Source: Prevotella sp.
GTDB lineage: Bacteria; Bacteroidota; Bacteroidia; Bacteroidales; Bacteroidaceae
Direction: 5' to 3'
NCBI GenBank assembly: GCA_022774105.1
Contig: JALFNY010000061.1
Coordinates: 1 to 39,705 of the forward strand
Length of the DNA: 39,705 nt
The first letter of the stretch is position 1. Each line of letters opens with the position of its first letter. The position numbers and the translations under genes are program-made. Positions 1 through 39,705 of this stretch are shown one piece after another. The notes under the pieces were generated by a model. The model was not told the origin of the DNA and made no database searches. It saw only the letters and a program-made list of their open reading frames with translations.

Positions 1-1981
1 CCTTGCCCTTACGGGCTGGCAGGTGCACGGTTATGCAATTGTCGGGATAGTCTGCTGTCACGCGTGTCTTGAGTGGCAACTGCGGATTGCTCCATATTGG
101 GAAGAAGAACTGCACGGAGTCACAGGTGGTGTAGCACTTAACCTCCACGCAACGGTTGTCGGTGTACGGCAAATCCCATGTGTCTGCCATGATGGGGTAC
201 TGCCAGTGGTCTGTTCCGGCAGGCTGGTTGAAGCAGTTGTCACGCACCACGAGTTTCAGATAGTCTTTCTCAGGCTGCCACGCAGGGTGATAGAAGGCGG
301 CCTGCGGGCGTTCCTTCAAGGTCATGTCAAAGGGGCATGAGCACCAGCCCTTGGCTGGCCACGGTGATGATTCGCCCAGATAGTCAACGCCAGCCCACAC
401 AAACGAGCCGGCGATGAAGTCGTTTTCCTCTACGAAGTGCCACGGATTGTGCTCCACAAAGTCGCGGACGATGTCCTCACGAAGCCCAGAATAATAGACA
501 AATGCCTCTGATACCAGCATAATGCGTTCGGGATGACGCTTATGGTCGTTTATCATGCGAGGCTCAAGGTAGTTATATCCTACGATGTCTGCCACCTCTC
601 CGAACTTGTCGTTGAACCCTTGCTGGCACGCCACCATTGTGGGGCGCGTGGGATCAATGCGCTTTGCTATGTCGTTCAGCATACGGCTGCGCTCCACTCC
701 CTCGTCAGTGTCGAGCCATGCCTCTGACAGTTCGTTGCCAATGCTCCATACTATCACCGAGGGGTGGTTGCGATCACGGCGTATCATGTCCGTGAGGTCC
801 TTCTCAGCGCACTGGTCAAAGAATGGGGCATAGTACCCGGACTTCCACTTGTCAAATGCTTCATCAATGACAAGCAGTCCCAATGTGTCGCAGATAGTGA
901 GGAACTCTGGTGACGGAGGGTTATGAGAACAGCGCACAGCGTTGCACCCTATTTCTTTCAAAGCACGCAAACGGCGTTCCCATACGCCGTCAGGGACGGC
1001 CACGCCGAGGCTGCCAGCGTCCTGATGCAGGCACATACCACGCAGTTTCATGCCCTTGCCGTTGAGGGAAAAACCCTTGTTAGCATCGAAACGTGCTTCA
1101 CGTATGCCAAACGGAGTGTCCACCTGGTCTATCACCTTGCCCCTGGCATTGCGCAGTTGTGTGCGCATTATATATATATAAGGTGTATCAGTTGACCACA
1201 GACGGGGCGCAGTGACGGAGAATTGGCTGGCCGCTTGGCTTGTGGTTTGACTGTTTAGTTGTTTGGGTGTTTTGTTGTTTGGTTTTCCTGAGGTATTCAG
1301 TATGGTGTGTGTCACGGTGAATTTGCCGCCTTGATCGGTGGTGGCGGTGTCAATTTCTGCCGTCACCCGCACCGTTGCTGACTTCATATCGGGCGAGAGA
1401 TTCGTCTGTATGCAGATACCGTCGGTCTTTAGATGTGTGGCGTTCACTACTTTAAGCCATACATGACGGTATATTCCCGACCCCGTGTACCAGCGTGATT
1501 GCTCCTCACGGTTGACGTGAACGACAAGGCGGTTGGCTTTGCCGGCGGTGAGATATGGTGTCATGTCAAACTCAAAGCCTGTGTAACCATACACGTGATG
1601 ACCCAGTTTGTGACCGTTTATCCACACCGTCGCACGATGATATACACCATCGAAATGTACTATGTACTTGCTGTTCCTGCCCGTTGGAGGTGTAAAATCC
1701 TTGACATACACTCCTTGTCCGCCGGCGAGATAGCCTGCGGCACCACCCACCTTAGGGTCAAAGGTCAGTTCTCTGCTCCAATCATGGGGCACATATACGG
1801 CCTTGAAGTCTGCCGACAGCATACTGCCTGCACCCTGAGTGTTGACAGTTTGCAGGGTCTTCACCATGTCGGCAGAGTCCTTACACAACCTGAACTGCCA
1901 CCCTTGGTCAAACGTTAATCGCCTTGCAGCAACTGGAAGGATAGCCAATAAGAAACAAAAGAATAAGGAATGTCGCATCAT
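1..1981 (-). CDS. Glycoside hydrolase family 2 (beta-galactosidase/beta-glucuronidase-like), partial, runs off the left edge
   Basis: Not in the ORF track because no stop lies in the window. Reverse-strand translation from ATG at 1981 gives MMRHSLFFCFLLAILPVAARRLTFDQGWQFRLCKDSADM...VPHDWSRELTFDP...YIVHFDGVYHRATVWINGHKLGHHVYGYTGFEFDMTPYL...NRLVVHVNREEQSRWYTGSGIYRHVWL, a typical GH2 N-terminal sugar-binding domain. The frame was checked open through about 1200-1400. Confidence 0.93.
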   Translation of the reverse strand, partial: MMRHSLFFCFLLAILPVAARRLTFDQGWQFRLCKDSADMVKTLQTVNTQGAGSMLSADFKAVYVPHDWSRELTFDPKVGGAAGYLAGGQGVYVKDFTPPTGRNSKYIVHFDGVYHRATVWINGHKLGHHVYGYTGFEFDMTPYLTAGKANRLVVHVNREEQSRWYTGSGIYRHVWLKVVNATHLKTDGICIQTNLSPDMKSATVRVTAEIDTATTDQGGKFTVTHTILNTSGKPNNKTPKQLNSQTTSQAASQFSVTAPRLWSTDTPYIYIMRTQLRNARGKVIDQVDTPFGIREARFDANKGFSLNGKGMKLRGMCLHQDAGSLGVAVPDGVWERRLRALKEIGCNAVRCSHNPPSPEFLTICDTLGLLVIDEAFDKWKSGYYAPFFDQCAEKDLTDMIRRDRNHPSVIVWSIGNELSEAWLDTDEGVERSRMLNDIAKRIDPTRPTMVACQQGFNDKFGEVADIVGYNYLEPRMINDHKRHPERIMLVSEAFVYYSGLREDIVRDFVEHNPWHFVEENDFIAGSFVWAGVDYLGESSPWPAKGWCSCPFDMTLKERPQAAFYHPAWQPEKDYLKLVVRDNCFNQPAGTDHWQYPIMADTWDLPYTDNRCVEVKCYTTCDSVQFFFPIWSNPQLPLKTRVTADYPDNCITVHLPARKGK

Positions 1982-1997
1982 AATTGCTCTATTCTTG

Positions 1998-3680
1998 TTA
2001 TTTATTACTTGTGGCATACAGTCCTATGCAGGCTCCTATGAAGCCACCACTCTTGTTGGTGGTAAGGTTTGTGGCATCTACCCCTACCGCTGCCGTCTGC
2101 CATTCGCCGTCAGCGACAGCGTAATGGAAGTCATACAGTCCGCCATTGCCACTGATTTTCAGTCGCAATGACTTGGTGGCCTCCTCCTTGTTCAGCACCA
2201 CCGTTGACACGGCCACGGACGTTTTTTCCGTCCTTGTCAGCACTATTGCCACGGAACCGTCTGCCAGCATTGTCTTGCCGAACGTGAGGTTATAGTCCTC
2301 GTTCTGCAACAATGCAAAGCCGGCGAGGTCCTTCTGCGATGCAGGAGTGAACTCCATGCGTGTCTCTGCGGTGAAAGTGGTGTGCTGTTGGGGAGTGAAC
2401 AGTGCGGAAAGTGTTTCTCGCTGCCTTATATTCACTGGCAAAGGCTTTATCCTTAGGCCTGTTCCCGGATAGGAAACGATGCCAGGCTTGGGATTACGCA
2501 GCGTCAGCCAGCGTGCGTTCAGCCGCTTGCCGTCAAAGTTGTCGGTGTAAGAAAAGTTGCCAGTGAGGTATGCGGTCTCCGGTGTTTGGGGTGCTATTGT
2601 GCCACCTTTGTAGTCAACGACAGTGGGAACAGCCTGGCCCTGTTCCAGTATCACAGGCCAACCGTCTTTCCATGTCACTGGTAACATATAGGTATCACGG
2701 CCTGTATTGTAATAAATATTCTTGTCATAAGGGCGACAAGCGAGGAAAACCGCCCACCAATCACCCTTTGGGGTCTGCACAATATCGGCGTGACCAGCAC
2801 TTGAAACATAGTCGTCGCGCTGTGGGTCAAGGCCTGAACGCTGTGTGAGTATGGGGTTACCAGAATACTCCTCGAATGGTCCCATAGGGCTTTTTGCTCT
2901 CAGTATCACCTCGCTATGTCCCTCACCAGTGCCTCCTTCAGCGCACATGAGGTAGTAATACCTGCCCACACGGAACAGATGCGGGCCTTCTATCCATATC
3001 GGTTTCTCCTGAACGTGAGTGCCTCCACGCAGTATCTCCACCTGTTCGCCTATCACACTGTCACCCTCTACGCTGAATCTGTGGCACATTATGCTGCGTT
3101 GTCCTTCGTAATCATGACCTCCTACGGGCTCGTCATTGTTCACAATATAGCCTTTTCCGTCCTTGTCAAAGAAGAAAGAAGGGTCTATTCCGCCCACTTT
3201 TCTTAGATATATAGGCTCGCTCCAGCCCTTTTCAGGGTCCTTACTCTTCACATAAAAGTTACCCGCCCCTACGTTGGTGGTAATCATGTAGAACGTCTTG
3301 TTCTTCTCATTATACGTTATTGCAGGTGCAAATATTCCCCCACTGACCCCTTGTCTGGCGAGGGGCAACTGGCTTTCACGGTCAAGCACATGCCCAATGC
3401 TCTGCCAGTTCACAAGGTCCTTACTCTTATATATAGGTACACCAGGAAAGAATGAGAACGAGGAATTGACCATATAATACGTGTCTCCCTTACGACAAAT
3501 GGAAGGGTCAGGCGCAAAACCCGCTATAATAGGATTCAGATATTGGGTAGAAGGGTTATACTCCTTATTAAAACGAGCATCATTTCCTTTATAAGAGAAA
3601 TATGAGAATGTAGCATCATTTTGTGCATACGTTGACAATGCAGCCGTTGCAGCAAGAACAAGTGATAGTAGTTTTTTCAT
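1998..3680 (-). CDS. GH43 family glycosidase (beta-xylosidase/alpha-L-arabinofuranosidase-like), secreted
   Basis: 560 aa with signal peptide MKKLLSLVLAATAALSTYAQ; NPIIAGFAPDPSICRKGDTYYMVNSSFSFFPGVPIYKSKDLVNWQ is a typical GH43 blade 1. Stop lies 16 bp before the GH2 start, suggesting an operon. Confidence 0.92.
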   Translation of the reverse strand: MKKLLSLVLAATAALSTYAQNDATFSYFSYKGNDARFNKEYNPSTQYLNPIIAGFAPDPSICRKGDTYYMVNSSFSFFPGVPIYKSKDLVNWQSIGHVLDRESQLPLARQGVSGGIFAPAITYNEKNKTFYMITTNVGAGNFYVKSKDPEKGWSEPIYLRKVGGIDPSFFFDKDGKGYIVNNDEPVGGHDYEGQRSIMCHRFSVEGDSVIGEQVEILRGGTHVQEKPIWIEGPHLFRVGRYYYLMCAEGGTGEGHSEVILRAKSPMGPFEEYSGNPILTQRSGLDPQRDDYVSSAGHADIVQTPKGDWWAVFLACRPYDKNIYYNTGRDTYMLPVTWKDGWPVILEQGQAVPTVVDYKGGTIAPQTPETAYLTGNFSYTDNFDGKRLNARWLTLRNPKPGIVSYPGTGLRIKPLPVNIRQRETLSALFTPQQHTTFTAETRMEFTPASQKDLAGFALLQNEDYNLTFGKTMLADGSVAIVLTRTEKTSVAVSTVVLNKEEATKSLRLKISGNGGLYDFHYAVADGEWQTAAVGVDATNLTTNKSGGFIGACIGLYATSNK

Positions 3681-3762
3681 ATTGTTTAGTTATTTGTATG
3701 TTATCATAGTAGAGATAGCGTCCTTCGTCAGTATAGCCAGCCGCTGTAGGTTTAGCAAGCAA

Positions 3763-3806
3763 CCCGACAAGAACCCAACCGCTGTCAGGTTTCTTATGAT
3801 GTCGGG
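3763..3806 (-). promoter_or_regulatory. Imperfect stem-loop in the 5' leader of the GH43-GH2 operon
   Basis: CCCGACA-AGAA-CC...GG-TTTCTTATGA-TGTCGGG pairs as an interrupted stem upstream of ATG 3680. Confidence 0.4.
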
Positions 3807-3910
3807 GCTTACTAATCATAGTCACTGTCTCAGCAACTATACCAACTAACTAATATAACTAAACTACTAACCATATCTGAAAAAATCGAACTATCTTTCT
3901 GATTCTGCTG

Positions 3911-3918
3911 CAAAGTTA
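3911..3918 (-). promoter_or_regulatory. Bacteroidota -7 promoter element (TAnnTTTG) for the GH43-GH2 operon
   Basis: Plus strand CAAAGTTA = TAACTTTG on minus; gives a leader of about 225 nt. No well-spaced -33 element seen. Confidence 0.4.
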
Positions 3919-4056
3919 ATACATTTATAAACAAAACGCTTATTAATTCGTACCATTTCCTTGTATTCCTGTTTCTTGATAGCGTTTTTTGCGCATTGTG
4001 TTACATGAGCGAAACAATTTTATACAAACAAAAAAATACGTCTCATACATTATATA

Positions 4057-4064
4057 TAATTTTG
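4057..4064 (+). promoter_or_regulatory. Bacteroidota -7 promoter element (TAATTTTG) upstream of the 1344-aa secreted protein
   Basis: TAATTTTG 55 bp upstream of ATG 4119. Confidence 0.45.
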
Positions 4065-4118
4065 CAACCAGAAGAAAATACTTACCTATTCTACAATTAC
4101 TAAAACCATTATTTAGTT

Positions 4119-7100
4119 ATGAAAGCAAAACGATTACTAAACCTTGGACTAATGATGGCCTGTGGATTGAGCCTACAAGCACAGACCAACATTTTCCACG
4201 AAAGCTTTGACGCAGCGCAGTCAAAAGCAGAAACAGACGTGGCGTGGTATGAGTTCATCAACATCAAAGATGGTGATGAGCAAAGTATCAACACCACCGA
4301 CGCCTATGCTGGCGAGGGATGTATGAACTTCTTCAACGCCAACGTTGAAGGAAACTGGTGGGATCGCGCCATCAAGTTCCGCAACCTCCCATTGCAGGAA
4401 GGCAAGAGTTACCGCCTTACCTACCGCTTCAAGGGCCAGAACGAATGGGCCATTGACAGTGAAACAAAGAACAAGGGCAAGATGAGCGTTGCCCTCATGC
4501 AGGGTGGTGAGGATGCAGACATACCACTACTCGACGCTAATGGCAACGAGTTCAGGTATGAAGTATCTTACTTTAACCCTGAGAAGTATGAGAAGTACAC
4601 AAAGATGTTCTACTTCGCAAGCGCACAGTTACAGAAGGATACCTACGCTGAGAAGAACCCAGACAAGGCCCCTCTGGAAGACAAATGGTTCGCTACATTC
4701 AACATCTACAACCCTGGCGACTACTATCTCGACGAGGTTGACCTGTCAGAAAGCCCCATCGCAGGTGTTTACTTCAGTGAAGACGTAATACGTGTGGACT
4801 TCGGTTACGCAACAAACGTAACAGACCTGGCAAAGGCTAACCCACTCGGTCGCGTCATCATGCCAAATGACTGTGCATCAGTAACACTCAACGGTGCCGC
4901 TGTTGAAGTGGCTGCCGTAGAACTCCAGAGCGATGGTTACATGTACATCTTCCTTGACGATGTAAGATCTGATGATCCAAACGACAAGATAGAGATAGCC
5001 TTCAAGAACCCAGAGGACGAAGCATATCAGGTTAAGTACAAAGGTACACTTGCGCCAGAAGGTGCAGTTCCTTCATTCGGCGAAGAAGCAGGAGAATACC
5101 TCGAGGGTCTGGAAGAAGTAATGTCATGGGCATATACAGAGCCAACAAAGGTATCTACCGTTCCTGTTGACGGTTCATTCGCCCTTGATGAGACAATGAC
5201 AGAGGTTTCATTCACATTCGACAAGCCTGTAATGGGACATGACGACAACGGTAAACCACTTGTTGCTAAGTTAAACGGTGTAGAGGATCTCGTGCTCAAA
5301 ACACAACTGGCTGATGACGAAAGCACAACAACACTTACCTTCGGTCGTAAAGACAACAAGCCTTTCACTAAGGGAGGATACTCTATAACCCTATCAGGCG
5401 TTACCTCTGATAAGAATATTAAGTCTTTCGAAACCTTTACACTTGACTTTGAAACAGGTAAGATACAACTTGCAGAAACAGTATATACAGACATCACCAC
5501 ACACCTCTTGCAGGGTGAAAACGGCAAAATACCAGTAGGCTGGACCTGTATGGTCAAGGGTGAAGCTGGTAACTGGACAAGTGGTGTAGTATGGGAAGGC
5601 GGCTCTGCTTGCCGTAACATTAACGTTACGGGTGAAGATGGCAACGAATACGTTGCATTCTACATCTGCGACCGTGACGGATACACATACCTCAAGTATG
5701 GTGACAAAGAAGACGCACGTCTCACACTCCCTGCTGGCGACATAGAGTTCAGTATCATGGGTCTTGGACACGATGCTGATGTTCGCACACTCGAATTCCG
5801 CCTTGAAGACATGGACGGCAACGAGGTAGTCCACGGCTCTGGTTCAACAAGCGTTAATGCAAATAACTTTACAACCGTTGAAGCAGCAGGAAACATCAGC
5901 GTAAAGTTCAACAATCCTAAGGAGCAGAACTTTATTCTGAAGATACATAATTCATCTGGTGGCTGGGATGGAGCACGTGTACTTGGCTTCAAAGCAAGAA
6001 GTTACACCATGACCGAGGGTGAATCAACCGAGGCTTCGGTAGTATTTGCCGATGAAAATTACGGCGGTGCCAACAAGGTTACAACAGCAGACAACGCTGC
6101 ACCGGCAGTAGGTTCTGGCTGGGCACTCTATCAGAAAACAGAAACAGGTAACATAAAGAAAGTGCCAGGACAGGACTACAACTACAACGGTACTCGTATC
6201 TTCAAACTTGGCATCAAGAACCTCACCACCGGTTACTACACCAACGGCAACTGGCCTGAAACATACGCTATCTATGGTAGCGGAGAATCTGAGAGCGTTG
6301 ATAACGAGCCTGTTCTCCATATCCCATCTGGCCGTCACCAGATTACATACTATGCTTCTAACTGGAAGGAAAATAGTGCTAACGCAGGCAGAGACCACAT
6401 TGTTTACTTCGAACTTGGCAACAAGGAAGACGGAACAGTATTCTATAGCCGTGAAGACAAGATTGAGAACTGTGACATGAACGGCGACCGCAACGCAAAA
6501 GTTGAAGCCAAAATGATACAGTTCACCATCAGCATACCAACTGACGGCGACTACACCATCAAGGTAGGTGGCACCACAGAGCAATTCATCGGTAACTTCA
6601 AGATTGAGAAACTCGGTTCACAGACAGCATACTATAACGGTCTTGTCAACGCTGCAAGGAAACTTGCTATCGAGGAACTCGAAGCCAGCGCAGACGAGAA
6701 GTTCAACGGTACTACAAAGACCGCTTTGCAGGCAGCCGTTGACAAGTATGCAGACCTCTCTAACATGCACACTCCTGCTGAGGCAACAGCAGCCAAGGCA
6801 GAACTCGAGTCACTGACAAAGGATATGGCAACACGCCGTGAGTACGTTGACCGTTACGGCAAAGCCCTTGACGCAGCGGCTGCAATCATAGCAGAGGTAG
6901 GCGAGAAAGAGGCTACAGACGAGGACCCAGGACATCCTGCTACAAAGTATGTTAATCTTGAAGCCTTCCAAGCCCTCGAAGCAGTATATAACGCTAACAG
7001 CGCAAAGACTGCTCAGGAACAGGAGGATAAGGAACTCATCGCTGCCACTCAGGACCTTGAGAACAACACCACATGGCTCACCAACATGAGAGACAAATGC

Positions 7101-8153
7101 GTAACATTGCTGACAGAGCAGATTGTTGACGCTGCTGCCGCCCTTGTCAAGCTTGACGCCAACACCTCTAACGATGAGTATGTAATAGCAGCCGGCAACG
7201 CCCTCACCGATGATCAGGAGATAGCCAAGGCCCTCCAACTCCGTGTGACAAAGGCTATTTACGACAAACTCGCTAACGGTAACAATCCATTCATAGTACT
7301 TGATCCAGAAACTAAATTTGAAGACGTTGACTCAATAGACCTCAGCAGTTTCATACAGAACCGCAACATCTACAGCACAGAGACAGACCTCAACAGGAAT
7401 CTCACCAGCATCGACAATCTCCCAGGCTGGAGCCTTGACATACTGTCAGGCACCCCAGCTGTTGAATGGAGTTGGGTTGCGTTCAACGCTAACAAGTATA
7501 ACCCAGTAACCAACCAGTACCTCATCTGTGGCTGGCACACTGAGTTTGACCTATATCAGACCATCAAGAACCTCCCTGTTGGTAAATACACCTACGTAGC
7601 AGGAACACAGGACCGTGGATTCTCTGACGTAACTGACAATAAGAAGGCATATATGGCCGAGAACCAGTCATGGCACGTAACAGGTACTGACGGCACTAAC
7701 GAGATTGAAGGTGACATCCTCTCTTACATCTGGTGGCAGGTAGGCGATACAAAAGACATCGCAGGCTTCAATATCGAGAAGCAGGGCCAGTGGTACGGAC
7801 TGACAGAGTGTGTATCAAAGCAGTTCGCCGTTCCAGCAGTTGGTGAAGGCATGACAGGTGAGATGACCATCGGTGCTCATCCAAAAGAGTTCGAGGGACT
7901 TGCTTCTGTTGACAACTTCCGCATCTACATGGTAGGCAAGGACGACACATTCGACTACGCCGCCGCTGCAAATGCAATAGCAAAAGAGATTGAAACAGCA
8001 GTTGATGAGGTATCAGCACCAGAGGGTGAGCCTGTAAACGTAAGTTTCTACGACCTCACAGGTAAGCAGGTAAGCACACCAAGCGGCATCACCATCAAGG
8101 TTGATACATACAAGAACGGATATATTAAGGTATCAAAGATATTGGTTCCATAA
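4119..8153 (+). CDS. Large modular secreted protein of unknown function (jelly-roll/Ig-like modules, helical FIVAR-like region, C-terminal sorting-like tail)
   Basis: 1344-aa ORF with signal peptide MKAKRLLNLGLMMACGLSLQAQ. Contains an Ig-like stretch (PVDGSFALDETMTEVSFTFDKPV), an alanine/glutamate-rich helical region (YYNGLVNAARKLAIEELEASADEKFNGTTKTALQAAVDKYADL) and the C-terminus VNVSFYDLTGKQVSTPSGITIKVDTYKNGYIKVSKILVP. Confidence 0.85.
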   Translation: MKAKRLLNLGLMMACGLSLQAQTNIFHESFDAAQSKAETDVAWYEFINIKDGDEQSINTTDAYAGEGCMNFFNANVEGNWWDRAIKFRNLPLQEGKSYRLTYRFKGQNEWAIDSETKNKGKMSVALMQGGEDADIPLLDANGNEFRYEVSYFNPEKYEKYTKMFYFASAQLQKDTYAEKNPDKAPLEDKWFATFNIYNPGDYYLDEVDLSESPIAGVYFSEDVIRVDFGYATNVTDLAKANPLGRVIMPNDCASVTLNGAAVEVAAVELQSDGYMYIFLDDVRSDDPNDKIEIAFKNPEDEAYQVKYKGTLAPEGAVPSFGEEAGEYLEGLEEVMSWAYTEPTKVSTVPVDGSFALDETMTEVSFTFDKPVMGHDDNGKPLVAKLNGVEDLVLKTQLADDESTTTLTFGRKDNKPFTKGGYSITLSGVTSDKNIKSFETFTLDFETGKIQLAETVYTDITTHLLQGENGKIPVGWTCMVKGEAGNWTSGVVWEGGSACRNINVTGEDGNEYVAFYICDRDGYTYLKYGDKEDARLTLPAGDIEFSIMGLGHDADVRTLEFRLEDMDGNEVVHGSGSTSVNANNFTTVEAAGNISVKFNNPKEQNFILKIHNSSGGWDGARVLGFKARSYTMTEGESTEASVVFADENYGGANKVTTADNAAPAVGSGWALYQKTETGNIKKVPGQDYNYNGTRIFKLGIKNLTTGYYTNGNWPETYAIYGSGESESVDNEPVLHIPSGRHQITYYASNWKENSANAGRDHIVYFELGNKEDGTVFYSREDKIENCDMNGDRNAKVEAKMIQFTISIPTDGDYTIKVGGTTEQFIGNFKIEKLGSQTAYYNGLVNAARKLAIEELEASADEKFNGTTKTALQAAVDKYADLSNMHTPAEATAAKAELESLTKDMATRREYVDRYGKALDAAAAIIAEVGEKEATDEDPGHPATKYVNLEAFQALEAVYNANSAKTAQEQEDKELIAATQDLENNTTWLTNMRDKCVTLLTEQIVDAAAALVKLDANTSNDEYVIAAGNALTDDQEIAKALQLRVTKAIYDKLANGNNPFIVLDPETKFEDVDSIDLSSFIQNRNIYSTETDLNRNLTSIDNLPGWSLDILSGTPAVEWSWVAFNANKYNPVTNQYLICGWHTEFDLYQTIKNLPVGKYTYVAGTQDRGFSDVTDNKKAYMAENQSWHVTGTDGTNEIEGDILSYIWWQVGDTKDIAGFNIEKQGQWYGLTECVSKQFAVPAVGEGMTGEMTIGAHPKEFEGLASVDNFRIYMVGKDDTFDYAAAANAIAKEIETAVDEVSAPEGEPVNVSFYDLTGKQVSTPSGITIKVDTYKNGYIKVSKILVP

Positions 8154-8177
8154 GCCATCTGTTTTTTTAGAAGATTG

Positions 8178-8208
8178 ATAGGGCGCTCCTTTTGGGGCGC
8201 CCTATTTT
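8178..8208 (+). terminator. Rho-independent-type terminator
   Basis: ATAGGGCGCtCC-TTTT-GGgGCGCCCTAT followed by TTTTG, just after stop 8153. Confidence 0.8.
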
Positions 8209-8280
8209 GTTGTTTAGACGTTTAATGGGTTGGTGGGGTTAGTTGGTTGTGGCTGTTGCATAGGTAATTGGATTAGGAAG

Positions 8281-8682
8281 TAGGCGGAATGTGGCGCTGA
8301 CGCACCACACACAAGGGCAGCGAGGCTTGTGTGTAGTTTGGCTGCTCAGTAAGTTCTTAGGTCATAATCTGCCGCTAATTACACTACAATCAGGTGCTGA
8401 TTACAGTACGAACAGGTGCTAATTACAATGCAATCAGGTGCTGATTACAATGCCGTTAGGTGCTGATTACAATGCAGTTAGGTGCTGATTACAATGCAGT
8501 TATGTGCTAATTGCAATGCAGTTATGTGCTGATATCCTCACAACCAATAACTAAACCACTAACAACCAGCCCCCATTAACCAAACAACCAAACTACTAAA
8601 CAACCAAACGACTAAACAACTAAAACGACCAAGCATTCCCCGCGGCCCTTGTGTGTGGTGCGTCAGCGCCACATACCGCCTT
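8281..8682. repeat. Element bounded by a 42-bp inverted repeat (39/42 identical, 30 bp perfect core) enclosing the 22-bp array
   Basis: Left arm 8281-8322 taggcggaATGTGGCGCTGACGCACCACACACAAGGGCagcg; reverse complement of 8641-8682 is aaggcggtATGTGGCGCTGACGCACCACACACAAGGGCcgcg. Confidence 0.88.
8375..8537. repeat. 22-bp tandem palindromic repeat array A1 (7 full units plus a partial)
   Basis: Units start at 8375, 8397, 8419, 8441, 8463, 8485, 8507 and 8529; consensus CTGATTACAATGCAGTTAGGTG. Confidence 0.95.
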
Positions 8683-8717
8683 CCCACACCTGCCCCATTA
8701 ATGCATCAACGAGACGC

Positions 8718-8755
8718 CAAACGGGCGCTGGTTATCATGTAACCAACGCCCGTTT
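8718..8755. terminator. Strong stem-loop between convergent genes, possible bidirectional terminator
   Basis: AAACGGGCGcTGGTT-atcatgt-AACCAaCGCCCGTTT. Confidence 0.65.
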
Positions 8756-8846
8756 GCTATATATAAGGCCTACATCTAAACATATATAAAACCTCTTTTA
8801 CACCAGTAAGATATAAAAGTTGGCCTATAATGTCTTATAGAATAAA

Positions 8847-8896
8847 TCAGTCATTAGACCTCATAGAACTATCCTCTCCTTTGGTCTAATGACTGA
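8847..8896 (-). terminator. Stem-loop terminator for the pectate lyase gene
   Basis: TCAGTCATTAGACC (8847-8860) and GGTCTAATGACTGA (8883-8896) form a perfect 14-bp stem, followed on minus by TTTATTC, just after stop 8914. Confidence 0.65.
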
Positions 8897-8913
8897 TCAG
8901 GGTTCTTTCGCTG

Positions 8914-11064
8914 TTAATCTATCACCACCTTCTTTCCGCTGATGATATATACCCCCTTGCTGAGAGCGTCAATCTGCGCCTCAGAAGCGTTGCTTATCAG
9001 CAACTGTCCGCTTACGGAATATACGTTCTTCGTTGCCTTTGCGCCTGCCGTGGCCTGCACTCCCTTTGCTGAGGTGGCATCGGTCATGGCCACTTCCATC
9101 ATAAAACAAGGCTGTATGCCGGTGTTTGTGAAGGTGAACTGCGAGAGATTGGGCAGTGAGAAGGTTATGACGTCAGGATTTGCGGCATCCTTTGCTGACT
9201 GCATCAGCGTTGCGGTAGCGTCATCGTAGGTCACTCCTGCCACCTCACGCCAGTAACATGGTTTTGAGTTAGAGTCGCCATTGACGTATGAGATGAATGT
9301 GACAGCCGTTGCCACCTTACCCTCTGGGCAGCAGAAGGTGTTTGTTGCGCCGTTTGATGTCTTTATAGACTTGCCGTGGGTGGTGCTGCCGTTGTACGTT
9401 ATCGCCGTGGCGGGGTCAAGTGTTCTATCGGGCTTGCTGGTGATGGTAAGCGTTGCTCCATCGTCCCATCGCTGCGTATTAGCCTTTGTAGCACCGTCAG
9501 GGTGAGCGTAAATCACCTTTGTCACCTCCGTTTCGCCGTTCTGATAGTCAGGGTAATACTCCTCAAACGCTCCGTCAACAGTTGTTATGCCACCGGCGTT
9601 CTGTGCCTTTACAAGGTCTTCAACGAGTGAGTTGCAGTACACTTCGAGGTTTGTGTAATAGTGGTGTGAATCCAGATTATACTTGTTTCTGTCAGCGGCA
9701 TCGTTGGGGTCAAGGCCATATTTCTTCTCCCATTCGTCCGGCATACCGTCTCCGTCGGTGTCAAGCGGTGCCTCGGTGCTTTGCAGTTCCGGCCAACCGC
9801 CAGCCTCATCCTGTGAGTTTATGAATCCCGTAGTGGTGCGGGGAGCGCAGTGTGAGGCCACACCGTTGCGTGCATCACTGGCGATGTAGGCATCATGAGC
9901 ATCACGTTTGTATGACGCACCAGCATAATCCAGCACCTTTTCGTATGCGTCAGCGGCCGTATGCGTGGTTATGTAGCCGTAAGTTATTGGCTCTTCTATC
10001 CTTATCGTGTCCTTAGTAGCCTGCGTATAGGTGCCATCGTTGCCGCTGGCGTCAATCTGGTTGTATATGCCGTAGGTCCAGTTATCGTTGGTAACAGTGG
10101 CGTGTCTGGGGTTCACGTTACCCGTAACATAGTATTTTCCCCACACGTGCCACATCACATCCCATCCGTTGGGGTTGTCGGTGCCATGGTGAGTGTATTC
10201 CGTTGTGCGTATTCCCGGTGCTGCAATGCGCTGCTGTATGGTGGCGCTGCGTGTGAGAGTGCCTGGTCCCGGCTTGTAATAGTTATTTACTATGTTGACA
10301 TTCATGCCTTCAGCGCCGTAGCATCCGTTGCCACCCCAGTTGTAGATGACGTTGTTACGCATATCCATTCGCTCGTCAGTCTGTGTTGACTGACGTGGCC
10401 CTAAGCGAGGGGTACGGCTTGTGTGGTGCGCCATGAGGTTGTGATGATATGACGCTCCGGAGCCTCCCCAGTTGCCACCGTAGCCATGTGCACCCTTGGC
10501 GTGCCCCGCGTTGACAAGGCTTTGGTCAACGATGTTCCACTGAACAGAGATGTTTCGTGAGCCATATACGGACAGACACTCGTCTATTGACCAACTGACA
10601 GAACAGTGGTCAATAATGATATTTGCCTGGTCCATGCCCCCCAGACCGTCTCCCTCGTGGTATGCCACCTGCCTGTTGCCCAGCCTGAAGCGCACAAAGC
10701 GTATTATAACGTTGCTGGAATTGATGGTAAAGGGATAGTCAGCGATGCAGATGCCGTCGCCAGGAGCGGTCTGTCCCAGTATGGACACGTCGCCATTCCT
10801 CAGCGATAACGCTGATTTCAGGTAGATAGTACCTGACACATCAAAGACGATGGTGCGCTTACCACCCTTCTCACAGGCCCAACGGAAGGTGCCGACAGAG
10901 CCGTCGTCAGCAAGGGAAGTAACGTGATAGACCGCTCCACCGCGTCCACCAGTGGTGTAACGGCCAAAGCCTTCCGCTCCAGGGAATGCGGGTGCATAGT
11001 CAAACTGAGCCGTTGCAAACAGCGAAACAGCCGTTGCCAACAGCGTGAAGAGTAACTTTTTCAT
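8914..11064 (-). CDS. Pectate lyase-like protein (PL1-type right-handed beta-helix) with C-terminal sorting-like domain
   Basis: 716 aa; FDYAPAFPGAEGFGRYTTGGRGGAVYHVTSLADDG...ILGQTAPGDGICIADYPFTI...IIIDHCSVSWSIDE is typical of Bacteroidota pectate lyases. Also has DTDGDGMPDEWEKKYGLDPND and a C-terminal VYSVSGQLL...KGVYIISGKKVVID tail. Confidence 0.88.
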   Translation of the reverse strand: MKKLLFTLLATAVSLFATAQFDYAPAFPGAEGFGRYTTGGRGGAVYHVTSLADDGSVGTFRWACEKGGKRTIVFDVSGTIYLKSALSLRNGDVSILGQTAPGDGICIADYPFTINSSNVIIRFVRFRLGNRQVAYHEGDGLGGMDQANIIIDHCSVSWSIDECLSVYGSRNISVQWNIVDQSLVNAGHAKGAHGYGGNWGGSGASYHHNLMAHHTSRTPRLGPRQSTQTDERMDMRNNVIYNWGGNGCYGAEGMNVNIVNNYYKPGPGTLTRSATIQQRIAAPGIRTTEYTHHGTDNPNGWDVMWHVWGKYYVTGNVNPRHATVTNDNWTYGIYNQIDASGNDGTYTQATKDTIRIEEPITYGYITTHTAADAYEKVLDYAGASYKRDAHDAYIASDARNGVASHCAPRTTTGFINSQDEAGGWPELQSTEAPLDTDGDGMPDEWEKKYGLDPNDAADRNKYNLDSHHYYTNLEVYCNSLVEDLVKAQNAGGITTVDGAFEEYYPDYQNGETEVTKVIYAHPDGATKANTQRWDDGATLTITSKPDRTLDPATAITYNGSTTHGKSIKTSNGATNTFCCPEGKVATAVTFISYVNGDSNSKPCYWREVAGVTYDDATATLMQSAKDAANPDVITFSLPNLSQFTFTNTGIQPCFMMEVAMTDATSAKGVQATAGAKATKNVYSVSGQLLISNASEAQIDALSKGVYIISGKKVVID

Positions 11065-11135
11065 TAATGTACTTATGGGTTTTAATTGTTAGTTAGTATG
11101 CCTTCGGAGTAAGCCCCGTGGTTGTAGTCATGCTG

Positions 11136-11143
11136 CAAAATTA
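11136..11143 (-). promoter_or_regulatory. -7 promoter element (TAATTTTG) for the pectate lyase gene
   Basis: Plus strand CAAAATTA upstream of ATG 11064. Confidence 0.5.
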
Positions 11144-11156
11144 TAAAAAAAATCAC

Positions 11157-11171
11157 AATCAGGCACTGATT
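11157..11171. promoter_or_regulatory. Single palindrome AATCAG-GCA-CTGATT, same core as the 22-bp array units
   Basis: Perfect 6-3-6 dyad located between the two divergent -7 elements, overlapping the expected -33 region of both. Confidence 0.6.
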
Positions 11172-11186
11172 ATGCCACTTTTTTTA

Positions 11187-11194
11187 TACCTTTG
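11187..11194 (+). promoter_or_regulatory. -7 promoter element (TACCTTTG) for the amidohydrolase gene
   Basis: TAnnTTTG match 46 bp upstream of the probable start 11240. Confidence 0.5.
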
Positions 11195-11239
11195 TATCAA
11201 TTTTCACACCACTTTGACATAATATTACACCTTTATCAC

Positions 11240-12508
11240 ATGAACACAAGGCTTTACAACGCCCGCATACTCACCATGAACGAGGGCGAAGAGATATTCA
11301 ACGGCGAGATACACACCAGTGGTTCACGCATCAGTTACATCGGTCCCGTCACCGAGGGCGGTGCCTTTGACCGTGAAATCGACTGCCAAGAAAACCTCCT
11401 TATGCCCGGTTTCAAGAACGCACATACACACAGTGGCATGAGTGTCCTGCGCTCCCTGGCCGACGACCTGCCACTTAACGAGTGGCTGACACAATCTATC
11501 TTCCCCGTGGAAGCAAAGATGACAGCGGAGGATATATACTACATGAGCCAGTTGTCAGCACTGGAATACCTCACCTCCGGCATCACCGCCTGCTTCGATA
11601 TGTACCTCACACCCGAATCAGTAGCACAGGCTATGGACGACATGGGCTTCCGTTGCTGTCAGGTAGGAGGCATGAATGATTTCAGCCAGAACATAGACTG
11701 GCTGGAAAGAATGTACCTTACAGGCAACAAGGCAGACTCCCTGCAGTCGTATATCTTCGGTTTTCACGCGGAATACACCACCTGTATGGAGAATATGAAG
11801 GCCATAGCAGCACTCGCACAGAAGTATAAAGCACCGGTATATACCCATGCCTGCGAGACAAAGGCAGAGGTAGAGGGCTGCAAAGAGCGTTACGGCATGA
11901 CGCCGGTAGTGCTGCTTGCCAGCGTGGGGCTGTTCGACTACGGCGGCGGAATATACCACGGCGTACATATGTCAGAGGCTGACTACGCCGTAATGCAGGA
12001 GAAAGGGCTGTACGTAGTGACCAATCCCGGCTCGAACACAAAACTCGCTTCCGGCATAGCCCCTATCACAGAGTACCTCAAACGGGGCATACCCGTGGCA
12101 ATAGGCACTGACGGTCCTGCCTCAAACAACTGCCTGGACTTCTTCCGTGAGATGTTCCTCGTGGCAGGACTTGCCAAACTTCACGATGACAACGCAGCGG
12201 CATTAGACGCCCGTGAGGTGCTGCGAATGGCAACAGTGAACGGTGCCAGGGCAATGGGACTGACTGATTGCGACGTCCTTGCAAAGGGAAAGAAGGCTGA
12301 CATCATAATGATTGACCTGCAACAGCCTAATATGCAGCCCATAAACAACATTGAAAAGAATATAGTATATAGCGGTTCAAAGCAGAATGTGAAGATGACC
12401 ATGATAAACGGACGCGTGCTTTACGAGGACGGGAGGTTCTGTTGCAGCGTCAATCCGTCAGACATCTACGCCAAGGTAGCGGCGATAAAGGACAGGATAT
12501 GTAACTAA
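11240..12508 (+). CDS. Amidohydrolase of the TRZ/ATZ family (MtaD/SsnA-like; methylthioadenosine/S-adenosylhomocysteine deaminase-like)
   Basis: MNTRLYNARILTMNEGEEIFNGEIHTSGSRISYIG...NLLMPGFKNAHTHSGMSVLRSLADDLPLNEWLTQSIFPVEAKMTAEDIY; ATG 11240 preferred over track start 11192 because the -7 element overlaps 11192. Confidence 0.85.
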   Translation: MNTRLYNARILTMNEGEEIFNGEIHTSGSRISYIGPVTEGGAFDREIDCQENLLMPGFKNAHTHSGMSVLRSLADDLPLNEWLTQSIFPVEAKMTAEDIYYMSQLSALEYLTSGITACFDMYLTPESVAQAMDDMGFRCCQVGGMNDFSQNIDWLERMYLTGNKADSLQSYIFGFHAEYTTCMENMKAIAALAQKYKAPVYTHACETKAEVEGCKERYGMTPVVLLASVGLFDYGGGIYHGVHMSEADYAVMQEKGLYVVTNPGSNTKLASGIAPITEYLKRGIPVAIGTDGPASNNCLDFFREMFLVAGLAKLHDDNAAALDAREVLRMATVNGARAMGLTDCDVLAKGKKADIIMIDLQQPNMQPINNIEKNIVYSGSKQNVKMTMINGRVLYEDGRFCCSVNPSDIYAKVAAIKDRICN

Positions 12509-12534
12509 ATTGTAACATTTATGTAACAACCGAG

Positions 12535-12587
12535 TAATCTGATACAAGTAATTTTGCAGCAGCGAAACAACTAAAAGTATCAGATTA
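12535..12587. repeat. 11-bp perfect inverted repeat flanking the promoter/leader of the phosphate transporter
   Basis: TAATCTGATAC (12535-12545) and GTATCAGATTA (12577-12587), the latter ending 1 bp before ATG 12589; -7-like TAATTTTG at 12549-12556. Confidence 0.6.
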
Positions 12588-12588
12588 T

Positions 12589-14895
12589 ATGAGTACATTC
12601 TTTCTTGGAATCGTTATTTTCCTTATCTTACTGGCCATTTTTGACCTTGTAGTCGGTGTCAGTAACGACGCTGTCAACTTCCTTAACTCCGCCATTGGAG
12701 CCAAGGTAGCCAAGTTCCGCACCATCGTCATCATTGCTGCGATAGGCGTTTTCGCCGGTGCTTCCATGAGTAACGGCATGATGGACGTAGCAAGGCACGG
12801 CATAATGACGCCGATGTATTTCTCCTTCTACGACGTGATGTGCGTGTTCCTTGCCGTTATGGTGACGGACGTCATACTGCTTGACGTGTTCAATACGCTC
12901 GGTATGCCCACATCAACCACCGTCAGTATGGTGTTTGAACTGTTGGGAGGAGCCTTCGCCATTGCGCTGCTGAAGATTATGGGTGGTGCCACTGGCGCTG
13001 ACGGTACGTTGCTTACACTGGGCGATCTGCTCAACACGGAGAAGGCGTTGAGCGTTATTCTCGGCATATTCCTCAGCGTGGGAATAGCCTTTGTGGTTGG
13101 TACGCTGGTGCAGTGGATAGCCCGTCTGGTGTTCACCTTCACCTATCGTATCAACGGAAAGACCACCGACGCATCAGGAAACATGGGTGGTCTCACCAGC
13201 AGTTCATTGAAAATAGGTATCTTTTCAGGCATTGCCGTGACCAGCATTATATGGTTTCTGCTGATAAACGGTCTTAAAAGCACCACGCTGATGACCCCGG
13301 AGGCAAAGGCCTTCATAGCAGACAACACATGGTATATAATAGGTGGCGGCATAGCAGGGTTCTCATTGATAATGACTTTGCTCAGCGCACTGCGCGTACC
13401 AGTACTTAAATTCGTGGTTCTTTTAGGCACATTCGCCCTCGCTATGGCCTTTGCGGGCAATGACCTCGTCAACTTTGTCGGTGTACCGCTGACGGGTCTG
13501 GAGGCGTATAACGACTATATGGCCAACGATGGGACCACACCATACAGTTTCATGATGACAAGTCTCATGGAGAGTGCCAAGACCCCGATGATCTATCTGG
13601 TGCTTGCCGGAGTGGTGATGGTGCTCTCTCTGGTGTTCTCCAAGAAGGCCCAGAACGTGGTTAAGACCAGTGTTGACCTCAGTAGGCGCGATGAAGGCGA
13701 CGAGATGTTCGGTTCTTCCGCCGTGGCACGTATGCTTGTGCGCAACACTGCTAAACTCGCCAGCAAGGTTTCAAGCATCATTCCCGCTCGCGTGAGCCGC
13801 TGGATAGACTCACGTTTCAACCCCGACGCCGCAACACTTGAAGATGGTGCCGCCTTTGACCACATACGTGCAGCCGTCAATCTCGTTGTTGCAGGACTGC
13901 TCGTAGCCCTCGGCACCTCGCTGAAACTGCCTCTCTCCACCACCTACGTCACCTTCATGGTGGCAATGGGTGCCTCTCTTGCCGACCGTGCATGGAGCCG
14001 TGAGAGCGCCGTGTTCCGCATAACAGGCGTGATGTCAGTGATAGGTGGCTGGTTCATCACCGCCGGAGCAGCCTTCATAATGTGCTACCTCATCACCAAC
14101 CTCATGTTCTTCGGCAAGTTCGTGGCAATGTTGCTGGCAGTGGTAGTGGCCGTGGTGCTGCTGATAAGAAGCAACATTGCATACTCAAAGAAGAAGACCC
14201 TGGAGCGTGAACACGACGTAGTGTTCCGCAAGATGCTTCGTGAACCCAACGAGAACAAGCGCTGGGACCTGCTGTGCAAGCACATACGCCTGAGCAACGA
14301 CGTACACCTGCAATTCGTGGCAGAGACCTACGAGGACGTGACAGACGCCTTCTTCCGTGAGGAATACCGCCGTCTGAAACGCGCTACATCAAGGATTGAG
14401 GAGGAGCGCAACGACCTGAAACGCCAGCGCAGACGTGAGATAATTGGTCTGAGGAAGGTAAACCCCATTCTGGCAATGGAGCGAAACACGTGGTATTTCC
14501 TTGGAAACAACTCCGTGGAGCAGATGATTTACTGTCTGAAACGTATCAACGAGCCATGCCGTGAGCACGTAGGCAACAACTTCCTGCCGATAGACAACGG
14601 TTACATCACCTCCTTTATGAACTACCGCAACGAGATACTCAAGATATACCGCCGCACGAGTGAGTACCTCACCAACGGCAATATGTCCATCGCTGTCACG
14701 CTGAGAGCAGACGCCATGAACCTGCAAGCATCGCTGTCAGTATATCGTCAGAAGGTGATTGACGACATACAGCGCAGCCAACTAAACATAGAGTCAATGA
14801 CATTGTTCCTGCTTATAGTGCAGGAGTCACAGGAATTGCTCAGTTCACTGCGACACATGATACGCGGAATGGCTAAGTTCCAAGACCTGCAATAA
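12589..14895 (+). CDS. PiT-family inorganic phosphate transporter with C-terminal PhoU/DUF47-like helical domain
   Basis: 768 aa; FDLVVGVSNDAVNFLNSAIGAKVAKFRTIVIIAAIGVFAGASMSNGMMDVARHGI plus GTSLKLPLSTTYVTFMVAMGASLADRAW, duplicated PiT signature regions; charged helical tail after about residue 520. Confidence 0.92.
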   Translation: MSTFFLGIVIFLILLAIFDLVVGVSNDAVNFLNSAIGAKVAKFRTIVIIAAIGVFAGASMSNGMMDVARHGIMTPMYFSFYDVMCVFLAVMVTDVILLDVFNTLGMPTSTTVSMVFELLGGAFAIALLKIMGGATGADGTLLTLGDLLNTEKALSVILGIFLSVGIAFVVGTLVQWIARLVFTFTYRINGKTTDASGNMGGLTSSSLKIGIFSGIAVTSIIWFLLINGLKSTTLMTPEAKAFIADNTWYIIGGGIAGFSLIMTLLSALRVPVLKFVVLLGTFALAMAFAGNDLVNFVGVPLTGLEAYNDYMANDGTTPYSFMMTSLMESAKTPMIYLVLAGVVMVLSLVFSKKAQNVVKTSVDLSRRDEGDEMFGSSAVARMLVRNTAKLASKVSSIIPARVSRWIDSRFNPDAATLEDGAAFDHIRAAVNLVVAGLLVALGTSLKLPLSTTYVTFMVAMGASLADRAWSRESAVFRITGVMSVIGGWFITAGAAFIMCYLITNLMFFGKFVAMLLAVVVAVVLLIRSNIAYSKKKTLEREHDVVFRKMLREPNENKRWDLLCKHIRLSNDVHLQFVAETYEDVTDAFFREEYRRLKRATSRIEEERNDLKRQRRREIIGLRKVNPILAMERNTWYFLGNNSVEQMIYCLKRINEPCREHVGNNFLPIDNGYITSFMNYRNEILKIYRRTSEYLTNGNMSIAVTLRADAMNLQASLSVYRQKVIDDIQRSQLNIESMTLFLLIVQESQELLSSLRHMIRGMAKFQDLQ

Positions 14896-14900
14896 CAACA

Positions 14901-14943
14901 AAAAACCTTTAACCGCACGGTATTTGTGTGGTTAAAGGTTTTT
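14901..14943 (+). terminator. Rho-independent-type terminator
   Basis: AAAAACCTTTAACCgcac...gtgtGGTTAAAGGTTTTT just after stop 14895. Confidence 0.85.
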
Positions 14944-15023
14944 GGTTTTAAGGTGGGAGATGGAAGATTAGAAGGTTGTTGGTTGCGGGTTAGGAGGTGT
15001 TGACTTGTAAGTTATAACGTTAT

Positions 15024-15111
15024 CAGCACCTAATCACAACGCTATCAGCACTTAATCACAACGCAATCGGCACCTAATCACATCGCTATCAGCACCTAAT
15101 CACCGTGTTAC
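15024..15111. repeat. 22-bp tandem palindromic repeat array A2 (4 units, opposite orientation to A1)
   Basis: Units at 15024, 15046, 15068 and 15090: cagcacctaatcacaacgctat / cagcacttaatcacaacgcaat / cggcacctaatcacatcgctat / cagcacctaatcaccgtgttac. Confidence 0.92.
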
Positions 15112-15231
15112 TGAGAAACGGTGGCGAGGGATTAGAGGCTCACCGGCAAAAGGAAATGATTGTCTTTCCATACCCAAAAACGGTTATTCTGTTTTAATTT
15201 AGTGGGTTTACGGCCTTGGAACGGAAAAAGA

Positions 15232-15263
15232 TTTGCACGTATGCAATATTTTTCCTAACTTTG
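15232..15263 (+). promoter_or_regulatory. Bacteroidota promoter (TTTG-N20-TAACTTTG) for the GH43 gene
   Basis: -33 TTTG at 15232-15235, exact 20-bp spacer, -7 TAACTTTG at 15256-15263. Confidence 0.75.
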
Positions 15264-15331
15264 CCACACTGTCCGCCGCATCTGCGGAGACGGCCACCAC
15301 AGAGGTAAACAAATAACCAACCTATATCGAA

Positions 15332-17443
15332 ATGAAAGTACAACTGTTTCTAACCGCACTGCTCCTCACCCTCTCCACAACACTGGCTAACGGTCAGGAG
15401 AAATGCGTGAAAGGCAAATCATGGAGTGCCGACAACGGCGACGGCACCTACACCAACCCCCTTTTCTATGATGAGTTCTCTGACCCCGACATCATTCGCG
15501 TTGGCAACGACTACTACCTTGCCGGCACCACCATGCACACCGTGCCGGGAGTGGTGGTGCTTCACTCCACAGACCTTGTGAACTGGGAGTTCCTCTCCTA
15601 CTGCTTTGACAGGTTCGACGATGCGTCCCCCGACTTCAACCTTGACAAGGGGAAAGAGGTTTACGGCCAAGGCATCTGGGCACCGTGCATCAGATACCAC
15701 AATGGCAGGTTCTACATCTTCTCAAATATCAACGGTCACGGTCTGCAAGCATACATTGCCGACAACGCTAAAGGGCCGTGGAAACACATCAAGATACCGG
15801 GAGACATCTACGACCTGTCAGTGCTTTTCGATGACGACGGCAAGGTTTATGCCATACATAAGTACGGCAACGTGACGTGCACAGAACTGAAACCTGACCT
15901 CAGCGGGCCCGTGGAGGGCTCCTCACGGGTAATAATAAAGGAGGGCAACGCCATGGGCGAGGGACACCACATATACAAGATAAACGGTATGTACTACATC
16001 CTCTCTGCCGATTATTCACCTATGGGCCGTATGCAGTGCGCCCGTTCAAAGAACATCTATGGCCCTTACGAGACCTGCGTGATAAGCGCACGCGAGTCAT
16101 TCGGCTACGCCTCTACATGGAATACGGGCAATGTCAGCCTTGGCAGCAAGGTGCCCGAGGACGGATTCAAGTACGTACAAAACCGTCCGGCAGGCAACAG
16201 GCTGGCAGCAGCAACAATACATCAGGGCGGCATAGTACAGGCAACAGACGGCTCCTGGTGGGGAGTCTCCATGCAAGACTTTAACGCTGTGGGGCGCACC
16301 ACGTGCCTCTCACCCGTGACATGGGTGGACGGCTGGCCCTACTTCGGACTGGAAAAGAACCTCGGTCGCACTCCACGGACATGGTTCAAGCCCAACAACA
16401 GCGTGGAAGTGCCACGTGCTCCTTACGTGAGAAGTGACGATTTCAGTGGGAAAACACTGAAACCGATATGGCAATGGAACCACAACCCCGTTGACAGCAG
16501 GTGGTCAATGACAGAGAAAAAAGGCGTGCTTAGACTGCACAGCATGGCTGCCAAGCAGTTCCTGTGGGCTAAAAACACCCTCACACAGCGAGCAATAGGC
16601 CCGGTATCAACGGTTACCGTCACCCTCGACGCTTCACGACTGAAAAGCGGAGACAACGCAGGACTGGGAATACTAAATATGCCTTACTCCACACTCGGTG
16701 TGGTAAAGAACGGCAAGGAACTGTCACTGCGGTGGTATGACCAGAGCAAAAACAGGGAGGAGGTATGCAGACTGGAGCAGAACAAGGTGTGGCTACGCGT
16801 GTGGGGCGACTACGACAAGTGTGAAATAAGGTACTCATACTCCCTTGACGGGATGTCATGGACAGAGGTAGGCGAGACGCTACACGCTTCCTATCAGTTG
16901 AAAACGTTTCAGGGTGCACGCCTGGCACTCTTCTCATTTAATACTGATAGCGAGAGAGGTGGCTACGCTGACTTTGACGACTTCACCGTGGAAGAGCCTT
17001 ATGCAGACCGCTCTGCAAACATACCTTACGGCAAGACCATCACAATCAGTAACCTTGCTGGCGGCAACCTGATGTATGCCATGCCACACGGAATGATGCA
17101 CGACACACACAAGGGCAGCAAACAGGCTGGCAGCAGGCAGGCACAGTTCACCGTGACAGGCAAGGGGGACGGCAGGGTGAACCTGCGATGCGCTGACGGA
17201 CGGTACGTCTATATAGCGGGCCAAGGGCTCTCGGGCGATGTGCGCCTTACCGATGACGCCTCACTGGCGGAGGACTTTGTATGGCAGGATATGCTCCGCG
17301 GACAGTTCATGCTGCTGTCAACAAAGACTCAACGCAACCTTTGCAAGCACCCGGCAGATGGCAGTCCCTACTCGGCAGACTGCCCCGGCTCTGACGCTGA
17401 CAGGCTGAACGGCTGCGTGTTCACATGGAGTGAGGTGAAATAA
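15332..17443 (+). CDS. GH43 family glycosidase with C-terminal beta-trefoil-like module, secreted
   Basis: 703 aa; signal peptide; GDGTYTNPLFYDEFSDPDIIRVGNDYYLAGTTMHTVPGVVVLHSTDLVNWEFLSYCFD is GH43 blade 1; tail ITISNLAGGNLMYAM...NLRCADGRYVYIAGQG...FMLLSTKTQRNLCKHPADG. Confidence 0.9.
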   Translation: MKVQLFLTALLLTLSTTLANGQEKCVKGKSWSADNGDGTYTNPLFYDEFSDPDIIRVGNDYYLAGTTMHTVPGVVVLHSTDLVNWEFLSYCFDRFDDASPDFNLDKGKEVYGQGIWAPCIRYHNGRFYIFSNINGHGLQAYIADNAKGPWKHIKIPGDIYDLSVLFDDDGKVYAIHKYGNVTCTELKPDLSGPVEGSSRVIIKEGNAMGEGHHIYKINGMYYILSADYSPMGRMQCARSKNIYGPYETCVISARESFGYASTWNTGNVSLGSKVPEDGFKYVQNRPAGNRLAAATIHQGGIVQATDGSWWGVSMQDFNAVGRTTCLSPVTWVDGWPYFGLEKNLGRTPRTWFKPNNSVEVPRAPYVRSDDFSGKTLKPIWQWNHNPVDSRWSMTEKKGVLRLHSMAAKQFLWAKNTLTQRAIGPVSTVTVTLDASRLKSGDNAGLGILNMPYSTLGVVKNGKELSLRWYDQSKNREEVCRLEQNKVWLRVWGDYDKCEIRYSYSLDGMSWTEVGETLHASYQLKTFQGARLALFSFNTDSERGGYADFDDFTVEEPYADRSANIPYGKTITISNLAGGNLMYAMPHGMMHDTHKGSKQAGSRQAQFTVTGKGDGRVNLRCADGRYVYIAGQGLSGDVRLTDDASLAEDFVWQDMLRGQFMLLSTKTQRNLCKHPADGSPYSADCPGSDADRLNGCVFTWSEVK

Positions 17444-17478
17444 TACCACCCGACACATCGCCGACCACAAGGCACAGC

Positions 17479-17521
17479 AAAGCCCGGAACACTGGTTCGC
17501 CACCTGCGTTCCGGGCTTTTA
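17479..17521 (+). terminator. Stem-loop terminator
   Basis: AAAGCCCGGAAC...GTTCCGGGCTTTT, 12-bp stem after stop 17443. Confidence 0.8.
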
Positions 17522-17552
17522 CTTATATACATCGCCTGCATTATGTTGTAAT

Positions 17553-17596
17553 CAGTACCTGATTATCTTGTAATCAGGGCCTCTTTACACTGCCGT
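17553..17596. repeat. 22-bp repeat array A3 (2 units)
   Basis: cagtacctgattatcttgtaat (17553-17574), cagggcctctttacactgccgt (17575-17596), preceded by a partial ttgtaat arm. Confidence 0.75.
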
Positions 17597-17615
17597 CAAC
17601 AGGAGGGCGTCTTTC

Positions 17616-20600
17616 TTAGTCCTCCTCATGCTCACGCTTATAGTCACGTGGAGAGAGGCCATACATCTTCTTGAACATGGTGGAGAAGGACGTGGCACTG
17701 TTGAATCCGCAGCGGTACATCACCTCCGTGATATTCTGTCCCTTCTTGCTCAGCAGCCTTGCTGCCTGCTTGAGCCTCAGGTTGCGAATGAAGTCGTGCG
17801 GTGTCTGGTTGGTTAGTTCCTTCATCTTGCGGTGCAGGTGCACACGGCTGATGCCCACCTCCTCGCATATCATTTCGATATTAAGGTCAGAATTGTTCAG
17901 GTTAGCGTTGATAACAGCCATGATACGGTTAAGGAGTTTCTCGTCAGAGTTCTCCATTTGTATCTCGTCTATCTGCTCACTCTGGTCTTGCTTGCCCGTA
18001 AACTTGTTCTGCAAGAGCCTTCGTGAGGCTATGAGGTTGGCTATATTACGGCGCAATATGTCAAGGTTAAAGGGCTTGGTGACATACAGGTCGGCTCCTG
18101 TTTCCAGCCCTTCCAGCCTGTCCTCGTCACGTGTCTTGGCGGTGATGAGTATCACTGGTATGTGGTTGGTGTTGACATTGGACTTTATCCTCGTGCAAAG
18201 TGCGTGGCCGTCCATGCCTGGCATCATTACATCACTTATCACTAACTGCGGAATCTCACGCAGAATGGCGTTCAGCGCGTCCGTACCGTTAGAGAAACTG
18301 AGTGTGCGGTAGGTGGTGGAGAGTTCCGTCATGAGGTAGTTTCGTATCTCGTCATCGTCCTCAGCAATTATCACTGTCGCACGCCTTGAGCCGCTTACGC
18401 TCATGGGACGGAGGTTCTCCGTGGTGGTATCAGCCTCATTTTCCAGCATTGACAGTTCTGATGCGAGTGTCTCCGTGCTGTGTTCCTCCTCGCTCCATGG
18501 TGCTATCTCCTCCGGTTTAAGATGCTCCCCCCCCAGTGGCAGCACCACATTGAACTCTACTCCGCCGTCAACGTTGCGGGCAGCGATGGCTCCGTGGTGG
18601 AGAATCACTATCGAGCGTGCGAGGTCAAGGCCTACGCCTGTGCCCGTCTTGTATTGTGTTGACATCTTGGGTGACTGGTAGAACCGCTCGAATATGCGTA
18701 TCAGGCTTTCCTCAGGGATATGCTCTCCGCTGTTGAAGACGGTGATGCTGACGTATCCCTCACTGCTCTTTGGAAGCACACCGTCATCTGCTGCCGTTGC
18801 CGTCTGGCTGATTGTGATGTTTATATCACCTCCTGCCGGAGTGTATTTTACGGCGTTTGACATGAGATTTATGAGCACTTTGTCAAACTGCGAGCGGTCA
18901 ATCCACACGGGGAGGGTGTCTATTCCCTCGTGTATCAGCCGTACATTCATCTGCTTTGTGGCCGTCTGCGGCTGGAACATACATATCACGTCATCTACGA
19001 AGGCTATCATGTCAGTCTCCTTCATCAGCATGTTCATCTGCCCCTTGTCTATCTTTCGTATGTCCATTATCTGGTTAACGAGGTGCAGTATGCGCTCTGC
19101 GTTGCGGCGAATGATGTCGTATGTCGCCCTGCGGTGTGAGTCATTGTCCTCCTTCATGAGTTGCAACAGCGGCGTAAGAATAAGTGTCATCGGTGTGCGT
19201 ATCTCATGACTGAGGTTGATGAAGGAGCGGAGTTTCTGCTCACCCATTTCCTCTGCGTGTATGTGTTCGCGCAGTTCCAGTTCCTCTTTGTTGCGTATTT
19301 TGAGGTAACGCAGGTACAGCCACGCCGCTGCGAGCAGCAGAAGGAGGTATATTGTGCGTGCCACGGGTGTGAAATACCATGGGTTATGTATTACTATGAG
19401 GAACTCCTTGGCCTTTGACGGCATACCGTTGTCAAGGGCTTCTATGCGGAATCGGTAGTCGCCCGGCGGGATTCGGCTGAGCGTTATCTCATTCTTTCCG
19501 GGTGGAAGGGTTATCCAGTCGTCTCCGTTGATGCTGTAACGGTAGGCTATATGGCTCAGTCCTGAGTAGGAGAGAGTGGAGAATCGCAGTGTGATGGTGT
19601 TGTCTTCGTGGCAGAAGTCGAACCTCGGTGCTTCGGTAATGGCAGTGTCGCATATTTCAAAGAAGCCTGATTTGTCTCCTGCTTTTATTCTTTCTCCGCC
19701 GACAAGTATTTGTGATAGTGCCACGTTCAGTTTCTGCTGCTTGTGTGTCAGGTGCTGCGGATTGAAGAATGTGAGGCCCATTGTACCGCCGAAGTACAGT
19801 GTTCCCTCTGCGTCACGGCACGAGGTTCCCTCTGAATACTCGTTGCGCTGTATGCCGTCTGCCTCGTAATAGTTTACAAACTTGCCCGTCTTGGCATCGA
19901 GGCTGCACACTCCTCTGCTGGTACTTACCCACACTTGCCGTCTGTTGTCAACCTCTATGGCTGCTACATGGTTGTCGGCAAGGCCGTCAGCGGTGGTATA
20001 ATGCTTTATTATATAGTCTTTTTTCTTCTCTGCCGGACTGCTGATGTGATATAGTCCGGATGCTGTTCCTACCCATAGTCCCATGTCCTTGCGGTAGCGT
20101 ATGGCGCGTATTGACTGCCCTTTCAGCAGACAGTTGCTGCCATTGAAGTTGTCCATGCGCCCTGTGTGTATGTCAATACATGAGAGACCTGTGCTTGTTC
20201 CCACGAAGAGGTATCGTCCGTCAGGGTCCAGTTCCATCTCCAGCACGAAGTTATTTGTAAGACTGTTCGCGTCTGTTGAATCCTCACTGTTGGAGGTGTA
20301 TTCCGTCATACGGCCTGTGTTGAGGTTTAATCTCTTGACACCACTGCCCAGTGTTCCTATCCACATATCGCCATTGCGTCCCATTTGCAGGTCGAAGATG
20401 TTCTGTGTCCTGCCATAACTGAACGGCATACGGTGGTATTCTCCTGTCGTTGTGTCCAGCCATCCGCAGCCACCGACAAATGCTCCGATCCACAGTCGGC
20501 CGCTGTTATCTTCTGTCATGGTAAGCACCGTACCGGGAACGCTTGTCGGTGACGACGGGTCGGGGGCGTAGTGGCGCAGCAGATTGCCGTTGCTGTCGAG

Positions 20601-21728
20601 GGCATACAGCCCGTCTTGGTCTGCTCCTACCCACAGTGTGCCGTTGCGTTGCTTGAAAACGCTCATCACGCAGGATTCGCCAATGGGGTTCAGGGGGCCC
20701 ATGTCACGGCCGATGCAGCGCACGGTGTTGGAGTATGTGGGGCGCATGAACACGCCTTTTTGCAACAGTGCCAGCCAGAGGTTGCCTGTACGGTCCTCCA
20801 TGATGGAATATATCTTGACGCGGTTCATATCCACCTCGTAACTGTACAGGTTGGTGGAGGTCAGTGCTCCCGTGCGGGTGTTGAGGTGTTTGAGGCCTGT
20901 TCCGTTGGTGCCCACGAGCATACTGCCGTCCTTTTGGGCCATCAGTGAGGTGACGGAGAGGTTTTTGGTGGAGGGCACGAGGGTGAATCCGCGCCGTGAG
21001 GCATCGGCTTTATACAGTCCTCCGCTGACGAGGCCTATGTAGATTTCGTCGTTTTTGCTGACGCTCAAGGCTGCATAGGCGGTTGGTTCGTTTATGTCAT
21101 ACCGCCGTGCCTTATTGCCTTTTACGGCGAAGACTCCGTTATTGTTTGTCACGACCCACAGTGTTCCCTTATGATCAAAGGCCAGCAGGTGTGCGAAGAG
21201 TATGCCTTCTATGTTTCCAAACGCCTTCTCAACGGTCCTTTCGCCTGTCACCTTCCAGATGCCACGACCTGAGGTGCCAAGATACAGCGTGCCGTCAGGG
21301 CCGGTGCAGAAGCAGGTAACGTAGGAATTGAACGGCTCTCCCTCTCCTTTCCCTAACAGTCCGCCTTTCTTACTGGCTTTCGTCACGGGGTAGATGCGGT
21401 TATTCTTCATCACGGACAGGCCCGTAGGTGTGCCTATGTAAAGGTTGTTGTGGCGGTCTTGACACACGCAGGTCACGTTGTCATTAGGCAGACCGTCCTC
21501 TGCTTTGTAAACAAGGAATTGATAACCGTCATACTTATTCAGTCCGTTCTCAGTGCACACCCATATAAATCCCTGCTTGTCCTGATATACCTCATGTACT
21601 ATGCTGCTGCTCAGCAACTCGTTGGCATCATACAGCATACCACGCTGTGCACGCAGGCCAAGGGCATGGAACAGACTGGTTAAGAGTATAATAAATAGTA
21701 ACCTGAAATGGTTAGTTAAAAAGGTCAT
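17616..21728 (-). CDS. Hybrid two-component system (HTCS) PUL regulator: two-component-type beta-propeller sensor, Y_Y_Y, histidine kinase, receiver, AraC-type HTH
   Basis: 1370 aa; propeller repeats (GFIWVCTENGLNKYDGYQF...), LSHEIRTPMTLILTPL (HisKA), GTGVGLDLARSIVILHHG (HATPase), VISDVMMPGMDGHALC (REC), EVMYRCGFNSATSFSTMFKKMYGLSPRDYKREHEED (AraC HTH). Confidence 0.97.
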   Translation of the reverse strand: MTFLTNHFRLLFIILLTSLFHALGLRAQRGMLYDANELLSSSIVHEVYQDKQGFIWVCTENGLNKYDGYQFLVYKAEDGLPNDNVTCVCQDRHNNLYIGTPTGLSVMKNNRIYPVTKASKKGGLLGKGEGEPFNSYVTCFCTGPDGTLYLGTSGRGIWKVTGERTVEKAFGNIEGILFAHLLAFDHKGTLWVVTNNNGVFAVKGNKARRYDINEPTAYAALSVSKNDEIYIGLVSGGLYKADASRRGFTLVPSTKNLSVTSLMAQKDGSMLVGTNGTGLKHLNTRTGALTSTNLYSYEVDMNRVKIYSIMEDRTGNLWLALLQKGVFMRPTYSNTVRCIGRDMGPLNPIGESCVMSVFKQRNGTLWVGADQDGLYALDSNGNLLRHYAPDPSSPTSVPGTVLTMTEDNSGRLWIGAFVGGCGWLDTTTGEYHRMPFSYGRTQNIFDLQMGRNGDMWIGTLGSGVKRLNLNTGRMTEYTSNSEDSTDANSLTNNFVLEMELDPDGRYLFVGTSTGLSCIDIHTGRMDNFNGSNCLLKGQSIRAIRYRKDMGLWVGTASGLYHISSPAEKKKDYIIKHYTTADGLADNHVAAIEVDNRRQVWVSTSRGVCSLDAKTGKFVNYYEADGIQRNEYSEGTSCRDAEGTLYFGGTMGLTFFNPQHLTHKQQKLNVALSQILVGGERIKAGDKSGFFEICDTAITEAPRFDFCHEDNTITLRFSTLSYSGLSHIAYRYSINGDDWITLPPGKNEITLSRIPPGDYRFRIEALDNGMPSKAKEFLIVIHNPWYFTPVARTIYLLLLLAAAWLYLRYLKIRNKEELELREHIHAEEMGEQKLRSFINLSHEIRTPMTLILTPLLQLMKEDNDSHRRATYDIIRRNAERILHLVNQIMDIRKIDKGQMNMLMKETDMIAFVDDVICMFQPQTATKQMNVRLIHEGIDTLPVWIDRSQFDKVLINLMSNAVKYTPAGGDINITISQTATAADDGVLPKSSEGYVSITVFNSGEHIPEESLIRIFERFYQSPKMSTQYKTGTGVGLDLARSIVILHHGAIAARNVDGGVEFNVVLPLGGEHLKPEEIAPWSEEEHSTETLASELSMLENEADTTTENLRPMSVSGSRRATVIIAEDDDEIRNYLMTELSTTYRTLSFSNGTDALNAILREIPQLVISDVMMPGMDGHALCTRIKSNVNTNHIPVILITAKTRDEDRLEGLETGADLYVTKPFNLDILRRNIANLIASRRLLQNKFTGKQDQSEQIDEIQMENSDEKLLNRIMAVINANLNNSDLNIEMICEEVGISRVHLHRKMKELTNQTPHDFIRNLRLKQAARLLSKKGQNITEVMYRCGFNSATSFSTMFKKMYGLSPRDYKREHEED

Positions 21729-21766
21729 AGTTAGTTAGACTATATAAAATAGTTAGTTAGATTATA
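21727..21766 (-). repeat. Direct repeat with 22-bp spacing in the HTCS leader
   Basis: atagttagttagactata (from 21727) and atagttagttagattata (from 21749). Confidence 0.55.
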
Positions 21767-21777
21767 CAAATATGTTG

Positions 21778-21808
21778 CAAATTTAGTGCTTTTTTTCTGA
21801 ATCCACAA
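21778..21808 (-). promoter_or_regulatory. Promoter of the HTCS gene (TTG-N20-TAAATTTG)
   Basis: Plus strand CAAATTTA at 21778-21785 and CAA at 21806-21808 with 20-bp spacing. Confidence 0.6.
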
Positions 21809-21944
21809 CATACAAACGTCATTTTTTTCGTTTTTTCGCTCCAAAAGCATGACTTTCACAACAGGAAGCGGTGGGGAACGTGTTTCTGTGTGCGTGGTGA
21901 CAGTCGTGCGACTTCATGTCATCAAAGGGTTATCCGACAGTAAT

Positions 21945-22032
21945 CAGTACCTTTTCATTCTGTAATCAGCACCTTTTCACATTGTAATCTGCACCTTTTC
22001 ACACTGTAATCAGGTGCTGATTACTGGTGTCC
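21945..22032. repeat. 22-bp tandem palindromic repeat array A4 (4 units)
   Basis: Units at 21945, 21967, 21989 and 22011; the last junction forms the perfect dyad GTAATCAG-GTG-CTGATTAC. Confidence 0.92.
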
Positions 22033-22290
22033 TTTATAATTCTCTGCCTTGCAGGTGATTGTAAGTGCCTCACGAGAACCACGGCTTGTCCGACGGTGAA
22101 ATGGTGGAAAAACGGGGTGTAAAATTGTGTCACGCGGACTTTTCACGATAGAACGTAATTACAAGAGGTGCGGAGAGGTAATGTTATATTTGCGAAAGTT
22201 TTTGGAACAAGAGCGAAAGACAAATGTGATATTGTAACAAGCGGAAAAGTGTAAGGAATAATTTTATATATATGTAAATAATTTTTATAT

Positions 22291-22298
22291 TAATTTTG
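22291..22298 (+). promoter_or_regulatory. -7 promoter element (TAATTTTG) upstream of the PUL operon
   Basis: TAATTTTG about 113 bp upstream of ATG 22411. Confidence 0.5.
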
Positions 22299-22410
22299 CA
22301 AACAGAAAATGCCCTTTCCCACTGTCATTTGCCGGCGAAGGCGATGTAAGACGACAGACGGGCAGGAATACCAAAACGAAGCCTAAACATAAATTTATAA
22401 ACTGACCACA

Positions 22411-24990
22411 ATGAGAATCTACAAGAATTTACTAAAGCCGGGGTGGTGCAGAGTGAGTGTCGCCGCCGCGCTGTCAGTGTGTCTGATGCAGTTCACGTCG
22501 TGCACCAAGTATGACCTGGACGAGAACGACCCCGCAGGATGGGGCGCAAGCATTTACAGTTACCTTGAGGAGGACGGGAACTACACCAACACGGTGCGCC
22601 TGATTAACGACCTCGGACTGAAAGACGCGCTGGGGAAGACAACGTCAAGCACACTGTTTGTGGCTGACGACGATGCCTATGCACGCTTCTTTGCCAACAA
22701 CAAATGGGGCGTAAGAAGTTATGAGCAACTGACGCTGAGCCAGAAGAAGATGCTGCTCAACGGTTCACGAATCAGCAACAGTTATCAGGTTGACGACCTG
22801 TCAGGCCTGCCCAGCGACGGCGGACCTAACGAAGGACAGTGCATGAGGCGCGTAACAGCGCAGACAGAACTGGACACCGTCTCCGTGATGCGTCCCGACC
22901 AACTGCCCAACATGACCGAGGCCGACTGGCGATGGAACAAATCCTGGAGGAAGTTCGTAGGCAGAGACAAGGTGCTGGTGCTGCGCGACGGTACCATTCC
23001 ACCGATGCTTCACTTCATAGAGTCGCACATGGCGAACAACAAAATCACCAATGACGACTACAACTTCCTATACAACTACACCACAGACCGCCAACCCGGC
23101 GATGCCAGTGTGAACGGTATAAAGATGGAAGAGCAGAACATCAGGTGCAGCAACGGTTTCATACACAAGATGCAGGAGGTGATAATGCCACTGGACAACA
23201 TGGCTGAAATCATCGCCAGCAAGCCACAGGCATCTATCTACAACAGACTGTTAGAAAGATTCTGCGCTCCGATTGCAGTAAGCAAAGAGATGGTTGACCG
23301 CTATAACGCTACCTACGGAACAAACGTTGACTCCATCTTTATGAAGCGATTCTTCTCAGAAAAGTCACAGGGCTGCACCAGTCTGAAGAAGGATGACGAC
23401 AACCGCGCAATAGAGCAGGTGCTGAACTACGACCCGGAATGGAACGAATACTACACCGCTCCAGTGCCAAACGCCACAGAAGCACTTAAAAAGAACATGG
23501 CATTCATGCTCGTACCAAGCAACGCTGCCATGGAAGCCTACTGGGAAGGACCTGGCAAAGCACTCAAAGACCAGTACGGAACATGGGACAACGTGCCTAA
23601 CCGAGTTGTCAAAAACCTTATTAACAACAATATGCTTGACGACTTTGTCGGCAAGGGAGTGCCAAGCAAATTCAGCGCAATACTTAACGATGCCAACGAC
23701 CCTATGGGCGTAACAAAAGCGACAATAGACAGCGTTTGGCTCGGCTGTAACGGCGCAGTATATCTGACAAACAAGGTGTTCTCACCAACATCATTCGTCA
23801 GTGTGCTCTACCCCGCAGTAGTAAACGAGAACCTGCAGATAATAAACTGGGCAGTGGAGAAATGCCAGTACCACGTATATCTTAACTCACTCAACTCTTA
23901 CTACAGTTTCTTCATACCCACCAACGGCGCACTGCTGGACTACATAGACCCGGCATCATTCGCCAAAGAGACCACACAACTCTACCGCTTCCACTACGAA
24001 AACACCGAGGAAAACGAGGCAAAGGGTAAGTCAGGAAGCGTATGGGCAGCAGTATATGCCTACGACCTCGAAACAGGAACGATAGGTGACAGCCTACGCG
24101 AAGAACGTAACGAGGGAGTATTGAAGAGCAAACTGAAAGACGTACTGGACAACCATATAGTGATAGGCAACGTAGAAGACGGCAACACCTATTATAAAAC
24201 AAAGGGCGGACAGGAGATAAGAATACACAATGCATCGCTCGGCGTAAACGGAATGACCGTAGAAGGCAGTAGGCAGATAAACGAAACAGGCAGACCACTG
24301 CGCGTAACCTACATATACGACCAGACAGCACAGGGTAACGGCAAGTGCTACATACTTGACGCAGAGCCAATACAGACAACCAAGAAGAGCACTATTGACG
24401 TGATGAGAGAACACGAAGAAATGAGCGAAATGGTAAAACTGCTCGAAGGTTCATCAATACTTGAGACAATTCACGACAACAAATACGCCTGCGTAAGCGA
24501 GAACTTCAGCGTGTTCAACACCTTCAACTACACCGTATATGTACCTACCAACGAGGCAATACTCAACTTGCAGAACAACGGTCAGTTGCCAACATGGGAC
24601 GACGTAGTACGCGCAAAAGAAGAAGAACGCTACGAAGACGCAACACGCGACTCGCTCGCCATAGAGAACTTCCTGCGCTATCACATACAGGACGGTGCAC
24701 TATACATTGGCTCCACACCACTGAAAGAAGAGGGATACGAGACCGCACTCATAGGAAGCAACGGCAAATTCCAGAGAGTATATGCCACACTGACACAAGA
24801 CAACATATACATCAAGGCATCACAAGGAGACAAGACATCACACAAGGTAGTGAAGGGAAATGGTCTCTACAACCTCATGGCAAGAGAATACATACTTGAA
24901 GGCATCGATGCCAAGACCGCAAACAACGTCTATACAACGTCAACAGCAGTAATACACCTTATAGACGGTGCACTGATAAACAAGCAATAG
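22411..24990 (+). CDS. Fasciclin (FAS1)-domain lipoprotein, multi-domain
   Basis: 859 aa; lipobox MQFTSC; repeated FAS1 motifs such as TSSTLFVADDDAYARFF, FFIPTNGALLDYI and YTVYVPTNEAILNL. Confidence 0.85.
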   Translation: MRIYKNLLKPGWCRVSVAAALSVCLMQFTSCTKYDLDENDPAGWGASIYSYLEEDGNYTNTVRLINDLGLKDALGKTTSSTLFVADDDAYARFFANNKWGVRSYEQLTLSQKKMLLNGSRISNSYQVDDLSGLPSDGGPNEGQCMRRVTAQTELDTVSVMRPDQLPNMTEADWRWNKSWRKFVGRDKVLVLRDGTIPPMLHFIESHMANNKITNDDYNFLYNYTTDRQPGDASVNGIKMEEQNIRCSNGFIHKMQEVIMPLDNMAEIIASKPQASIYNRLLERFCAPIAVSKEMVDRYNATYGTNVDSIFMKRFFSEKSQGCTSLKKDDDNRAIEQVLNYDPEWNEYYTAPVPNATEALKKNMAFMLVPSNAAMEAYWEGPGKALKDQYGTWDNVPNRVVKNLINNNMLDDFVGKGVPSKFSAILNDANDPMGVTKATIDSVWLGCNGAVYLTNKVFSPTSFVSVLYPAVVNENLQIINWAVEKCQYHVYLNSLNSYYSFFIPTNGALLDYIDPASFAKETTQLYRFHYENTEENEAKGKSGSVWAAVYAYDLETGTIGDSLREERNEGVLKSKLKDVLDNHIVIGNVEDGNTYYKTKGGQEIRIHNASLGVNGMTVEGSRQINETGRPLRVTYIYDQTAQGNGKCYILDAEPIQTTKKSTIDVMREHEEMSEMVKLLEGSSILETIHDNKYACVSENFSVFNTFNYTVYVPTNEAILNLQNNGQLPTWDDVVRAKEEERYEDATRDSLAIENFLRYHIQDGALYIGSTPLKEEGYETALIGSNGKFQRVYATLTQDNIYIKASQGDKTSHKVVKGNGLYNLMAREYILEGIDAKTANNVYTTSTAVIHLIDGALINKQ

Positions 24991-25090
24991 CCGCACGGGA
25001 AAAACAAGGAAAAAGGGAAGACGACGGCACAACACCGCTCCCCCAACACCCCAAAACCCGATGCTAACAAATAATAAAAACCTAAGAATT

Positions 25091-28000
25091 ATGAAAATAT
25101 CAATGACAGATATAAACGGAGGCGTGCGGCGCTGTGCCTTGCTTCTCGCCATGCAGATGTCGCTAACCTGCGGCACAGCACTCGCCCAGACGGCGGGAGA
25201 CGTGGTATCAGGTACCGTGTCAGACGCCATTGGACCAATCATGATGGCCAACGTCATAGAGATAGACCGTTCAAACCGTATTGTAAGTTCCACACAGACA
25301 GATATGAACGGTAACTTCTCCTTCAAAATAAAGGACCCGAAGAACAAACTCAAGTTCAGTTTCGTGGGCTATAAGTCAAAGACCGTAGCAATAAACTCCA
25401 CCTCTTATAATATAATACTGGAAGACCAGACATCACTGAAAGAGGTTACCGTGGTGAGCAAACGCCGCGGTGCAGGCTCAGGACTCGCCATACCACAAGA
25501 CGAAATGTCAACGTCTAACCAGACCATCAGCACCAAGGAGTTCGAAGGACTGGCCCTGACAACCATCGATGAGGCGCTGCAAGGACGTATAGCAGGTCTT
25601 GATATCGTAGCAAACAGCGGTAACCTCGGTGCCGGAACATCAATGCGCCTGCGTGGTGTGAGTTCAATCAACGCCAATACAGAACCACTTATCGTAGTGG
25701 ACGGCAACGTATGGGAGAGCGATCGCAACAGCGACATAGACTTCTCATCAGCAAACGACGAGAAATTCGCAGAACTGTTGAACGTCAATCCAGAGGACAT
25801 AGAGAGCATCAGCGTGCTAAAAGACGCTGCCGCAACAGCAATATGGGGTTCACAAGGCGCTAATGGTGTAATAGAAATAAAGACCAAACGAGGCGTAAGG
25901 GGAAAGACACGCGTAAGTTACAGTTACCGACTAACCGGAACATGGCAGCCAAACGGATACGAAATGCTGAACGGTGACGAATACACCATGCTGCAAAAAG
26001 AAGCCTACTTCAACCCAGAACTCAGAGACAACGCCAGCGACATAATAGAGTTTAACTATGACTATACCAACCCCAACGGCTGGCATAACTTTGACAACAA
26101 CACCGACTGGCTGGACGCTGTAAAGCAAACAGGATACAGACAGAACCACTACATATCACTAACAGGTGGTGGCGAGAGAGCGAACTTCCGTATAGGAGCA
26201 GGCTATGACCATGAAACCGGTTCAATAATAAAGCAGCAACTGGACCGCCTCACATCACGTGTGGCACTGGACTACTTCGTAAGTGACCGAATAAAAATTG
26301 TTACCAACCTGTCGTTCACATACACAAAAAACCAGAAAAACTACTCCGACCTGCTGGGAATAGCATACAAACGTATGCCAAACCTGCCTATCTACGAGCG
26401 TGACAACAACGGAAACGAAACAGGATACTTCTACAATATACCAGAAACAATATCCGGAAAACTCGCTGACCAGATAGACCAAAAGAACCCCGTGGCACTT
26501 GCAGAACTCGCAACCAACAACGAAACATCATACAAGGTGTCACCAGAGTTCCAGTTAGTATATAACCTCCTCGGTACGGAAGAAGGCAAAACACAACTCA
26601 AATACGAAGGAAAAGTAGTGTTTGACATATTCAACAATTATGTAGATACCTTCCTTCCCAGCACACTCAACGTAAGAAAGTGGAACAGTCAGGACGAAAA
26701 CAAGAGCACAGCATACAGTTATAAGAGCCTCGGCATCACCACAACACACACCCTTACGTTCATACCACACTTCAAAAACGAGGACCACAGCATGATGATG
26801 ATGCTCCGCGGACAACTCACTGACGGCAGCAGCACAACGCAAAACACACTCGTTTACGGTCTGCCATCAGGCACAATAACCAGCACAGGAGCCGAAGGAA
26901 AGATAGGAGACACATTCAAAAGCGAGGCAGGACAATGGAGAAGCATCTACTTCACATACTCATTGCACTACGCTTACAAAGGAAGATACATGTTCGACTT
27001 CTCTGTTCGTAGGGACGGAAGCACCAAGTTCGGCCCCGATAACAGGTGGGGAACATTCCCAGCAGTATCACTTCGCTGGAACATCAACAAGGAACCATGG
27101 ATGCAAGGAGTGTCAAACTGGCTGTCAATGCTTTCTATTCGCCCAGGTTGGGGTATCGTAGGACAGCAGCCAGGAGGTGAATACCTCTACTTCAGCAAGT
27201 ACGGTCCGGGCAGCGGTTACATGGGAGCAGGCTCCAACTATCCTAAAAACATACAGTTGAAGCAACTGAAATGGGAGCAGAAGAAGACCTACAACCTCGG
27301 CTTTGACTTCGGTTTCTTCAACGACAAGATTAACGGTAACCTTGAAATCTACAAGCAGTACACCTCTGATCTGCTGATGAAGGACCGCGCAATACCTACA
27401 TCTTCCGGTTACACCAAGCTCGGTTACGACAACGTAGGCAAGATGGAGAACACGGGTTGGGAATTCAATATCAACACGAATAACCTCATAAAATTGGGCA
27501 AACTCGGCATAGACATCAACGTAACGTTTGCAAACAACAAGAACGTGATAACTGAAATGGACGAGAGTTGCCTGCGTTCACTGAACACAGACTTCAACAA
27601 ACAGAACTTCTCTTACCTCACTCGTGTGGAGATTGACAAGCCACTCGGAAGCATCTACGGTTTCCGTTACAAGGGAGTTTATCAATATTCCAAGTACAGT
27701 GATGTGGAAGTACCTGGCGTGAGTGGCCCGAACGCCCCGGTAGTACGTGACGAAAACGGTACGGTAATAAAGGATAACTACGGTAATACCAAGCCAATCG
27801 TCTTCTGCTATGACCCAGAATACGACATAGACGTAAACAAGTTGGGACAAAAAGAGTTCCGCGGCGGTGATGCAATATATGAAGATGTGAACCACGATGG
27901 TAACATCAACGAGTTGGATATAGTATATCTTGGTTCCTCACTGCCTAAGATAACCGGTGGATTCGGTGTAAAATTCAGAATCGGAAGGTGGATGTGGAAC

Positions 28001-28432
28001 AACCAGTTTAACTTCCGTTATGGCAACAAGATTATCAATGCCAACCGTATGCACGCTGAGAGTATGCGCACCAATGCCAACCAGAGCCGTGCCGTCAACC
28101 ACCGCTGGCGTGTGGAGGGCGACATTGCTGAGATACCAAGGGCACTGCATGACTACGGCTACAACTGCCTCGGCAGCGACCGTTTCGTAGAGGACGGCTC
28201 ATTCCTGCGCCTTAACTACTCACAGATAAGTTACTCTTTCCCCACAAAGTTGATAAAGAAATGGGGACTGACACAACTCAGCGTCAATGTCTCCGCCAAC
28301 AACCTGTTCTGCATTACAGAGTATTCTGGTGCAGACCCAGAGGTGGGTTACGGCAGTTACGGTCTCGTAATGGACAACGCGCAGACACCAAGAGCCAAGT
28401 CAGTAACAGGCGGTATCACCGTACAATTCTAA
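25091..28432 (+). CDS. SusC/RagA-type TonB-dependent transporter
   Basis: N-terminal CarbopepD_reg-like VVSGTVSDAIGPIMMANV...DMNGNFSF, then LKEVTVVS, plug LRGVSSINANTEPLIVVDG and ISVLKDAAATAIWGSQGANGVIEIKTKRG. ATG 25091 preferred over 25061. Confidence 0.96.
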   Translation: MKISMTDINGGVRRCALLLAMQMSLTCGTALAQTAGDVVSGTVSDAIGPIMMANVIEIDRSNRIVSSTQTDMNGNFSFKIKDPKNKLKFSFVGYKSKTVAINSTSYNIILEDQTSLKEVTVVSKRRGAGSGLAIPQDEMSTSNQTISTKEFEGLALTTIDEALQGRIAGLDIVANSGNLGAGTSMRLRGVSSINANTEPLIVVDGNVWESDRNSDIDFSSANDEKFAELLNVNPEDIESISVLKDAAATAIWGSQGANGVIEIKTKRGVRGKTRVSYSYRLTGTWQPNGYEMLNGDEYTMLQKEAYFNPELRDNASDIIEFNYDYTNPNGWHNFDNNTDWLDAVKQTGYRQNHYISLTGGGERANFRIGAGYDHETGSIIKQQLDRLTSRVALDYFVSDRIKIVTNLSFTYTKNQKNYSDLLGIAYKRMPNLPIYERDNNGNETGYFYNIPETISGKLADQIDQKNPVALAELATNNETSYKVSPEFQLVYNLLGTEEGKTQLKYEGKVVFDIFNNYVDTFLPSTLNVRKWNSQDENKSTAYSYKSLGITTTHTLTFIPHFKNEDHSMMMMLRGQLTDGSSTTQNTLVYGLPSGTITSTGAEGKIGDTFKSEAGQWRSIYFTYSLHYAYKGRYMFDFSVRRDGSTKFGPDNRWGTFPAVSLRWNINKEPWMQGVSNWLSMLSIRPGWGIVGQQPGGEYLYFSKYGPGSGYMGAGSNYPKNIQLKQLKWEQKKTYNLGFDFGFFNDKINGNLEIYKQYTSDLLMKDRAIPTSSGYTKLGYDNVGKMENTGWEFNINTNNLIKLGKLGIDINVTFANNKNVITEMDESCLRSLNTDFNKQNFSYLTRVEIDKPLGSIYGFRYKGVYQYSKYSDVEVPGVSGPNAPVVRDENGTVIKDNYGNTKPIVFCYDPEYDIDVNKLGQKEFRGGDAIYEDVNHDGNINELDIVYLGSSLPKITGGFGVKFRIGRWMWNNQFNFRYGNKIINANRMHAESMRTNANQSRAVNHRWRVEGDIAEIPRALHDYGYNCLGSDRFVEDGSFLRLNYSQISYSFPTKLIKKWGLTQLSVNVSANNLFCITEYSGADPEVGYGSYGLVMDNAQTPRAKSVTGGITVQF

Positions 28433-28486
28433 CAGGCAGTGTGTATTTAATATTCATCGGATAAACATTCAATCATCATAACGAAT

Positions 28487-30271
28487 ATGAACACTATTAT
28501 ATCAAAATACAAGCGCATGGTCGGGGCGGTGGCACTGACCCTTGCCATGCCCGCATCAACCGTCATGCTGACAGGGTGTAATGACTTCCTTGACACGCTG
28601 CCGCTTAACGACGTGGTGCTTGAAAACTTCTGGACAGAGAAGGAAGACGTTACCTCCGTGCTTAACAGTTGCTACGAATCACTGGAATCTCCCGAAAGCA
28701 TCATGAAGATGGCGGTATGGGGTGAGATGCGTTCTGACAACATAGACCGCGGTAACAGTGGTGACTTCAAGAGCAAGGACGAGCAGGATAAGATCATTAC
28801 TATCGTCAGCAACCACGACCTCAGTGAGATGTCCAAGGAGAACCTTCTGCCCACCAACTCACTGGCAAAATGGGGTATAATGTACCAGACTATCAACCGT
28901 TGTAACACCGTATGTCACTACGCACCGATAGTGGAGGAGAAGGACCCTAACTACACTGTGGCCGAGATGAAGGCCAACATTGCCGAGGCAACCTTCATTC
29001 GTGACCTGTGTTACTTCTATCTTATACGCACCTTCCGTGACGTGCCCATCACATTCGAGCCAAGCATTGACGATACCAAGGAGTACCAGATACCCCCTGT
29101 AAGCATGATGGCCGCCCTTGACACCCTCATTGCTGACCTTGAGAAGGTGAAGGACGATGCAGTAAGACGCTACGTGGATGACAGCCGCATGACCAACACT
29201 GAGGCAGCCCGCAGTGCCTACGAGAACAGCAGCCGCGTAACACGCGTGGCGATATATGCCCTTCTTGCCGACATGAACCTGTGGCGCGGCAATTGGGACG
29301 AGTGCATAAAATACTGCGATCTCGTGATAGATTTCAAGAAGGAGCAGTACAGGATGAAGAAGGATAACCTTGGTGACCTTACGGATATGTATGAGTATGA
29401 CGGTATTCCTCTCATACGTGAAGCAAGGACAGGTACCACATCTTGCGGCAATGCCTACAACCAAATCTTCGGTACTGGCAACAGTTTCGAGAGCATCTTT
29501 GAATTATATTTCAGGGAAGGACAAAGTGTTAAGAACGATTTTGTGAACAACTGCTACGACAATGGCAATGATGCACCAGGTCATCTGTTCGTTGCTCCTG
29601 ACATGAAGTATTCAGAGGTTATAGAGGGTAAGAACGACCTCTTTGCAAAGAATGACTGCCGCTTCTACGAGACCATGTCAAAGGAAAGCGACAAGTATTA
29701 CATCACGAAATACGTCAATTCCACCGTTTCTCTCGATGTCAGCAACGTCACTAACGAGAGTAGTTTGAAGTTAACCCGCTCTAAGAGAGGCGACCTCACA
29801 TCTAACTGGATAGTATATCGTCTTACCGACGTGATGCTTATGAAGGCCGAGGCAGAGATAATGAAGGGAGAAGAAGGTTATCAAAGGGCTTTCAACCTTA
29901 TCAACGCAGTCAACATGAGGGCCCGCAACCTCACCAGCACCGACGCTCAGGGCGCGCTGTCCTTTGACAACTACAAGCAGAGCCGTGAGACAATGGAGCA
30001 GTTGCTGCTTGACGAACGTAAGAGAGAACTAATGTTCGAGGGTAAGAGATGGTACGACCTTGTACGCGTATCGCTGCGTGACGGCGACACCCGCCACCTC
30101 GTTACAGAGGCTACGGAGAAGTATCAAAGCAGCAATAAAAATGCAATTATGATCAAACTTGGCGACCCAAACACCATCTTCTTCCCATATCACAGGGACG
30201 AATTGAGGCTCAACACCTACCTCAAGCAGAACAGCGCATACAGCGATTCCGAAGACTTTGTCAACAACTAA
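28487..30271 (+). CDS. SusD/RagB-type nutrient-binding lipoprotein
   Basis: MLTGCNDFLDTLPLNDVVLENFWTEKEDVTSVLNSCYESLE...LLLDERKRELMFEGKRWYDLVRV. Confidence 0.96.
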   Translation: MNTIISKYKRMVGAVALTLAMPASTVMLTGCNDFLDTLPLNDVVLENFWTEKEDVTSVLNSCYESLESPESIMKMAVWGEMRSDNIDRGNSGDFKSKDEQDKIITIVSNHDLSEMSKENLLPTNSLAKWGIMYQTINRCNTVCHYAPIVEEKDPNYTVAEMKANIAEATFIRDLCYFYLIRTFRDVPITFEPSIDDTKEYQIPPVSMMAALDTLIADLEKVKDDAVRRYVDDSRMTNTEAARSAYENSSRVTRVAIYALLADMNLWRGNWDECIKYCDLVIDFKKEQYRMKKDNLGDLTDMYEYDGIPLIREARTGTTSCGNAYNQIFGTGNSFESIFELYFREGQSVKNDFVNNCYDNGNDAPGHLFVAPDMKYSEVIEGKNDLFAKNDCRFYETMSKESDKYYITKYVNSTVSLDVSNVTNESSLKLTRSKRGDLTSNWIVYRLTDVMLMKAEAEIMKGEEGYQRAFNLINAVNMRARNLTSTDAQGALSFDNYKQSRETMEQLLLDERKRELMFEGKRWYDLVRVSLRDGDTRHLVTEATEKYQSSNKNAIMIKLGDPNTIFFPYHRDELRLNTYLKQNSAYSDSEDFVNN

Positions 30272-30310
30272 GCCTAAGAGTTGAAAACATAAACCACCAA
30301 CATAATAATA

Positions 30311-32287
30311 ATGAACATGAACAATAATATATGTAAGTCCGCTATGAGAAGGCTGCCTGCAATCCTTCTCACCATAGCCCTCGGCTTGTCTGGCCTGGTA
30401 GCCTGCGTTGACGACGACTTTGAAGACACCAGTTACTACAGCGCCACCAAGCGCACTGCGGCACAACTTATCAGTGATGACCCCTCACGTTACAGCCAGT
30501 TCCAGGCCATACTGCAGCGTGCGGGCTACTATAACCTCCTCAGCACCTACGGCACCTTCACCGTCTTCGCTCCAACCAACGACGCCGTGAACACATACCT
30601 TGCCAACAATGGCTACGGAAGCGTTGAAAGCATACCGCTAAAAGAGTGTGACACCCTTGCCCGCACACATATCATCACCAAGAAAGCCTACTACACTACC
30701 GACAAGAGTGACGGCCAGTTGGAGGAGATGAACATGGACAACCGTTACCTTGTTATATCAAGTAAGAGCGACGTGGATAACAACAACGAACTCATGCTCT
30801 TCGTTAACAAGACGTCACGCATAGTGCAGAAAGACGACTCTGTAACCAACGGAGTAGTACACACCATAGACCGCGTACTCGTACCAAGTAACCTCTTCCT
30901 TCCAGACCTCATCGAGAGCGACAGCACTACGAAGTTGTTTGCAGAAGCACTGAAGGTGACACACCTCAACGATTCGCTCACAAAGTTCATGGACTACTCC
31001 TACTCCATCGAAGAAGGCGACTCCGTCAACAAGGGCATATACACCCGCTACGGCGGCAGAGATATGTGGGCCAAGTTCCCAAGAACACGCTTCTACAAGT
31101 ACACCGCCTTCGTAGAACCTGACAGTATCTACCATCTGAAAGGCATCAACAACCTTGACGACCTCAAGGCCTACGCCAAGAGCATCTATGACGCATCGTT
31201 CCCAACCGACGCAGGACTGTATGACAACGACTTCACCCACCCCAAGAACCCGCTCAACCGCTTCGTCAGTTACCACCTCATGGACCGCATCGGCACATAC
31301 GACGAGTGGGCACCGTCAGGTGAAATACTCAGTCTCTGCTGCCGTCCAGACGTCGCTGACGCAGAAGACTTCTGGCAAACAATGTGCCCAGGAGCCATGA
31401 TAAGATTCTGCCGCGCCAACGGCGACCTCTACGCCAACCGTAAGGGACACAAGAGAAAGGTAATAAACGGCTGCAACGGCGTGAAGGTTCTACCTCCATC
31501 AAAGAGCGGCGAGCAGGACCAGATAGCCCTCAACGGAATGTACCACTACCTTGACGACATCCTGGTATATGACACAAAGGTACGCGATGAAGTACTCAAC
31601 TGCCGCATGAGGATTGATGCCACCACACTGAGTGCCGACTTCATGAACCAGAACGCCCGCGGACACTACGGTCAGGAGTTGCTGACCGGCATGAAGAACG
31701 GTTACATCTCAGGCTGGAAGACAACGAAGGAAACATTCGTCGGCGTACACAACGATGACCCATGGTGGAGTTCCTACCTCGGAAACGCCATCTGCGTAAA
31801 GGGCCAGTACGATGTGCAGATAAAACTGCCAACACCCCCTCCAGGCCTATATGAGATACGCCTTGGCTACGTATGCGGTGCAGAAGAGCGCGGCGTAGTA
31901 CAAGTATATCTCGGTGCAGAATCAGAAGGAATATACGAACCCTGCGGCATCCCCGTTGACCTGCGCATAGGTGGCTGGGACCCAGAAGTAGGATTCATTG
32001 CCGATAAAGGCGACAAAGAATACGACGCAGCCAACGACAAAGCCATGCACAACCGTGGCTACATGAAGGGTATGGACTCTTACGGCAAGCCAGACGGAGG
32101 CGTCTTCCGCGTAAACTCCACAGAACACCTGCGCAGAATACTCACCACAGCACAGTTCAGAGAGGGCGAGACCTACTGGCTAAGATTCCGTCAGGTGCTG
32201 GAAGGCGACAAAGAATGGTCCTTCGACTATCTGGAACTCTGCCCGAAGAGCGTCTATGCAAGTCCGGAAGGCGAAGACACACACTAA
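30311..32287 (+). CDS. FAS1-domain lipoprotein with C-terminal beta-sandwich-like region
   Basis: LSGLVACVDDDFEDTSYYS lipoprotein start; ILQRAGYYNLLSTYGTFTVFAPTNDAVNTYL FAS1 motif; C-terminus PPPGLYEIRLGYVCGAEERGVVQVYLG...SFDYLELCPKS. Confidence 0.87.
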   Translation: MNMNNNICKSAMRRLPAILLTIALGLSGLVACVDDDFEDTSYYSATKRTAAQLISDDPSRYSQFQAILQRAGYYNLLSTYGTFTVFAPTNDAVNTYLANNGYGSVESIPLKECDTLARTHIITKKAYYTTDKSDGQLEEMNMDNRYLVISSKSDVDNNNELMLFVNKTSRIVQKDDSVTNGVVHTIDRVLVPSNLFLPDLIESDSTTKLFAEALKVTHLNDSLTKFMDYSYSIEEGDSVNKGIYTRYGGRDMWAKFPRTRFYKYTAFVEPDSIYHLKGINNLDDLKAYAKSIYDASFPTDAGLYDNDFTHPKNPLNRFVSYHLMDRIGTYDEWAPSGEILSLCCRPDVADAEDFWQTMCPGAMIRFCRANGDLYANRKGHKRKVINGCNGVKVLPPSKSGEQDQIALNGMYHYLDDILVYDTKVRDEVLNCRMRIDATTLSADFMNQNARGHYGQELLTGMKNGYISGWKTTKETFVGVHNDDPWWSSYLGNAICVKGQYDVQIKLPTPPPGLYEIRLGYVCGAEERGVVQVYLGAESEGIYEPCGIPVDLRIGGWDPEVGFIADKGDKEYDAANDKAMHNRGYMKGMDSYGKPDGGVFRVNSTEHLRRILTTAQFREGETYWLRFRQVLEGDKEWSFDYLELCPKSVYASPEGEDTH

Positions 32288-32437
32288 GCAAAAATAGCGA
32301 GTTGGAGGTTTCAGGCCAAAGGATAAGGAGCAGAACATGACGGCACAAAGGCATAAAGACACATAAACAAGAAGCCACATACCGCCCGCCAGCCCCACAA
32401 AAACCACAACACCAAATGCCGAAACCAGCGGAAACAA

Positions 32438-32457
32438 GGGCGCACCACGGTGCGCCC
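32438..32457. repeat. Perfect GC-rich hairpin GGGCGCACC-AC-GGTGCGCCC
   Basis: 9-2-9 perfect inverted repeat in the intergenic region; no U-tract follows. Confidence 0.75.
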
Positions 32458-32517
32458 GCCAGCCCGCCAACCACGGGGGAACGGACACACCGAAACGCAT
32501 CACCTCACACGGGAAAA

Positions 32518-32605
32518 CCACCTACAACGCAATCAGGTGCAAATCACACAGCAAAGAGGTGCCGATAACACAACAATCAAGCACTGATTACACAACAAAA
32601 AGGTG
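32518..32605. repeat. 22-bp repeat array A5 (4 degenerate units)
   Basis: Unit starts 32518, 32540, 32562 and 32584; ccacctacaacgcaatcaggtg / caaatcacacagcaaagaggtg / ccgataacacaacaatcaagca / ctgattacacaacaaaaaggtg, followed by ctgatcac. Confidence 0.85.
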
Positions 32606-32701
32606 CTGATCACAAATCGCCCGCATCCCCCTACCCTCGCAAAAGAAAAGAGACAAGGTCACGACCCAACCACCAAACCACAAAAAAACAAACATACCAT
32701 T

Positions 32702-34300
32702 ATGAATATGATAAAAAGAAAAACAGGCCTTCTTGCCGCCGTAGCCACCCTTGTAGGCCTCACCGCCTGCACAGAGTGGGACGACCATTACGACAACACC
32801 GTCGTGGAGGGCAGCAACACCACACTATGGCAGCAGGTGGCAGAACGCCCCGAACTGTCTGACTTCGCAGAAGTGCTGACCAACACCAAGGTGTTCCGCC
32901 AGCACAAGAAGAGCCCCGTGTCATACGCCGATCTGCTCAACGGCGGACAGTCACTAACCGTCTTCGCACCAGTCAACGGCACCTTCAACAAAGATTCGCT
33001 GATAGCACTGACACAGACGGCGCAAGGCGACTCAGCCGTGGAGATGTTCTTCGTAAAGAACCACCTCGCAGGCACACTGCACTCAGCAGCAGACACCACG
33101 GAAAAATTCCGTATGCTAAACGGGAAATACGTCTCCATACAACGTGACAACCTGTCAGGCATACCCTTCGGCGACAACAACCTGCGCAGCAAGAACGGCA
33201 TAATGCACATCGTGCAGCAACAAGTGCCATACACCTTCACCATCTACGAAGCACTCACGCAGAAAGAAGAATACGCCGCAATAGGCAACGTGCTGAAGAA
33301 ATACAACGAAGACTACTTCGACGAGAACGCCAGTCTGAGCAGCGGACTGGTAGATGGCATACCAGTATATGTTGACTCCGTAGTATATGAAATCAACAAA
33401 CTCATGAACGCCGTAGGCCAACTCAACGACGAAGACTCAACCTATTACGTAACCCTGCCAACCACAGCAGGATGGCAGGCAGCATGGGAGACAGCACTGT
33501 CATACTACAAGTACAGCGCCGACGTGGAGAAAGCAGACTCACTACAACACTACTGGACAAGCCGCGCACTGCTCGATGACGCCATCTTCAGTAAGACCAT
33601 ACAAAGAAACATGGAAGACAGCGTGAAGACATACCGCTACGACAAAGAATACCCAATGTACCACGTGTTCCACCGTCCGTTTGACAACGAAGGCATATTC
33701 GGCAAAGCAAAAGGCATGAACAAATGCAGCAACGGCTACATCTACTACCACGACGAATGGCCATTCACCCCCACACAGACCTACTTCCGCAAGATAGAAC
33801 AAGAAGCAGAGTACACATGGAACATACCAACCTACACCACTGACCGCTGTAACATCATCACACGCTACCTCAATGCAGACAGCATCTCAAGAGGCGGATA
33901 CCTCGACATCGTAGGCCTTAAAGACAAATGGGAAGTAACATACAAACTCTCCAACACCCTCGCCGGCAACTATGACTTCAACATCGTAGTACTCCCAAAG
34001 ACCGTCGAAGGCCCTAACGGAAACAAACGCCCATGCAAGTTCAAGGCAACCATCAACTACATAGACGAGGACGGCAAGGCAAAAACCTACAACTGCGGCG
34101 GAAAAGCATTCACAACAAACCCAAACAAAGTTGACACCATAATGGTAGCAGAAAACTTCCGACTGCCAGTCTGCAACTATGACCGCGACAACGAGAAGAT
34201 AAGCATAACCATAACCTGTGATGTAAATGCAAAAGAAGCAACCCGATACAACCGCGAGATGTACCTCGACTGCATCTTCCTACGCCCTAACGACAAATAA
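32702..34300 (+). CDS. FAS1-domain lipoprotein with C-terminal beta-sandwich-like region
   Basis: MNMIKRKTGLLAAVATLVGLTACTEWDDHYDN lipoprotein start; QSLTVFAPVNGTFNKD FAS1 motif. Track start 32603 overlaps array A5; ATG 32702 has the lipoprotein signal. Confidence 0.87.
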   Translation: MNMIKRKTGLLAAVATLVGLTACTEWDDHYDNTVVEGSNTTLWQQVAERPELSDFAEVLTNTKVFRQHKKSPVSYADLLNGGQSLTVFAPVNGTFNKDSLIALTQTAQGDSAVEMFFVKNHLAGTLHSAADTTEKFRMLNGKYVSIQRDNLSGIPFGDNNLRSKNGIMHIVQQQVPYTFTIYEALTQKEEYAAIGNVLKKYNEDYFDENASLSSGLVDGIPVYVDSVVYEINKLMNAVGQLNDEDSTYYVTLPTTAGWQAAWETALSYYKYSADVEKADSLQHYWTSRALLDDAIFSKTIQRNMEDSVKTYRYDKEYPMYHVFHRPFDNEGIFGKAKGMNKCSNGYIYYHDEWPFTPTQTYFRKIEQEAEYTWNIPTYTTDRCNIITRYLNADSISRGGYLDIVGLKDKWEVTYKLSNTLAGNYDFNIVVLPKTVEGPNGNKRPCKFKATINYIDEDGKAKTYNCGGKAFTTNPNKVDTIMVAENFRLPVCNYDRDNEKISITITCDVNAKEATRYNREMYLDCIFLRPNDK

Positions 34301-34319
34301 CCCAAAACACCAGAGAACT

Positions 34320-37300
34320 ATGAAATATAGACATAAACTATCCATCAAGGCCATAGCCATAGCCACAACCCTCAGCATCTCCATGCTACCCTGCGGCGCG
34401 CTTGCCAAGGACATAAAGGGAAAGGTGGTTGACGCAGCCACGGGAGAACCGCTCGCCGGAGTACGCATACAAGCCTACAACAACGAGAAGCACACCACCA
34501 TGAGCGACGCAAAAGGCGAGTACAAACTCACACTGCCCGACTACGTGACAAGCGTTTACATGACCATAGACGGCCGACAGCCACAACAAGTATCCATAGG
34601 CAACGACACTGACAACGTAAACGCACGCATGCTGTCAGACAAATTCAGCCAACTGTACGACCAACAAACCACAGCCCGACGACTATCAACCGCCTCCGAC
34701 TTCGACAACAACGCCGAACAAAGCATAGACCCGCTGATACAGCAACGCCTCGGAGCAGACATCAGAGCAATAAGCCGTGGCGGTAACGAAGGACTCGGCA
34801 ACACAATGTTCATCAACGGCATCAACAGCCTCAGCGCAAACGCACAACCACTCATCGTAATAGACGGCGTGCTGATGGATATGCAGTATGACCGCACAAT
34901 GCTACACGACGGATATTACAACAATATTCTCGCCAATATCAACGTCAATGACATAGCAAAAGTAGAGGTAATGAAAAACGGTACCGCCATCTACGGAGCC
35001 AAAGGAGCAAACGGCGTGGTGCTCATAACCACCAAACGCAACCGCAGTATGGCAACAAAAATTGACGTAACAATAGGCGGAAAATTCCAGATGATGCCAA
35101 AAACAGCATCAATGCTCAACGCAGAAGAATACAGAACCTACGCCACAGAAATGCTGTCAACAGAAATGACAAACAGCTCTGGCATGAAATTCCTTATCTC
35201 TGACCCTAACTACTACTACTATCCCAAGTACCACAACAATACCGACTGGAAGAAGGAAACATACCGTGACGCCTTCGCACAGTCATACGGCATCAACGTA
35301 CAAGGCGGTGATCAAGTAGCAAGTTACAACCTCAGCGTAGGCTATACCAGCGCAAACAGCACACTGAAAGGCAACGATTTCTCACGCTTCGACATGAGAA
35401 TGAACACCGACATCACCATCATCAACAACCTGGACGTACGCTTCGACGCATCATTCAGCGACATAAGCCGTGACCTGAGAGACATAGGCATAGCAGAAAA
35501 CATAGAGGAAAGCACAGTGACAGCACCCAACTTCCTCGCACTTATCAAGTCACCATTCCTCTCACCATACGCCCACGACTTCAACGGTAACATCAGTTCA
35601 TACCTCTCAGAAGCCGATGACTACCTCGAAGGAATAATAGACACCGCCGACAGAAGCCTTGCCAACCCCGTCAGCATCATAGAAAACGGTGACGGACGCA
35701 ACCGCAACGACTTCGGAAACAGACTCGTCAACTTCGCAATAACACCGAAGTACCAGTTCAACAATAACCTCTCACTACAAGAAGCATTCAGTTTCACCCT
35801 TGTAAACACTAACGAGAACTACTATCTCCCGCTGACTGGCGTGCCCCAATTCCGTGTCCCCGGACAGACGAACAAGGTCTATGTAAACAACATAGTACAG
35901 TCACTCGCAGCACGACAGAACAGCATTCAGAGCGACACAAGGCTCAACTGGCAGAATCGTTACAACGCACACGCCATCAAAGTATATGGAGGCGTAAGGT
36001 ACATCAACAGTTCCTACAAACTGAATGTGCAGAAAGGCTACAACACACCGAATGACCATACACCGAACATGAGTACCTCTCTCGCCTACAAGTCAACCGA
36101 CGGTGTGGACGATAAGTACACAGACATAACGTGGTATGCCAACGCTGACTATAACTATGCAGAGAAATACTACCTCACGGCAGCCCTCTCCGCACACACA
36201 TCATCACGCTTTGGCAAAGACGCCGACGGCTTAAAAGCCTTCGGAACGGTGTGGGGCATCTTCCCAAGCGTACTGGCTTCATGGGTGATAAGCAACGAAA
36301 AATGGCTTGCTGACGCAAAGATGGTGAACTATCTGCGCCTGAACCTCGGACTGGACATAACAGGTAACGACGACATCGACTACACCGCCTCCCGCACTTA
36401 CTTCATAGCGAAGAACATGTTGGGCGCTACCATAGACGGAAAAGTACTCGGTAACGTTGGCAACAGCAACTTAAAGTGGGAGACCACACGCCGCTTCACG
36501 GCAGGAATAGAAGGTAACTTCTTTGACAACAGGTTGCACTTCGGCCTCAATATATTCAAGTCCTGGACCGACAACCTTCTCACCCTGCGCCAAATGGCAT
36601 GGACCAGCGGTCTCAGTGAGAACTGGTGCAACGCCGGAAAGTTGCAAAACTCAGGCCTCGATATGTCTATTGGCATCAAGACCCTCAACACAAAGTCATG
36701 GCAATGGGAGGTAGGTGCTACCTTCGGACATTACAGTAACGAGGTCACCGCTATCGGAACAGACGACAAGAGCATAGAGACCAACATCTACGGAGCAACT
36801 GTCCGCACCTCTGTCGGTAATCCTGTGGGGGTGTTCTACGGTTACAAGACCACTGGTGTGTATGCTACCACAGCCGAAGCAAATGCTGCCGGTCTCTACC
36901 AGATTGACGAAACGGGTGCCAAGGTGTATTTCCAGGCAGGAGACACGAAGTTTGTTGACATTGACGGCAACCACTGCATCGACGAGAATGACCGTGTCAT
37001 CATAGGCGACCCGAACCCTGCCCTCTACGGTAACATATACAGCCACCTGTGCTGGAAGCGGTGGACACTTGACATGACAATGACATATTGTCTCGGCAAT
37101 GACATCTATAACTATGAGCGCAGCATCCTTGAGAGCGGCAAGTACTTCTACAATCAGACGTCAGCGATGAACTCCCGCTGGACGACAGAGGGCCAGAAGA
37201 CTGACATACCACGCGTAAGTTATCTGGACCCACACGGTAATTCCCGCTTCAGTGACCGCTGGATAGAGGACGGCAGTTACCTGCGCCTCAGCAACGTGAC

Positions 37301-37505
37301 GCTCAGTTACTCTATGCCTATCAACAACACCTTCCTGCAAGGTGTCACGATATGGGGCTCAGCGCAGAATCTTTTCACTATAACCAAGTACCTCGGCAGC
37401 AACCCTGACTGCTCACTCTCTGGCAATGTATTGTCACAAGGCATCGACAGAGGCCTGTTAGGACTGGGCAGGTCATTCGCAATGGGCGTGAAGTTAAATC
37501 TGTAA
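34320..37505 (+). CDS. SusC/RagA-type TonB-dependent transporter (second copy, divergent N-terminus)
   Basis: IKGKVVDAATGEPLAGVRIQAYNNEKHTTMSDAKGEYKLTLP carboxypeptidase-regulatory-like domain; MFINGINSLSANAQPLIVIDGVL...VEVMKNGTAIYGAKGANGVVLITTKR plug. ATG 34320 preferred over 34227, which overlaps the upstream CDS. Confidence 0.95.
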   Translation: MKYRHKLSIKAIAIATTLSISMLPCGALAKDIKGKVVDAATGEPLAGVRIQAYNNEKHTTMSDAKGEYKLTLPDYVTSVYMTIDGRQPQQVSIGNDTDNVNARMLSDKFSQLYDQQTTARRLSTASDFDNNAEQSIDPLIQQRLGADIRAISRGGNEGLGNTMFINGINSLSANAQPLIVIDGVLMDMQYDRTMLHDGYYNNILANINVNDIAKVEVMKNGTAIYGAKGANGVVLITTKRNRSMATKIDVTIGGKFQMMPKTASMLNAEEYRTYATEMLSTEMTNSSGMKFLISDPNYYYYPKYHNNTDWKKETYRDAFAQSYGINVQGGDQVASYNLSVGYTSANSTLKGNDFSRFDMRMNTDITIINNLDVRFDASFSDISRDLRDIGIAENIEESTVTAPNFLALIKSPFLSPYAHDFNGNISSYLSEADDYLEGIIDTADRSLANPVSIIENGDGRNRNDFGNRLVNFAITPKYQFNNNLSLQEAFSFTLVNTNENYYLPLTGVPQFRVPGQTNKVYVNNIVQSLAARQNSIQSDTRLNWQNRYNAHAIKVYGGVRYINSSYKLNVQKGYNTPNDHTPNMSTSLAYKSTDGVDDKYTDITWYANADYNYAEKYYLTAALSAHTSSRFGKDADGLKAFGTVWGIFPSVLASWVISNEKWLADAKMVNYLRLNLGLDITGNDDIDYTASRTYFIAKNMLGATIDGKVLGNVGNSNLKWETTRRFTAGIEGNFFDNRLHFGLNIFKSWTDNLLTLRQMAWTSGLSENWCNAGKLQNSGLDMSIGIKTLNTKSWQWEVGATFGHYSNEVTAIGTDDKSIETNIYGATVRTSVGNPVGVFYGYKTTGVYATTAEANAAGLYQIDETGAKVYFQAGDTKFVDIDGNHCIDENDRVIIGDPNPALYGNIYSHLCWKRWTLDMTMTYCLGNDIYNYERSILESGKYFYNQTSAMNSRWTTEGQKTDIPRVSYLDPHGNSRFSDRWIEDGSYLRLSNVTLSYSMPINNTFLQGVTIWGSAQNLFTITKYLGSNPDCSLSGNVLSQGIDRGLLGLGRSFAMGVKLNL

Positions 37506-37532
37506 AAAACCGAAAAATAAATCATTACAACT

Positions 37533-39251
37533 ATGAAGATATTTAGATATAAACAGGCGATAGTTGCTCTCTGCTGCCTGACCTCCACGGTAAGTTGCTC
37601 CGACATGCTTCTCCCCGACTCCGAAATTGTGGAGTTTGAAGAGGACAACAGGCTCTCAACGCCGCAGGACACACTGTACAGCGTGATGGGAATAATACGC
37701 CAGATGCAGGTGATAGCCGACCGCACGGTGCTTCTCGGAGAACTGCGCGCAGACCTGATGACCACCACTGACAAGGCTACAACGCCCATAAAGGACCTGG
37801 CTGCCTTCAACCTCAGCGGCGAAAACCCATACAATCAGGTGAGCGATTATTATGCTATCATCAACAACTGCAACTACTTCCTTGCCAATGCCGACACGTC
37901 CTTTGTGCGATTAGGCAAGAAGATATTTGAAAAGGAATATGCTGTTGTCAAGACTTACCGCGCATGGACCTACCTTCAACTTGCGAAAGTCTATGGACAA
38001 GTACCCCTTGTCACCACGCCTGTGCTGACAGAGGCTCAGGCTGACCAAGAGATGAAGAAGCCATATAGTGACATTTACGCTATCTGCGACTACTTTATCA
38101 AAGACATTCAGCCATACGTTGACACCGACCTGCCAGCATATGGCGTCATCAACGGCTTCCAATCAACGAAGTTCTATATCCCCGTGCGCGTGCTCCTCGG
38201 CGAGATGTGCCTGTGGGCCGGACGCTATCAGGAGGCTGCAACATACTTCAGCCAGTACCTTACAAAGAAGAACGATACGAAATACACCTATACAAGCAAA
38301 GTCTACTGGCCCGATAACTGCACTGACTTCACTATCTCCATTCCACTATCAGGCATTATTAACGCTTATCTCACAAGCGGAAACAATGATGAGAACGTCA
38401 CCCTCATACCGATGGAGACAACAGAGTTCCACGGTGAGAAGAGCCTCCTGGCAGACATTTTCACATCAACAGATAACAACTTCGCATACTTCCAGGCTAC
38501 ACCGTCAGTTGCTCTGCGTGAACTCTCTGCCTCACAGGACTACGTTCAACTGCAAAAGACCAGCGACACGCAGAAAGACACCGTACGAGTACCTAAGAAA
38601 GGCCTCGGCGACCCGCTGTACATAGGCGACCTAAGACTGTATGAGAACTACAGAGAGAACATCGTTAACCGCAACGAGACCTCACGTTACAACACTAACA
38701 TACAGTACATAATGAAGTTGCCAGACCACTTTGTCTGCACATACAGAATGCAAGAGATTTACCTCCTCTTCGCCGAAGCATTGTGCCGCGCAGGCTATCC
38801 CGAATCAGCCTTCTGCATATTGAAGTACGGTCTGCGCAACCAGAACATAGAGAAGTACGTATGTCAGAAAGAACGTGAACGCGCCGGCAGCCTGATAAAC
38901 TTCAACGACAACGAGTTCACAGAACAAAACACACAGGGAATACACGCCCGCGGCTGCGGAAACGTGGAGTGCGACACACTCTACCGCCTGCCACTCCCCG
39001 AACGGGCACTCGCCTCTTACGAGGACACCGTGCAGTACCAGATACCACTTGTGGAAGACATGATAATACAGGAGAAAGCACTGGAGATGTCATTCGAGGG
39101 CAGACGATACTACGATCTCATGCGTATCGCCATGCGAAGAAACGACAATTCATACCTCGCCACACCAATATCCAAACGTAACGGAACAAAAAATAATGCA
39201 CTTTTTAACATCCTCATGGACAATAAAAATTGGTATCTACCGTTAAATTAA
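37533..39251 (+). CDS. SusD/RagB-type nutrient-binding lipoprotein (second copy)
   Basis: LTSTVSCSDMLLPDSEIVEFEEDNRLSTPQDTLYSVMGIIRQMQ...IIQEKALEMSFEGRRYYDLMRIAMRR. Confidence 0.93.
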   Translation: MKIFRYKQAIVALCCLTSTVSCSDMLLPDSEIVEFEEDNRLSTPQDTLYSVMGIIRQMQVIADRTVLLGELRADLMTTTDKATTPIKDLAAFNLSGENPYNQVSDYYAIINNCNYFLANADTSFVRLGKKIFEKEYAVVKTYRAWTYLQLAKVYGQVPLVTTPVLTEAQADQEMKKPYSDIYAICDYFIKDIQPYVDTDLPAYGVINGFQSTKFYIPVRVLLGEMCLWAGRYQEAATYFSQYLTKKNDTKYTYTSKVYWPDNCTDFTISIPLSGIINAYLTSGNNDENVTLIPMETTEFHGEKSLLADIFTSTDNNFAYFQATPSVALRELSASQDYVQLQKTSDTQKDTVRVPKKGLGDPLYIGDLRLYENYRENIVNRNETSRYNTNIQYIMKLPDHFVCTYRMQEIYLLFAEALCRAGYPESAFCILKYGLRNQNIEKYVCQKERERAGSLINFNDNEFTEQNTQGIHARGCGNVECDTLYRLPLPERALASYEDTVQYQIPLVEDMIIQEKALEMSFEGRRYYDLMRIAMRRNDNSYLATPISKRNGTKNNALFNILMDNKNWYLPLN

Positions 39252-39273
39252 AGGATACACACAGTTAAGTTTT

Positions 39274-39316
39274 GGGCTGGCCGTCACACAACAAAAAAGG
39301 TGGCGGCCGCCCTTTT
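39274..39316 (+). terminator. Stem-loop terminator after the second SusD
   Basis: GGGCtGGCCGtCAC...GTGgCGGCCGCCCTTTT. Confidence 0.7.
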
Positions 39317-39358
39317 ACTGCAAATATACACTAATACAACACCACGTAAAAACACAAT

Positions 39359-39446
39359 CAGCACCTGATTACATCACAATAAACACCTGATTACAACACA
39401 ATTAGCACCTGATTACAACATAATCAGCACCTGATTCCATAACCAA
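39359..39446. repeat. 22-bp tandem palindromic repeat array A6 (4 units)
   Basis: Units at 39359, 39381, 39403 and 39425: cagcacctgattacatcacaat / aaacacctgattacaacacaat / tagcacctgattacaacataat / cagcacctgattccataaccaa. Confidence 0.92.
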
Positions 39447-39459
39447 TAACAAGACCACT

Positions 39460-39705
39460 ATGAATAAACCACTACACCACATCATAACACTTGTCAGCAT
39501 TACTGCTGCTGACCCCACTCACCACCTCCGCCTCCAACACCGTCATAACCCTCAACGTGAGCAAAGACTCCTGCCAGAAAGTTACAGGCTTCGGTGCCGC
39601 AGCAATGGGAGACCTGATGTGCCCCATCACCGATGACCATCTCATAGACATGGCCTACGGCGCAGACTCACCCATAGGCCTCAACATTCTGCGCATGGAA
39701 GTGTC
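39460..39705 (+). CDS. GH30-like glycoside hydrolase, 5' part only, with an apparent +1 frame change inside the signal peptide
   Basis: ATG 39460 gives MNKPLHHIITLVSITAADPTHH... and stops at 39634-39636. The +1 frame gives LLLLTPLTTSASNTVITLNVSKDSCQKVTGFGAAAMGDLMCPITDDHLIDMAYGADSPIGLNILRMEVS, which resembles a GH30 N-terminus and is open to the edge. Confidence 0.65.

Follow-up and report, generated by a model that had tools for sequence, protein, structure and literature searches.

A dispersed, probably REP-like hairpin repeat forms an inverted pair around a probably independent 22-bp array in a Prevotella genome

The gap between two convergent open reading frames (ORFs) of a Prevotella sp. 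metagenome-assembled genome (MAG) contains a tandem array of a 22-bp unit bracketed by a long inverted repeat, raising the question of whether arms and array together constitute a mobile element. A sequence-only reading of the window, the whole 39,705-nucleotide stretch of DNA analyzed here, had proposed a MITE-like unit by which the array might be mobilized. We consider it about two-thirds probable instead that the arms are copies of a dispersed, ~45–50-bp REP-like hairpin repeat, that their pairing arose by local inverted duplication, and that the array is independent of them. A repeat finder placed the arms at 8282–8325 and 8638–8681, each 44 nt long and 93% complementary to the other, with a 312-nt spacer and a 30-bp perfect core; the 42-nt limits proposed earlier (8281–8322 and 8641–8682) are ~3 nt off at the inner edge. 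The convergent setting was borne out, the flanking ORFs lying at 4119–8153 (plus strand) and 8914–11064 (minus strand), and the array, previously counted as seven units, comprises 7.3 copies of the 22-bp unit. Reinspection, like the earlier reading, revealed no target-site duplication, and the outer flanks of the arms are unlike. The features of the segment are as follows.

8177..8206, plus strand: terminator-like hairpin of the upstream gene, preceding the left arm
8282..8325, minus strand: left arm, a copy of the dispersed hairpin repeat (63.2 bits, model R1); the folding strand, CCNCGCNGCCC...CCACAT, is the minus strand
8326..8337, no strand assigned: CTTGTGTGTAGT, a partial inverted arm copy that pairs with 8304–8315 at 92% (repeat-finder pair)
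8374..8533, plus strand: 22-bp tandem array of 7.3 units, belonging to a distinct repeat family that mostly occurs without arms
8578..8632, no strand assigned: (AACCAAAC)n tract between the arms; the sister genome has similar tracts flanking the arm repeat
8638..8681, plus strand: right arm, an inverted copy of the same repeat (71 bits, model R1); the folding strand is the plus strand

The 30-bp core is the longest perfect inverted repeat in the 39.7-kb window, whereas 20 dinucleotide-preserving shuffles of the window reached 13–17 bp, and a match of this length is thus far beyond shuffle expectation. Folded as single-strand DNA, the 8281–8682 segment gave a z-score of −7.9. With 3 mismatches in 44 positions between the arms and dissimilar flanks, an assembly fold-back artefact is an unlikely source of the inverted repeat. 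Beyond the locus, positions 11192–39251 of the window form a polysaccharide-utilisation-like region encoding an amidohydrolase, a phosphate transporter, a GH43 protein, a hybrid two-component regulator with an AraC-type domain, a TonB plug, SusD proteins, and fasciclin domains.

Copies of the arm were sought in the host MAG (G000, 84% complete) and in a sister Prevotellaceae MAG of the same genus (G021, 50% complete), the counts being based on searches and on retrieved contig stretches. A 70-nt query together with pattern searches identified seven further copies in G000, two on contig C10, three on C66, and one each on C115 and C204, the last with three mismatches in the pattern search; G021 contains four copies, three clear and one diverged. 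The arms therefore recur elsewhere in the genome rather than being a fixed structure present once. A covariance model found nine full copies in G000, including the two in the window, at 53–78 bits, and one partial copy at 18.8 bits. The best score in 29 other genomes, a sample that excludes G021, was 20.6 bits, and matches of 14–21 bits in other genomes were taken as chance. When a degenerate 28-mer was searched against the GTDB collection, the sole other species matched was that of the uncultured Prevotellaceae MAG containing contig CALYTD010000002, which corresponds, by the position of the match, to a contig of G021. No match was detected in viral contigs, plasmids, or phages, and an origin of the arms from any of these was rejected. 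Within these searches, the arm repeat is limited to the Prevotella-like host species and one sister species. A short repeat resembling CTTTGCAAGCAAAGCGGCAGAGCCGAGC adjoins the arm copies at G000:C66 (~370–395), G000:C115 (~6740–6765), and G000:C204, where it is degenerate; it is absent in the window.

One strand of the arm repeat is predicted to fold. The folding strand, 5′-CCCCGCGGCCCTTGTGTGTGGTGCGTCAGCGCCACATTC, would form a 9-bp stem with a 4-nt loop; the CCCCGCGG strand has a folding z-score of about −2 (−3.5 for the C204 copy), and the opposite strand, at −0.3, folds no better than shuffles. Across 13 copies, 98.3% of stem cells are paired. Five stem pairs change on one side with pairing kept, and another, in the C204 copy, is altered on both sides, so that most stem changes preserve pairing through GU pairs or compensatory change. 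The loop varies (GTCA, ATCA, CTCA, CTCT, ATAC, and GCCA). With few copies and one double compensatory change, covariation lends the putative hairpin modest support, because 30 of 500 shuffles match the observed measures. No Rfam match at the gathering threshold was obtained within 98 kb, and assignment to a known RNA family was rejected, the sub-threshold matches near the locus being weak and chance-like.

The copies lie in convergent gaps (the window, C66c, G21C2b, and G21C8), in same-strand gaps (C10a, C10b, C204, G21C244, and C115), or beside a gene 3′ end close to a contig end (C66a/b and G21C2a); none of the copies examined lies in a gap between divergent genes. The neighbors of copies other than the window pair are housekeeping genes or others that do not encode transposases. 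The sense strand is the one that folds in four of the five same-strand gaps, a bias that is not significant. In the genus sample, no close relative in synteny was found for either protein flanking the window locus, and because a close orthologous gene pair was lacking, the loci of other copies were used for empty-site comparison. The nqr operon holds two copies, one between nqrA and nqrB and one between nqrE and nqrF, positions at which most other genomes are nearly gapless. With the repeat, the nqrA-nqrB spacing in G000 is 126 bp, compared with anything from an overlap to ~45 bp in six genomes without it (G002, G006, G008, G010, G022, and G023); the G021 gap is armless and contains another insert, made of simple repeats. 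The metF-ychF gap likewise contains the arm in G000 and not in G021, where the site (GATAGAAATGAAAGG) may be a decayed arm copy and not a true empty site. Arms are thus missing at conserved gene pairs in other genomes, as the sequence-only reading had proposed to check. The arm repeat is shown to be dispersed, intergenic, and missing from orthologous gaps of other genomes. In G021, the nqrA-nqrB (C188) and metF-ychF (C109) gaps are filled by inverted simple-repeat tracts of the AGGTTTTAGGTTAG or GGTTGTTT types, and in related genomes these gaps are a few bases long or filled differently.

The 22-bp arrays are distributed differently. Adjacent unit pairs of their family number 264 in G000, 156 in G021, and 19 in G001; the remaining genomes of the sample have none. 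By eye, the unit consists of a 19-bp dyad, GTAATCAG-GTG-CTGATTAC, plus 3 nt. Arrays in the window lie at the following positions:

8374–8533
15016–15103
17535–17577
21940–22013
32535–32614
39351–39436

Arms bracket the one at 8374–8533 and no other. Six of the seven other arm-bearing stretches are without an adjacent pair of 22-bp units (at most three mismatches), the exception being G21C8, which has a pair near the arm; the C204 stretch contains degenerate 22-bp-like units. Because several of the larger gaps in the window hold arrays, the observed overlap of arms and array needs no linkage between them. The array between the arms belongs to an independent, far more abundant repeat family, one that is larger and more interesting than the arms. 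A literature search on 22-bp Prevotella repeats returned no paper meeting all terms.

How the two arms came to face each other can be approached through their sequences. Over 32 nt the right arm is identical to the unrelated copies C66c and G21C2a, and the left arm matches at 31 of 32 positions; since unrelated copies equal the right arm in this way, the near-perfect match between the arms by itself indicates little more than membership in one family. Both arms, however, read CCGCCT where the consensus has CTATCA, a change found in none of the 11 other copies, which mostly read CTATCA. About four shared substitutions of this kind suggest a local inverted duplication, which we infer because the changes are private to the two arms; the second arm would have arisen, for example, by template switching at a quasi-palindrome. 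The left arm is directly followed by the partial inverted arm copy at 8326–8337. Two independent insertions in opposite orientation into one gap, resembling a widely spaced REP dimer, would be a doubtful alternative: the left and right cores (31 of 32) are no closer to each other than the right arm is to unrelated copies (32 of 32), and a direct pair is known at C66, but CCGCCT is common to both arms and to no other copy, and a chance pair within 360 bp is unlikely given about a dozen copies in more than 2 Mb.

The same private changes could be claimed for a nonautonomous MITE in which the arms are terminal inverted repeats (TIRs) and the 22-bp minisatellite is cargo. The segment is intergenic, has no ORF, and encloses a minisatellite within long inverted arms, and BrickBuilt of Porphyromonas gingivalis shows that such elements exist in the Bacteroidales (PMC4596501). 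BrickBuilt is likewise intergenic and species-restricted, with a 23-bp minisatellite within inverted ends, TIRs of ~12 nt that resemble IS5-family ends, and TIR-bearing leader and tail segments that never occur without the 23-nt repeat (PMC4596501). Here, in contrast, arms alone and arrays alone both occur, and for that reason the window structure is not a BrickBuilt-type MITE. The 11 other arm copies (seven in G000 and four in G021) are solitary or, at C66, form one direct pair 67 bp apart; no inverted pair around an array was found among them, and most arrays are armless, contrary to the earlier suggestion that arms and array act as one unit. With a single composite in hand, no second copy of it, no target-site duplication, and no Y1 (RAYT) transposase (PF01797) found in G000 or G021, both incomplete assemblies in which Y1 was the only family sought genome-wide, the composite MITE was rejected and we regard this explanation as improbable. 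Because the arms are multicopy and not conserved in place, the idea of an element survives the refuting condition set by the sequence-only reading (arms present once and fixed in position across relatives); its array-mobilizing MITE form is unsupported. A broader variant, in which the AACCAAAC tracts, the hairpin arms, and the arrays of the 22-bp dyad unit form one lineage-specific intergenic repeat system that spreads by some unrecognized non-Y1 mechanism, with arms and array acting jointly at some loci, we judge somewhat more improbable again.

Two further explanations assign the arms a function in place. In the Bacteroidales, invertible promoters usually take the form of a short stretch between genes enclosed by an inverted repeat, an arrangement shared by the 30-bp perfect inverted repeat here, and a phase-variable segment flipped by a recombinase between the arms was considered accordingly. 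Both neighboring genes end toward the segment, so that an inner promoter would drive neither; the sigma-70-like matches lie inside the array, in 22-bp steps. The TAnnTTTG motif is absent from 8281–8682, and no recombinase was detected among the window proteins searched. Because the flanking genes converge and the other arm copies are solitary, an inverton is highly unlikely. Equally hard to credit is a hairpin that acts in RNA processing or stability at mRNA 3′ ends, kept by selection and not spreading: pairing on one strand, tolerant of GU pairs and with a variable loop, and a mostly sense orientation downstream of genes would fit, but positions are not conserved at orthologous loci even in the sister species, copies number only about a dozen, and none corresponds to an Rfam family at the gathering threshold.

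The preferred reading, a dispersed hairpin repeat duplicated locally in inverted orientation, invites comparison with REP elements, 20–40-bp intergenic palindromes that have GU pairing and are found mostly in convergent or unidirectional gaps on the downstream side of coding regions; the CGTC class, with stems of 8–9 bp and loops of 4–5 nt, has no dedicated transposase and has been reported in Bacteroidetes (PMC3733652). The arm repeat is similarly a short, dispersed, intergenic palindrome with a GU-tolerant stem located after genes. Unlike REPs, it is without an unpaired terminal GTAG or CGTC tag, CGTC occurring in the alignments only around the loop, and it carries a conserved GC-rich tail, CCCCGCGGCCC. 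REP families range from ~20 to thousands of copies per genome, compared with nine full copies in the 84% complete G000 and four in the 50% complete G021, and the inverted pair in the window is 312 bp apart, unlike a tight dimer. A RAYT-driven REP was rejected, PF01797 not having been found in these two incomplete assemblies. By analogy, the arm repeat appears to work like a REP, and it is placed in neither tagged superfamily. Such a small palindrome would spread into gaps downstream of genes, and its hairpin would occupy the 3′ part of transcripts. REP-like hairpin repeats can thus be confined to two Prevotella-like species and yet sit inside the nqr operon, and this reading of the local inverted pair avoids listing it as a new transposon. 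Were movement without a Y1 transposase to be demonstrated, the family would offer a tractable example of untagged REP-like repeats.
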